A stretch of DNA of 50,465 nt. Source: a bacterium HR15 (GTDB lineage: Bacteria; Armatimonadota; Fimbriimonadia; Fimbriimonadales; GBS-DC). Position numbers and translations under genes: made by a program. The notes under the pieces are model-generated. The model worked only from the letters and a program-made list of their open reading frames with translations. It had not been told where the DNA came from and did no database searches. Position 1 is the first letter of the stretch, and each line of letters begins with the position of its first letter. The stretch lies in NCBI GenBank assembly GCA_002898555.1, contig BEHR01000030.1:1-50465 (forward strand), written 5' to 3'. Of this stretch, positions 1 through 50,465 are shown one piece after another.

Positions 1-258
1 CGATTCACCGACCTTAGCAAGCCAATCAATAAGACCTTTCAGTACAATTCTCCCACTCGGATCCACCGCATTCACGGGGTCATTCAGGCAGTAGGCATAC
101 GCATTCAGCGTGAGCGGGGCATAGATAGAACCCAGCCACGGGTCTTGTTACAGGAACCTGCCTACCACAGGATCGTACCAACGCACCCCAACCTTCACCA
201 AGCCACCCGTCTCGGTCAGCTCGTTCCGATAGCTCCAATCGCTGTTCGCCCTCACCAT
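1..258 (-). pseudogene. RHS/YD-repeat core fragment A with in-frame stop, runs off left edge
   Basis: Read on the minus strand, this fragment encodes the end of an RHS core ([10 protein letters not shown], then [14 protein letters not shown]) followed by the junction [11 protein letters not shown] and the start of a new tip (RIVLKGLIDWLAKVGES) that leaves the window. The conserved FLQQDPW is broken: the first Gln codon, CAG in copies B and C, is TAA here at 148-150. Translation from the ATG at 258, which has a GGAGGAG ribosome site just before it, would give only 36 residues. RHS cores normally form a shell around a variable C-terminal toxin. This copy lacks the shell and matches its relatives only from the last part of the core, so it looks like a displaced, decayed tip cassette. 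It follows the membrane protein gene at 304-1476 by 45 bp. Confidence 0.8.
75..231 (-). repeat. RHS core repeat, copy A
   Basis: This is the part of fragment A that aligns with copies B and C at DNA level, from the NDPV codons back to [10 protein letters not shown]. It is shorter than the other two because the NGAWL codons are absent. It carries the TAA at 148-150. Confidence 0.8.
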
Positions 259-303
259 TACTCCTCCATCCATCGAAGTGACAGGCTACGAGCTAGTCAC
301 CCG

Positions 304-1476
304 CTACAGTTGCCCTAAGTTAGTGACAAACTGCTGCAGGTGAATAGAAAATCTCGCCAGTGCAATCGGGATCGCCGCTATGTGCCAAGATTTCCCATCT
401 TTGTAGAGCAAGATACTTGCGGCAACTATCAATATCACAAACGGAAGATAGTGGTTAGACAGCGCTTCTACCAGCCACCATCCCAGAACGCCATAGGAAA
501 GCGAAAGCAAAATGGCTGTTCCAAACGGTAGTGAACCTACTAATCCCGAATATACCGATCGCAACACGAAATTACTATGGACAAATGTTCCAAAACCAAT
601 CGATAGAATGATGAATAGCCAGTACAACAGAGTGGAGTGTTCAAAGGCAAGCTGCAGCATGGGTATAGTAAAGTCCCGCATCATGTACACCGCATTAATC
701 AAGGCAAGAAACAGTAAAGCTACGCTCATCAATGTGGCGTTGCTGGTTTCTAAACTTGTAAGTTGCGAGGGATTGGCCCTCCTAAGCCAGTTTCCCAAGC
801 CCAGAAGCATCAACATACTAAAAACCCAGTTTACAAAGAAAGCGCGCGCCCTATCGCCTTTATGGACAGGCATCGGTGCGCCTGCAACGAGAAGATCGCT
901 CAGAAGCGTGCTTACAATCAATAAAAGAGGCAACAAAAGGATAGTAATTGATAGTTTTATAAAAAATTTATTATTTGCATTATTGTTATTGTGTTGCAAA
1001 ACATGAATAATAATAGTCAATGATACAAGCAAAATCGCAGGAATCTCCAATCGTGCGATTGTTGTCAGAAGACTGGGAAATAGTATGCTGAATGACTCAA
1101 GATATCGTCCTACCTTCCAGTAAACATAGCATTTATAGCGCAAATAGGTAGCAAGGCTCTGAGGGTTCAATTCATGAGAACTCAGCGATTCAATCTCCTG
1201 TACAGCGGTTGAATAGTCCTTTAGCTGCAGCAACAGATAGATCCGGAGCAGCTGCAACTCCGTGTCCTTGGAAGACTGGGCTAATGCACTGTTCACCTTG
1301 TTTAGAAGGTTAGAAACCTTTTGAGTGTCAGGGTTATTCCAAGCATCGGTTAACCTATGCGCCTGTACGAAGAAGGAGTGATAAGGATGGAACTGCTGTT
1401 GCGCCTCCAGCTCATGGGCAAAGCACCATAGGACGATTACCACAACAACAGCCACTCTCAAGTTCTCCATCCTCAT
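304..1476 (-). CDS. Polytopic membrane protein of unknown function, candidate immunity protein of tip B
   Basis: This 390-residue protein is not recognised. It starts with a signal-peptide-like segment (RVAVVVVIVLWCFAHELEAQ). A soluble stretch of about 120 residues follows, helical and somewhat TPR-like (LQLLRIYLLLQLKDYSTAVQEI), and then about eight hydrophobic segments. The ATG at 1476 is chosen because GGAGG lies 9 bp upstream; GTG 1479 and ATG 1470 are alternatives. It begins 18 bp after the stop of the orphan RHS tip B on the same strand. In RHS loci the gene right after a tip usually encodes the matching immunity protein, so an immunity role is inferred from position only. The middle of the gene (about 500-1010) is AT-rich compared with the rest of the window, which fits recent transfer. 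Confidence 0.7.
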   Translation of the reverse strand: MRMENLRVAVVVVIVLWCFAHELEAQQQFHPYHSFFVQAHRLTDAWNNPDTQKVSNLLNKVNSALAQSSKDTELQLLRIYLLLQLKDYSTAVQEIESLSSHELNPQSLATYLRYKCYVYWKVGRYLESFSILFPSLLTTIARLEIPAILLVSLTIIIHVLQHNNNNANNKFFIKLSITILLLPLLLIVSTLLSDLLVAGAPMPVHKGDRARAFFVNWVFSMLMLLGLGNWLRRANPSQLTSLETSNATLMSVALLFLALINAVYMMRDFTIPMLQLAFEHSTLLYWLFIILSIGFGTFVHSNFVLRSVYSGLVGSLPFGTAILLSLSYGVLGWWLVEALSNHYLPFVILIVAASILLYKDGKSWHIAAIPIALARFSIHLQQFVTNLGQL

Positions 1477-1494
1477 CACTCATAACCTCCAAGC

Positions 1495-1950
1495 TCAATA
1501 GTATCCTGGCACCGTAGGCACAGCATCTAGGTAGTCAGGAACGCCATCGCCGTCTGCATCACCGGGACCGTATGGCGGCCTCTGTGGTGCAGGATATGCC
1601 CCTGGCACGTTAGGATCACTATCAGGATTGTATCGATAATCGGGCAGACCAGGCTTAGATGAACACCCACTCAATGTCACAACAACCACAACAGCCACAA
1701 TAACCACAACAACAAAAGCAATTTCTCCAGACGGATCTGTAAACGATACGGGGTCATTCAGGCAGTAGGCATACGCATTCAGCGTGAGCGGGGCATAGAT
1801 AGAACCCAGCCACGGGTCTTGCTGCAGGAACCGTCCCACCGCAGGGTCATACCAGCGCACCCCGACCTTGACTAAGCCACCCGTCTCGGTCAGCTCGTTC
1901 CGATACAACCACGCCCCGTTCCAGTCGTACACCTGACGCATCCCGTTCAC
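1495..1950 (-). CDS. Orphan RHS C-terminal tip (copy B)
   Basis: This 151-residue reading frame starts inside the RHS core. Residues 1 to about 75 ([19 protein letters not shown], then [18 protein letters not shown]) match copy C almost base for base. After the junction motif DPSG the sequence is unique. It has a Val-rich membrane segment ending in LSGC, which resembles a lipobox, then a Pro/Tyr-rich tail with a calcium-loop-like [10 protein letters not shown]. The GTG at 1950 corresponds to the Val of VNGMRQ in copy C and has no clear ribosome site, so independent expression is doubtful. The likely role is a silent tip that could be recombined onto a full RHS gene through the 202-bp shared core. 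The tip has no recognisable nuclease or deaminase motif. The membrane protein gene at 304-1476 follows and is the likely partner. Confidence 0.7.
1749..1950 (-). repeat. RHS core repeat, copy B
   Basis: This 202-bp segment is near-identical to copy C at 3420-3621, with the same length and no visible indels. It covers [10 protein letters not shown] through NDPV and ends just before the DPSG tip junction. It would serve as a homology arm for tip exchange. Confidence 0.85.
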
Positions 1951-1973
1951 TATGCTTCAAAGAAAAGACGGAC

Positions 1974-2393
1974 TTATGGAACCTCGCTCATTTCGTGAAT
2001 TACTGTCTTAGGCGTCTTGCGCCCTTTATCCGTCCGATCAAAGTCCGTATCGAAACTCACAATCTCCAACTGGTTTAACGCCGCAGCAGTATACTGATAG
2101 GCATCGTCAAAATCTAAGTGAAACTGAGTCTGATACTTTACGAGATCCGACATCGACTCGGGCGGTACAGAAACATGCGGCAGATATCCGCTCAAAAGCA
2201 TATCCTCAACAAACTCCAAAAATACATGGTGTAGATTTGCGCGAGTGAGTATCAGCCCTATCGTGTGGAGCGAAAAGTCAGACAGACAGAGAGTGTGAGG
2301 CGGCGCGTGCAGTAAAAGCTCACGCACTTCCTCTGCGCGTGCTTGTAGAAGCAGACCTTCCAGCAGAATATTAGTGTCCAGGAGATATTTCAT
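1974..2393 (-). CDS. PIN-domain ribonuclease toxin (VapC-like)
   Basis: This 139-residue protein starts at MKYLLDTNILLEGLL, the usual N-terminus of a PIN domain. The acidic positions expected for metal binding are visible: Asp at residue 6, DFDDAYQYTAA in the middle and FDTDFDRTDKG near the end. PIN toxins of this kind are Mg2+-dependent RNases, and the partner antitoxin is normally encoded just upstream. Here the DUF2281 gene ends at 2371, inside the start of this gene, so the two are translationally coupled. The longer open frame back to 2591 overlaps the antitoxin out of frame and is not used. The pair sits between two RHS cassettes. It may be an ordinary addiction module that landed there, or part of the accessory island. 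Confidence 0.85.
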   Translation of the reverse strand: MKYLLDTNILLEGLLLQARAEEVRELLLHAPPHTLCLSDFSLHTIGLILTRANLHHVFLEFVEDMLLSGYLPHVSVPPESMSDLVKYQTQFHLDFDDAYQYTAAALNQLEIVSFDTDFDRTDKGRKTPKTVIHEMSEVP

Positions 2394-2613
2394 GGCTGGA
2401 TTGCATTTCCCCAAGTCGCCACTCATTCGCCAAGTGTTGCAGTTCAACAGAGGTGTAGCGTTCGCGCAGTGCTTGCGCTCCGCCCCACCACTTGAGTGTT
2501 GGACGCGACGACGGGTGGGAAACGCGCTTTGCCAGTAAGAACTCCACAAAGTCGCGCACCTCGCGCTGGAGTTCGGGCGAAAGTTCCTCAATCAGCTCGT
2601 GAAGTGTTTTCAT
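2371..2613 (-). CDS. DUF2281-family antitoxin
   Basis: This 80-residue protein begins [19 protein letters not shown] and continues RDFVEFLLAKR, the helical signature of DUF2281 proteins, which are commonly encoded next to PIN toxins. The C-terminal half (LKWWGGAQALRERYTSVELQ) resembles the toxin-neutralising tail of that family. Its start overlaps the end of the membrane gene at 2588 by 26 bp, and its stop overlaps the PIN toxin start by 23 bp. Translation therefore probably runs through as a coupled chain. The start ATG at 2613 is preceded by GGGTGG. The assignment as antitoxin rests on the family resemblance and the neighbouring toxin. Confidence 0.8.
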   Translation of the reverse strand: MKTLHELIEELSPELQREVRDFVEFLLAKRVSHPSSRPTLKWWGGAQALRERYTSVELQHLANEWRLGEMQSSHEISPGH

Positions 2614-3061
2614 CGTTCCACCCAGTCCTTATGATACCCTGCTGAACCAGTAGGCTCGCACTCAAGTAGGCAAGGCTTGTTCCAAAGAGCAGCCAACGCG
2701 CAATCGTGCTGCTCGGAAGCTCCACACCTTTGAACACAGAGGCACAGATAAGAACTATCCCCAAGACAAGCCACTGAATGTTTGTCCAGGTGGAGAACCA
2801 ACGAGGCAGCCGAACTGACCGAACCGCTGTATATCCAGGCAATCCTACCAGAAAACCGGCGACTCCCAAAACTAACAATACGAAGAAAGCAAACCAAACG
2901 TCTCCAGAAGGCGGTAGTAAATCGATCGGGATAAGGAGTGTCCACGCTAATGACCCCGCAGTAAATAATAACTTTTCCCACTTGGTATACGAGATTGCAC
3001 TACGCAAAGACACCATAGAGGCTCCCAGAGCTAATAGTATGATTCCCCCAAGGTCATTCAT
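2588..3061 (-). CDS. Small polytopic membrane protein, candidate immunity protein of tip C
   Basis: This 157-residue protein has four or five hydrophobic segments and no recognised domain. The ATG at 3061 overlaps the stop codon of RHS copy C (ATGA), so the two are translationally coupled. Coupling right after an RHS tip is the usual place for an immunity gene. An integral membrane immunity protein would suggest that the tip acts on the membrane, but this is inference. An in-frame GTG nine bases upstream at 3070 is an alternative start. The 3' end overlaps the antitoxin gene. Confidence 0.65.
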
Positions 3062-3966
3062 CGTTCCCACCAGTAATCCACGCCTCCTCTGTTGCGCCAG
3101 TATTCACGAAGTTTATCTTCTCTGGCGATTGCTTCATCATACCATCTCGGATACTGAGAAAACTCCCAACTATAGTACTTGACTCTCAACTCCGAGTTTC
3201 TATCACCTGCTTCCATGAGCTTTAGACAACGGCTTGGGAACATCAATATCCCTGCTGTCCCAGTAATGTATGTCACAGGATTAGGAGTGAGCAAGACGCC
3301 CAGAACACCACCTATAGAAAGGAGTATACCCCCTAAATGCTCCCACACCTCAAACTCAGATTTATAGTAAGCATCTGCGTATGGATTAGATCGCATCCCA
3401 CTTGGATCCACCGCATTCACGGGATCATTCACGCAATACGCATACCCATTCAGTGTGAGCGGAGCATAGACCGAGCCAAGCCACGGGTCTTGCTGCAGGA
3501 ACCGTCCTACTACAGGGTCGTACCAGCGTACACCAACCTTGACCAGTCCGCCCGTCTCGGTCAGCTCGTTCCGATACAGCCACGCCCCGTTCCAGTCGTA
3601 CACCTGACGCATCCCGTTCACCACATCCCCAAACGCATCCGTTATCGGCACATTCGCCGACGAAGTGCCGATACCTGCCAAGTCACCACGCAGATTCCAG
3701 TGCAGATAGTCGTTCCCGCGCTGGTACAACCACGCTCCGAAACTCTGCACCACCCACGCACCACCGTTCGCACGCTCAGCAAGCACACTGTCCCCAGCAC
3801 CGTACAGAAACTCCAGCGTATTGCTGCCCAGCTGCGCCTTCACCCGACGACCTAAACCGTCATAAGTATAGACCCAGCCAACACTTGCCCCTTGACGCTT
3901 CAAACGCACCAAGTTGCCCTCCGAGTCATAACCCAATTCCCAAGTCTCGCCGTTCACCCGACGCAC
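3058..3966 (-). CDS. Truncated RHS/YD-repeat protein, C-terminal core plus tip C
   Basis: The 302-residue product carries YD repeats ([31 protein letters not shown]) at about residues 10-60. The RHS core follows ([43 protein letters not shown]) up to about residue 195. The last 105 residues form a unique tip with a hydrophobic hairpin ([16 protein letters not shown]) and a charged, aromatic tail ending VDYWWER. Full RHS proteins exceed 1000 residues, so most of the shell is missing. The frame opens only after a TGA next to the stop of the upstream gene, and its GTG start at 3966 has no good ribosome site. It is either a pseudogene remnant or a tip read through from the upstream operon. The ATGA overlap with the next gene suggests the 3' part is still under selection. 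Confidence 0.75.
3420..3621 (-). repeat. RHS core repeat, copy C
   Basis: This 202-bp segment is near-identical to copy B at 1749-1950. Here it is part of a longer RHS core that continues upstream to 3966. Confidence 0.85.
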
Positions 3967-3971
3967 ACCTA

Positions 3972-5261
3972 TTAATCAGGTGGTGTGAATTGAATGCCAC
4001 GTAGAAAGGGCAAGTGATTTTCAACCTGCCCAATATCGATCGCGACACGCAAAGTCCGATCGCCATACTGCATTGTTATGAGAACAGCGGGTTGCAGCTC
4101 GTAGTAGACACGCGTTCCGGCTGGAAGCAGATCACCTGCTGGATAAAGTTGCTCTGTCGCCTCAAAGAAAGGACGCATTTGTTGCAACCGCTCGACCAGC
4201 TCATGCTGAACCACTACAGGCAAGGTGCCATACTCATGCCAGACCTCCAGAGCGGGTCCATTCCACGACGGCTTGAGCCGTGCCTGCACCCTTTGGGTCG
4301 CTTCCTCAAGGATTTTCCTTGCTTTTTGACCCAAATCCTTAAGAGCTTTAAATGCATTCATCAGAGATTCGGCTCGCGACTCACTCAAGCCCACTGAATA
4401 CAACACAATCAGTTCCGTATTTCCCCGATGGTCGGGCTTTCCATGGGCACCGTCGAAAGATGGAGAGGGAGTAGAAGTGTGGCGTTGCTCACGGGGTGAT
4501 GTGGTGGGGAAAGTCAGGGAAGTAATCGTTATACTCGGACGCCCTTCCACGCCGGGGATATCGTACTGAACTGCTATATTACCGAAAAGTTCAACACGTG
4601 TTAGCCCCTTCGCAAGTACCTCTTGAAAAGGAACTCCCAAGATGTGACTTATAAAATTGCGAGCTTGTGCCAGATGAGCAATGTCTGGGGACAGAGCAGT
4701 GTCCATCCACTCAGCAAGCAAAGTGCGCGCGTTCGCATCAGTGGAAAGATCGACAGCGCCATCCCAGCTGAGAAGCAGATTCAACAGATCAGTTTCAAGG
4801 CGAGCAACACCCTCCGCCGTGCGAATCACCCCCGGAGAGAAAAGAAAAACCTCCGTCGTTTTTGTAGAATCTGTTTGTAGTGCCCAGTGATGGGACTGCG
4901 CGAAGACTTGTAACCCTGAATAATCCCCTTGATTCGCGATTGCTACAGCGGTTTGTGCCTGAGTTCGCTCCTCTGGCAGGGCAATTACAACGCACCGTAG
5001 CGCCGGGCGCGTAGCAACAACGGACTCGATCGCCGATCGTATGTCTGGAGGGGAGGGTGTGTTCTCCTGAGCGAACAGGGGCATCAGTCCCACTGGTAGC
5101 AAGCACGCAATGATTAGAAGCCCTCTCGTAAGCGTTTGGTCGCTTGTGCGTCCTAGACGGAGTTTGGCAAGCATCGACTGGTATGGGAAAACCTTATCGC
5201 GCTGATCAAGGTGAAGCTTGTCTGCTTTTTTCAAGACCAGTTTCCGTAGTCGCAACACCAT
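3972..5261 (-). CDS. Membrane-anchored or exported protein of unknown function
   Basis: This 429-residue protein is not recognised. A basic N-terminal region is followed by a single hydrophobic stretch ([19 protein letters not shown], about residues 49-67) that could be a signal peptide or anchor. The rest is soluble and helical, with [20 protein letters not shown] at about residue 310 and an unusual [16 protein letters not shown] linker before it. The ATG at 5261 is chosen because GGAGGTG lies 7 bp upstream; the open frame extends further to 5315 without a site. The gene follows the Cys-rich protein by 54 bp and precedes RHS copy C by 5 bp. The three genes probably share the promoter at 5794-5823. 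Its place before an RHS gene suggests a role in that locus, but no motif supports a specific function. Confidence 0.6.
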
Positions 5262-5315
5262 ATTGATGCACCTCCATCGCTGGATGAGTCCTGCAAACCT
5301 GTTCCCAGGCGGCAC

Positions 5316-5765
5316 CTAATACACGCAGGTGGGGGTTGGAGAACCTGTGGCGCATCTACCTTCTGCCCACCAAAAAACTATCGAAATGCCGGCATTTCCA
5401 CAGCTGCGCCCAGTGTTTGCACATTTACATTCATAAATATTTAAAATGTAGAGACAACAGTAGTTTCCGACCTGGCTGCAGTGTGTTTCAGTCCGCACCA
5501 ACTTACCTACCTGACAATCGGATGGGCAATTGTTAAGCTGCGAACATGTCCATTTCTGACCACTACAAGGCGGTTTCGTTAATTGTTGTATCAAGATACC
5601 AAGATTATTAATGTTGGTAAAGCCAGTGTAGGCAAGTTCAGCGGCGACCCCAAACTGCGGGGGCACCACCAACGATACGCACAGCACCACGGCAAACGCC
5701 TTTGCCGTTCCCTTCTGCGCCAACACCTGGCGCACCCAACGCAAACTGCCTCGTCGCATCATCAT
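5316..5765 (-). CDS. Small secreted cysteine-rich protein, unknown function
   Basis: This 149-residue protein starts at the first of three ATG codons, directly after AAGGAGG with good spacing. Residues 1-42 look like a signal peptide (basic start, KAFAVVLCVSLVVPPQFGVAA). The mature part contains twelve cysteines, an even number that suggests disulfide pairing outside the cytoplasm. Short blocks include CPSDCQVGK, NYCCLYIL, YECKCANTG and a C-terminal PTPTCVY. No family is recognised. It is the first gene behind a near-consensus sigma-70 promoter and is followed by the 429-residue anchored protein. Confidence 0.65.
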   Translation of the reverse strand: MMMRRGSLRWVRQVLAQKGTAKAFAVVLCVSLVVPPQFGVAAELAYTGFTNINNLGILIQQLTKPPCSGQKWTCSQLNNCPSDCQVGKLVRTETHCSQVGNYCCLYILNIYECKCANTGRSCGNAGISIVFWWAEGRCATGSPTPTCVY

Positions 5766-5793
5766 TGCCTCCTTGTTCCAAAGGTTCGCTGCT

Positions 5794-5823
5794 ATTATAG
5801 CCCATCCTGCAGGGGTTTGTCAA
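5794..5823 (-). promoter_or_regulatory. Near-consensus sigma-70 promoter of the Cys-rich/RHS operon
   Basis: On the minus strand the sequence has TTGACA (5818-5823), an 18-bp spacer and TATAAT (5794-5799). The start codon at 5765 lies about 28 bp downstream of the -10, leaving room for the AAGGAGG ribosome site. This is the only place in the window where both boxes match consensus exactly. Confidence 0.8.
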
Positions 5824-5932
5824 GGGGGGTCTTGCAAAGTCGGTTTTGAGTTCAAAAAGTGTCGTCAAGACCCAGAAGACGCTAAAAATCGCTCACTGCC
5901 CACGCATTTTTTGAACCATCTGAGCAGCTTTA

Positions 5933-5956
5933 CAGGGCAAGGACACCCTTGCCCTG
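5933..5956. repeat. Perfect 10-bp inverted repeat with 4-bp loop
   Basis: CAGGGCAAGG (5933-5942) and CCTTGCCCTG (5947-5956) form a perfect hairpin with ACAC as loop. It lies in the 690-bp gene-free stretch 5766-6451, between the divergent side of the Cys-rich gene and the priA 3' end. No T-run follows on either strand, so it is a hairpin repeat rather than a clear terminator. Apart from this element and the 6201-6320 repeat, I see no coding signal in this stretch. Confidence 0.6.
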
Positions 5957-6200
5957 AACCGCACCTGCTGCCGCCCCATCGCCCTTGAAAAGGCGCACAG
6001 ACTTCAGCTCGGCACTGCGTGTGTCAGCGCCGTTGGCGCCACTCGCGCCTCAAAATGGGTGGGCAAGGCAGCGCGGTACCGCACACGCTGGTTCCTGCAC
6101 CGTCTGCTTCTCCCCTCCTTGCTGGTTGGGGTATTCGTCAAGCGGGTTGGGATTCCTGCTGTGGCGGGTGGTGAGTGGTGAGAGGTGAATTGGGTTTTTG

Positions 6201-6320
6201 GGCAGACAAAATTTTCTTTTCCGGGGTAGCCCAAAATTTTTTTCTCTGGGGTACCCGTCTGGGTCAGAGAAAAAATTTTGCGTCTGGGTCGGAAAAGAAA
6301 ATTTTGCACGGAGGTCTGCC
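6201..6320. repeat. Large nested inverted repeat, BIME/MITE-like
   Basis: GGCAGAC (6201-6207) pairs with GTCTGCC (6314-6320). AAAATTTTCTTTTCC (6208-6222) pairs with GGAAAAGAAAATTTT (6291-6305). An inner pair made of AAAATTT-rich and CTCT/AGAG arms fills most of the remainder. GTCTGGGTC also occurs twice inside as a direct repeat. The element lies about 130 bp past the priA stop and carries no ORF of its own. The arms resemble the AT-rich arms of the hairpin at 40144-40188, which suggests a dispersed family. Confidence 0.65.
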
Positions 6321-6451
6321 CCTACACGCTGGGAGGCTCGTCCTCCGGCATATCTGCCCGATAAGAGGGTTTTCCCAACATTCTGCGAGGGCTCTCCTTG
6401 CTACTTGCTGTTCAGAGGTTTTGATATTGCCATGGAAGCCTCCCTGCCTGA

Positions 6452-8905
6452 CTACATGAGGCTGATGGGATCGATATCGACTTGCACCTGTGCGCGGTCG
6501 CGTGTTTCCAGGGTGGCGAGCGCGTCGCGCAAGCAATCGGCAGGCTCGCTTTCGGGCGCAAACTTCAGCAGCAGATGGTAACGATAATGCCCCTCAATAC
6601 GCTCCACAGGCGCCGGTGCAGGGCCCAAGATGTGCAGCAGCTGGTTGCCCCGCATGGGTTCCAGCGCGTCTGCCACGCGCTGCAAGATGCGCCAAGCGCG
6701 TTCTGGGTTTACATCGCGTGCCAAAAGGTTCACCAGTCGGCAGAAAGGAGGGTAGGGCGGCTCTCGGCGCGTCTCCAGTTCATGGAGGTAGAATGCCTCG
6801 TAATCGTGCTGCTGGGCAAACTGAATGGCGTGATGGTCGGGATTGAAGGTCTGAATCAGCGTGCGTCCCTGCTGCTCGCGCCTGCCGGCGCGCCCAGCGA
6901 CCTGGATCAGGAGCTGGAAGGTGCGCTCGGCGGCGCGAAAATCGGGCAAATGCAAGGCGGTATCGGCGTTCAGCACGCCCACCAGCATCACGCGCGGAAA
7001 ATCGAGTCCGCGCGCCACCATCTGGGTGCCAATCAGCACATCCAGTTCTCCAGCACGGAACTGCTGGAGCAGTTGTAGGTAGAGATCGCGCCGATTCAGC
7101 ACATCTTTGTCCAGCCGTGCAATGCGCAGTTCGGGCAATAACTCTTTCAGCGTCATTTCCACCCGCTGTGTGCCGATGCCGTAGGGGGCGATGCGTGTGC
7201 CGCGGCAGTTCGGGCACAAGTGAGGTGCAGGGGCACGCGCGTTGCAGTGGTGGCAGCGCAACACGCGCTCACCCGCCACATGATAGGCCAACGAGACGGC
7301 GCACTGGGCACACCTTGGCACATGCCCACACTCGCGGCAGAGCAACATGGGGGCGAACCCACGCCGATTCAGGAACAAAATCACCTGCTGTCCGCGCGCG
7401 GTCGTTTCACGAATCGCCTCCAGCAGGGGTGGGCTAATGGTGAGGCGTGATTGCGTCCGCATGTCGATCAGTTCCACTGCGGGCAGGGGCGTGCCCCCTA
7501 TGCGTTCTGGCAGATGCAACAGCTGCAACTCGCCTGCTTGGGCGCGATAGAAGGTCTCTAAGGCGGGTGTCGCGCTGCCCAGCAGCAGCACCGCGTTGGA
7601 CTGCTGGGCACGCAGCTCTGCCAGTCGCCGCGCATGATAGAATGGCGTCTGCCCCTGTTTATACGCGGGTTCATGCTCCTCGTCCAACACAATCAGCCCG
7701 ATGGAGCGTAGCGGGGAAAAAATCGCCGAACGTGCGCCGACCACAATCGGTGCCTGACCAGCGCGTATGCGCAGCCACTGAGTGTATCGCTCCGAGGGGT
7801 TCAGCTGGCTATGTAGGACTGCTACCGCGTTGCCGAACCGCTCCCGAAAAGCGGCAGAGAGCTGTGCGGTGAGCGCGATTTCGGGCACCATGAACAGCAC
7901 GGTGCGTCCTGCTCGCAGGGCAGCCGCCGCCGCTTGGAGATAGACCTCCGTCTTGCCACTGCCCGTCACTCCGTACAGCAAAAAGGCGCGGTAGCATCCT
8001 GCATCGATGGCTTGGCGAATGCATGCAATTGCTTCGCGTTGTGCCGTGGTGGGTATCGGGAATGTGGGGGCCGCTTGTCGAGTGAGGTCGGTGGGAATGG
8101 TCTGGTTCGCCTGACCTGTCGGAGTTGGCAGGTGCTGGATTCTGCGCACCAACCCGCGCGTTTCGAGTTGGCGCAGGCTACTTGTGCTGGCACCCGTTTG
8201 TTCCAGCAGTTCACGAAGAGGCATGCGCCCTTCTGGGTGGAGCAGCAGGCGGATCAGCAAAGCGGTTTGGGTGTGGGCACGGCTTGCTGCCCGCTGAAAA
8301 AACGGTTCCAACTTCTCTGGCGTCGCGATGAGTTCGACCCACACCGCATCGCGTGCTGGACTGGGCGGTGGCTCCAGCTCGTAAGCCGTGCGCAGGATCC
8401 CTTTCTGACGCAGGGCAGGGAGCGCACTGTTCAGGATCGCTGCTGCCAGCCGCTGCTTGAGCGATTTCAGGCTCAGGCGACCACCAGCGGCACGCAGCAC
8501 ATCCACCACCATCCGCTGATTAACGGAGCGAAGGGGCGGCACAGGTTCGGCAAGCTCCACCATTACATGCAGGCTTGCCCGTGCCAGTGCCGGCAACACC
8601 GTCTGAACCGCTTCTGCTGGGGAGCAGAGCAGGGCATATTGCAGCTGTTGGGCAAGTTGAAGCAGTTCCCCGTCGAGCAAGGGTTGATCCAGCACGCCTT
8701 CGATGGGTCTGAGCTGATCAGGTGGGAGGGGCGGCTCGCTGTCATACAGTCGCCACACGATCCCCAGCGCCATGCGCCCGCTAAACGGCACGAACACACC
8801 CGCACCTGCCTGCAAGCCTGCGCGGAGCGAATCGGGCACCAGATAGGTGAAGGGGGTATAACCCGCGCTCCCACCAGCAAAAACAATAACCTCTGCTAAC
8901 TGCAT
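6452..8905 (-). CDS. priA: Primosomal protein N', replication restart helicase PriA
   Basis: This 817-residue protein restarts stalled replication forks by binding them and unwinding the lagging arm. The N-terminal DNA-binding region (FTYLVPDSL, GVFVPFSGRMALGIVW) is followed by the helicase core with Walker A GVTGSGKTEVY near residue 315 and Walker B LDEEHEPAYKQ near 410. Eight cysteines at about 523-567 (CRECGHVPRCAQC, CHHC, CPNC) form the two zinc sites typical of PriA. Motif VAGRAGRREQQG is present near the end. The ATG at 8905 fits the family start (MQLAEVIVFAGG). A TTG at 8920 lies 10 bp after a TAGAAT box and would be a leaderless alternative. The gene is transcribed alone and appears intact. 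Confidence 0.96.
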   Translation of the reverse strand: MQLAEVIVFAGGSAGYTPFTYLVPDSLRAGLQAGAGVFVPFSGRMALGIVWRLYDSEPPLPPDQLRPIEGVLDQPLLDGELLQLAQQLQYALLCSPAEAVQTVLPALARASLHVMVELAEPVPPLRSVNQRMVVDVLRAAGGRLSLKSLKQRLAAAILNSALPALRQKGILRTAYELEPPPSPARDAVWVELIATPEKLEPFFQRAASRAHTQTALLIRLLLHPEGRMPLRELLEQTGASTSSLRQLETRGLVRRIQHLPTPTGQANQTIPTDLTRQAAPTFPIPTTAQREAIACIRQAIDAGCYRAFLLYGVTGSGKTEVYLQAAAAALRAGRTVLFMVPEIALTAQLSAAFRERFGNAVAVLHSQLNPSERYTQWLRIRAGQAPIVVGARSAIFSPLRSIGLIVLDEEHEPAYKQGQTPFYHARRLAELRAQQSNAVLLLGSATPALETFYRAQAGELQLLHLPERIGGTPLPAVELIDMRTQSRLTISPPLLEAIRETTARGQQVILFLNRRGFAPMLLCRECGHVPRCAQCAVSLAYHVAGERVLRCHHCNARAPAPHLCPNCRGTRIAPYGIGTQRVEMTLKELLPELRIARLDKDVLNRRDLYLQLLQQFRAGELDVLIGTQMVARGLDFPRVMLVGVLNADTALHLPDFRAAERTFQLLIQVAGRAGRREQQGRTLIQTFNPDHHAIQFAQQHDYEAFYLHELETRREPPYPPFCRLVNLLARDVNPERAWRILQRVADALEPMRGNQLLHILGPAPAPVERIEGHYRYHLLLKFAPESEPADCLRDALATLETRDRAQVQVDIDPISLM

Positions 8906-8930
8906 CGTTCGATTCGGCAATGGCGATTAG

Positions 8931-8936
8931 ATTCTA
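8931..8936 (-). promoter_or_regulatory. Candidate -10 box of priA
   Basis: TAGAAT on the minus strand lies 10 bp before the TTG and 25 bp before the ATG of priA. No clear -35 box is seen. The arrangement resembles the short-leader promoters elsewhere in the window. Confidence 0.4.
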
Positions 8937-9005
8937 CTCGCTATGGAGACGCGGTGGGAGAAATGCTTCTCGGAGAGACCCTGTCGAGAGAGGATGGCTC
9001 GCTCC

Positions 9006-9041
9006 GCTCAGAATAACAAAGAACCCCCTGTCATTCCGAGC
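9006..9041. repeat. Imperfect inverted repeat of the GTCATTC(C/T)GAGC type
   Basis: GCTCAGAATAACA (9006-9018) faces TGTCATTCCGAGC (9029-9041), matching at 11 of 13 positions. Inverted 'TCATTC(C/T)GAGC' units of this kind are known as intergenic repeats in several phyla. It fills the gap between priA and the dockerin-like gene and may act as a transcript-end hairpin for one of its neighbours. Confidence 0.5.
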
Positions 9042-9061
9042 CAAATATAAGGAATCTGTCC

Positions 9062-10684
9062 TCAGCACCCTCTACCGAAGTTGAACAGCACCAAAAGCAG
9101 ATCGGCATCATCGACCACGCCGTCGCCATTCAGGTCTTCGGGCAGGTCCGTGCCGGTCTGACCAAATGCGAACAGAACGCGCAGCAGGTCGGCGTCATCG
9201 ATGCAATCATCGCCATTCACATCGCCCAGCACCAGTGCCATGCGCAGGTAGGGGTCTATCGTGTCGCCGCCGGGCACCAGCACATTTCGAAAAGTGTTTG
9301 AAAGTGCGCCCTGCGGCTTGACCCGAACCACCCAGATAGGTAGGTAGAAGCCCGTATCGCTGAAGAAGGCGAAGCCTGTGGGCGGGTCCAGCTGAATGCG
9401 CCAGATGCCCGCGCTATCTGCACGCAACGAGAAAGTGTGTGTAAAGGTAGAGGCAGGGTTCGAAACTTCCACCGATACCGAGCGACCGGCACCGTTATTT
9501 TCCAGCAGCCCGAGGAGTAAGGGTGTATCCGCCTCCTGGTGCGCAAAAAAGAGCTGAGTTATCGGCTCCCGACCGAACTGCATATCTAACGCGCCGTAGA
9601 AAAAGCGGTGTGGCGGTACCTCCGAGGGAATGACCAGATCGAACTGCTGCGATGCACCCACAGGCAGCGCAATCTGAGTTGCCACATCAGCGGGGAACTG
9701 CTCGGTCCAGGTGGCTAACTCCGGTCCGCAGTTAAGCAGGCGGTCGCCACGCAGATAAAGCAGCAGATTCCCGGAGAAGGGCACATTCCCACAGTTTGTG
9801 ATGCGAAAGCGCACGATACGCTGCCCGTCAGCAACTCGCAGGGACGGATAAAACTGCCAGCAGGCGGAGGGGCGGCGAATCTGGGTGGTGCCCCGTTCCC
9901 AGCGCAGATCAAAGATGCCTATTGCGCCGCTGTTCCACTGTGCGCTCTCGTCGCAAATTGTCCAGTAGGTGCCGGGAGTGACCACTTCCGCATCGATCTG
10001 GCGATCGACCGCACCCACGAAGAAGTGGTCCAGATGGGGTGGTGGCGGGATAGGCGCAGGAGGATATTGCCCTTGATCGCGCTGCAGCCCATCCGAATCG
10101 ATGGTGGTGAGATCATAACGCAAGGTAGGGATGGGAAAGGCGGCGCGGAACCGCAAGCGCGTCAGCTGCTGCACGCCACCGCCCGGCGTCGGCACATTCA
10201 GCTGCTGCGACTGCGCCGAGTCTTTGGGTGCATCCACCACTTGCAAAATTTTGACCCGCACCACATATTCCTTACTTTGCGCGTCTTGCACTACCCGAAA
10301 CTGGATGTAGAAGTCTTCGACAGGCGTTTTGGTGTTCATTTTGAAGCGGAAGGTACGGCTGCCACCGGGCGGGATACGGTCGCTAACGGTGTTTGCTTGG
10401 AAGCGAAGAGCGTTCGGGATGGCGTCCCACGGCACATCGGGGAAAACCGCCCAACCACTGGGCACGAAGGTTGCCTGCAGCACATTTGCCGTGCTATATA
10501 GCACATGCAGCTGATCCACCGCCCAACCCGAACTGTTGTTATTGACCACCTGCATCTGATATTCAGGCACAGCGGGATTGAACAGGCTGAGCGTGATGGA
10601 CACATTCTGCTGGGCATAAACCGCCGCCCACAGAATCGCTGTCGCTATTGCGGTGAAGCATCCTTTCCTGCCTTGTATATGCAT
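9062..10684 (-). CDS. Secreted protein with C-terminal dockerin-like repeats
   Basis: The first 25 residues of this 540-residue protein are a signal peptide ending AAVYAQ. The long middle has beta-rich text without a recognised domain. The last 55 residues hold two dockerin-type calcium loops, GDVNGDDCIDDADLLRVLF and DLNGDGVVDDADLLLVLF, and the protein ends FGRGC. Dockerin loops classically bind cohesins. In Armatimonadota and Planctomycetes similar tails are common on exported proteins without cellulosomes, so a cell-surface or assembly role is inferred. GGAGG lies 6 bp before the ATG. The gene follows the related 369-residue gene on the same strand, from which a terminator hairpin separates it. 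A TATAAT box at 10762 probably drives it. Confidence 0.7.
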   Translation of the reverse strand: MHIQGRKGCFTAIATAILWAAVYAQQNVSITLSLFNPAVPEYQMQVVNNNSSGWAVDQLHVLYSTANVLQATFVPSGWAVFPDVPWDAIPNALRFQANTVSDRIPPGGSRTFRFKMNTKTPVEDFYIQFRVVQDAQSKEYVVRVKILQVVDAPKDSAQSQQLNVPTPGGGVQQLTRLRFRAAFPIPTLRYDLTTIDSDGLQRDQGQYPPAPIPPPPHLDHFFVGAVDRQIDAEVVTPGTYWTICDESAQWNSGAIGIFDLRWERGTTQIRRPSACWQFYPSLRVADGQRIVRFRITNCGNVPFSGNLLLYLRGDRLLNCGPELATWTEQFPADVATQIALPVGASQQFDLVIPSEVPPHRFFYGALDMQFGREPITQLFFAHQEADTPLLLGLLENNGAGRSVSVEVSNPASTFTHTFSLRADSAGIWRIQLDPPTGFAFFSDTGFYLPIWVVRVKPQGALSNTFRNVLVPGGDTIDPYLRMALVLGDVNGDDCIDDADLLRVLFAFGQTGTDLPEDLNGDGVVDDADLLLVLFNFGRGC

Positions 10685-10761
10685 GACCTGCCTCCGTTTC
10701 TTGGATTCCGCGCCCTGTTCAGCATGGCAAAACCCAACATCGCTGATTGGTTGTTGGGGTT

Positions 10762-10767
10762 ATTATA
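10762..10767 (-). promoter_or_regulatory. -10 box upstream of the 540-residue dockerin-like gene
   Basis: The minus strand reads AGGGTATAATAACC here, about 77 bp before the start codon at 10684. The box directly follows the terminator hairpin of the preceding gene, so any -35 would lie inside the hairpin; none is evident. Confidence 0.5.
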
Positions 10768-10773
10768 CCCTAA

Positions 10774-10805
10774 AATCCCCCTCCTTCGGGCGAAGGAGGG
10801 GGATT
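10774..10805 (-). terminator. Rho-independent terminator after the 369-residue dockerin-like gene
   Basis: A 15-bp perfect inverted repeat (AATCCCCCTCCTTCG and its complement) has a 2-bp centre and, on the minus strand, ends in TTTT. It lies 22 bp beyond the stop codon at 10827. The T-run is short but the stem is long and GC-rich. Confidence 0.7.
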
Positions 10806-10826
10806 GGCAGGCACGGCAGGGCATGG

Positions 10827-11936
10827 TTAGCAGCCTTCACCGAAGGCGAACAGTACAGCGAGCAGGTCGGCATCGTCCACGATGCCGTTGCCGTCCACAT
10901 CCTCAGGCAGCTCGCCCATTTGACCGAAGGCGAACAGCACGGCAAGCAGGTCGGCATCATCCACGCAGCCACTGCCATCGATATCGGCGCGTGAATGACC
11001 CGCGGAGCCGTCGCCGCCCATGTCAATGCTATCCAGCATCCAGCCTTGAGGCACCTGAAACTGCAGGTTAAACTCGGCTGGCATTGGGATCCCCTCAGCG
11101 GGCATCGGATCACCAACGCTTGGTAAAGGCACTCTGGCAAAGATGCCCGATCGCTCCGCGCGGGTTACGATGCCGTCTTGCAAGCTCAGGTGCAGCCGCC
11201 CGCCAGGCGATTGCAGCGAATCGCCACCTACCAGGATCAGCAAGTCGCACTCGCCACCGCGACCATTCCAGACGATGCGGGCGGAATCGCCCCAGCCATC
11301 GCCATCCAAGTCCTGTGTCTCCCAGTTGAAGCCGCTGGAGCGCAGGTCAAAAAGGGTGTCCTGGCGTTGTTGCCCAGCGGCGTTGGACAGGTGCAGAATC
11401 ACAGGGTCCGTATTTTGCACGCCGCATCTGCCACCCACCACATCCTGGAAGGCGGGCTGCCACACCACCTGCCCAGCAGCATTCAGTGTGCCACACAGCA
11501 CAGTAATGCGTGAGCGTGCAGCAGCAGATGCGCCCGACCGTCGGCAGCGCACGCAGGAGCGCCCGAAGGCTTCGTGAAAACCCTGAATGCAGTGGGTGCC
11601 GGGAATCCAATCCACCTGAAAGCGTGCGCAGGCGGTGGCAAAAGCGCACTCCTGAGCAGCCACGGCGGTGGCGCACTGAGTATCGGTGCTCGGAACAGGA
11701 TAGAAGTTGCAGCCACTGTTGGTGCTTACTTGGTTGGACGCTGGCGCCCATGCCAGTGCATGGGTGTGCCAGCACCACTGAACTCGTGGCTGACAATCAC
11801 GCGGCAGACAAACGCGGAAGTTATGCCGCACATTGAAGGAACAGCAGCGTACATCCTGCGCGGACGCAGGCACATTCCACAGCGTGAGCAACGCGCTCAC
11901 GACAAACCCGATACACCAAGAGTTTCTTCGGCTCAT
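10827..11936 (-). CDS. Secreted Cys-rich protein with C-terminal dockerin-like repeats
   Basis: This 369-residue protein has a signal peptide (SALLTLWNVPASAQ, up to about residue 27). A Cys-rich N-terminal third follows with roughly sixteen cysteines (RCCSF, LPRDCQPRVQWCW, CAFATACARF), then a region with DLDGDGWGDSARIVW. The tail has two dockerin-type loops, DIDGSGCVDDADLLAVLF and DVDGNGIVDDADLLAVLF, and the protein ends FGEGC. Tail and final Gly-Cys match the neighbouring 540-residue protein, although the N-terminal parts are unrelated. GGAGGT lies 7 bp before the ATG. The shared tail suggests a common export or attachment route. The function of the N-terminal part is unknown. Confidence 0.7.
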   Translation of the reverse strand: MSRRNSWCIGFVVSALLTLWNVPASAQDVRCCSFNVRHNFRVCLPRDCQPRVQWCWHTHALAWAPASNQVSTNSGCNFYPVPSTDTQCATAVAAQECAFATACARFQVDWIPGTHCIQGFHEAFGRSCVRCRRSGASAAARSRITVLCGTLNAAGQVVWQPAFQDVVGGRCGVQNTDPVILHLSNAAGQQRQDTLFDLRSSGFNWETQDLDGDGWGDSARIVWNGRGGECDLLILVGGDSLQSPGGRLHLSLQDGIVTRAERSGIFARVPLPSVGDPMPAEGIPMPAEFNLQFQVPQGWMLDSIDMGGDGSAGHSRADIDGSGCVDDADLLAVLFAFGQMGELPEDVDGNGIVDDADLLAVLFAFGEGC

Positions 11937-12101
11937 GGTTAAACCTCCGTTCTATGAGTGAGGAGCCTGTGTGGGTGCTTCTGCGTAGTGCGGAGAGTGT
12001 CAGCGAGGCATTCTCTCATATGCCCGCTTCACCCTGCACAGGTTCCACAGTATTTAATGCCGCGGAACCCCCAAATGTACCCTCGAGAGGCATTTCCGAG
12101 T

Positions 12102-12123
12102 CCCAAATCGACTCGTATTTGGG
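12102..12123. repeat. Short inverted repeat CCCAAAT/ATTTGGG
   Basis: Seven-bp perfect arms are separated by 8 bp (cgactcgt) in the gene-free stretch 11937-12436, just before the MITE-like element. It could be an operator or a weak hairpin; no gene start is close enough to decide. Confidence 0.35.
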
Positions 12124-12156
12124 TGTGCTGCGCTGTTTTAGCCTCTTATGCTCTTA

Positions 12157-12408
12157 GAGACTGTTTAAAAACTGGAGTTCAAGGAGATGGGCAGGCATTC
12201 ACGCTGGAGCATTTTGGAGGGCGAGGCTCCCGCCGAGCCGAATCTGGAGGGCGAGGCTCCCGCCGAGCCGTTCCAACCGACGCCGCACTAAGACAGGACC
12301 GTCTTAGTCAAGCATGTCGGCTCGCGGGGACGCTCGCCCACCAGTGTGAGTTTCGAGCAGATGCACCAGTCTGTCCCTACCATTCTTAAACAGTTCTTAA
12401 ACAGTCTC
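12157..12408. mobile_element. 252-bp MITE-like element with 18-bp terminal inverted repeats
   Basis: The left end GAGACTGTTTAAAAACTG (12157-12174) and right end CAGTTCTTAAACAGTCTC (12391-12408) are inverted repeats with one mismatch. The trinucleotide TTA flanks both ends (12154-12156 and 12409-12411), as expected for a 3-bp target duplication. Inside are two 26-bp GC-rich direct repeats and a small hairpin, ACTAAGAC/GTCTTAGT (12287-12308). There is no transposase. Ends beginning GAGACTGTTT with a TNA duplication recall IS5-family elements, so mobilisation in trans by such a transposase is inferred. The element sits just past the stop of the sigma factor gene. Confidence 0.75.
12215..12270. 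repeat. Two tandem GC-rich 26-bp repeats inside the MITE
   Basis: Two identical 26-bp units (12215-12240 and 12245-12270) have a 30-bp period. Each begins TGGAGGGCGAGG and contains the small hairpin GGCTC-CCGCC-GAGCC. Two units without varied spacers rule out a CRISPR array. Confidence 0.8.
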
Positions 12409-12436
12409 TTAACTTGCCCTGTCAATTCGACAGATT

Positions 12437-13087
12437 TTACAGGTAGGTGCGGAGCCGTTCGCGAGCATGCTGGCGTGCGCGGATTACGGCACGGGGTGTT
12501 ATCCCCAGCAGTTGAGCGATTTCACGGTCGCGTAGGGGTGCTTGTTCGACCAATCGTCGGACCTGGGGGCAAGTCAGATGCTGCGCAAGGTCATTTCCGC
12601 CTGCGTCCAGCACCGCCTCTGCCAGATCGGTGTCCAGGTGGAGTAGGAACGCTAATGCGTGATGGCGAGGCATCGCCATTAGTCCCTGGGCGACCGCCTG
12701 AAAGCATGCTGCATTCTCTGGAGTGCAGGCAGTGCCCATAAGCACCAGCGGCTGGCAATGGGGTGGCAACGCTTCCAGGGAGACCTCCGCTTGTTGCCGC
12801 GTGCGAAAACGGCAGTAGATACGGTGCGCCACCCGCTTGATGTACGCCATCAGGCACGGTTCCCAATCTTTGGCACCCTCAGGCACTCTGAACCGCAGCA
12901 CCGCGATGAGCACCTCGCTCAGAATGTCCTCCAAATCCTGCTGGTTTAGGGGGCAGGAGCTGGTGCAGTTCCAGCGCATCAACCAGCCCCAGGCGTGGGT
13001 ACGAGCGAACTGGAGCAGTTGCTCGGTCAATCGCTCTTTCCAGATTTCGTCGAACGCCTCTGTATCGTGTCTCGTTGTTAAGGTCAT
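12437..13087 (-). CDS. ECF-like sigma-70 family RNA polymerase sigma factor
   Basis: This 216-residue protein has a region-2-like segment (QQDLEDILSEVLIAVLRF) at about residues 50-67. Its C-terminal region-4 helix-turn-helix reads DREIAQLLGITPRAVIRAR at about 185-203. Such sigma factors direct polymerase to a small regulon. The ATG at 13087 is chosen since GGAGGT is 9 bp upstream; the GTG at 13096 directly abuts that site and is unlikely. The middle section between regions 2 and 4 is longer than in typical ECF factors and contains several Cys and His residues (CTPENAACFQAV). No anti-sigma gene is adjacent. It lies 88 bp after proS on the same strand. Confidence 0.75.
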   Translation of the reverse strand: MTLTTRHDTEAFDEIWKERLTEQLLQFARTHAWGWLMRWNCTSSCPLNQQDLEDILSEVLIAVLRFRVPEGAKDWEPCLMAYIKRVAHRIYCRFRTRQQAEVSLEALPPHCQPLVLMGTACTPENAACFQAVAQGLMAMPRHHALAFLLHLDTDLAEAVLDAGGNDLAQHLTCPQVRRLVEQAPLRDREIAQLLGITPRAVIRARQHARERLRTYL

Positions 13088-13175
13088 CGTCGTCACACCT
13101 CCGCGTTTGGTTCTGGCGGAAGTGTACGACGAGCCACTGAAAATGGACTGAAAACGCGCTGAAAGGCGTATGGTT

Positions 13176-14909
13176 CTACCGGGCTGGTTCCAGCTCTCGT
13201 TTCAGGTCATCGATCAGTGCCAGGACATGCGCTGGGGCATTGGCAATGGCCAAACGCTGGGGCGATTTGTCTGCCCGTAGGCGCACTTCCACCTGACCAT
13301 CCTGTACTGCCCGACCGACCACCACCTGGATAGGGATTCCGATCAGGTCAGCGTCTTTGAACTTCACGCCGCTGCGCTCGTCGCGGTCATCATAAAGCAC
13401 TTCCACGCCCTGTTGCAGAAGCGCGCTATAGAGTTGCTCGGCGGTTTCGCGCTGCTTGCCGTCCTCTGGGTTGACAAGGATCAATATCACCTCGAAAGGT
13501 GCAACGGTGATGGGGAAGCGGATGCCGTGCTCGTCGTGGTGCGCTTCAGCAATCGCAGCGAGGCAGCGGCTCACACCCAGCCCGTAGCAACCCATCAGGA
13601 TCGGTTTCAGATTGCCCTGCGCGTCGGTGAAGAGGGCGTTCATCGCGCGGCTGTATTTGACACCCAGCTGGAAGATGTGCCCCACTTCGATGCCGCGCAC
13701 CTCGCGCAGGGTTCCTGTAGGGCAGCGCGGGCATCGGTCGCCCGCTTCCGCCACGCGCAGGTCCGCCCACTGTGGCTCTGGGAAGTCGCGCCCCCAGCAG
13801 ACATGGACAAGGTGCGCATCGGCTTCGTTTGCGCCTGTGATAAAGTCCTGTAAGCCTTTCAGTTCGTAGTCCGCCAGCAGGGGCAGGTCTGGGGGTAGCC
13901 CCACGGGTCCTGAGAAGCCCACTGGCGCACCTGTGAGCTGCTCGATACTGCTGGCATCCATCATCTCCACACTCTCCCCATTCAGCGCGTGCATGAGTTT
14001 ATAGGGGTTCAGCTCGCGGTCACCGCGCACCATCGCTGCCGCAGGCTTGCCATCCACGCGCATCAGCAATGTCTTGACCAGACGGTCGGCGGTGGTATTG
14101 AGAAACGCGGTGACCTCCTGGACGGTGCGCGCGTTCGGGGTGGCCACCTTTTGCGCGGGTGGAACGGTATTGATAGGGGGTGGAACAAGGTTTGGGTCAG
14201 GCAGCTCGCACCGCTCGGCATTCGCGCCATAGCCACAGGTATCGCATTGCAGCACCTTATCCTCGCCCCCTTCCGCCACGACCATATACTCCTCGTTGCG
14301 TCCACCACCGATCGCGCCTGCCTCCGCCTCCACGATAATCGTGGGCAGCCCCATTCGATGGAACATACGGAGATAGGCGTCGCGCACCGCCTGATAGGCG
14401 CGTTCCATTGCCTCCTCATCCACATCGAAGCTGTAAGCGTCGTACATCAGGAACTCGCGGGCGCGAATAACACCGCCGCGCGGACGCGGCTCGTCGCGGA
14501 ACTTGGTCTGAATCTGATAGAGCAGCAGTGGCATCTGGCGATAGGAGCTGACCGCGTGGCGCACGATGTCGGTGATAATCTCCTCGTGTGTGAAGCCCAG
14601 CGTGAAGGGGCGTCCATGTCGGTCTTTCAGTCGGAAGAGAATATCCAGCCCGCTGCGTCCCGTTTCATCCAGCAGCTCCTGGGGCACCAGCGCGGGCATA
14701 AACAGTTCTATTCCGCCGATGCGGTCCGTTTCTTCGCGCACAATCTGTTCAATCTTGCGGATGACGCGCCAACCGAGCGGCAGGTAGACATAGACACCTG
14801 CCGCCTGCTTGCGAATGAATCCGCCTCGCAGCAGCAGCTGATGGCTAATCAGCTCGGCTTCTGCAGGCACTTCCCTTAAAGTCGGCATAAAGTAGCGTGA
14901 TGCTCGCAT
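13176..14909 (-). CDS. proS: Prolyl-tRNA synthetase
   Basis: This 577-residue enzyme charges tRNA-Pro. It is the bacterial type with an inserted editing domain. Class II motif 2 (TKFRDEPRPRGGVIRAREF) is near residue 140, the YbaK-like editing domain (VRGDRELNPYKLMHALNG) near 300, motif 3 (GCYGLGVSRCLAAIAEA) near 440 and the anticodon-binding domain at the end. CDTCGYGANAERCE and CPRCPTG flank the editing insert and may bind zinc. The ATG at 14909 has GGAGG 10 bp upstream. The longer open frame to 15065 reads antisense through the tRNA-Thr gene and is not coding. Confidence 0.96.
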   Translation of the reverse strand: MRASRYFMPTLREVPAEAELISHQLLLRGGFIRKQAAGVYVYLPLGWRVIRKIEQIVREETDRIGGIELFMPALVPQELLDETGRSGLDILFRLKDRHGRPFTLGFTHEEIITDIVRHAVSSYRQMPLLLYQIQTKFRDEPRPRGGVIRAREFLMYDAYSFDVDEEAMERAYQAVRDAYLRMFHRMGLPTIIVEAEAGAIGGGRNEEYMVVAEGGEDKVLQCDTCGYGANAERCELPDPNLVPPPINTVPPAQKVATPNARTVQEVTAFLNTTADRLVKTLLMRVDGKPAAAMVRGDRELNPYKLMHALNGESVEMMDASSIEQLTGAPVGFSGPVGLPPDLPLLADYELKGLQDFITGANEADAHLVHVCWGRDFPEPQWADLRVAEAGDRCPRCPTGTLREVRGIEVGHIFQLGVKYSRAMNALFTDAQGNLKPILMGCYGLGVSRCLAAIAEAHHDEHGIRFPITVAPFEVILILVNPEDGKQRETAEQLYSALLQQGVEVLYDDRDERSGVKFKDADLIGIPIQVVVGRAVQDGQVEVRLRADKSPQRLAIANAPAHVLALIDDLKRELEPAR

Positions 14910-14967
14910 TCGCTTACTGCCTCCCGTGTTCTGCAGGGAATAGTGTACCCGCTTGCACCATAAGAGG

Positions 14968-14973
14968 TATAAT
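14968..14973 (+). promoter_or_regulatory. -10 box of tRNA-Thr
   Basis: GAGGTATAATATG has TATAAT at 14968-14973, ten bases before the first base of the mature tRNA. No convincing -35 box is visible. Confidence 0.6.
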
Positions 14974-14983
14974 ATGCTAAGGT

Positions 14984-15058
14984 GCCGGCGTAGCTCAGCG
15001 GTAGAGCAGCCGCCTTGTAAGCGGAAGGTCAGGGGTTCGAATCCCCTCGCCGGCTCCA
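14984..15058 (+). tRNA. tRNA-Thr (anticodon TGT)
   Basis: The 7-bp acceptor stem GCCGGCG pairs with CGCCGGC (15048-15054), followed by discriminator T and an encoded CCA. The D arm is GCTC-AGCGGTA-GAGC. The anticodon loop is CTTGTAA with anticodon TGT. The T arm is AGGGG-TTCGAAT-CCCCT. It is divergent from proS. Confidence 0.95.
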
Positions 15059-15114
15059 TCCCCAACAGCTCCGCGCATACGCACCGTGTTGATTCCGCAA
15101 CCGTTAAGATAGGG

Positions 15115-15120
15115 TAGACT
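15115..15120 (+). promoter_or_regulatory. Candidate -10 box of the YfhO-like gene
   Basis: AGGGTAGACT carries a TAGACT box 13 bp before the ATG at 15134. It matches the GGGTA(N)A(N)T short-leader pattern seen elsewhere, and no ribosome site is visible between box and start. Confidence 0.4.
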
Positions 15121-15133
15121 CGCGTGATGAGCG

Positions 15134-17491
15134 ATGGAGGGCACTCGGAGCCGTTTTGGGAGCTGGATGCTGATGGTCGGCATCTGGTTACTGATGCATG
15201 GACGCCTGTTGACGGGTGAGCTGTACTGGGGCGATGTAGGCATCTATTTCTATCCGATGTGGGAGTTCGTGCGCCGTTGCCTGTTGCAAGGTGAATTGCC
15301 CTTCTGGAACCCCTATATTAACGGAGGACAACCCTTGATTGGCAATCCACAGATGGGTGTTTTCTATCCCCTCACACCTCTACTGCTGTGGTTGCCTACT
15401 GAACGATGGTTGAGCTTGATGACCGCCCTGCATCTTCTCTGGAGTGGGGTCGGGATGATGCTTTGGCTGCGTGCGCTGGGTTGTAGTCCGCTGGCAAGCG
15501 CGTGGGGCGCATGTGCTTGGATGGGATGCACGGCAGTGGTTGCACGGGCACAATTTCCGCCGTTTTTAATGAGCATCGGATGGTATCCGTGGGTGCTGTG
15601 GGGTGTGGAGCGCGTGTGGCAGCAGCCGGGGTGGCGTTATGCGCTTTGGCTTGCGGGGATTGGCGCCCTTTGTATCATGGCAGCGCACCCGCAAAGTGCC
15701 TATATGATTGCTCTTGCCGCCGCGCTTTATACAGGTGTGCGCGCGTGGCAAGCAACCAACCCCCGTATCCCGTCCCGTTCCTCTTTAGATGGGGAGCCCG
15801 ACACCAAGGAGGAAGGAATGCCTCCCGCCGGGCCCCTGCAGGTCGCATGGCTATTGTTTGGGGCGATGCTCGCGCTGGGCTTAAGCGCAATTTATTGGCT
15901 ACCCGCCAGTGCTATCGGTGCGATTTCCAACTACAGTCAGATGCACATCGGCGAGGCAGAGCGATTCCGATGGGATATTTTGCATCTCGGTGCGCTGGTT
16001 TATCCTTTCCTGTGGGGTAATCCGATGGGCTTGTATGTGGCGAAGGGGAATTACTGGGAAGCAACGGCGTATATCGGCACGGTGCCGCTGTTGCTTGTTC
16101 CTTTCGCCTTAGGGCGAGGTGAGCAATCGCGCTTGCGCTGGGGGCTGGGGCTGATTGCGTTGCTAATGGCATGGCTTGCGCTGGGCACGCAGGGCGGTCT
16201 GTACACGCTGGCATTCTCTATGTTACCTGGCATGCGCATGTTTCATGACCCTGCCCGCTGGCTACTAATTACCTGCCTTATGGCAGCAGCACTCAGCGCG
16301 TTCGGCTACGATCGCTTTACACACTCCATGCCACTCGCTACTCGCCACCTGCCATTCACCACTCGCCTTTTACCCTTTATGTTGGGCTGTTTGCTTTTGC
16401 TGATTCTTCCTGTGACGCGCATCGGCGCGGACTGGCAGCGTGGTTTCATCACTCCTCGTGCGCGTGAGGATTATCCGCAGCCTTCTGTGGAGCAGATGCT
16501 TCAGGTGGCGCGGCGAGGCTGGCAGCAGGGTGCGCTCTGCTTGGGCGCGTCGATCGGGCTGTTGGGGCTGGCATGGTGGTTACCGCGCCGGCGTGCCCTG
16601 ATGCTTTGGTTGGGCTTTGTGCCTCTGCAGCTCTATGTGGTTGCTTGCACACTCCCTGTTGCCTCGTGGGGCAGCTGGGCGCAGGCAAAGCGTGTGATGC
16701 ACGCGCCAAATGGACGCTGGTGGTATCCCCGGACCTATGACGGTTGGCGGCGACATATCTCCTATCTCACTTATGCGGATACTAATCCGCAACAGATGGT
16801 TCAGGCGTGGATTCCTAACTTGCCGATGGTTCTGCCTGCTTCTGTGTGGGGCGCGTATGAGCCGCTTGTGCCACAGCGCGTGAGTCGCATGGAGCATGCC
16901 CTTTATCGGGCACGCCCTGAGCAACGGGCACGCTGGCTCAAAGCACTGGGCATTGAATGGTTGGCAACTCTGGAGGGCGCGATTTCTGCCAAGCCGATGT
17001 CTGTGCGTTTCGAACGGCTTGCCCCACCTTGCGCAACGGCACAGATTGTGGCGCACGCTGCGCCTGTGCGTGATTTCGGCGAGATGCTGCGCCGGTTCCG
17101 TCGTGAACCTGTGGATCCATGCGAGCGCGCGCTGGTGGAAGGTTTGCCGCGCGAAGTGCGTTCGGGTGGTGGGCATGTCCAGCAACTGGAGCGTGGGAAT
17201 GCCTCGTTAAGTCTGCAAGTGGAGTGCCCTCATGCGGCAGTGCTCATCGTGCGGGAGACGCTGTTGCCTGGCTGGCGGGCGTGGATCGATGGCAAGCCTG
17301 TGCCTCTGTTCTATGCCAATGGTGTTCATCGCGCCTTGCTGGTTCCTGCAGGTCGCCATGAGGTGCAGATGCGCTATCGACCACCGCGCTGGGAGGCAGG
17401 GCTATGGATTTCTCTCATGAGCCTTGTGGGATGGCTCGTAGGTCTTTGGATCAGCGGCTTGGGAACCAGGCAGGAGAGTTCCACCGTCTGA
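15134..17491 (+). CDS. YfhO-family polytopic membrane protein
   Basis: This 785-residue protein has about a dozen membrane helices. The first extracytoplasmic loop carries the family signature (GDVGIYFYPMWEFVRR, then LPFWNPYINGGQPLIGNPQ), characteristic of YfhO-like GT-C fold proteins. These are thought to move sugars or modify teichoic acids and lipoproteins at the outer face of the membrane. The C-terminal soluble part includes ETLLPGWRAWIDGKPVPLFY, also typical. The start is the first ATG after an in-frame TGA and lies 13 bp from a -10 box. Two stretches look inserted in frame, at about 15750-15835 and 16320-16375; the second is low complexity. The gene is followed after 16 bp by two FHA-domain genes and is likely cotranscribed with them. 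Confidence 0.85.
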   Translation: MEGTRSRFGSWMLMVGIWLLMHGRLLTGELYWGDVGIYFYPMWEFVRRCLLQGELPFWNPYINGGQPLIGNPQMGVFYPLTPLLLWLPTERWLSLMTALHLLWSGVGMMLWLRALGCSPLASAWGACAWMGCTAVVARAQFPPFLMSIGWYPWVLWGVERVWQQPGWRYALWLAGIGALCIMAAHPQSAYMIALAAALYTGVRAWQATNPRIPSRSSLDGEPDTKEEGMPPAGPLQVAWLLFGAMLALGLSAIYWLPASAIGAISNYSQMHIGEAERFRWDILHLGALVYPFLWGNPMGLYVAKGNYWEATAYIGTVPLLLVPFALGRGEQSRLRWGLGLIALLMAWLALGTQGGLYTLAFSMLPGMRMFHDPARWLLITCLMAAALSAFGYDRFTHSMPLATRHLPFTTRLLPFMLGCLLLLILPVTRIGADWQRGFITPRAREDYPQPSVEQMLQVARRGWQQGALCLGASIGLLGLAWWLPRRRALMLWLGFVPLQLYVVACTLPVASWGSWAQAKRVMHAPNGRWWYPRTYDGWRRHISYLTYADTNPQQMVQAWIPNLPMVLPASVWGAYEPLVPQRVSRMEHALYRARPEQRARWLKALGIEWLATLEGAISAKPMSVRFERLAPPCATAQIVAHAAPVRDFGEMLRRFRREPVDPCERALVEGLPREVRSGGGHVQQLERGNASLSLQVECPHAAVLIVRETLLPGWRAWIDGKPVPLFYANGVHRALLVPAGRHEVQMRYRPPRWEAGLWISLMSLVGWLVGLWISGLGTRQESSTV

Positions 17492-17507
17492 TGAATTGAG
17501 ACTCGCT

Positions 17508-18749
17508 ATGCGAACGGTCTGGCTGTATGTTCTCGTCATGATACTGACCCTTGGTGGGTTTGGGCAGCCATCGCAACCTCCTGCAGGCAAGCCTCCAACG
17601 CCCCCGGCGCAAGAGCAAAAGCAGCCACCTGCTCCGCGCGAGGTTAAGTTGGAGTTCAAAGTTGAAGGGGAGCGATGGTGGTGGGCGGAGGATGCGCAGG
17701 GTAACCCACTGAGTATTCCACAAAAAATAGGCGAGGAGAAAGTGACCATAAAGCTGCCTGAAGGTGCAGCGACCCTCTGGGTGCTGGATAGCAAAACGGG
17801 CAATCTGGCGCGTTTCGCGGTCAACGAGCTGAAGGATACGCTCACCGTTGGCTCGGACGATTGGACACATGTGGCGCGGCTGCAGGTGAATGTGCGTGCG
17901 CAGGAGCGTCCCGTCGCGACCGCTCTGGTGAGCCTGACCGATAAGACTGGCAAGCGTCACACCCAAGTGTTGGAGCCAACTGCGGAGGGGATTTTGATTT
18001 TTGAGCGGGTGCCGCTGGGAAAGGTCACCGTGGAGGCACGTTATGGCGACGAGCAGAAAGTGACTCAGGAGGTGCGCCTGAAAGCCGAGCGTGACGAGCG
18101 CGTGCCAGTGCTGAATCTGACGCTAAGCGGGGAGGTCGCCACCGTGACCCCACCGAAAGCCTCTGAACAGGAGCAAGCGCCCACAGGCAGTCGCATCGGC
18201 GCAATCGTGATGTTTCTACTCGCGTTGGCGTTGGCGATAGGGGTGCTTGTGTTGCTGGTGCGCCTTGCCCTGCAAAAAGAGAAGCCTCTGACCGAGACAA
18301 TGCAGAAGTTAGGCGTAGAGCTACCTCAGGTGGACACAGGGGGTGCAACCGCAACAGCGGTCGCCACCACCCCTGCATCCTCTGAACCTGACTTGCCGCC
18401 TCTGGAAACGGCAGGCGTTGCGCCTACTGCCACGCCTCTCTCCACCACCGTAAGTGCAATCCCCACACGGTTAGTCGGCTTGCAAGGCGCCTATGCCGGA
18501 CAGGTGTTCGAGATTAACGCCGATCTCATCACTATCGGGCGGGAGGCAGGTAACGACATCGTGCTGGAGCAAGAAATCACCGTTAGCCGTCGCCATGCGC
18601 AACTTATTCGTCAGAATGGCGAGCTCATGGTGCAGGATCTGGGCAGCACGAACGGCACTTTTGTCAATGGGCAGCGCATCAGTGGGGTGACCCCGCTGCG
18701 CGTGGGCGACACGGTGCAGTTCGGTATGGCGAGTTTCCGAGTGGAGTAG
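17508..18749 (+). CDS. Exported FHA-domain membrane protein
   Basis: This 413-residue protein has an N-terminal signal peptide, a Pro/Gln-rich linker and a beta-rich extracytoplasmic region up to about residue 220. One membrane helix follows (IGAIVMFLLALALAIGVLVL), then a Thr/Ala/Pro-rich linker and a C-terminal FHA domain. The FHA residues are present: TIGREAGNDI, SRRHAQL, DLGSTNGTFVNG. FHA domains bind phosphothreonine, so the protein could carry a phosphorylation signal at the membrane. The topology puts the FHA domain in the cytoplasm. The ATG at 17508 starts the signal peptide best; a TTG four codons earlier is the alternative. No Ser/Thr kinase gene lies nearby. The start is 16 bp from the YfhO-like gene and the stop 2 bp from the second FHA gene. 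Confidence 0.8.
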   Translation: MRTVWLYVLVMILTLGGFGQPSQPPAGKPPTPPAQEQKQPPAPREVKLEFKVEGERWWWAEDAQGNPLSIPQKIGEEKVTIKLPEGAATLWVLDSKTGNLARFAVNELKDTLTVGSDDWTHVARLQVNVRAQERPVATALVSLTDKTGKRHTQVLEPTAEGILIFERVPLGKVTVEARYGDEQKVTQEVRLKAERDERVPVLNLTLSGEVATVTPPKASEQEQAPTGSRIGAIVMFLLALALAIGVLVLLVRLALQKEKPLTETMQKLGVELPQVDTGGATATAVATTPASSEPDLPPLETAGVAPTATPLSTTVSAIPTRLVGLQGAYAGQVFEINADLITIGREAGNDIVLEQEITVSRRHAQLIRQNGELMVQDLGSTNGTFVNGQRISGVTPLRVGDTVQFGMASFRVE

Positions 18750-18751
18750 GC

Positions 18752-20146
18752 ATGATTCAGAAACTGCTCTATCTGCTGGTGTTCGGTGCGATAGGTGGGC
18801 TGTTGGCGTGGGCGGTGATGGAGCCTTTCACGACCGATAATCCCACTCGCCATGCGGATTGGGGGCATTTGACCCTGTTCGGGCTGGTATCGGGCGGGTT
18901 CATCGGCGCACTGATCGGTTTTGCCAGCGGTTTGTCGTTGGGCACCTCGGCGCATGCGCAGCGCGGCTTGTTGTTGGGTGCGCTGGTGGGGCTGCCGGGT
19001 GGCTTGTTTGGCATCTATTTTGGGCAGATAACTTTCTCGGCGCTGGGGACCACCTTGCCGTTTATTGGCATCATCATCGGGCGCATACTCGGTTGGGGCT
19101 TGTTCGGCATGTTTGTGGGTATGGCGGAGGGAGTGGTAGGACGGTCGTGGAAGCGTATTCGGCAAGGCGCAATCGGCGGGGCGATTGGGGGCGCATTGGG
19201 CGGCGCGTTATTCGATGCGCTGGCGTTCACTATCGGCGGCGCGTTTGGCACCGCTCTGCGTGCGGAAGGCGAGGCGGGTGCGGTTTCACGCGCCGTCGCG
19301 CTCGTGTTGATGGGGGCTGGCATTGGTCTCTTTATCGGCTTGCTGGAGCTGGTCTCGCGTCAGGCATGGGTGCGTGTCCTCTATGGGCGCAATGAAGGCA
19401 AAGACTACCCTATCGATCGCTCCGGCGCGATTATCGGACGCGATGAGCTGGCAGATGTGCCACTGCGTGGTGATCCGCAGGTTGCACCGCGCCACGCTGA
19501 GATATTGATTGTGGGCGGGCAGTACCTGCTTGTACCTCATGCACCTGTGCAGGTGAATGGTGCGCCGGTCAGCGGACAGGTTGCGCTGGATGATGGTGAC
19601 CAGCTGCAAATAGGTTCTTTCCAGTTGATGTTTCAGTTGCGTGCGGGCGCGTCGGTGCGCGCTGTGCGGGATATCGCGCGTGCGCCGTTGCCGCCCCCCC
19701 CACCTGTGCCTGTCGGCAGCTGCCCTTACTGTGGTCAGCCGTATGACCCCGTCACGGGTGCGTGTGCTTGCTCCCTGCCTGGAGCGACAGCGACTGTTCC
19801 GAGCAGTGGCACTTTCACACCGATGTCCACCTTCCCCGGCGCAGTCACTGTCGTCACGACCGCATCGACCACACTCGTGGGGCTCGACGCGGTGGTATCC
19901 GGGATGCGTGTTGTTGTGCCCCCCACAGGGCTGAAAGTAGGGCGCGAGGCAGGCAACGATCTCATTATCCCTGACCCGACTGTCAGCCGACGCCATGCCC
20001 GCATCCTAATGGAGGGTGGGACCTTGGTTCTCTATGACGAGGGCAGCACGAACGGCACCTTTGTGAATGAGCAGCGTGTTGTTCGCCAGCCGCTCAAAGC
20101 CGGCGATGTGGTGCGCTTCGGAAAAGTGCGGTTCAGGGTCGAGTGA
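18752..20146 (+). CDS. Membrane protein with two FHA domains and a zinc ribbon
   Basis: This 464-residue protein has six or more Gly-rich hydrophobic segments in residues 1-205, with glycine-zipper text such as GGAIGGALGGALFDALAF. A first FHA-like domain follows, then a four-Cys ribbon (CPYCGQPYDPVTGACAC) and a C-terminal FHA domain (KVGREAGNDLII, SRRHARI, DEGSTNGTFVNE). The first FHA domain is degenerate: the Ser of the SxxH motif is replaced (QVAPRHAEI), so phosphopeptide binding there is doubtful. It starts 2 bp after the previous FHA gene and is surely cotranscribed. The pair probably works together at the membrane. A strong terminator follows. Confidence 0.8.
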   Translation: MIQKLLYLLVFGAIGGLLAWAVMEPFTTDNPTRHADWGHLTLFGLVSGGFIGALIGFASGLSLGTSAHAQRGLLLGALVGLPGGLFGIYFGQITFSALGTTLPFIGIIIGRILGWGLFGMFVGMAEGVVGRSWKRIRQGAIGGAIGGALGGALFDALAFTIGGAFGTALRAEGEAGAVSRAVALVLMGAGIGLFIGLLELVSRQAWVRVLYGRNEGKDYPIDRSGAIIGRDELADVPLRGDPQVAPRHAEILIVGGQYLLVPHAPVQVNGAPVSGQVALDDGDQLQIGSFQLMFQLRAGASVRAVRDIARAPLPPPPPVPVGSCPYCGQPYDPVTGACACSLPGATATVPSSGTFTPMSTFPGAVTVVTTASTTLVGLDAVVSGMRVVVPPTGLKVGREAGNDLIIPDPTVSRRHARILMEGGTLVLYDEGSTNGTFVNEQRVVRQPLKAGDVVRFGKVRFRVE

Positions 20147-20161
20147 GGCTTGCGGCGGAGC

Positions 20162-20196
20162 AGGCAGGCTCCCTATGTTGAGTAGGGAACCTGCCT
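20162..20196. terminator. Bidirectional terminator hairpin between FHA operon and flgE
   Basis: AGGCAGG-c-TCCCTA (20162-20175) pairs with TAGGGA-a-CCTGCCT (20183-20196) around a 7-bp loop. It sits between two convergent stop codons (20146 and 20205). T-runs are weak on both sides, so the call rests on stem strength and position. Confidence 0.7.
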
Positions 20197-20204
20197 CGAA
20201 GGGT

Positions 20205-21479
20205 TTATCGCTTCATGTTCACCACATCGGCAAGCAGCTCATCCACCACCGATACGATGCGCGTGTTGGCTTGGAAACCGCGCTGCGTCACGATCATGTC
20301 CGCGAACTCGGAGCCAAGATCCACATTGGATTGCTCCAGGTAGCCCGCGTTGATTTCACCCAGCCCAGCGGTGGCAGGCGCTCCGATCTGAGGCAGACCA
20401 GAGTTGTCGGTCTGTCTCCACATATTATTGCCTAACCGTTCCAGTCCCATTGGGTTAGGGAAGAGGGAGAGTGCGATACGCCCCATCGGACGGCTCAACC
20501 CGTTCGAGAAGATGCCCTGAATCGTGCCGTCGATGCCGATAGCAAACTCCTGCAGCGTGCCGGGTGGGAAGCCATCCTGGTAAACTGGCTGGATGACCGA
20601 ATCAGCGGCGAGGGAGGTGATTTGCGCCAGATCCAGCGTGACGGTGAAAGGGGGCGCGCCGTTGGTAGGGGTAATGGTTATCTCTTGCGTGGCACCGCCA
20701 ATCAGTTTGCCTGTGGCATCGAAGTAGAGGCGCGAGTTGCTCCCCGTGCTGAAGTCGCCTACCGAGGTGCTTCCTTCGACCGCGCTCCATTCCCACGACA
20801 TGATCGCGCCTGGAGGGGGAGAGCCTGCAGGTGGATTTTGCCGATTGGTGAAGGTAAGCGTGATGTCATGCGCGCCACCCAATGCGTCGTATACACGCAC
20901 CGTTGCCGAGAAGGTGTCTGTATTTGAGGCGTTTGCGTTCAAATTGCCCGTGTACTGGACGCGACTGGTTTGACGCACCGCTGCCTGTGACCCTACAGGG
21001 AACTGAAGCACTGAAGAGGCAGTGATGGCTTGATTGGTATCGATGAACCCACCGGGATCGGCTTTCCAACCCAGCACCTTCCAGCCTGTACCTCGATGAA
21101 CAAGGAAGCCGTTGGCATCCAGCGCAAACGCGCCATCGCGTGTGAACTGGATGTCGCGCCCGTTAGACAGCATAAAGAAGCCGTTGCCTTGGATAGCCAG
21201 GTCGGTGCTGCGTCCAGTTAGCTCCAGCGCACCTTGTAAGGGCATGATGTCGATAGCACCGACCTTTACCCCCAGCCCAACTTGCATCGGGTTCGTGCCG
21301 CCCAGCACGCCCGAAGGGCGACTGGCAGCACGCAGCGTTTGCGAAAGCAGATCCTGAAAATGCGCCCGTGCGCTCTTGAAGCCGACGGTGTTGATGTTCG
21401 CGATGTTGTTGCCAATCACATTCATTTTGATTTGGTGAGCCTTCAGACTCGCCACACCCGAAAGCATTGCTTGCCACAT
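20205..21479 (-). CDS. flgE: Flagellar hook protein FlgE
   Basis: The 424-residue product polymerises into the flagellar hook. The N-terminal rod/hook motif is clear (NVIGNNIANINTVGFKSARA), followed by FQDLLSQTLRAASRPSG and the family stretch STDLAIQGNGFFML. The C-terminal helix reads EFADMIVTQRGFQANTRI. The protein is exported by the flagellar type III apparatus, and no signal peptide is present or expected. The ATG at 21479 has AAGGAGG 8 bp upstream. It follows flgD by 13 bp. FlgE and other hook/rod proteins share the terminal motifs, but the length and neighbours point to FlgE. Confidence 0.92.
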   Translation of the reverse strand: MWQAMLSGVASLKAHQIKMNVIGNNIANINTVGFKSARAHFQDLLSQTLRAASRPSGVLGGTNPMQVGLGVKVGAIDIMPLQGALELTGRSTDLAIQGNGFFMLSNGRDIQFTRDGAFALDANGFLVHRGTGWKVLGWKADPGGFIDTNQAITASSVLQFPVGSQAAVRQTSRVQYTGNLNANASNTDTFSATVRVYDALGGAHDITLTFTNRQNPPAGSPPPGAIMSWEWSAVEGSTSVGDFSTGSNSRLYFDATGKLIGGATQEITITPTNGAPPFTVTLDLAQITSLAADSVIQPVYQDGFPPGTLQEFAIGIDGTIQGIFSNGLSRPMGRIALSLFPNPMGLERLGNNMWRQTDNSGLPQIGAPATAGLGEINAGYLEQSNVDLGSEFADMIVTQRGFQANTRIVSVVDELLADVVNMKR

Positions 21480-21492
21480 GGTTCCAACCTCC

Positions 21493-21867
21493 TTAGCGAA
21501 TGGTTTGAATCGCTTCGAACGGCACTTGCTGGTTGTCCACCCGCAGGTAGACACGACCGCCACTTATCTCGACCGCCTGTACCTTGCCGCTAACACGCAC
21601 ACCTGATGGCAGCACCGCTTCCACTTCGCGCCCAATCAGCGAGGACGCCTGAAAGGTGGTCAATATTTGCCCCATACGCTCCACGCCCTGGGCAGTGTTG
21701 AGTTGCGCCATCTGCGCAAGGAAATCGCGGTCTTTAACGGGATCAAGTGGGTTCTGCGAGGTGAGTTCAATAATCAGCAAGCGCAGGAACTGATAGGTGT
21801 CCAGCGCGGCGCGTGAGGACGCGCTCAACGATGAGTGGATACCCGATTGTACGGCGAGCACATTCAT
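21493..21867 (-). CDS. flgD: Flagellar hook assembly protein FlgD, short form
   Basis: FlgD caps the growing hook and guides FlgE assembly. This 124-residue copy has the conserved N-terminal part (FLRLLIIELTSQNPLDP, then DFLAQMAQLNTAQGVERM) and then VSGKVQAVEISGG and RVYLRVDNQQVPFEAIQTI. It lacks the tudor/FnIII-like half that brings many FlgD proteins to around 220 residues. Short FlgD proteins occur in other phyla, so it is probably complete. AGGAGG precedes the ATG. The gene lies between fliK and flgE. Confidence 0.88.
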   Translation of the reverse strand: MNVLAVQSGIHSSLSASSRAALDTYQFLRLLIIELTSQNPLDPVKDRDFLAQMAQLNTAQGVERMGQILTTFQASSLIGREVEAVLPSGVRVSGKVQAVEISGGRVYLRVDNQQVPFEAIQTIR

Positions 21868-21893
21868 GCTGGTTCCTCCTCAGGCAGAGTATT

Positions 21894-23111
21894 TCACGCC
21901 CATGCACTCCATTGCCCGAAGAGGTGGAGGCTGTCCGTAGCCATTAGAGGGCGTGGCGTAGGTTCAGAGTGGGGCAGGGGAGGCGGCGGAAAGTGCCGCG
22001 CTCGCTCAAATGCCCCTTGTGAACCCGTGTGGACTTCGAAATGCGCCAGTTGCAGCCCGCGTGAGGCTAACTGTTCACGCAGCTGTTGCACTTGTTGCTC
22101 CAGCGATTGACGAGTCAAGTCGCGCTCTGCTGTCAGCCAAGCGTGTACCGTGCTGCCTTCTAAACGAATGCGTATCTCCAGCGCACCCAGCTCAGGTGGC
22201 TCAAGGTGGAAATGTACCAATCGCTCCTCACGATGAATAACCAGCCGCTCGATCAGCTGGGCAATCTGTTCGTGTAGATGCGCGTCGTAAGAAACCGTTT
22301 GCGCTGCTGCTTGGTCCGCACCTGTTGGATGCGCTTGAGACAGATGAAGGGCAGGGTGGAACAACGGCTGTTCAGCAGGCAGCTTCGTTTCCACTTTCTG
22401 AAGGGCAACTGATTGGCTCTCTTTCCGAGGTCCTGGGGGGGCCTGAGAAAGCATCGCCCCGATGCCACCAGCATCCATCGCTACAGGCAAATCATCTGTA
22501 ATGCGCGAAATAATCAGGTTTTCATCATTTTCTTGAACATAAACTTCCACAGCGAACGGATTTGCTGGGGGTACAGCCGCTACAGGGTCTGGCTGTCCCT
22601 GTGATTCGCTTACCAATAAGTTAATGTTTATGGAATTTTCTTGAACTTTACTTAAATCATCTTTATAACTTCCAACAAAAATGAATTTATTGGTAATAAA
22701 CTCGACACTTGATTGCTTGATCGTGGCAGTGTGAGTTGAGAACATGGAGGCTGGGGAGCTTTGCGAAGCGTCTCCAGTCCTCAACAATAACTCCCTCCCA
22801 CCCTCAAGGAACGCGGGGATAGCTGCTGGCGTGCTGACCACCCCTACTAACGGGGAAGTGATCAGTGTAGTGCCTGAAGTAAGTAACAAGGCGGTAATAT
22901 CAGTTTGACCCGCCTCATCAACGATATTTGACGGCTTCCGTCCCCCAAAGGAATGGGCTTCGGGCACCCTGATAGAAGCCAATGATTCAGCAGGGTCACC
23001 TGTCAGCCTTAGCATCTGTGCGAAGTCCCCCTCGCTGATGGAAGCGTCCTGCATCGCTGGTGGTTTAAGCCCCTCCGGTGGTATGCTGTCTAAGCGATTG
23101 GCAACTACCAT
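21894..23111 (-). CDS. fliK: Flagellar hook-length control protein FliK
   Basis: This 405-residue protein sets hook length and switches export specificity. The C-terminal FliK domain is clear (LIERLVIHREERLVHFHLEP, then ELGALEIRIRLEGSTVHAWL). The first 280 residues are a variable, low-complexity linker, as is normal for the ruler part. Within it, 22600-22740 is markedly AT-rich against the rest of the gene (encoding EFITNKFIFVGSYKDD). It is the first gene of the minus-strand fliK-flgD-flgE cluster. The start has no strong ribosome site. Confidence 0.85.
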   Translation of the reverse strand: MVVANRLDSIPPEGLKPPAMQDASISEGDFAQMLRLTGDPAESLASIRVPEAHSFGGRKPSNIVDEAGQTDITALLLTSGTTLITSPLVGVVSTPAAIPAFLEGGRELLLRTGDASQSSPASMFSTHTATIKQSSVEFITNKFIFVGSYKDDLSKVQENSININLLVSESQGQPDPVAAVPPANPFAVEVYVQENDENLIISRITDDLPVAMDAGGIGAMLSQAPPGPRKESQSVALQKVETKLPAEQPLFHPALHLSQAHPTGADQAAAQTVSYDAHLHEQIAQLIERLVIHREERLVHFHLEPPELGALEIRIRLEGSTVHAWLTAERDLTRQSLEQQVQQLREQLASRGLQLAHFEVHTGSQGAFERARHFPPPPLPHSEPTPRPLMATDSLHLFGQWSAWA

Positions 23112-23183
23112 CAGGGGCTATTATCGGATAGCGTTGCTCCCTCTTTAGGGGGCAGGGAAGTGGGGAAGGGCACAGGACCTGTG

Positions 23184-24191
23184 CTATTCTGAAGTGGCAA
23201 GCAGTGCCTGCGCAAACTTAAAACTCCCATCGGTGAGCAAGGCAACCTCACCTGCCTCGGCTAATTCGATAACCGTCATCGTAAAGGTTTGCCCCGCTAC
23301 TACAGGAACCGCTTGCAGCCCCCTGCGAGCAATAATCTGGGCGCGGGCACTGGCGCGTTCCACATCGGAGCGGTCAGCTACCCAGGAGATTTCCATAACG
23401 GCAATAATCGTCTGCTGGTCGCTCTTGCGCACACCGTAGACAAATAGGTCCGTATCATAAAGTGCATCTGCCTCTTCGGGCACGAGGGGAACATGTTGTT
23501 CCAGCATCTGCTCTATAGCGTCAGCAGTCAATACCTTGACCCCTTTAAAATATCGTCCAAAGATTGCCGGCGCTCGACGGTAATAAAACTCTTCTAAGGA
23601 GCGTCCTTTTAGCAAGCTCAGATCGTCCTTGATCGCCTTCAGCTCAGTTTTGATGTCGTCGATCTCACGCCAGACGCGCCCGAACTGTTCCGTAAATTCC
23701 GCATGCATCTCGGCGATCCGCTCTTCAATGCGTTGCATCCGTTCTTCGTGCGCTTTGGCGATAGCATACATCTCTTGACGCAAGGCTTCGATGCGCTCAA
23801 AGACCTCCTGACGCAAGGCTTCGATGCGCTCAAAGACCTCCTGACGCAAGGCTTCGATGCGTGCAAAGACCTCCTGACGCAAGGCTTCGATGCGTGCAAA
23901 GACCTCCTGGCGCAGGGCTTCGAAACGCTCCAGCATCTCTTGGCGCAAAGCTTCGATGCGCTCCAGCATCTCCTTGCGCAGATTAGCGATTTGCTGCTCC
24001 AGATCGGCACGTTGTAGGGCAATCTGTCGCTCCAAGCGTGCCATCTGTTCCTGATGCTCCTGACGAAAGGCGAGCATCTGCGCGGGTAGCTCCAGCACGG
24101 CAGGAGGCAACAGTGCGGCAAGAAGCGCGTCGCGCCATTCTGGATGCTCCCTGATTGCCTGAATAAGTTCGTTTAGATCTTCGAACTTCAT
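23184..24191 (-). CDS. Coiled-coil protein with C-terminal nuclease-like domain (DUF3782-like)
   Basis: This 335-residue protein starts MKFEDLNELIQAIREHPEW. Residues 50-180 are a long coiled coil made of 11-residue units of the type ERIEALRQEVF. The C-terminal 130 residues (RSLEEFYYRRAPAIFG, DLFVYGVRKSDQQTIIAVMEISW) resemble the PD-(D/E)xK-like domain of DUF3782 proteins, which are common in filamentous and thermophilic bacteria and have unclear function. A catalytic D-ExK set is only partly visible. ATG 24191 lies 9 bp after a GGGTACAAT box, which suggests a leaderless transcript; the open frame to 24287 would cross pyrK. The gene is divergent from pyrK. Confidence 0.7.
   Translation of the reverse strand: MKFEDLNELIQAIREHPEWRDALLAALLPPAVLELPAQMLAFRQEHQEQMARLERQIALQRADLEQQIANLRKEMLERIEALRQEMLERFEALRQEVFARIEALRQEVFARIEALRQEVFERIEALRQEVFERIEALRQEMYAIAKAHEERMQRIEERIAEMHAEFTEQFGRVWREIDDIKTELKAIKDDLSLLKGRSLEEFYYRRAPAIFGRYFKGVKVLTADAIEQMLEQHVPLVPEEADALYDTDLFVYGVRKSDQQTIIAVMEISWVADRSDVERASARAQIIARRGLQAVPVVAGQTFTMTVIELAEAGEVALLTDGSFKFAQALLATSE
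23778..23975 (-). repeat. Six tandem 33-bp coding repeats
   Basis: Six 33-bp units lie end to end at 23778, 23811, 23844, 23877, 23910 and 23943. The first four differ only at the GCTC/GTGC position, while the last two have diverged. Each codes for one hendecad of the coiled coil. The near-identity at DNA level implies recent unit duplication. Confidence 0.9.
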
Positions 24192-24200
24192 CCCGTTCGA

Positions 24201-24227
24201 ATTGTACCCTATCCGGGCAGGGTACAC
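24201..24227. promoter_or_regulatory. Palindromic divergent promoter of pyrK and the nuclease-like gene
   Basis: TGTACCCT (24203-24210) and AGGGTACA (24219-24226) are perfect 8-bp inverted arms around an 8-bp centre. Minus-strand TACAAT (24201-24206) lies 9 bp before the ATG at 24191. Plus-strand TACACT (24222-24227) lies 8 bp before the ATG at 24236. Both genes would thus be leaderless, and polymerase could probably occupy only one side at a time. The palindrome may alternatively be a repressor operator. Confidence 0.6.
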
Positions 24228-24235
24228 TTGGAGTG

Positions 24236-25039
24236 ATGGCACGTTGGGAACTGTTGGCAACAGTGGTGGAACACCGACGGCGTGCACCAGAGCAGTATGA
24301 GCTAATCTTGCACGCTCCTCCTATTGCTGAAGCAGCGCAGCCGGGTCAATTTGTGATGGTGCGCCCGCTGGAGACACATGCGCCATTATTGCGTCGTCCC
24401 TACAGTATTCTGCGTGCAAACCCCGACAAAGGCATTATCAGCTTGTTTTATGCGGTGCATGGTGCTTTCACGGAGTTGCTGTCGCTTAAGCAGGTCGGCT
24501 CCAGTATTCGCTTGTTAGGTCCGCTGGGCAATTGGTTTCAGCCAGTGCGAGGCGTGCAGCGGCATATCTTGGTGGCAGGCGGATTTGGTGCGCCGCCTCT
24601 CTGCTTTTTTGCGTCGCGACTTGCGTATTCGCTCAAGGCGGAAGAGCGAATTATCATTCTGGCAGGTGCTCGACGTCGCGACCTGTTGGTAGGGCTGGAT
24701 GAGTTTCGGGCGTTAGGAGCCGAGGTGCATGTCTCCACCGAGGACGGTTCCCATGGCTATACAGGGCGTGTCACCGATCTGCTCGTCCACCAGCTTGAAA
24801 ATCCCGAACCTGCTGCCGTGTATGCTTGCGGACCGAACGCTATGTTAAAGATTGTGGCAAAAATTTGTACACAGCATGCCGTGCCGTGTTTTGTATCTGT
24901 GGAGACACCGATGCCTTGTGGGGTTGGAGCGTGTTTAGGCTGTGCAGTGCGTGTCGCGCTGCCTGGTGGTAGCCAATGGTTCCGCCGCGCCTGCATGGAA
25001 GGACCTATCTTTCGGGCAGAGGAGGTCATATGGGAATGA
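24236..25039 (+). CDS. pyrK: Dihydroorotate dehydrogenase B, electron transfer subunit PyrK
   Basis: This 267-residue subunit passes electrons from dihydroorotate oxidation to NAD+. It has the FAD-binding RRPYSILRA at about residue 56, the NAD-binding VAGGFGAPPLCFF at about 115 and a 2Fe-2S motif near the end (MPCGVGACLGCAVRV, then RRACMEGPIF) with four cysteines in the expected spacing. ATG 24236 follows a -10 box by 8 bp; the GTG three bases upstream at 24233 is possible. It overlaps pyrD by four bases (ATGA) and forms the B-type enzyme with it in pyrimidine synthesis. Confidence 0.93.
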   Translation: MARWELLATVVEHRRRAPEQYELILHAPPIAEAAQPGQFVMVRPLETHAPLLRRPYSILRANPDKGIISLFYAVHGAFTELLSLKQVGSSIRLLGPLGNWFQPVRGVQRHILVAGGFGAPPLCFFASRLAYSLKAEERIIILAGARRRDLLVGLDEFRALGAEVHVSTEDGSHGYTGRVTDLLVHQLENPEPAAVYACGPNAMLKIVAKICTQHAVPCFVSVETPMPCGVGACLGCAVRVALPGGSQWFRRACMEGPIFRAEEVIWE

Positions 25040-25965
25040 ACGCGTATCCTAACCTTCAGGTTCAGCTCGGACCGCTTAGGCTGCCGAACCCGGTGTTGGC
25101 AGCATCGGGCACATTCGGCTATGGGCTGGAATATGCCGATTTGGTAAATCTTTCCCTGATGGGTGGAATCGTGGTCAAAAGTTTGACCCTGGCGCCACGC
25201 GCTGGTAACCCGCCACCGCGCGTCACGGAAACACCTGCAGGCATGCTGAACTCTATCGGCTTGCAAAATGAGGGCGTAGAGACCTTTCTCTTGGAAATAT
25301 TGCCACGCTTGCGTGAGTATGGTGTACCTATCATCGTGAGCGTGGCGGGTGAGACTGTTGAGGAGTTTTGTGCAGTTGCGGAGAAACTAACACGGGCACA
25401 AGGCATCGTTGCGCTGGAGCTGAACCTCTCCTGTCCCAATCAGATGCGAGGTGGGATGGAGTTCGGCATTGATGCGAAGCTGACGGCGACCGTCGTCCGC
25501 GCTGTGCGGTCACGATGCGAATTGCCACTTATCGCCAAACTCTCACCCAATGTGACGGATATTGTGCCGATTGCACAAGCGGCGCGGGATGCAGGGGCAG
25601 ATATTCTGAGCCTGATTAACAGCGTATTAGGGCTTGCCGTTGACGCGCAGACTCGACGCTTTAAACTGGCTACGCGCACAGGCGGTCTGACAGGGGCTGC
25701 GATTAAACCGATTGCACTTTATCATGTATGGCGCGTGCATCAAGCGTTGCCCGATGTGCCCCTGATAGGTATCGGTGGCATTATGAGCTGGGAGGATGCC
25801 GTGGAGTTTCTGCTGGTTGGCGCAAGTGCGGTACAAATCGGCACAGCGAACTTTGTTGAGCCAACGACCTGCATCGATGTGCTGCAGGGATTGGAGCGAT
25901 ATCTGGTAACGCAGGAGATTCCGAGTGTCCAATCTCTGATTGGAACGGTTCAAGATATTGCCTGA
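25036..25965 (+). CDS. pyrD: Dihydroorotate dehydrogenase B, catalytic subunit PyrD
   Basis: This 309-residue FMN enzyme oxidises dihydroorotate to orotate. Class 1 features are present: ASGTFGYGLEY near the start, NSIGLQNEGVE, and LELNLSCPNQ with the catalytic Cys of class 1 enzymes. KLSPNVTDI and a C-terminal phosphate-binding GIGGIMSWEDA also fit. Pairing with pyrK makes it class 1B. The ATG at 25036 overlaps the pyrK stop and has GGAGG 10 bp upstream; the ATG at 25030 is closer to that site and less likely. Confidence 0.94.
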   Translation: MNAYPNLQVQLGPLRLPNPVLAASGTFGYGLEYADLVNLSLMGGIVVKSLTLAPRAGNPPPRVTETPAGMLNSIGLQNEGVETFLLEILPRLREYGVPIIVSVAGETVEEFCAVAEKLTRAQGIVALELNLSCPNQMRGGMEFGIDAKLTATVVRAVRSRCELPLIAKLSPNVTDIVPIAQAARDAGADILSLINSVLGLAVDAQTRRFKLATRTGGLTGAAIKPIALYHVWRVHQALPDVPLIGIGGIMSWEDAVEFLLVGASAVQIGTANFVEPTTCIDVLQGLERYLVTQEIPSVQSLIGTVQDIA

Positions 25966-25996
25966 AACCTATACTTATTTTCTACACTGGGGTTGC

Positions 25997-27181
25997 TCAT
26001 GCTTCAAGAGCGCGCTCCAGCGATTGAAGCAGACGTAGGGCGTCGCTCTCGGTCAGGGATGGTTGCTGAAGGGCATGGTGGATATCGCGCAGGGCGCGGT
26101 AGAGTGCTGAATCGGGCGACAATGCCTCCAGGACCTGGAGAAGGGTTGCACCGGCGGGCAGCCCCAGCCGCTTGCACAGTCGCCGCCGTATATCCTCTAT
26201 CACAATCTCCAATGCAGGCTGGGCAGCATGTGCGCTGGCATAGAATCCTGCCAGTGCATCTATATATTCGCCCAGTGTGGGCGTGCGTGGGCGAGCTGGG
26301 CGGGGCAGACCAAACCGGCGCCCCACGCTGTACATCACCAGCACCGTTAGCACCATTAGATGTGCAAAGGCGACCTTCAAGGCAACAGGAGCATAGTCCC
26401 AGAAACCTTGACGCCGTGCTTCATACGCCAAATCGCCTTGACCCGCATCGTCGAAATAGATAACACCCCCATTGGGCAGTCGCCAGCGGGTGAAAGCAAG
26501 GATGAAAGCCCCGTTATCACCCTTTTGTAGATGTGCGTTTGTCAACCAGTCACGGTCAGCACATTCTAAAATGATGCCTTCACCTCGATAGTGAAGGGCA
26601 GCCGCTACACCACGCGCATCGCCCATCAGCGGCACCCAGCGTGTATCATGGGGCTTCAGGCGTGTACCTCGTTCACCCATTTCCAGAGTGGAAATGCCCT
26701 CCATCCAGCGTGGAATGAGCAAGGGACTGGCTCTGAAGCGGGTAGAGGCGGTCATTTGGAAGGGCGGGGCAGGGGGGTCAAAATTGGGCTGCAGGGGAGG
26801 CTCCAAACGCCCATCGTTGCCCAGCACCACCAGCACACCACCCGATTCCACCCAGCGCTGCAACGCTTGCAGGTCCTCATCGCCCCAGTAATCGCGTAGG
26901 TTGAACAGCACCACGATAGAGGCAGGGAAAAGCACCAGCATGTCGGCATCGGACGGTATATGCCGAAATGGACGCCGCAGCGAGCGCACCTGATAACCGT
27001 TGCGCTGGAACAGCTTCGCCAGACCTCTGGCTCCGTTTGGATGGCGACTGTAGCTTAGCGGATAGGGTAAGGCACTGGGGTCCTCCAAACCTCGAACCAT
27101 TTGCATGGCATACCAGATTAACCCCGCCAAGCCCAGCAACAATATGGTGAGGGTCAATCGCTCACGCCACTCTCTGCGCAT
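25997..27181 (-). CDS. DUF4350-domain membrane protein
   Basis: This 394-residue protein has one N-terminal membrane helix (LTILLLGLAGLIWYAM). An extracytoplasmic region follows with the DUF4350 signature (PNGARGLAKLFQRNGYQV, then DADMLVLFPA), and a second helix near residue 275 (KVAFAHLMVLTVLVMYSVGR) is followed by a helical cytoplasmic tail. DUF4350 genes commonly cluster with DUF4129, MoxR ATPase and DUF58 genes, in a system of unknown role that may concern envelope protein handling. Here the DUF4129 gene is present directly upstream and overlaps by 20 bp. No MoxR or DUF58 gene is in the window. It is the last gene of this minus-strand set. Confidence 0.75.
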   Translation of the reverse strand: MRREWRERLTLTILLLGLAGLIWYAMQMVRGLEDPSALPYPLSYSRHPNGARGLAKLFQRNGYQVRSLRRPFRHIPSDADMLVLFPASIVVLFNLRDYWGDEDLQALQRWVESGGVLVVLGNDGRLEPPLQPNFDPPAPPFQMTASTRFRASPLLIPRWMEGISTLEMGERGTRLKPHDTRWVPLMGDARGVAAALHYRGEGIILECADRDWLTNAHLQKGDNGAFILAFTRWRLPNGGVIYFDDAGQGDLAYEARRQGFWDYAPVALKVAFAHLMVLTVLVMYSVGRRFGLPRPARPRTPTLGEYIDALAGFYASAHAAQPALEIVIEDIRRRLCKRLGLPAGATLLQVLEALSPDSALYRALRDIHHALQQPSLTESDALRLLQSLERALEA

Positions 27182-28175
27182 CCGTTCGCACCATCCCTCT
27201 CAGCGTTTCGAAAGCCTGTTCAAATCGCTGGGCGTCTTCCAGTGTGGTAGGTTCATTGCCGTACCAGAGGTAGTCAAAGCGCAAGGTCAATGGCTGCAAG
27301 AGATGATAAGCCCGTTCACGAGTGGTCGGGTCGGGCAGGGTGGGGGAACGCAGGCTCATTAGATGTTCCCAGTTGGTGCGTGCAGGGTCATAATCCAGCA
27401 ACCGTGCCTCGTGGAGTAATCGCAGCAAGCCCAAATAGAAAGCGCGCACAGCAGCGCGTGAATCGCCTTGTGCCAGTAGTTGGTGCGCCAATGCACGCCA
27501 CTCCGCAGATGAAAGCAAACGAGCGTCCATCATCTGATCAGCGTCAAGCACTGTGGGCACGCGCCGCCCACGCCGCCACTCCAGCCGACCCATCAGATAA
27601 GATGCCCCAAACGCAATCACCAGCACCAGCATCGCGATGATAACCCATTGCACAAATACACCCCAGCTACCCGCGCCTGTGCCACCTAAACCACCAAGCA
27701 AGCGTGCCAGCGAGCGCAACAACGCCTCAAACACCTTGCCAATCGCTTCGCCAACACGCTCAATCAGCGGCTTGGGGGGAGGCTGCATGTCAGGTTCCGC
27801 AAAGATTGCGTTCAGCTGCGCACGCACCTTGTCGGGAGCAGGAGAGGCAAACTCACTTGACAGGGTGGCACGGTAACTTGCTATCTCGTGCAGCGCATTC
27901 TGCAGGGCGTTTGGGCTGCTGCTGATGCACGCACGATTTAACGCTTGATCCAACGGTTCACGCGCCTTCGCGGGCAGTGAACTGACCATGCGCTGCGCCT
28001 GCTCGATTAGCTTCTGCCGAGCGATGCCTTGCGCTACCTGAGCGCGTTTGAGCAGTTGCTCCGCCCGCGCCAGAGTTTCGTCCGCTGCTTCTTGCGACCA
28101 ACCTACCAGGCACAACAGCAAGCCTATCAGCAAAACGCACCGTTTTGTAGTCCATGACACAACCTTTAACCTCAT
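27162..28175 (-). CDS. DUF4129-domain membrane protein
   Basis: This 337-residue protein has a signal peptide or N-terminal anchor (CVLLIGLLLCLVGWSQEAADE), a helical periplasmic segment and a membrane helix near residue 190 (WVIIAMLVLVIAFGASYLMG). The C-terminal DUF4129 domain reads LSSAEWRALAHQLLAQGDSR, then LLHEARLLDYDPARTNWEHL. The Asn-Trp-Glu and following arrangement match the family. DUF4129 domains are often fused to or encoded beside transglutaminase-like proteins. GGAGGG lies 8 bp before the ATG, within the end of the upstream gene. Confidence 0.75.
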   Translation of the reverse strand: MRLKVVSWTTKRCVLLIGLLLCLVGWSQEAADETLARAEQLLKRAQVAQGIARQKLIEQAQRMVSSLPAKAREPLDQALNRACISSSPNALQNALHEIASYRATLSSEFASPAPDKVRAQLNAIFAEPDMQPPPKPLIERVGEAIGKVFEALLRSLARLLGGLGGTGAGSWGVFVQWVIIAMLVLVIAFGASYLMGRLEWRRGRRVPTVLDADQMMDARLLSSAEWRALAHQLLAQGDSRAAVRAFYLGLLRLLHEARLLDYDPARTNWEHLMSLRSPTLPDPTTRERAYHLLQPLTLRFDYLWYGNEPTTLEDAQRFEQAFETLRGMVRTDAQRVA

Positions 28176-28179
28176 TCAG

Positions 28180-29223
28180 TTATCCCTCCATCTGAGTCAG
28201 TGCCTGTTCGATATCCAATCCCTCAATCCGGTAACGCAGGTCATAATAGAGCAGAAAGCTTGTTAAATACATCATCGGCATCAATAATGCAAATCCCACA
28301 TAAGTTATTAGATTATAGGATTGATTAAGCGTTGCGCTCCAGCGCATGAAAAACGCATCTAAATCAAAGTAAGTATGGATGATTAACACCGCAATAGCAA
28401 CAACCATAATAAGCAGCATATACGCAGCCAAATAGACCACGGTCTGAAAACCAATGAACGCGAGGTAGCTCAGCACAGCGTGCCGATAGTTTTTGCCCAC
28501 CAGTTGAAATGCACGATTGAAGGCAGTCAGCGCATCCGTGTTCGGTTCCAGTACCACAATCTGGGGGAGAATGATGAACCAGACCGTTGCCATCGCGATG
28601 GCGACAACCCACAGGATGCTAAGCAGCAGCGCGCCTATCAGTCCAATGATCACGCTGAAAGCACCGCCTGCTGTCCCTGCAGTCACCCCTATCGTGGCGA
28701 GAAGCAAAAACAATAGCGCAAAAAAGAAAATCCCTATCACCAAATTGATACCTCCAAGCACGATAAATGCTAATAACTGATTAGCAATGAGATGCCAGAA
28801 ACGGGTTTTGAGCCGTTCCCAGACGGAACGAAGGGTGACGGGCTCGTTCTGCAAGCGCATGTGTGCAATGAGCGAAATGATTGCGGCATGCAGTGCAGGC
28901 GCCACAAAAAAATAGGGGTAGGCAAGGCACACCGATGCAAGGTATATCAAGTCTGCTGGGGCAAAGGGTTGGGGCGTGCGTGCGGTGGCATTCAGCGCCA
29001 CGATGATAATCAGCGTGATTAGAACCAGAATAATCAATGGGGCATAAAGCAGAATCGACGCCTTTGCCATTACGGAAAAGTTCTCCCGAAAGAAAGCAAC
29101 AGCGTCATCCATCATCTCGAAAGGCGACATCGGGCGCGTGAGCCAATAGAAGCGTGAGTGCGTCAGCCCCGCCTCACTTGCCACGCGCCAGTCACCAGCC
29201 ACCGATTCAGGCCCCTTTTCCAT
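28180..29223 (-). CDS. Polytopic membrane protein, GPDP membrane-domain-like
   Basis: This 347-residue protein has about six membrane helices and the pattern of the glycerophosphodiester phosphodiesterase membrane domain family: SPFEMMDDAVAFFRENFSVM at the N-terminal side and VLEPNTDALTAFNRAFQLVG near residue 240. No phosphodiesterase catalytic domain is attached, so it is a membrane domain alone. It directly precedes the DUF4129 gene, with 4 bp between, and often travels with that cluster. The ATG at 29223 is used; the Met at MSPFEMM (about residue 32) is an alternative start. Confidence 0.65.
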   Translation of the reverse strand: MEKGPESVAGDWRVASEAGLTHSRFYWLTRPMSPFEMMDDAVAFFRENFSVMAKASILLYAPLIILVLITLIIIVALNATARTPQPFAPADLIYLASVCLAYPYFFVAPALHAAIISLIAHMRLQNEPVTLRSVWERLKTRFWHLIANQLLAFIVLGGINLVIGIFFFALLFLLLATIGVTAGTAGGAFSVIIGLIGALLLSILWVVAIAMATVWFIILPQIVVLEPNTDALTAFNRAFQLVGKNYRHAVLSYLAFIGFQTVVYLAAYMLLIMVVAIAVLIIHTYFDLDAFFMRWSATLNQSYNLITYVGFALLMPMMYLTSFLLYYDLRYRIEGLDIEQALTQMEG

Positions 29224-29261
29224 CACTTGGTGTGTTCGATTCGGAAAAAGCGACGATGTTC

Positions 29262-29909
29262 CTACATCAATCCTGCCACCTGGGCTTGGAGAAACGCCAG
29301 CTGTTGGTCAGTGGAGGGTAGGGCAAGGATTTGTTCGGCAGGGATGGGAGCACCAAATCGCACAGTAATGACACTAAATGCAGGTCGTGGGAAAAGTTTG
29401 CCGTAGGGGATCAGCTTTTGGGTGCCGGTAATGCCTACGGGGATCACAGGGGCATGGGTCTGGCGCAGGATAAGCAGCACACCGGGTAAGAAAGGTAATA
29501 GCTTGCCCGTTTCGCTGCATTCGCCTTCGGGAAAGATGCCGAGCGCCTCACCGTGGCGTACCGTCTCGATAGCTGCCGTCAGCGCGGCGCGGTCGGCGGA
29601 TCGTTGACGCACAGGGATGGCACGCGCCAGACGCATAATACCCCCAATCAGGGGCAGCTCAAACACATCGGCACGCCCCATAAAGCAGATATGGCGCGGT
29701 GAGGCATACCAAAGAACGACGGGATCGACGATGGAGATGTGATTGGCAATCACGATCAGACCGTCGCGTTTCGGCACATGCTCGCGCCCGATAATGCGCA
29801 GCCAGCAAAAGAGCGGGAATCTCAACGCGATGCCAAAGAAAAGTTTACAGAATACGAAGGCGGGCGGAAACAGCAGCCGGTGCAGCAGCGGGATTTGTTG
29901 GCGTCGCAT
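29262..29909 (-). CDS. plsC: 1-acyl-sn-glycerol-3-phosphate acyltransferase
   Basis: This 215-residue protein should add the second acyl chain in phospholipid synthesis, converting lysophosphatidate to phosphatidate. Motif I is NHISIVDP (NHx4D), motif III is FPEGECS and motif IV is APVIPVGITG. A hydrophobic N-terminal segment (FVFCKLFFGIALRFPLFCWL) would anchor it to the membrane. It lies 23 bp after the bifunctional-nuclease-family gene. Acyltransferases of this size can have other acceptors, so the exact substrate is inferred. Confidence 0.88.
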   Translation of the reverse strand: MRRQQIPLLHRLLFPPAFVFCKLFFGIALRFPLFCWLRIIGREHVPKRDGLIVIANHISIVDPVVLWYASPRHICFMGRADVFELPLIGGIMRLARAIPVRQRSADRAALTAAIETVRHGEALGIFPEGECSETGKLLPFLPGVLLILRQTHAPVIPVGITGTQKLIPYGKLFPRPAFSVITVRFGAPIPAEQILALPSTDQQLAFLQAQVAGLM

Positions 29910-29932
29910 AGAGTCCGATAAGAAGGATTATG

Positions 29933-30541
29933 TTAACTATAATCCTCACTTACACCCGCCGCTTCCAGCACCGCCTCCGTCATATAGATCGGCGCGTTGA
30001 AGCGTATCGCCATCGCGATGGCATCGCTGGGGCGCGCGTCGATTTCGATTTCCTCTTCGTCTTCCAGGTTTTTGCGTACCGTCAGAAAGATTTTCGCGTA
30101 GAAAGTTTCGCGCCAGAGGTCATCGATCACGACACGATCCACCCGTACGCCCAGCCGATCCAAGATGTTGCGCATCAGGTCATGTGTCAGCGGTCGCTGA
30201 GGTACGGTGCCGCTCAGCGCGAGCGCAATCGAATAGGCTTCGAACTGCCCGATTAGGATTGGCACGCGCCGCCCATAATTATCCCGCAGTTCGACCAGCG
30301 TATAGCGTGGCTGACCTGGTTCCTGCCGCTCATATACGCCTGTGACGCGCACTTCCAGCTCGCGCCCCCGATCATAAGCAGGAGGTTCGTCCAGCTCGTC
30401 CTCGAAGCCGGGCATATCGCCCAGCAACCGACGCAGCTCCTCCTCAATCTCGGCAGATTCCTCTTCCTCCTCCTCGAAGAACCCTTCTGGCTCCTCTTCT
30501 GGGTCTTCGTCGTAGCGTCGGCGGCGTTCGTCGTCCCGCAT
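29933..30541 (-). CDS. Bifunctional nuclease (BFN/DUF151) family protein
   Basis: Residues 1-50 of this 202-residue protein are strongly acidic (EEEPEGF, EEEEEESAEIEEEL), and the BFN domain follows. Family text includes YGRRVPILIGQFEAYSIALA and EIDARPSDAIAMAIRFNAPI. Some members have been reported to have DNase/RNase activity, but bacterial roles are not settled. The acidic N-terminal extension is unusual for the family and could bind a basic partner. AGGCAATTACC with GGAGG precedes the ATG. It lies 14 bp after rho and before plsC, and probably shares the rho promoter. Confidence 0.88.
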   Translation of the reverse strand: MRDDERRRRYDEDPEEEPEGFFEEEEEESAEIEEELRRLLGDMPGFEDELDEPPAYDRGRELEVRVTGVYERQEPGQPRYTLVELRDNYGRRVPILIGQFEAYSIALALSGTVPQRPLTHDLMRNILDRLGVRVDRVVIDDLWRETFYAKIFLTVRKNLEDEEEIEIDARPSDAIAMAIRFNAPIYMTEAVLEAAGVSEDYS

Positions 30542-30555
30542 GGTAATTGCCTCCT

Positions 30556-31998
30556 TCAGCTTGTCTGGACACGCGACACCACCTGCTGCAGGAACTCGCG
30601 GTTGGAGCGCGTGCGTTGCAGCAGCCGAATCAGCTGCTCCGTTGCCTCCACCATATCTTCCTGGTTCGCCAGCAGGCGTCGCAGTTGCCAGATTGCCATC
30701 AGTTCCTCTTTAGGATACAGCAATTCCTCGTGTCGAGTGCCCGACCGCTTCACATCGATGGCGGGAAAGATGCGTCGCTCCGACAACTCGCGCGAGAGCA
30801 CCAGCTCCATGTTGCCCGTGCCCTTGAACTCTTCGAAAATCACCTCGTCCATGCGTGAGCCGGTGTCGATGAGGCAGGTCGCGACGACGGTCAGACTACC
30901 CCCTTCCTCGATGTTGCGTGCCGCCCCAAAAAACCGCTTGGGACGATAGAGCGCAGCAGGGTCCAGACCGCCCGACAGGGTGCGCCCGCTGGGGCTGGTG
31001 GTCAGGTTCGATGCGCGTCCAAAACGGGTCAGACTGTCAAGCAACACGACCACATCCTTGCCCTGCTCCACCAATCGCTTCGCCCGCTCCAACACCAGGT
31101 CCGCCACGCGCATATGGTTTTCGGGCGGTTCATCGAAAGTGGAGCTAATCACCGTGCCGCGCACCGAGCGCCGCATATCGGTCACCTCTTCGGGACGCTC
31201 ATCGACGAGCAGCACCAGCAGCACCACTTCTGGATGATTGGTCGTGATGCTGTTCGCAATCGATTTCAGCAGTGTGGTCTTCCCTGCTTTCGGTGGCGCG
31301 ACGATGAGCGCGCGCTGTCCCTTGCCAATGGGGGCAATCAGGTCGATGATGCGTCCGGAGATATTGTCGGGCGTGGTTTCCATCACCAGTCGCTCGTTGG
31401 GATAGAGCGGCGTCAGCTGCTCGAAATCCTTACGCATGCGCACGCTCTCGGCAGGGACACCGTTCACAGCCTCGACACGCAGCAGCCCGTAATACTTTTC
31501 GCCCTCTTTGGGGGGTCGCGCCACACCGAACACCAGGTCACCTGTACGCAGCCCGAACCGCTTAATCTGCGACTGGGACACATACACATCCTCGTTCGTG
31601 CTTTGGAGATTTGGATGGCGGCGCAGAAAGCCCCAACCATCGGGCAGTATCTCCAAGATGCCCCAGGCATATTCGGTGCCCGGTTCCTTGTTCGTGACCT
31701 GCAGAATGCGATAGGCGAGTTCGCTCTTGTCCTCGGTTTCAAGGTCGATGCCGAGCCGTTTCGCGCGCCGCTTCAGGTCACTCAGCGGCTCCTGAATCAG
31801 GTCGCGGTAGTTAAGCTCCTTAGTGACCACCCTGGTTGCAGCAGGCGCTTCATCGCTGACCAAGGCGTCCGCTGCTGGTCCATCACCGCCAAGTGCGGAT
31901 TCATCCGCTATGGGGCGCGTCTCGGTGATGAGCGTCTCCGCCGGCTCCTCCAGAGTCGTGGTCGTAGTGCGTGTTTTCCTTCTCATGGTCGTACCCAT
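30556..31998 (-). CDS. rho: Transcription termination factor Rho
   Basis: Rho is the hexameric RNA helicase that ends transcription at rut sites. This 480-residue copy has an acidic/Thr-rich N-terminal extension of about 60 residues, the Rho N domain (IQEPLSDLKRRAKRLGIDL) and the RNA-binding fold (GILEILPDGWGFLRRH). Walker A (APPKAGKTTLLKSIA), Walker B (DVVVLLDSLTRFGRAS) and the C-terminal motifs (GTGNMELVLSRELSERRIFP) follow. Start choice is uncertain between ATG 31998 and ATG 31986. A TAAAAT box lies about 80 bp upstream. No cysteine-rich insert is present. Confidence 0.95.
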   Translation of the reverse strand: MGTTMRRKTRTTTTTLEEPAETLITETRPIADESALGGDGPAADALVSDEAPAATRVVTKELNYRDLIQEPLSDLKRRAKRLGIDLETEDKSELAYRILQVTNKEPGTEYAWGILEILPDGWGFLRRHPNLQSTNEDVYVSQSQIKRFGLRTGDLVFGVARPPKEGEKYYGLLRVEAVNGVPAESVRMRKDFEQLTPLYPNERLVMETTPDNISGRIIDLIAPIGKGQRALIVAPPKAGKTTLLKSIANSITTNHPEVVLLVLLVDERPEEVTDMRRSVRGTVISSTFDEPPENHMRVADLVLERAKRLVEQGKDVVVLLDSLTRFGRASNLTTSPSGRTLSGGLDPAALYRPKRFFGAARNIEEGGSLTVVATCLIDTGSRMDEVIFEEFKGTGNMELVLSRELSERRIFPAIDVKRSGTRHEELLYPKEELMAIWQLRRLLANQEDMVEATEQLIRLLQRTRSNREFLQQVVSRVQTS

Positions 31999-32080
31999 CC
32001 ATGCAGCGATGCGCGTATTGCCAGTGGCTTCATCTTCGTCCTTCGCTGCAATCTGTCTTACGGGGATGCCTCCATTCCCT

Positions 32081-32086
32081 ATTTTA
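32081..32086 (-). promoter_or_regulatory. Candidate -10 box of the rho operon
   Basis: The minus strand reads AGGGTAAAATAGGG with TAAAAT at 32081-32086, about 80 bp before the rho start. It shares the GGGTA...T form of other promoters here. The leader is long enough for autoregulation, as is known for rho in other bacteria, but I see no clear hairpin. Confidence 0.45.
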
Positions 32087-32123
32087 CCCTATTTTTCCTC
32101 CGATTCGCGATTCCTGCCCTGCT

Positions 32124-32903
32124 CTACTCTGGATCGTAGTAGGTATCGCCCGTAACGGGTGGGAACCAGCCGATTTGACGGCGCACGGGGTTCGCACCGA
32201 CATAGACGCCACTTCGGTCGGTTGAGGTTCCCATTTTCATGGAGCGCACATGCCCGTCTACGAAAGAGACCTGCGCAACACCGTGATGCCGAAAATGCAC
32301 CGACGGGTCTAAGGGATAGATGGCGTTTGGCACGCGGCGCAGCACATCGGGTGGTGCGATTAAAAAAGTATACTCCGCCAGTCCTGTGCCGATATCCAGC
32401 GCGCCGTCGGCAAACATCGCCGTCTCCGCATGTTTCATAATCTCCGCCTCCGAGAGCGAGCCGTCATACGCAGGCAGCCCCGGCGTGTAGCCCATAAACC
32501 ATAGGCGTGTGCCCACGCCTATATCATTATACACATAGCCGCCCGTACCGATGTCGAAGCCCACCTGCGTATCGAAGGAGGGGCATCGTCGTAAAAGCCC
32601 TCCGTCCTTCATATAGGGCACTAATGGCCCGTCGCGCGGTTCGAAGCGTCCCTGCCGGTTGCGAACACCGAACCAGCGCCGCTGGTCGCGCAAGAACTCA
32701 GGCGCAGCGGGTACAAAGTAGCCATCCCAATCCGCCGCATAGAGCAAGTTTGCCAGCGTCAGCTGGCGTAGATTGTTCGCACAGAGGGTATACCTCCCCT
32801 GCTCTCTCGCCTGTGTGAGTACGGGCATCACCATCGCAGCTAACAGCGCGACAATCGCGATCACCACCAACAGCTCCACCAGGGTGAACGCACGCGCCCG
32901 CAT
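32124..32903 (-). CDS. Type IV pilin-like/pseudopilin protein with H-x9-DG tail
   Basis: This 259-residue protein has a class III leader [20 protein letters not shown] right after the short basic MRARA, so it should be cut by prepilin peptidase before Phe and packed as a pseudopilin. The C-terminal part has the H-x9-DG motif ([17 protein letters not shown]), typical of the DUF1559-like proteins expanded in Planctomycetes and Armatimonadota. It follows the propeller protein gene by 3 bp. These proteins are thought to act in secretion or surface structures, but individual roles are unknown. Confidence 0.85.
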
Positions 32904-32906
32904 TCC

Positions 32907-34391
32907 TCACCAGCCGCCTCCCACACCTGTGCCCAAACCGCCGCCAGGCGGTATGCGAATCGGTGTCGACTCCACAAAGGCATACAGCATGCGGTTAGAC
33001 GCAGCCACATAAAGTACATCCAGGGGACCACCCGCCTCAGGAGGAATAAACACCAGCGCGGGCGAGACCCGAATCGAGGCCCCCAGATAGCGCGCCCAGA
33101 GGATAGAGCCATCCGGGTTAATCGCATAGAGGTATCCTCGGTCATCCCCGATAAAGATGCGCCCGTTGCGGTCGATGGTGGGATTGCAGCGGCTTACATT
33201 CTGCAGGGTCCGCTGCCACTTGACCACCCCGTCCGCAGCCCGAATCGCGACCAGCGTGCTGCGCGTGCTGCTGCTGCGCGTAACCACATAGAGCGTTTCC
33301 TCATTCCCATTAATCGGGTCTGGTCCGATGGAGGGACCCGCCATAATGGGTTTCCCCAATTCGGCAACCCACAACTTGGCAGGAGCAAATCGCTCGTTAT
33401 TATCATACAACTGTACAGCGTACACACGACCATAATTGGTCGCGCAGACAAAAAGGGTTCGGTTGTTGCTGCTGAACACCGCTGGGCGATCGCAGATGTC
33501 GCTGTCGATAGGGAAAGAATCGGGAGGGTTAGTTGTACTCAGTCCCTGAAGCGAGCTTCCCCAAGCAGGCGAGGGGGCGCCAAGGCTCATCGTATTGTAA
33601 ACCAAGATGTCTCCCGAATGATGAGTGGAGACCATCACATCCGAGTTGTAAGTGGAGACGCCCGTAAGGCTGTAGACCGCTCCTGCACCCGCCAAAGGGG
33701 CATCGATATACAGATAGGGAAATCTTTCCCCAGTGTCGATAATAACCACCCAGAACACCATCACCGCACGCACCAATCCCGTGTTATCACCCAGCATGAA
33801 GTAGCCGGAGGCTCCATCGGTGTAGGCGGTTAACCCAGAGCGATAGGCAGGCCATCCCACATTGCCGATCCATAGCAGGCCGTCTGTTAGCGGGTCCAGC
33901 GGGTCAGGGCTGTAAACCCGTATATCGTATTGCCCGCCAGCAAGCACCAGCACAGGCCAATTTCCAAGGAAGTCCACAAAGGTGCCGTCGCTGGTTCGGA
34001 AATAAACGGCGGTCTGGAAGATGAGCGGCGTAGCGGCTTGACCCCAATAGGGCCATACCGTTCCAGGCGGCCCCCCAGAAAGACCGCTATACAGGCGGTA
34101 ATGGGTGTAGCGCAAACTGTTCGAGTAAGGATGGACCGGTATCCAAAGCACGCCTGTGTCGTCAACCAACGGTTCATCGATGGCGCCACCGGGCCAGGAC
34201 CAGAGCAAGCGCGGATTGGTCGGTCCGGCCGCATTTGGGTTATAGTGGCTGTTGCGCAGATCGTTGCCCCACTTCCCCCAAAGAAGGTTGGGCGAGAGAG
34301 GCGTTTGGACAAAGGTCGCATCAAATTGCGCCTGAGCGATGCTCAGACTGACTATCAGCAAGCCGATAGGTAGAATTCGACAGACTTTCAT
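32907..34391 (-). CDS. Exported PQQ-like beta-propeller repeat protein
   Basis: This 494-residue protein has a signal peptide (ILPIGLLIVSLSIAQAQF) and propeller-type repeats, best seen in the C-terminal half (LVAIRAADGVVKWQRTL, GRIFIGDDRGYLYAINPDGS, DVLYVAASNRMLYAF). A Gly-rich tail ends VGGGW. PQQ-like repeats are used both for enzymes and for binding or assembly roles. No cofactor-specific residues can be assigned, so it is best viewed as a propeller-fold binding protein. The ATG at 34391 has AGGAGG upstream, inside the stop region of the previous gene; the adjacent ATG 34394 is the alternative. It is flanked by a secreted protein gene and a pseudopilin gene on the same strand. Confidence 0.75.
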   Translation of the reverse strand: MKVCRILPIGLLIVSLSIAQAQFDATFVQTPLSPNLLWGKWGNDLRNSHYNPNAAGPTNPRLLWSWPGGAIDEPLVDDTGVLWIPVHPYSNSLRYTHYRLYSGLSGGPPGTVWPYWGQAATPLIFQTAVYFRTSDGTFVDFLGNWPVLVLAGGQYDIRVYSPDPLDPLTDGLLWIGNVGWPAYRSGLTAYTDGASGYFMLGDNTGLVRAVMVFWVVIIDTGERFPYLYIDAPLAGAGAVYSLTGVSTYNSDVMVSTHHSGDILVYNTMSLGAPSPAWGSSLQGLSTTNPPDSFPIDSDICDRPAVFSSNNRTLFVCATNYGRVYAVQLYDNNERFAPAKLWVAELGKPIMAGPSIGPDPINGNEETLYVVTRSSSTRSTLVAIRAADGVVKWQRTLQNVSRCNPTIDRNGRIFIGDDRGYLYAINPDGSILWARYLGASIRVSPALVFIPPEAGGPLDVLYVAASNRMLYAFVESTPIRIPPGGGLGTGVGGGW

Positions 34392-34401
34392 CATGCACCT
34401 C

Positions 34402-35061
34402 CTAAAATTCCTCAGGAATGTTGCGCGCATGCGTGTAGATATCGCCCTGTCTAACCACGCCATTGTAGAGGTACATATACTGACCCTCCAGATAGATTAG
34501 CCCTGCAGGAAAAACAAGTTCAAACCCTGGTAAGACAGCTATCTGATCGGGTTGCGCGTTTGGATTAGGGCGCTGGCTCGCAGATGGAGCGCGATCCTGG
34601 ATCATTAGGATAACGGTACCCTGCTGTTCCACCTGATTGGGCGGATTATTGTTGTCATACCGCAAGGCGCGCGCTCGAAAAATCAATAGGGAACCCTTAC
34701 CGCCGCTTAGAGGGAGAAGATAGATGAACTGCTGATTCTGAATGTTTGCATCTGGCCCCAATGCCTCGATCGAGATCAGTGCATTAGGAGTAGGGGGTGG
34801 CGGCGGAACAACGCGGAACTGAAAATATATAGCAGCGTGAGTGACCTGTTGATTGGCACCCTCCAGAATGTTCAGCGCACGTAGAGTCATTTCTGCATTG
34901 ACAGGTCCGTTCGGCGCTGAAGCGAACCGTGCAGCACTTCCTGCAGCAGGTCCAGACACTCGCGCGACCAGCAAAGTCATCGGTCGCCCACCAATCTGGG
35001 CAATCACCGGCATCAACAACGCCAAACTCGACACGATCAGAATCCCAAACGCTCGTCTCAT
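34402..35061 (-). CDS. Secreted protein of unknown function
   Basis: This 219-residue protein has a signal peptide (FGILIVSSLALLMPVIAQ) and a mature part with a Pro-run (VVPPPPPTPNAL), short beta-rich blocks (MYLYNGVVRQGDIYTHAR) and no recognised domain. GGAGGTC lies 6 bp before the ATG at 35061. Its last codons carry the ribosome site of the propeller gene, so the two are coupled. A TATAAT box 70 bp upstream likely serves the whole set of secreted protein, propeller and pseudopilin. Confidence 0.6.
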   Translation of the reverse strand: MRRAFGILIVSSLALLMPVIAQIGGRPMTLLVARVSGPAAGSAARFASAPNGPVNAEMTLRALNILEGANQQVTHAAIYFQFRVVPPPPPTPNALISIEALGPDANIQNQQFIYLLPLSGGKGSLLIFRARALRYDNNNPPNQVEQQGTVILMIQDRAPSASQRPNPNAQPDQIAVLPGFELVFPAGLIYLEGQYMYLYNGVVRQGDIYTHARNIPEEF

Positions 35062-35130
35062 CTCAGACCTCCATTTTGGATGTTCGAGAGCTGTCTCCCA
35101 ATTCCTGCTTAATAAGGACAACGCCTTCCC

Positions 35131-35136
35131 ATTATA
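35131..35136 (-). promoter_or_regulatory. -10 box of the secreted protein/propeller/pseudopilin set
   Basis: GGGGTATAATGGG on the minus strand has a consensus TATAAT 70 bp before the start at 35061. No matching -35 is convincing. The gene has a strong ribosome site, so this promoter is of the leadered type. Confidence 0.55.
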
Positions 35137-35225
35137 CCCCGCATATTAGACAGGCAAATCTCGCGTAAGGTTTCACCTGCTCTGCAGCAGGAGAAAGGTA
35201 TGCAGGTGCGTATCGACAAGATGCG

Positions 35226-36476
35226 ATGAGTGAGCGTTTGCGCATCGGCTTTGTGGGCAGCGGGTTCGTGGCGCGGTTCCACGCGCAAGCATTCGCCAGC
35301 GTGCGAAATGCTGAAATTAGTACCATTATGAGCCGCAACGAATCGAGCGCACGCGAGCTGGCGGATTTCTGCCGCACGCTGGGTATCGGCGACCCAGCGG
35401 TCTATACCGATGTGCGCGCTCTCGTGCGCGACCCGAAGGTGGACGCCATCTGGTTCCTTGCGCCCAACTATGTGCGGGTCGAACTGATCGAAGCAATTGC
35501 CGACGAGGTACGCAGTGGACGCGCCCAGCTTAAAGGATTAGCCGTTGAAAAGCCGCTCGCTCGCAATCTACACGAAGCACGCCAAATTCTGCAAGCGGTC
35601 TCGGAAGCGGGCATCCTGCACGGCTACTTGGAGAACCAGCTCTTTGCGCCTGCCGTTGTGCGCGGCAAGGAGCTGCTCTGGCGTCGTGGTGCCGCGATTG
35701 CGGGCGAACCCTATCTCGCGCGCTGTGCGGAGGAACACAGCGGTCCTCATCGTGCTTGGTTCTGGCGGGGCGACTTGCAGGGGGGTGGCGTGCTGAACGA
35801 TATGATGTGCCACAGTGTCGCGGCGGGCTGGTATGTGCTGACGCCACCGGATCAGCCGCTCACCGCGCTTGTGCCTCGCTCGGTATCCGCCCAAATCGCC
35901 TGCCTCAAATGGGCGCGCCCTGAATACGCCCAGCGACTGCGCGAAACCTACGCGCACGAAATGGAAGTGGACTACACACGCCAGCCCGCCGAGGATTACG
36001 CCGCCGCTCGTATCACTTTCCAAACCCCTTCAGGTAACCTTGTGCTGGTGGAGGCAACGACCTCATGGTGCTTCGTGGGACCGGGCTTGCGCCTCACCTT
36101 TGAAGTGCTGGGACCTGAATACATGCTGGCGATTAATACCCTTGCGGGCGAAGGCACTATCTTCTTCAGCCGCCAGATTCAGGGTGCGGCAGGCGAGGAT
36201 TTGGTTGAAAAGCAGAACGCCGAGCAAGGGCTGATGCCCTACCTGGCAGACGAAACGCACACTTACGGCTATATTGCCGAGAACCGCTACTTCACCGACT
36301 GCCTCCTGCATGGCGAAACGCCCTTCTGCACGCTGGAATACGGCGCACGCATCACCGAGCTACTAATGGCAGCCTACCTGAGCGCAGAGCGACGGCAAAC
36401 GGTGGATCTCCCCTGCCCCGAACTGGAGAACTTCATCCCTGCCGTCGCGCGCGGCACATGGAACCAGCGCATGTAG
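35226..36476 (+). CDS. Gfo/Idh/MocA-family oxidoreductase
   Basis: This 416-residue protein has an N-terminal Rossmann fold (RIGFVGSGFVARFHAQAF) with a GxGxxA/G-like motif and a family Lys in GLAVEKPLARNLHEA at about residue 105. The C-terminal alpha/beta domain has HRAWFWRGDLQGGGVLNDMMCHSV. Members use NAD(P) to oxidise or reduce sugars, inositols or related substrates. The exact substrate cannot be read from the sequence. The gene is alone on the plus strand between divergent and convergent neighbours. Start ATG 35226 has no clear ribosome site. Confidence 0.85.
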   Translation: MSERLRIGFVGSGFVARFHAQAFASVRNAEISTIMSRNESSARELADFCRTLGIGDPAVYTDVRALVRDPKVDAIWFLAPNYVRVELIEAIADEVRSGRAQLKGLAVEKPLARNLHEARQILQAVSEAGILHGYLENQLFAPAVVRGKELLWRRGAAIAGEPYLARCAEEHSGPHRAWFWRGDLQGGGVLNDMMCHSVAAGWYVLTPPDQPLTALVPRSVSAQIACLKWARPEYAQRLRETYAHEMEVDYTRQPAEDYAAARITFQTPSGNLVLVEATTSWCFVGPGLRLTFEVLGPEYMLAINTLAGEGTIFFSRQIQGAAGEDLVEKQNAEQGLMPYLADETHTYGYIAENRYFTDCLLHGETPFCTLEYGARITELLMAAYLSAERRQTVDLPCPELENFIPAVARGTWNQRM

Positions 36477-36509
36477 ACCACCACATTCCTAAAAGCGAAT
36501 GCAAGGTGG

Positions 36510-36515
36510 TATAAT
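36510..36515 (+). promoter_or_regulatory. -10 box of a leaderless small ORF
   Basis: GGTGGTATAATAAAA has TATAAT at 36510-36515, seven bases before the ATG at 36523. Transcription would start at or next to the ATG. Confidence 0.55.
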
Positions 36516-36522
36516 AAAAACG

Positions 36523-36642
36523 ATGGCTGTTCAATCGCAACCAAACGTGCCGATGCATTCGAATTGCGATCTCCTCCGAGGCACACTTCATGCCATCATA
36601 AAGGAAGCGGGCATCTCCGTTGAAGAATGGACGCAGCTTTAA
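36523..36642 (+). CDS. Possible 39-residue small protein
   Basis: An ATG at 36523 opens a 39-codon frame ending TAA at 36642 (start MAVQSQPNVPM, end GISVEEWTQL). The last 25 residues (LLRGTLHAIIKEAGISVEEW) look like an amphipathic helix pair with normal codon use. A TATAAT box seven bases upstream fits the leaderless pattern of other genes here. No homologue is recognised. It may be a true small protein or the remnant of a longer gene. It sits in the 184-bp gap between the oxidoreductase and rseP, convergent with rseP. Confidence 0.4.
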   Translation: MAVQSQPNVPMHSNCDLLRGTLHAIIKEAGISVEEWTQL

Positions 36643-36660
36643 TCCTTCAACAGTGAAACC

Positions 36661-37734
36661 TCAACGGATCAGCTTCCCTGTCAGCCATTTATAGATGTCC
36701 AAAGAGAAGACGGTCAAAAACAGCGCCAGCACGATCACCAGTCCGACCGCCTGCACACGCGCCATCGCGTCCGCACTCAGTTGCCGACGGCGAATCGCTT
36801 CCACCGTAAAAATCAGGAGATAGCCACCATCCAACACAGGAATGGGCAATAGGTTCACAATCCCCAGCATCGTGCTAAGCGAGGCAGCAAAATCGACCAC
36901 ATCGGCAAAGCCCAGACGCGCCGTCGCATCGGTCACGCTCACGATGGAAATAACGCTGCCCACCTCGTGAATGTTGCCCTGCCCGAACAGCAGACGACGC
37001 ATGCTATCGATAATGCCCAGCGTGATGTGCACCGTCAGCAGTGCGCCCTGCTTCAACACCACGCCAACCGATGCGCGTTTGCGCTCCGTTTGCCACACCA
37101 CACCAATAAGCCCGATTTTCTCCTTCCTGCCCTTCCCTACCGGCACCTCTTCCAGTCGTGGCGTGACATGCACCGTAAGCGTCTGTCCATTGCGACGCAG
37201 GGTCAATTGCAGCGGCTTGTTGGCACTGGCACGGATGACCTTCGCCACCTGCTTCGTCGTGGCGACTGGTTCCCCGTTCACCGCGACCACCACATCACCG
37301 ATTCGCAAACCTGCCTTCTGTGCAGGCGAATCGGGTTGCACAAAGCGGATGCGAGGCGTTGTCTTATCCGAGGGCAATCCCGCAATCAGCCCCACCAGCA
37401 CAAAGAGAATAAATCCGAACAGGATGCTCGCCAGTGGTCCTGCCAGCACGGTTAGAAAGCGCATATGGAGCGGCTTCGAAGCGAAGCTGCCCGGCTCCTG
37501 TGCTTCCTCCGGCAACATGCCTGCGATGCGCACAAAGCCTCCCAAAGGGAGCGCACGAATCGTATAAAGCGTGCCATCCCTGTCGCGTCCCAGACGAATC
37601 AGAATGGGTCCAACGCCGATTGCGAACTCCTCCACCGCCATGCGAAAGCGTTTCGCCATCCACATGTGCCCGAACTCATGCGCTGCCACCAGCAGCGTGA
37701 ACATCCCTATCAAGTAGATTATCGTCAGTACCAT
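36661..37734 (-). CDS. rseP: Site-2 zinc metalloprotease RseP
   Basis: This 357-residue M50 family intramembrane protease cuts membrane-anchored regulators such as anti-sigma factors. The zinc motif HEFGH is at about residues 18-22 in the first helix, a PDZ domain is in the middle (SPAQKAGLRIGDVVVAVNGE) and the second metal motif LDGG is near residue 305 (LLPIPVLDGGYLLIF). The ATG at 37734 has GGAGGC 5 bp upstream and overlaps the end of dxr by 10 bp, a common pairing. The sigma factor at 12437-13087 has no adjacent anti-sigma, so a link is open. Confidence 0.92.
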   Translation of the reverse strand: MVLTIIYLIGMFTLLVAAHEFGHMWMAKRFRMAVEEFAIGVGPILIRLGRDRDGTLYTIRALPLGGFVRIAGMLPEEAQEPGSFASKPLHMRFLTVLAGPLASILFGFILFVLVGLIAGLPSDKTTPRIRFVQPDSPAQKAGLRIGDVVVAVNGEPVATTKQVAKVIRASANKPLQLTLRRNGQTLTVHVTPRLEEVPVGKGRKEKIGLIGVVWQTERKRASVGVVLKQGALLTVHITLGIIDSMRRLLFGQGNIHEVGSVISIVSVTDATARLGFADVVDFAASLSTMLGIVNLLPIPVLDGGYLLIFTVEAIRRRQLSADAMARVQAVGLVIVLALFLTVFSLDIYKWLTGKLIR

Positions 37735-38891
37735 TTTTGCCTCCAAACTTGTACATATTCCCGTGCCCATGCATCCGCTTCCAGCACCGCCTGAAGCGTT
37801 GCTTCTCGTGGCTCGTGCGCCCGCATCGTTTGTTCCACAAGCGCCGGGATTGCCGCAAACGGTATTTGCTCCTGCAAAAAGAGTTGTACCGCAACCTCGT
37901 TCGCCGCGTTCAGCACAGCAGGCATCGTGCCGCCAATTCGTGCTGCCTCATAGGCTAACCCAAGACACGGATAACGATTCAGATCGGGCGCCTCGAACTC
38001 CAGCAAGCGTACCTGCTCCAGCCTTAGGCGCGGCAACTCTGTGTCCACCCGCTCTGGGTAAAGCAATGCGTATTGAATGGGCAAGCGCATATCAGGAACG
38101 CTCAGCTGTGCCAGCACAGAACCGTCCCGAAACTCCACCAGGGCATGCACAATGCTTTGCGGATGGATGAGCACCTCGATCTGCTCCAGCGGCAAGCCGA
38201 ACAGCCAGTGCGCTTCAATCACCTCCAGCCCCTTATTCATCATGGTGGCTGAATCGACCGTGATCTTGGGTCCCATGCGCCAGTTTGGGTGTTGCAGCGC
38301 TTCCTGCACGGTGATGGACTCAAAAGTCTCTAATGGTCGCTGCCGAAAAGGTCCGCCTGAAGCAGTGAGAATGAGGCGTTCCACCGTCTCCAACGGTCGC
38401 TCCTGCAAAATCTGGAACGCGCCCGAATGCTCGCTATCGATAGGCAGAATGGCGACGCCATATGCGTGCGCCTGCTGCATCACATACTCCCCTGCCCCGA
38501 CCAACACCTCTTTGGTGGAAAGCGCGATGGTCTTCCCGGACTCTATCGCAGCCAGGGTCGGCTTGAGTGCAATAATGCCTGTCAGCGCGACCACCACGAT
38601 GTCGATATCAGCGCGACGCACCAGCTCACACAGTCCATCCACACCCGTGTAGAGTTGCAACCACTTCCCTGCCCTTTCCAGCCTTTCGGGCAAACTCTTT
38701 TGCGCTTCTTGCGGTGGGCACAGCAGCCCCACCGCCTCCACTCGAAACATCTCCGCTTGTTCCAACAACCGTTCCAGATTGCTGTGTGCAGCCAGCGCCA
38801 CGACCTGCAAGCGTTCAGGAAGGCGACCAATCACATCGAGTGCCTGTTGCCCGATGGAGCCGGTGGACCCCAATATCGCCACCCGTTTCAT
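37725..38891 (-). CDS. dxr: 1-deoxy-D-xylulose 5-phosphate reductoisomerase
   Basis: This 388-residue enzyme makes 2-C-methyl-D-erythritol 4-phosphate in the MEP isoprenoid pathway. NADPH-binding GSTGSIGQQALDVIG is at the start, followed by ILPIDSEHSGAFQIL, TASGGPFRQRPLETF and GPKITVDSATMMNKGLEVIE; together these give the metal and substrate residues. The usual NKE motif reads TKE here (ALSTKEVLVGAGEY). The start at 38891 lies 1 bp after the stop of the previous gene. It shares a transcript with rseP. Confidence 0.95.
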   Translation of the reverse strand: MKRVAILGSTGSIGQQALDVIGRLPERLQVVALAAHSNLERLLEQAEMFRVEAVGLLCPPQEAQKSLPERLERAGKWLQLYTGVDGLCELVRRADIDIVVVALTGIIALKPTLAAIESGKTIALSTKEVLVGAGEYVMQQAHAYGVAILPIDSEHSGAFQILQERPLETVERLILTASGGPFRQRPLETFESITVQEALQHPNWRMGPKITVDSATMMNKGLEVIEAHWLFGLPLEQIEVLIHPQSIVHALVEFRDGSVLAQLSVPDMRLPIQYALLYPERVDTELPRLRLEQVRLLEFEAPDLNRYPCLGLAYEAARIGGTMPAVLNAANEVAVQLFLQEQIPFAAIPALVEQTMRAHEPREATLQAVLEADAWAREYVQVWRQKWY

Positions 38892-38892
38892 G

Positions 38893-39183
38893 TCATGTCA
38901 GCACCTCCCGTAGGTGCTGGCGTGCCATCGGCTCAAAATCCCAGTACATGCGCCGAATAGATTCGATGAGTTTGTAGCAAAGTCCTGGATCCCGCATGAA
39001 CAACGGTCGCCCAGCGGTTGCATAGAACTGGAAGTTCAGGGGCGCCCGATTAATGATGTGCACATTTCCTGGATAGCGCACCGCACGCTCCAGAGTGTCT
39101 GCTATCCTGAACATCTCGATGAGTTGCTGGATCACTTGTTCCCGCTCTTCCCTGCCCAGCTCACACACCTTCGGTTCCGCCAT
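38893..39183 (-). CDS. Truncated MNT-type nucleotidyltransferase-like protein
   Basis: This 96-residue protein has a C-terminal half (VHIINRAPLNFQFYATAG, then RPLFMRDPGLCYKLIE) that resembles the end of MntA-like minimal nucleotidyltransferases, where the text reads roughly 'VVDLNRAP-LR-G-LYERD'. The nucleotide-binding GSx(10)DxD part is absent, and the N-terminal part is a simple helix (GREEREQVIQQLIEMFRIAD). It could be a remnant or a small stand-alone protein. The ATG at 39183 lies 10 bp after TATACT, as in leaderless genes. It is divergent from ctaB and directly precedes dxr. Confidence 0.5.
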   Translation of the reverse strand: MAEPKVCELGREEREQVIQQLIEMFRIADTLERAVRYPGNVHIINRAPLNFQFYATAGRPLFMRDPGLCYKLIESIRRMYWDFEPMARQHLREVLT

Positions 39184-39193
39184 TCCGTACCAA

Positions 39194-39199
39194 AGTATA
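39194..39199 (-). promoter_or_regulatory. -10 box of the nucleotidyltransferase-like/dxr/rseP set
   Basis: GCGGTATACTTTGG on the minus strand has TATACT at 39194-39199, ten bases before the ATG at 39183. There is no ribosome site in between, so a leaderless start is likely. Confidence 0.5.
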
Positions 39200-39220
39200 C
39201 CGCAACCACAGCGCATGGGG

Positions 39221-39226
39221 TACAAT
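39221..39226 (+). promoter_or_regulatory. -10 box of ctaB
   Basis: GGGGTACAATCAGG has TACAAT at 39221-39226, ten bases before the ctaB ATG. It faces away from the minus-strand box at 39194-39199, giving a compact divergent promoter pair. Confidence 0.55.
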
Positions 39227-39236
39227 CAGGCTGGAA

Positions 39237-40136
39237 ATGAGAACGGCTCTGAAAACGGTCGCCCTGCCCAATCTCTGGGTACCGGCGATGGAGAAAATCT
39301 ATGCCTATTGGCTTTTGAGCAAACCGCGCGTGACGCTGCTGGTATGGCTCAGTACAGCAGCAGGGCTGATGCTGGGCGCAACGGGGCGTTCACTGGAAGC
39401 GGGTCTAATGATTGCCACTCTGCTCGGTTCGTGGCTGGTGGTCGCCTCAGCGAATGCTTTTAATCAAGTGATTGAATGGCGCAGTGATGCCCAGATGGAG
39501 CGCACCGCATCGCGTCCCATTCCTTCAGGCAAGGTGTTGGTGTGGGAAGGCTGGCTGGTTGCGATTCTGTGGGGTATAGCCGGGATATTCACACTTGCGC
39601 TTTTTGTGAAGGGGCTGGTAGCGTGGCTGGGCGCGCTCTCCATCGGGCTATATGCCTTTGTCTACACCCCCCTCAAACGGCACACCTCGCTTTGCACACT
39701 CGTCGGCGCGATTCCGGGTGCCATCCCACCGATGGCAGGCTGGGTCGCTGCCACCGGGCATGTTGCCCCCCCTGCCCTGCTCCTTTTTGCCTTGCAGTTT
39801 GTGTGGCAGTTCCCTCACTTGTGGGCGATTGCCTGGTTCAATCGGGAAGATTACGGCACGGTGGGTATTCGACTGCTACCGTCGCAGAAGCCGAAGCGCG
39901 TGGCACAACTGATCCTGATTGCCACCTTTGCGTTGATCGGGGTCAGCCTGCTAATGTTGCCTTTTGTATCGGCTCCCCTGCCCTACCTGCTGGGCGCGTT
40001 GCTGCTGGGCGCCGGACATTGGCAACTCTCATCGAGGTTTTATCGTAAGCCGGATCGGCAAGGTGCGCGCGGCGTGCTGCTTGCCTCTGTGATTTATCTG
40101 CCGTTGTTGCTGCTCTTGCTGCTACTTACGCATTAG
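39237..40136 (+). CDS. ctaB: Protoheme IX farnesyltransferase (heme O synthase)
   Basis: This 299-residue membrane enzyme adds farnesyl to heme b to make heme O for terminal oxidases. The prenyl-diphosphate motif is NAFNQVIEWRSDAQMERTAS followed by RPIPSG. Its Glu in place of the first Asp of the usual DxxxD resembles the heme O synthases of Bacteroidetes type. The second conserved loop is visible as WQFPHLWAIAWFNREDYGTV. Around eight membrane helices are present. The start at 39237 lies 10 bp after a -10 box; Met-18 (MEKIYAYWLL) is an alternative. Cytochrome oxidase genes follow. Confidence 0.92.
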   Translation: MRTALKTVALPNLWVPAMEKIYAYWLLSKPRVTLLVWLSTAAGLMLGATGRSLEAGLMIATLLGSWLVVASANAFNQVIEWRSDAQMERTASRPIPSGKVLVWEGWLVAILWGIAGIFTLALFVKGLVAWLGALSIGLYAFVYTPLKRHTSLCTLVGAIPGAIPPMAGWVAATGHVAPPALLLFALQFVWQFPHLWAIAWFNREDYGTVGIRLLPSQKPKRVAQLILIATFALIGVSLLMLPFVSAPLPYLLGALLLGAGHWQLSSRFYRKPDRQGARGVLLASVIYLPLLLLLLLLTH

Positions 40137-40143
40137 TGGAACA

Positions 40144-40188
40144 GAATTTTCCTCTACGGGGGCCCTACTGGGACCGAGAAGAAAATTC
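40144..40188. repeat. AT-armed hairpin between ctaB and the oxidase subunit III gene
   Basis: GAATTTTC (40144-40151) and GAAAATTC (40181-40188) are perfect 8-bp arms around a GC-rich 29-bp centre. The right arm ends directly before the AGGAGGTG ribosome site of the next gene. The arms resemble those at 6208-6222, so it may be a member of the same repeat family. It could also affect message stability or translation. Confidence 0.5.
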
Positions 40189-40203
40189 AGGAGGTGATTG
40201 GTA

Positions 40204-40839
40204 ATGACGAAGGCGAAAGCGCGTGCGAGGTCATCCCTGCGCGGTCAGGGCGTTGGCGATGTGCGTCCGCCCTATCGCTTTGGTGGCGGCGACGGAAGCG
40301 AACCTGCTTATGATCCTGCCAACGCTGTACGCTGGGGTGTGCGTCTATTTCTTGTGGCGGTCACAATGATGTTCGGTGCGCTGGCGATGGTCTATCTGCT
40401 GCGGCTCCCCGCGCGAGCCGATTTCCCTTTCGAACTACCGCGCATCAGCTGGCTCAGCACGGCGGTCATCCTCATCAGCAGCTTCAGCATGCAATCCGCG
40501 CTGCATGCTGCGCGTCGGGGTCATTCGGCAGGCCTGCGTCATGGGCTTCTGCTCACCTTCGCGCTCGGTTGGCTGTTTCTGGGGCTACAGCTGATGAGCT
40601 GGTTTGCCCTGAAGCAGAGTGTGTCGGCAAGCATCTTCAGCGGGCTTTTCTATCTCTTCACAGGATTGCATGGGCTGCACCTGCTGGGCGGGCTGGTGTT
40701 TCTTGGCTATCTGCTCTATGGCGCGATGCGCCACGCCTATCGCCTTGACAACCTGCTGCTCCTTGAGATGGGCGCGCTCTATTGGCACTTTCTGGACGCG
40801 CTCTGGGTTGCGTTGTTTGCACTCATGCATGTGAGGTGA
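40204..40839 (+). CDS. Cytochrome c/quinol oxidase subunit III
   Basis: This 211-residue protein has a soluble N-terminal 45 residues and five membrane helices. Subunit III motifs are visible: LFYLFTGLHGLHLLGGLVF with the conserved His, and GALYWHFLDALWVALFALM at the end. It is a subunit of the heme-copper oxidase that reduces oxygen. The ATG at 40204 has AGGAGGTG 8 bp upstream. Subunits I and II are not in the window, so they must lie elsewhere. ctaB precedes and SCO1 follows, both needed for the same complex. Confidence 0.88.
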   Translation: MTKAKARARSSLRGQGVGDVRPPYRFGGGDGSEPAYDPANAVRWGVRLFLVAVTMMFGALAMVYLLRLPARADFPFELPRISWLSTAVILISSFSMQSALHAARRGHSAGLRHGLLLTFALGWLFLGLQLMSWFALKQSVSASIFSGLFYLFTGLHGLHLLGGLVFLGYLLYGAMRHAYRLDNLLLLEMGALYWHFLDALWVALFALMHVR

Positions 40840-40845
40840 CCACGA

Positions 40846-41475
40846 ATGCGAATGCATCGGCTGATGGGTTTGGCATGGCTGCTCCTTGCACTGGCGATGC
40901 TCACCTTCCTGCTCGCGCTCTGGCGTCGGCATGACGCGCTGGTCGCAAGCAGGGAAGCACTACCCGTGCTGGGCACGGTGAACACCGATTTCACCCTGAC
41001 TACCCAATGGGGCGAAACCCTCTCGCTTAAAGACCTGAAAGGCAAGGTGTGGGTCGCCTACTTCTTCTTCAGCAGCTGCCCCAGCATCTGCCCCCTCATG
41101 AATAAAAACATGACCGCTGTGCACGAGGCGATTCGCGCGATGCCCGATGTGGTGATCGTGGGCTTCACCGTAGACCCCGACACCGATAAGCCTGAAATCC
41201 TGCGCCGTTATGGCGAGAATTTCGGCGTGCAAAAGGGCAAATGGTACTACCTCACAGGCGATAAGCGTGTTATCTATCGGGTAGCTCGCCAAAGCTTCAA
41301 GCTGGCAGCCGAGCCAGCACCCAATGTGCAACCGGGCAGCACCCATGATTTCATCCACAGCGAAAAATTCGTGCTGGTCGACCGTCAGGGGCGCATCCGC
41401 GCCTACTACACCGGCACCGATAAAACCTCTGTGCAGCAACTGATCGAGGACATTCGGCGTGTGGCAAAGGAATAG
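40846..41475 (+). CDS. SCO1/SenC family copper chaperone
   Basis: This 209-residue protein has an N-terminal anchor (LMGLAWLLLALAMLTFLLAL) and a thioredoxin-fold domain outside the membrane. The copper ligands are present: SSCPSICPLM (CxxxC) at about residue 80 and the distal His in HDFIHSEKFVLV. SCO proteins deliver copper to the CuA site of cytochrome oxidase subunit II. The GAGGTG ribosome site lies in the end of the oxidase gene. Spacing is 6 bp to the upstream gene and 3 bp to the NUDIX gene. Confidence 0.92.
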   Translation: MRMHRLMGLAWLLLALAMLTFLLALWRRHDALVASREALPVLGTVNTDFTLTTQWGETLSLKDLKGKVWVAYFFFSSCPSICPLMNKNMTAVHEAIRAMPDVVIVGFTVDPDTDKPEILRRYGENFGVQKGKWYYLTGDKRVIYRVARQSFKLAAEPAPNVQPGSTHDFIHSEKFVLVDRQGRIRAYYTGTDKTSVQQLIEDIRRVAKE

Positions 41476-41478
41476 GTC

Positions 41479-42009
41479 ATGCAAGAGGAACTGATCGAAA
41501 GCCAGACTCTTTATCGGGGACGCGTGGTGACCCTGCGCATCGACACGGTGCGCTTACCGAATGGGCATATCACGCAGCGCGAAATTGTCGAGCATCGGGG
41601 CGCGGTCGCCATCGTACCCCTGCTGGATGAGAATACTGTGCTGCTCATTCGCCAGTATCGTCAAGCGGTGGGCGAGACACTGCTCGAAATCCCAGCAGGC
41701 ACGCTGGAGCCAGGCGAGCTACCCGATCAATGTGCCCAGCGCGAACTGCAAGAGGAGACAGGCTACCGCGCGGGCACTATGCGCCACCTGTTCAGCCAAT
41801 ATCTTGCGCCGGGCTACTCGCAAGAGGTGTTGCATGTGTATCTTGCAGAACAGCTTACCCCGGCTCGCCAGCAAACAGATGAGGACGAAACGGTGGAAAT
41901 CGTCCCTACGCCCCTCCAACAGATTGAACCGATGATTCTTACTGGGCAAATCAAAGACGCCAAGACCATCGCAGGACTCCTCATGACCCTGAGATTGCTG
42001 CAACGATGA
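41479..42009 (+). CDS. NUDIX hydrolase, ADP-ribose pyrophosphatase-like
   Basis: The NUDIX box of this 176-residue protein is clear: AGTLEPGELPDQCAQRELQE and then ETGY, matching GX5EX7REUXEEXGU. The upstream LIRQYRQAVGETLLEIPAG and the downstream proline-aromatic region (YLAPGYSQEVLHVYLAE) resemble ADP-ribose pyrophosphatases of the NudF type, which split ADP-ribose into AMP and ribose 5-phosphate. Substrate choice within NUDIX is inferred. It overlaps pheA by four bases (ATGA). Confidence 0.88.
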   Translation: MQEELIESQTLYRGRVVTLRIDTVRLPNGHITQREIVEHRGAVAIVPLLDENTVLLIRQYRQAVGETLLEIPAGTLEPGELPDQCAQRELQEETGYRAGTMRHLFSQYLAPGYSQEVLHVYLAEQLTPARQQTDEDETVEIVPTPLQQIEPMILTGQIKDAKTIAGLLMTLRLLQR

Positions 42010-43073
42010 GAAAATTGAGTGAGATACGCGCTCGGATCGATGAGATTGACGCGCAGCTGGTGGCGCTGCTGAATGAGCGCGCCCGCTGCGCCCAGCAGAT
42101 TGGGGAGCTGAAACACCATGCGCGCAAGCCCTACTTCACACCCGAACGTGAGCAGAGCATCTATCGCCGCCTGCAAAAGCTTAACCGTGGACCACTCACC
42201 CCGGAACAGCTGCAAGCTATCTTTCGCGAGATTATCTCCGTCGCGCGCGCGTTAGAAAAATCGCTCACCGTCGCTTTCTGGGGACCTGAGGGCACTTTCA
42301 GCCACCTTGCTGCCATCCGGTGCTTCGGGCGTTCCACCCAATTCCTGCCTGTGGAAAGCATTCCCGATGTGTTTGCGGAAGTGGAGAAATCCCACGCGGA
42401 CTATGGCGTTGTGCCTGTGGAGAACTCACTGGCAGGCGTTGTGCCCGAAACCTTGGATACCTTCCCCCATACCAATGTGCGTATCTGCGCAGAACTCTAT
42501 GTCCCCATCGTGCATCATCTCTTGTCGCGCTGCAAGCATCTGGAGGAGGTGCAGCGCGTCTACGCCGGTCCACAACCGCTGCAGCAGTGCCGACGCTGGC
42601 TGCGCATGCATCTGCCCACCGCTGAACTTGTCGAAATTTCACCCACCGTCAAGGCAGCCCAGCGTGCCAAAGAGGACGCGCAAGGCGCAGCCATCGGCAA
42701 CGCACTGACCGCGGAGCTGCTGGATCTGCCCATCTTGTGCGAGCATATCGAAGACAACCCACACAACCGCACGCGCTTCCTTGTCATTGGCTATAACGAA
42801 CCCGCTCCGACGGGCAAAGACAAAACTTCACTTCTGTTCACCCTACGCAACCGACCGGGTGAACTCTATCACGCGCTGGGCGCGTTCGAACGCAACGGGG
42901 TCAACATGACCATGATCGAGTCGCGCCCGAACCCACGCGGCACTTTTGAATACCTCTTCTTCGTGGACATTCAAGGTCATCATCATGACGAGGCGGTGCA
43001 ACGCGCCCTGCGCGACCTCAGCAACTATGCGCTGGAGGTGGTGCTATTAGGCTCTTACCCCGCAGCCGAGTAG
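42006..43073 (+). CDS. pheA: Bifunctional chorismate mutase/prephenate dehydratase
   Basis: This 355-residue enzyme makes phenylpyruvate from chorismate via prephenate. The chorismate mutase domain is residues 1-90 (LSEIRARIDEIDAQLVALLN, RKPYFTPEREQSIYRRL). The dehydratase runs from about 95 (VAFWGPEGTFSHLAAI, YGVVPVENSLAGVV) to NPHNRTRFLVIG, and an ACT domain ends the protein (GELYHALGAFERNGVNMTMI, then ESRPNPRG). The ESRP motif binds phenylalanine for feedback control. It is translationally coupled to the NUDIX gene. Confidence 0.95.
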   Translation: MRKLSEIRARIDEIDAQLVALLNERARCAQQIGELKHHARKPYFTPEREQSIYRRLQKLNRGPLTPEQLQAIFREIISVARALEKSLTVAFWGPEGTFSHLAAIRCFGRSTQFLPVESIPDVFAEVEKSHADYGVVPVENSLAGVVPETLDTFPHTNVRICAELYVPIVHHLLSRCKHLEEVQRVYAGPQPLQQCRRWLRMHLPTAELVEISPTVKAAQRAKEDAQGAAIGNALTAELLDLPILCEHIEDNPHNRTRFLVIGYNEPAPTGKDKTSLLFTLRNRPGELYHALGAFERNGVNMTMIESRPNPRGTFEYLFFVDIQGHHHDEAVQRALRDLSNYALEVVLLGSYPAAE

Positions 43074-43111
43074 GGGCGGGCCTCCGTATCCGCTCCTTTC
43101 AGGAGGCGTTG

Positions 43112-43996
43112 ATGAAGGCAACGACTCGCTATGGGCTGCTCCTCTTCTTTGTGGCGCTCAGTGGGTGCAATCAGGCACGGTATCCGCACCCGGAGCAGTT
43201 CCACTACCCGATCGGCGTCTATATTCAATCCACGCCCAGCGATTTCTGGAAAGCGCTGGAGAGCGGGCTGCGCCAACGGCTCCAGCTCCCTGGGGTAGAG
43301 CTACGGGTGCGATATTTTACAGCGGACGAACGCGAGCAAATCGCAAAAGAGATGAGCGAGGGCAAGTGGCGTGCGGTTGCTCTCTGCACGCTGCCCGATG
43401 AGTGGGCGAACCAGACCATCCAGCAGACAATGGGCAACGGTATCCCCCTGCTTTGCCTGGCGACCGATGCGCCCGATTCGGTGCGAGCAGGCTTTGTGGG
43501 CACCTACTACTATGACGCCGGGCGCAAAGCCGGTGCATGGTACGCCCGGCGTATCCCGCGAGGAGTCGTCGTGGTGATGGCTGGTCATCCCGTGCCGCGT
43601 GCCGCAAGCGAGTTCTGGGACGGATTCCGGCATGGACTGCTGTTCAATCGGCAAGTGCGGGCACGGCTCGTCTCGCTGAGCGATAGCCGTCGAGCAGGGG
43701 ATGCCTTCCGCCGCGTGCGGAGCGACCCTGCCGTGCAGGGCATCTTCCTGATGGGAGCAGAGATCGCCGCCCAGGTAATGCAACTGCTCGAAGACAAACC
43801 TCCACCAGCGCATTTGGGCATATTTAGCTGGCGTGCCGAATCGGAGCAATGGTATCTGCACGGGCGATGCGACCTGCTCATTCGTGAACAACCTGAACAA
43901 ATAGGCGCACGACTGGGCAACCTGCTGCGCGACCACAGCGCAGGGCGCGGCAAACCTCAGAATGTCTTCGTGCCCTACCTATGGCACGCACGGTGA
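43112..43996 (+). CDS. Periplasmic-binding-protein-like lipoprotein
   Basis: The 294-residue product has a lipoprotein signal ending in the lipobox LSGC near residue 20. The mature part looks like a type I periplasmic binding protein of the sugar class: IGVYIQSTPSDFWKALESGL near the start, AGFVGTYYYDAGRKAGAWYA in the middle and IPRGVVVVMAGHPVPRAASE. These bind small ligands, usually sugars, for ABC transport or sensing. No matching ATPase or permease of the sugar class is adjacent. AGGAGG precedes the ATG at 43112; a TTG directly before it is the alternative. The 3' end overlaps the extended frame of the next gene. Confidence 0.75.
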   Translation: MKATTRYGLLLFFVALSGCNQARYPHPEQFHYPIGVYIQSTPSDFWKALESGLRQRLQLPGVELRVRYFTADEREQIAKEMSEGKWRAVALCTLPDEWANQTIQQTMGNGIPLLCLATDAPDSVRAGFVGTYYYDAGRKAGAWYARRIPRGVVVVMAGHPVPRAASEFWDGFRHGLLFNRQVRARLVSLSDSRRAGDAFRRVRSDPAVQGIFLMGAEIAAQVMQLLEDKPPPAHLGIFSWRAESEQWYLHGRCDLLIREQPEQIGARLGNLLRDHSAGRGKPQNVFVPYLWHAR

Positions 43997-44193
43997 GCAA
44001 TCACCCGATGTTGCCGACGCACCCGATGCCCACGCAACTCCGCGTCGTGCGCCCGAACCTCTTCCCAAGTGCCTTCGATAACCATAGGGGGCTTCATCTC
44101 GCTCGATTTTTACCCCATATCCAGTTAGCAAACCCGTATCAGGCAGCAGGAATCCCGCCTGACATTCGGAATCTACATGATAAGGTGACGGGC

Positions 44194-45837
44194 ATGGCAG
44201 TCATCCGAACGGCGCTTCTGGACTGGCGCAAGTATTTCATAGGGATTTTCACCCAATTTCTGGGGAACCCCGTGATCGGGCGTGAGCTGCGTGTGCGCGT
44301 GCGCTTCGCGCGCGCCTACTGGCTGCAAGCGCTTTACCTGCTGTTTTTGATCCTGATCGTGAGCATCGCCTATGCGGGCACGCTCGGCAGCCAAATATCG
44401 ATGGACCCCTACCGCGCTCAGCAATATTTGCAGCAATTCTACTGGATTATCTTCGGCACGCTTACCTCGCTGATTGTGCTCATTGCCCCCGGCTTAACCG
44501 CGAGCGCGGTGACGCTGGAGCGAGAGCGTCGCACGCTTGATCTGCTCCTTGCCACACCGCTGAGTGCGCGCGAGCTGCTCACGGGCAAGTTAGTTGGCTC
44601 ATTCGCTTTTCTGGTGCTGCTGCTCGCGCTCACCCTCCCCGCGAGTGCGGTGTGCGTGCTGCTTGGGGGAGCAACCTTCGGCGAGGTGCTGGAAAGCTAT
44701 CTGATGCTGGCGATGAGTGGGTTGACCCTCAGCGCAGTGGCGCTGTTTACCTCCGCGTATTCGCGCAACTCGATGTGGGCGGTGTTTGGCGGCTATTTGC
44801 TCTGCTTTTTCTATCTTGCTGGCACCTTGCCCTTTACTTTGATAGGGTTCGCTATCGCAGGGAGCGGAGGTGCGCCCGGCTTGACCGGGCGCGAGCTGCT
44901 GGTGCCGCTTGCTGTCCTGAACCCTTTCAGCGCGCCCTCCATCGCGGGCTTCTATCTCAAAATCGGGAGTCTGGAGATCCCCGCTTGGGTAGTGAGCATC
45001 GTGGTGTGCTTGCTGTTTGTGCGCCTGGTGATGACAGGGGCGGCACGACGGGTTGGGCTGTACGATAAGGATGTGTTGCCCTCATTTCGTCGCCAGCTGC
45101 TGGTCGTGGCGGGCATCTATGCTTATCTTACCACGGCGGGACTGGCAACAGCGCTGAGTAGAGTTGGGGGTGGCACAGGACTGGATACTATCGCCCTGTT
45201 CACAACGATTATCTCCCTGCCGATGGCGTTAGCAGTGCTACTCATCACACCGATCGGCAAGCGCGACGAACACCCGATGGTCGACGACGGACTGTTTAAG
45301 CCGTGGCGCATGTTTCAGGCATCGGCCGCCGGCGCACTGCCCTACATCACGCTTCTGTGGCTGGTTATTGTGGGGGCAATGTTGCTGGGCAGCATCAGCC
45401 TGTGGAAACTGCTCACACTGCCCCAAAAACAGGCGTTCTTTGCCGTTGCGTTTTATCTTTACTGCGTCTGGGTGCTGCTGTGGGGTGTGGCACGGCTTGC
45501 CTCGCGCCTGATAGGGCATCTGGGACTGGGAGTAGCACGGTGGATGTCCATCACGCTCGCCGTCGCGATGGTTATCCTACCCCCCTTCGTCCAGACTCTA
45601 CTCTTGGGCGAGTTCTCCACTCGGTTCTACGAGCTCACGCCTATCCAGTGGCTCTGGTTCCCTATACCACTGCTGTGCTTTTTCGATGAGTTCTATCGAA
45701 GCTACGGGTTCACCACACCGCCATACTTAGAACCGCTGTCTATGCTCATCTATGCGGGCTTTGGCTGGCTGCTCGTGGGGCTATCATTGGGCTTAATCGC
45801 ACACCAGCGCCGCAAGACGCGCGTCGATGTGCCATAA
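44194..45837 (+). CDS. ABC-2-type transporter permease
   Basis: This 547-residue protein starts MAVIRTALLDWRKYFIGIFT and has about twelve membrane helices. The ABC-2 permease pattern is clear at residues 20-200: NPVIGRELRVRVR, and VTLERERRTLDLLLATPLSA followed by RELLTGKLVG. The family exports lipids, polysaccharides or drugs together with a separate ATPase, which is not encoded here. ATG 44194 has AAGGTG upstream. The open frame continues back to 43981, and a start there would overlap the lipoprotein gene, so it is less likely. Confidence 0.8.
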   Translation: MAVIRTALLDWRKYFIGIFTQFLGNPVIGRELRVRVRFARAYWLQALYLLFLILIVSIAYAGTLGSQISMDPYRAQQYLQQFYWIIFGTLTSLIVLIAPGLTASAVTLERERRTLDLLLATPLSARELLTGKLVGSFAFLVLLLALTLPASAVCVLLGGATFGEVLESYLMLAMSGLTLSAVALFTSAYSRNSMWAVFGGYLLCFFYLAGTLPFTLIGFAIAGSGGAPGLTGRELLVPLAVLNPFSAPSIAGFYLKIGSLEIPAWVVSIVVCLLFVRLVMTGAARRVGLYDKDVLPSFRRQLLVVAGIYAYLTTAGLATALSRVGGGTGLDTIALFTTIISLPMALAVLLITPIGKRDEHPMVDDGLFKPWRMFQASAAGALPYITLLWLVIVGAMLLGSISLWKLLTLPQKQAFFAVAFYLYCVWVLLWGVARLASRLIGHLGLGVARWMSITLAVAMVILPPFVQTLLLGEFSTRFYELTPIQWLWFPIPLLCFFDEFYRSYGFTTPPYLEPLSMLIYAGFGWLLVGLSLGLIAHQRRKTRVDVP

Positions 45838-45842
45838 TATAG
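45828..45842 (+). promoter_or_regulatory. 15-bp promoter-like motif, copy 1
   Basis: TGTGCCATAATATAG at 45828-45842 is identical to the sequence at 48552-48566. CATAAT (45833-45838) could be a -10 box with a TG two bases upstream. It overlaps the end of the permease gene and lies 67 bp before the ATG at 45910. An inverted CCTGTC/GACAGG pair follows. Confidence 0.45.
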
Positions 45843-45909
45843 GGCGCACCTGTCCGACTTGCCTGACCCGTCTGACAGGTTTAATCAGTACCAACCGAGG
45901 GAAATAACG

Positions 45910-47796
45910 ATGATCGAAACGATTGTTCAGGATTCGAAAGATCGAGTCGCAATGGATTACTTACTGGGGCAGATTCTGCAGGCGTTTATGGAGGCTCCCC
46001 CAGTGCCGCTGCGCGCGAATGAATTGGTGGCGCACCTGCATGAACTCCCGCTGAACACCGCGCTTCTACGGGCGGTACTGCTAAACGAGCCGACTCGTTT
46101 CCTGCAGGAGGAGCGTCGTTGGCTGCCGCTTTATCGCAAAGTCTCGCCACGCTTGTCCTTGACTGCCTTCGTGGAGCGCTTAGTGCGCGCGGTGGGCTTG
46201 CCTCTGTCGCTGGAAAAGGTTGCGCGCGAATGCGGCGTGCACTACAAGCGCAGCTATGAATATTACGAAACTATCCTGCCGCGCGTGTGCCAGAACTCGG
46301 AAACGCTGTTTTGCACACCGAGCCGCATCGTGGGGCTGCGCGAATGGCTCTTCCTCCCCGACTGGATCGAACCCATTCCCTATGAATGGGAGCGAGCAGA
46401 GGAGCGTGAACGGGCAGCGCATGACGCCCTCTTCTACAACAACCTCACCTGGTCCGAAGTGGAAACCTATCTGAAGCGAGCACGCAAGCTCGACTGGCAC
46501 CAACCTGACACCCCTGTGCAGTTCCTGGAACAGATCAAGGCACCGCTCTCCAACCGTATTCTGGGCTTCCTCAGCTGGTACCTCACCTTATCACCCGACC
46601 CACGCTGGGTCTATCCTTATGACCCAGTGGACATCTTCGACCGCGTGCATCAGTTGGGTAAATTCGTCTGGGGACCTGACGAACAATGGTATCCCGCCTC
46701 CGTCCGCACGGAGTGGCTGGAGCGCGCGCTCCAACTGGCTACCGAACTGCATCACCAGCTGCCTGAGGAGGAGATGCAACCGCTGGAGTTGCGCCCCGAC
46801 GAAGTGGAACACATCGTCCACTATATTTTGCAACAGCCCGGCATCGTGCATGCTGCCCAGTTGCTCGAAGAGATGTTCGAGGTCTCGCCCACCAGCCGCA
46901 CCTTCAAAGAGGACCTCGATACGCTCATTTCTGCGCTGATAAGCGACCGACGCATCGAATGGTTCGGTTATGACCGTTTCGGGCGCACCGATCATATACC
47001 CCCGTATGTGAGACAAGTGCCCCCTGTGTTTGACTTTCCACCGCTGCCCGATATCCGCAACGAACAAGGCGAACCATACGATATCGTGCTGGTTGAGGAG
47101 GCGTTTCCGCGCTCGCTGCGTCAAGAATTTCGCGACCCGCGCGCACAGGATGTGAACGACGAAGAGCAAGCCGTTGTGCCTGAGTTCATCCCCAATAAAG
47201 TGCGTATTGTGCTGCGCCCGCCCCACAAAGACCTCGGCACCATCCCCCTGTGCCAGATCCCACCGGGCTTTTTCGAAGATGCGCCGGACATCCAACAATT
47301 CACCTTCATCGACGAGCAGGAGCGAGCCCATGAAGTATGGCTCAATACGCAAGCGCGCCTCATCTTCGGCTTATTCGAGCGATTCGCGGAACTGGATGTG
47401 ATTTCGGGCGCGATTTTTGAACTGCATAAAACTGACCGCCCCGATGTGTTCCGCTTCATCTACACCGACATGGTGGACCCGCTGCTCGCTATTTCACACA
47501 CCCGCTACCAGCGATTGCTTGATCTGCAAGCGAAAGCGGACCAGATGTCCACCTACCACATCCTGATCGAGGTGATGCGCCTGCACCCGACAGGAGCCGA
47601 CTTTTTAACCCTGCACAACGAAGTGAATGTGGTGCGCCGTACCAAGCGCGAGCTGACCGCCTCCCTGCTTAGTGCCTATCCATGCTTCGAGCTGCACAAA
47701 GGCTCTACCGTATGGCACTTGGTGGAAGAAGAGATTAATAAGCCTATCCGTAAAAAAGCGCGTTCCTACATCATGCCCCAGGAGGTGGAATCTTAG
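45910..47796 (+). CDS. Large cytosolic protein with probable winged-helix repeats, unknown function
   Basis: This 628-residue protein is not recognised as a named family. It has no signal or membrane segment. Three stretches have the length and pattern of winged helix-turn-helix domains: residues about 30-80 (VPLRANELVAHLHELPLNTA), about 305-365 (VHAAQLLEEMFEVSPTSRTF) and the C-terminal 60 (HPTGADFLTLHNEVNVVRRT). A beta-rich section lies between (NKVRIVLRPPHKDLGTIPLC). The ATG at 45910 follows GAGGG by 9 bp; earlier in-frame codons back to 45859 lack a site. The zinc-ribbon gene follows after 3 bp, so the two act together. A nucleic-acid-associated role is inferred from the winged-helix pattern only. 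Confidence 0.6.
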   Translation: MIETIVQDSKDRVAMDYLLGQILQAFMEAPPVPLRANELVAHLHELPLNTALLRAVLLNEPTRFLQEERRWLPLYRKVSPRLSLTAFVERLVRAVGLPLSLEKVARECGVHYKRSYEYYETILPRVCQNSETLFCTPSRIVGLREWLFLPDWIEPIPYEWERAEERERAAHDALFYNNLTWSEVETYLKRARKLDWHQPDTPVQFLEQIKAPLSNRILGFLSWYLTLSPDPRWVYPYDPVDIFDRVHQLGKFVWGPDEQWYPASVRTEWLERALQLATELHHQLPEEEMQPLELRPDEVEHIVHYILQQPGIVHAAQLLEEMFEVSPTSRTFKEDLDTLISALISDRRIEWFGYDRFGRTDHIPPYVRQVPPVFDFPPLPDIRNEQGEPYDIVLVEEAFPRSLRQEFRDPRAQDVNDEEQAVVPEFIPNKVRIVLRPPHKDLGTIPLCQIPPGFFEDAPDIQQFTFIDEQERAHEVWLNTQARLIFGLFERFAELDVISGAIFELHKTDRPDVFRFIYTDMVDPLLAISHTRYQRLLDLQAKADQMSTYHILIEVMRLHPTGADFLTLHNEVNVVRRTKRELTASLLSAYPCFELHKGSTVWHLVEEEINKPIRKKARSYIMPQEVES

Positions 47797-47799
47797 GCG

Positions 47800-48528
47800 A
47801 TGCATCCGGCAATGCGCTCGCTATACGAACTGCAACAACTCGATCTCTACCTTGAGGTGTTACGCCAGACCTTGAACAAACTGGATCCGGGCGACCACAT
47901 CAAGGCGGAGATTCAGCGGCAGCGCGCCGTGCTGGAACAGATAAAAAGCGAGTACGACGCTCTTCACGCCGAAGCAGTGGATCAGGAACTGCAACTGCGC
48001 ATGATCGATGAGAAACTGCACGAGGCGGAACAGGAGCTTTACTCGGGACGCATCACCAACCCGAAGGAGCTGGCTGCGCTCCAAAAAGACATCCTCCTCA
48101 TCAAGCAGCGCCGCAGCGAAATGGATGTCCGCGTGCTGGAAATGTGGGAAAAGATGGAAACCTTGCGCCAGCGCATCAACGAGAGCGAGCTGCGCATGAA
48201 CGAAATCGAGCAGCGATACGAAGCCTATCAGGTCGAGTACCATCAACGCAAGGCAGCCCTGGAGACCGAAATCCAGTTTCACGAGCAACAGCGCGAGGAA
48301 TTAGCTCGCCAGATTGACCCCGAAGCGCTCCAACGCTACGAACTCCTCCGCCAGCGACTGGGCGGAATCGCCGTTGCCCTGGTGGTGAACAAAGCCTGCG
48401 ATTGTTGCCACACGGTGCTGACCCCCTACCTGCTCAAACAACTGGAACACGAAACCGAGCTGATTACCTGCGAGAATTGCGCGCGCTTGCTCTACTGGAA
48501 AGAGTTAGACCCACCCCGCAACGAATAA
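47800..48528 (+). CDS. Coiled-coil protein with C4-type zinc ribbon (COG1579-like)
   Basis: Residues 10-185 of this 242-residue protein form a long antiparallel coiled coil (KLHEAEQELYSGRITNPKEL is the conserved turn region), and the C-terminal 45 carry a zinc ribbon with CDCCHTVLTPYL and CENCARLLYW. The whole layout matches COG1579 proteins, sometimes annotated as 'nucleic acid-binding, contains Zn-ribbon', whose role is unsettled. GGAGGTGG in the end of the upstream gene probably serves as ribosome site. It is tightly linked to the winged-helix-like protein. Confidence 0.85.
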   Translation: MHPAMRSLYELQQLDLYLEVLRQTLNKLDPGDHIKAEIQRQRAVLEQIKSEYDALHAEAVDQELQLRMIDEKLHEAEQELYSGRITNPKELAALQKDILLIKQRRSEMDVRVLEMWEKMETLRQRINESELRMNEIEQRYEAYQVEYHQRKAALETEIQFHEQQREELARQIDPEALQRYELLRQRLGGIAVALVVNKACDCCHTVLTPYLLKQLEHETELITCENCARLLYWKELDPPRNE

Positions 48529-48551
48529 CCACTATCCACCAAGCGCGCCTT

Positions 48552-48566
48552 TGTGCCATAATATAG
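48552..48566 (+). promoter_or_regulatory. 15-bp promoter-like motif, copy 2, before the O-antigen-ligase-like gene
   Basis: TGTGCCATAATATAG is identical to 45828-45842. CATAAT (48557-48562) lies 17 bp before the ATG at 48580, and GGAGAAGCG in between is the ribosome site. The exact 15-bp match suggests a shared promoter type. Confidence 0.55.
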
Positions 48567-48579
48567 AAACGGAGAAGCG

Positions 48580-50238
48580 ATGGCTATCCAAACGGTACGC
48601 CGACAATGGACAGGAGTGGTGGAGCGCGTGCTGCGCCCCATCGACCTGCTGAAGCAACTCATCGCCCGCCTCAGCGGATGGCTCAACCAGGAACGGTGGA
48701 CGAACCTACTTACCCTGCTGGCTTTGATGCTCGGCAATCTGGTCATCCTCTATTTCTTTTTACAAGGGCAGGACAACCGAGCCATTGCATTTGTGGTGCT
48801 GGCACTCATTGCACCATTTGCATTCCTGATTCCTGAGCTGAGTATTGTAGCATTCATCTGTGCAGGCGCAGGGCTGTTTGTCAACGCGATGTATTTTGCT
48901 ATTGGTCCAGGTGGTGGCACCGGTGAACGCACCCTAATTCTGACCTTTTTTACCATTCTTACTATCCGAGCCATTTATGAATATATCCGCACACCAGCAA
49001 CTCAGCGCCCAAAACTATTTTCATGGTTTACAATGATTCTTGTGTTTTTCTGGATATATTATCTAATTCATGTAATGTATATTTACCTGTTTCGTTATCA
49101 TGAGTATCCTCCTGACTCAATTGATGCGGTTTTTGGTATTTACCAGAAGCCAATTTTCCGATATTTTGATTACCATATGATTTGGATAGGTATTTTCCCA
49201 TTGATAATTTTGATGCGTCATTATCAGCGAGCAAAGCGTGTTTTTATTTTATTAATGATGGTTATGGCTTTAGGTATAGTCGCTATCATCTGGGATTACT
49301 TCGCTCCGCTGCCTGACTTTTTCAAGGTTCTGTTTCAGTTGCGGGCGTCTGGGGTAGATGTAGAGGGATATCGTATTCGCGATCCAGCCTCGCTCTATTT
49401 ATTTCTGGTTGGCTTTTTTGGCGCCCTATATGCTCTTGGATATGTGCGTGGTTGGTTGAATGTAGCGATTGGAATATACATTGGGCTGGCATTGATAGCG
49501 ATACTGGTTACTAAGAATCGCGCTCTATGGGCAGGTATTGCTATCTTCCTACCTGTCGCTCTGCTTTGGAAGTCCCCTAATGCGATTTTAAAGCAAGCCC
49601 AGTTGCTGATGGTGGCAGCACTGTTTCTATCAGCGATCATGCTTCATCCGAAGGTGAGTGAGCCTGTCTCCCAGATTCTGCACGAGGCGATGCAGCGTTG
49701 GGCACGCAATTATGCTTATGGAGGCGACCCGCGCCTTGACCCTTCTTATCAGATGCGTGTACGCGAGCTCGAAGCATTTCGAATCCATTGGGAAGGTTTA
49801 CCAACCTTCCAGAAACTGTTTGGTGCAGGCCTCGAGGCAACCTATGGATTTTATGTGCCGCTTTCCTACTTAGGATTTCGTGGACCGAGATTTGAGCGAT
49901 TGTATATCGAAAAAGTCTATATGCACTTTTCGTGGATGGCGCGTCTTCACCACATAGGGTATATTGGTCTGAGCCTGTTGGCTCTTACCCTGGTTGCCTT
50001 TCTGATTCGTGCCATGGGCATCTTTGTAACAACGCACAATATATTGGCGCGCATACTTCTTGTGGGAGCGATGGGGAGCACAATTAGCATGATTGCCTTT
50101 GATTTCCTGCATCAGACTCTCGACTCAAGCGCAGCTGTGCCTGTTGTCATGCTCTGGTCACTTGCGGAGCTGGTGCCTCACTGGCAGCGCACGGGACAGC
50201 TACCCTCCGCCTCGGCGGCAGCATCGATTGAAGCATAA
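48580..50238 (+). CDS. O-antigen ligase/polymerase-like membrane protein
   Basis: This 552-residue protein has about eleven membrane helices and the ligase-family layout: short loops, the conserved segment IGLALIAILVTKNRALWAGI in the middle, and a large periplasmic loop (residues about 355-455) with GLPTFQKLFGAGLEATYGFY. Such proteins ligate or polymerise surface polysaccharides such as O-antigen or teichuronic acid. From about 48880 onward the DNA is noticeably AT-richer than the preceding genes (for example 49030-49270), which fits transfer of a surface polysaccharide locus. Its neighbour on the right is a partial glycosyltransferase on the opposite strand. Confidence 0.75.
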   Translation: MAIQTVRRQWTGVVERVLRPIDLLKQLIARLSGWLNQERWTNLLTLLALMLGNLVILYFFLQGQDNRAIAFVVLALIAPFAFLIPELSIVAFICAGAGLFVNAMYFAIGPGGGTGERTLILTFFTILTIRAIYEYIRTPATQRPKLFSWFTMILVFFWIYYLIHVMYIYLFRYHEYPPDSIDAVFGIYQKPIFRYFDYHMIWIGIFPLIILMRHYQRAKRVFILLMMVMALGIVAIIWDYFAPLPDFFKVLFQLRASGVDVEGYRIRDPASLYLFLVGFFGALYALGYVRGWLNVAIGIYIGLALIAILVTKNRALWAGIAIFLPVALLWKSPNAILKQAQLLMVAALFLSAIMLHPKVSEPVSQILHEAMQRWARNYAYGGDPRLDPSYQMRVRELEAFRIHWEGLPTFQKLFGAGLEATYGFYVPLSYLGFRGPRFERLYIEKVYMHFSWMARLHHIGYIGLSLLALTLVAFLIRAMGIFVTTHNILARILLVGAMGSTISMIAFDFLHQTLDSSAAVPVVMLWSLAELVPHWQRTGQLPSASAAASIEA

Positions 50239-50278
50239 TCTGGAAATGTAATGGGGCGCTGGTCAAGCGAGTAGTCAC

Positions 50279-50295
50279 GACCAAAGTCTTTGGTC
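50279..50295. repeat. Perfect 8-bp palindrome between convergent genes
   Basis: GACCAAAG and CTTTGGTC flank a single T. It lies between two convergent stop codons (50238 and 50312) and may help transcript ends, but it has no T-run and too small a loop for a normal hairpin. Confidence 0.35.
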
Positions 50296-50311
50296 AGCAT
50301 CATTGTGCGCC

Positions 50312-50465
50312 TCACGACTTTGGGTTTGCTCCCAACAAAACCTGCAGATATTGCTGGGCGACGCGCTCCTCGTGAAATTGCAAAAGCCACTCTTCGGGCA
50401 CTTGAGGGGCGTCACCATCCAGCACACGCATAATCGCGTTCGCCATCGCCTCCACATCGCCCACC
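50312..50465 (-). CDS. Glycosyltransferase family 4 protein, C-terminal end (partial)
   Basis: The minus-strand frame enters from the right edge and ends TGA at 50312-50314. The 50 visible residues include GDVEAMANAIMRVLDGD, followed by a helical tail (EEWLLQFHEERVAQQYLQVL). 'GDxEAxAxAIxxLL' is the typical C-terminus of GT-B glycosyltransferases of the GT4 class, which transfer sugars from nucleotide donors. The catalytic part lies outside the window. Together with the O-antigen-ligase-like gene it hints at a polysaccharide cluster beyond the edge. Confidence 0.65.
   Translation of the reverse strand, partial: VGDVEAMANAIMRVLDGDAPQVPEEWLLQFHEERVAQQYLQVLLGANPKS

Follow-up and report, generated by a model that had tools for sequence, protein, structure and literature searches.

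MITEs with ends of the IS5 type and internal tandem repeats are already known from Porphyromonas gingivalis, and it is the repeats of the interior that are the interesting cargo of the element described here. As far as the excerpted report describes them (PMC4596501), the BrickBuilt and MITEPgRS/MITE464 elements of that species share with our element IS5-family ends (GAGACTGTTGCA in MITEPgRS), an intergenic position, a copy number of about 10-20 and internal tandem direct repeats, whose number varies in BrickBuilt. In the same excerpt their authors raised the idea that repeat insertion may have inactivated the parent transposon (PMC4596501). Members of the IS1031 group prefer TNA targets and give a 3-bp repeat, and some of them carry two overlapping open reading frames joined by a frameshift, according to the portion of the source cited here (PMC12016507). 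Our literature searches for such elements, or for the A repeat described below, in the phylum of bacterium HR15 (Armatimonadota) returned nothing relevant, and going by these searches the MITE family seems to be undescribed.

We analysed a stretch of 50,465 nucleotides of bacterium HR15 (contig BEHR01000030.1, positions 1 to 50,465 of the forward strand), which we call the window. The element, its parts and its neighbouring genes are as follows.

10827..11936, minus strand: gene of a weakly dockerin-like protein (NF041540, E 0.009, under cut-off); the element is situated about 220 bp ahead of the gene start
12154..12156, no strand: left target duplication TTA, read from the sequence; 13 of 15 full copies have the same TNA triplet on both sides
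12157..12408, plus strand: MITE copy GAGACTGTTTAAAAACTG...TTCTTAAACAGTCTC, 252 bp, with 24 loci in the own genome
12157..12171, plus strand: left terminal inverted repeat GAGACTGTTTAAAAA, at 37 places in the own genome with at most 2 mismatches
12215..12240, plus strand: first A repeat unit, from a repeat finder; 154 own-genome matches with at most 3 mismatches
12245..12270, plus strand: second A repeat unit; 1, 2 or 3 units depending on the MITE copy
12287..12308, plus strand: small hairpin ACTAAGAC...GTCTTAGT, DNA fold z -3.8
12318..12341, minus strand: B repeat unit, an inverted divergent relative of A, from a pattern search; free tandem arrays of B in genome G002
12383..12404, plus strand: 11-bp tandem duplication, TTCTTAAACAG twice, private to the window copy
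12394..12408, minus strand: right terminal inverted repeat GAGACTGTTTAAGAA; the same 15 bases end the IS and MITEs of same-family genomes
12409..12411, no strand: right target duplication TTA, read from the sequence
12437..13096, minus strand: sigma-70/ECF-like gene (TIGR02937, E 1.1e-6, under the curated cut-off)

The original prediction had placed a TTA-flanked element right after the stop of the sigma factor gene. TTA stands at 12154-12156 and again at 12409-12411. The position relative to the gene needs a correction: the sigma-like gene, read on the minus strand, ends at 12437, with the right duplication 25 bp past its stop. The interior also reads as predicted: a repeat finder returned two identical 26-nt direct repeats (the A units) at a spacing of 30 bp, a hairpin is present, and the element, which is short and bounded by terminal inverted repeats, leaves no room for a transposase. 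The terminal repeats were said to match at 17 of 18 positions. This count is correct (19 nt at 95% in the repeat finder if one flanking base is added), and none of 200,000 random 18-mer pairs from the flanking DNA matched at 14 or more positions. It is, however, inflated in the window copy, which owes the value to its private 11-bp duplication of TTCTTAAACAG beside the right end; the other aligned copies are without it, and the end match in the other 14 full copies is 10-15 of 18.

The element was used as a query against the 3,036,312 bases (72 contigs) of its own genome, and the 55 matches came down to 24 loci after merging, with internal-repeat-only matches set aside; 25 loci were fetched for inspection (L001-L025), two of which overlap. 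The search for further copies that the original prediction had proposed thus revealed a multi-copy family. Both ends are present in 15 copies. At 13 of these the 3-bp flanks are identical (TTA, TGA, TCA or TAA), a number that random re-pairing of the flanks reached in 0 of 100,000 trials. The flanks read TNA at all 15 left sides and at 14 of 15 right sides, compared with a TNA base rate of 4.4%. The two exceptions among the full copies are L008 (TTA/TCA) and L009, whose right end is decayed. GAGACTGTTTAAAAA with up to 2 mismatches was found at the 37 own-genome places listed above, against 2 for the backwards control. Copies with two A units are 238-244 bp long apart from the window copy, and the number of these units in full copies is two in 10 of 15, one in 3 and three in 2. 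When 14 copies were aligned, with L009 excluded for its decayed right end, they diverged by 1.2-8.1% from the consensus, and the burst that produced them was therefore probably not very recent.

Insertion-site context was scored with mechanical ORFs of at least 90 aa on rejoined flanks. Thirteen of the 15 insertions avoid ORFs or touch only their extreme ends, and those of L002 and L014 fall within upstream ORF extensions, ahead of the likely start codon; on our reading of these mechanical ORFs, therefore, none of the full copies clearly interrupts a gene. The TNA triplet can be read on one strand as a stop codon (TAA or TGA), and in L007 and L019 this duplicated triplet falls on the stop of the adjacent ORF. 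Copies were found in co-directional, convergent and divergent gaps. The full element was not found outside its own genome, either in 60 relatives or in 290 phylum genomes, a search in which no more than two initial candidates were scored for each genome and which weak full-length relatives may escape. Conservation in all relatives, which would have spoken against the original prediction, was thus not seen. Ten of 17 family relatives have homologues of the sigma gene, at 11 loci in all, where the ends are absent within about 1.5 kb and the adjacent genes differ; the order of the genes that flank the sigma gene varies among relatives.

Profile searches of the assembled own genome with PF01609 and PF13586 found no intact transposase of the IS5/IS1031 type. 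PF13586 had no match in this genome, and the two matches of PF01609 were a truncated relic (L060), in which a related left end is present, and an IS-like stretch with other ends. Because IS copies can drop out of a 72-contig draft, this absence is weak counter-evidence. Across the 61 genomes searched, own included, PF01609 matched in 17, and the transposase scan of the contigs gave loci on contigs of Fimbriimonadales MAGs. The IS that the original prediction had recommended looking for was found in two genomes of the same family, G011 and G015, whose IS copies carry the same 15-bp ends as the MITE; in the own genome these ends are shared with an IS only at the relic. The comparison took in seven IS copies: five measure 816-867 bp, another measures 766 bp, and the last is a deleted form of 505 bp. 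TNA stands at every one of their 14 flanks, and an exact 3-bp duplication was seen at 2 of the 7, the same target and duplication length as at the MITE copies. The transposase of these IS is laid out in two overlapping frames. Its halves in G015 match DUF4096 and DDE_Tnp_1 and also the NCBIfam IS5 model NF033580, for which each half alone is under the cut-off, in agreement with a DDE transposase of the IS5 type. Inside the transposase region of the G011 copies, a palindromic repeat was found in 4 of 6; L111 is without it and in L120 the region is deleted. A palindrome like it lies nearby in L060, the relic of the own genome. Together with the copies and their target duplications, the like-ended IS5-family elements of same-family genomes bear out the prediction of a 252-bp MITE with IS5-type ends.

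We found the exact 15-bp end GAGRCTGTTTAARAA in 6 of 18 family genomes, own included, and compared ten further elements bounded by such ends in relatives. Nine of them, from G013 and G015, are 125-567 bp long, have hairpin-rich interiors (DNA fold z -10.0 and -7.3 for two G013 elements) and clearly match the window element at the ends only. The remaining element, 313 bp long and from G009, looks like an IS with a deletion. Exact 3-bp duplications were present at 3 of the 10; TNA flanks 9 of the 10 on the left and all 10 on the right. Comparison of the window MITE with the MITEs of the sister genus showed no clear similarity beyond the ends, and in our reading of the IS comparison no IS-derived sequence adjoined the MITE ends. 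These two observations, and the small number of exact duplications among the end-bounded elements and IS copies of relatives, count against the explanation that we favour below.

The internal repeats have a distribution of their own. With up to 3 mismatches, the A unit had its 154 own-genome matches compared with 0 for the backwards control; among the 100 of these 154 that were listed, 41 were inside the 24 MITE loci and 59 outside. Of 45 own-genome matches to the B pattern, 22 were in MITE loci and were B or close to it, and the 23 outside read as a third unit type, whose inner triplets are GCC/GGC or near to it. Unit matches occurred in 39 of 291 phylum genomes, own included, and outside the own genome they cover just the A part or just the B part of the element. 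With parts of the element matched in 39 genomes and the full element only here, the units are more widely spread than the MITE. Units at the fetched loci of the own and other genomes share the form GGCGA-NNN-NNNN-NNN-GAGCC. Of 166 distinct contexts, 148 have complementary inner triplets, in four types; this count is biased in that most loci were fetched by A/B similarity. This complementarity suggests a putative covarying stem in the repeat units; folding of a single A unit was no better than that of shuffles (z 0.10).

The units also appear in other settings. In 14 of 40 fetched A-unit stretches there is a match to the left end (GTGTTCGAAAATTCACGCGGCTCGCTG) of another MITE family. The copies of this second MITE-like family, seen in the own genome at L142, L144-L146, L153, L156, L158-L163, L167 and L181, have the left end GAGGGTGTTCGAAAATTC and 1-6 A units; several also have the right end TTTTCGAACACCCTC, which in L142, L161 and L162 is followed by a TTGACA-TATAAT promoter-like sequence. 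At L157, L164, L169-L173, L176 and L180, all in the own genome, A units stand in open frames that read EGEAPAEP or close to it. Judged from sequence, these units look as if they had been inserted in frame into genes, which makes them candidates for coding use. True B units were seen in the own genome only inside MITE copies and are free in G002, a genome of the same family without the full MITE, where tandem B arrays, mostly at 38-bp spacing, lie at L064-L066, L078 and L079. The own genome has a single Y1_Tnp (RAYT-like) gene, L080 (G000:C10:34510-34848), whose neighbours we take to be HIT-like and Der-like genes. No A or B unit with up to 4 mismatches lies within about 1.5 kb of it, and RAYT-driven spread of the repeats was rejected.

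Having observed copies with common ends and target duplications, a related IS and free repeats, we are highly confident that the element is a MITE moved in trans by an IS5-family transposase of the IS1031 type, and that it most likely derives from such an IS, with the transposase part lost or replaced by repeats and a burst following later. In the mobilisation that we infer, the transposase would recognise the 15-bp ends, cut at TNA and duplicate this target. The interior, which has no transposase, is made up largely of dispersed GC-rich repeats, with 1-3 A units, the small hairpin and the inverted B unit. Most likely, an IS of this type would have been invaded by repeats that replaced its transposase part, or would have lost that part, and the later burst would have left about two dozen copies between genes. 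The locus could instead be no transposon at all and represent an expanding REP-like cluster of intergenic repeats that has IS-like ends by chance, as the 59 listed A matches outside the 24 loci might suggest. Such a cluster would hardly be expected to have sharp common ends and, in 13 of its 15 full copies, TNA duplications, and the IS5-family elements of other genomes share the same 15-bp ends; we regard this explanation as scarcely credible. A possible, if doubtful, alternative takes the internal repeats to be incidental: they would have got into one MITE and multiplied there in tandem, unrelated to the birth of the MITE. The varying number of A units among the full copies is consistent with it. 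However, at least one A unit is present in all 15 of these copies, the same-ended MITEs of two sister-genus genomes hold other hairpins, and the IS copies of G011 include ones with a palindrome in the transposase region.

We also considered that the element is retained for a role at the RNA level, its long hairpin past the sigma stop stabilising, processing or ending the transcript; the original prediction had proposed that the element could end or extend this transcript. As RNA, both strands of the element fold much more stably than shuffled sequences (z -7.7 and -7.3). Nearly the whole of the element folds back on itself because the right half holds the inverted B relative of A, and the inverted repeats alone already explain the strong folding. 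Besides the window copy, several others are no more than 40 bp away from the stop codon of a mechanical ORF; at the same time copies sit in all three kinds of intergenic gap alike. A simple consensus scan of 11800-12700 found no terminator-like or promoter-like site, and a promoter or terminator inside the element was rejected. Covariation among the MITE copies was no greater than in shuffled columns, with a change on both sides at 1 of 71 pairs, and a selected RNA structure was rejected. An RNA family identity was rejected too, just a tRNA in the window having reached its Rfam gathering score. An effect on the sigma transcript is thus possible but unsupported, and we consider retention for an RNA-level role improbable. 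We read it as a mobile element; no host function emerged from these analyses, and a regulatory role is not required to account for it.

For the MITE moved by an IS1031-type transposase, the hairpin-filled MITEs of relatives and the palindrome-bearing IS together suggest a recurrent link between repeats and IS. An extension that we put forward tentatively, and think rather unlikely, is that IS1031-type ends are a general vehicle in this bacterial family. Dispersed stem-loop repeats would repeatedly invade IS, knock out the transposase and ride on the ends, and the MITEs of each genome would have the same ends and their own hairpins (here GGCGA-NNN-TCCY-NNN-GAGCC units). If this were true, a series of intermediates from intact IS through hairpin-invaded IS to hairpin-only MITE would show the birth of a bacterial MITE, and a connection would be made between two sorts of genomic repeat that are for the most part handled separately.

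Among described systems, ISLrh of the IS1031 subgroup resembles the likely parents in G011 and G015: as given in the excerpted source (PMC12016507), it is about 857 bp long, has two overlapping frames and takes a TNA target with a 3-bp repeat, all of which these IS share. The window element differs from it in having no transposase, and the end sequence of ISLrh is different (PMC12016507). Rickettsia palindromic elements are, in the part of the account considered here (PMC10969869), dispersed repeats that also occur as in-frame peptides, to which the A-unit open frames reading LEGEAPAEP in several stretches may be compared. Those elements measure about 150 bp (PMC10969869), whereas A units are about 27-30 bp long and often in tandem. 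ATR with REP2 of Neisseria meningitidis, likened here by description only, is an IS5-type-ended MITE that often has another direct repeat, as cited in the excerpt of PMC4596501. The closest parallel is BrickBuilt/MITEPgRS of P. gingivalis, beside which we set the window element by anatomy only. According to the same excerpt, the P. gingivalis repeats are 23 or 41 nt long and matched that species only, and the flanking duplications vary in length (PMC4596501); here the unit recurs every 30 bp and has matches across the phylum, and it is TNA that is duplicated.
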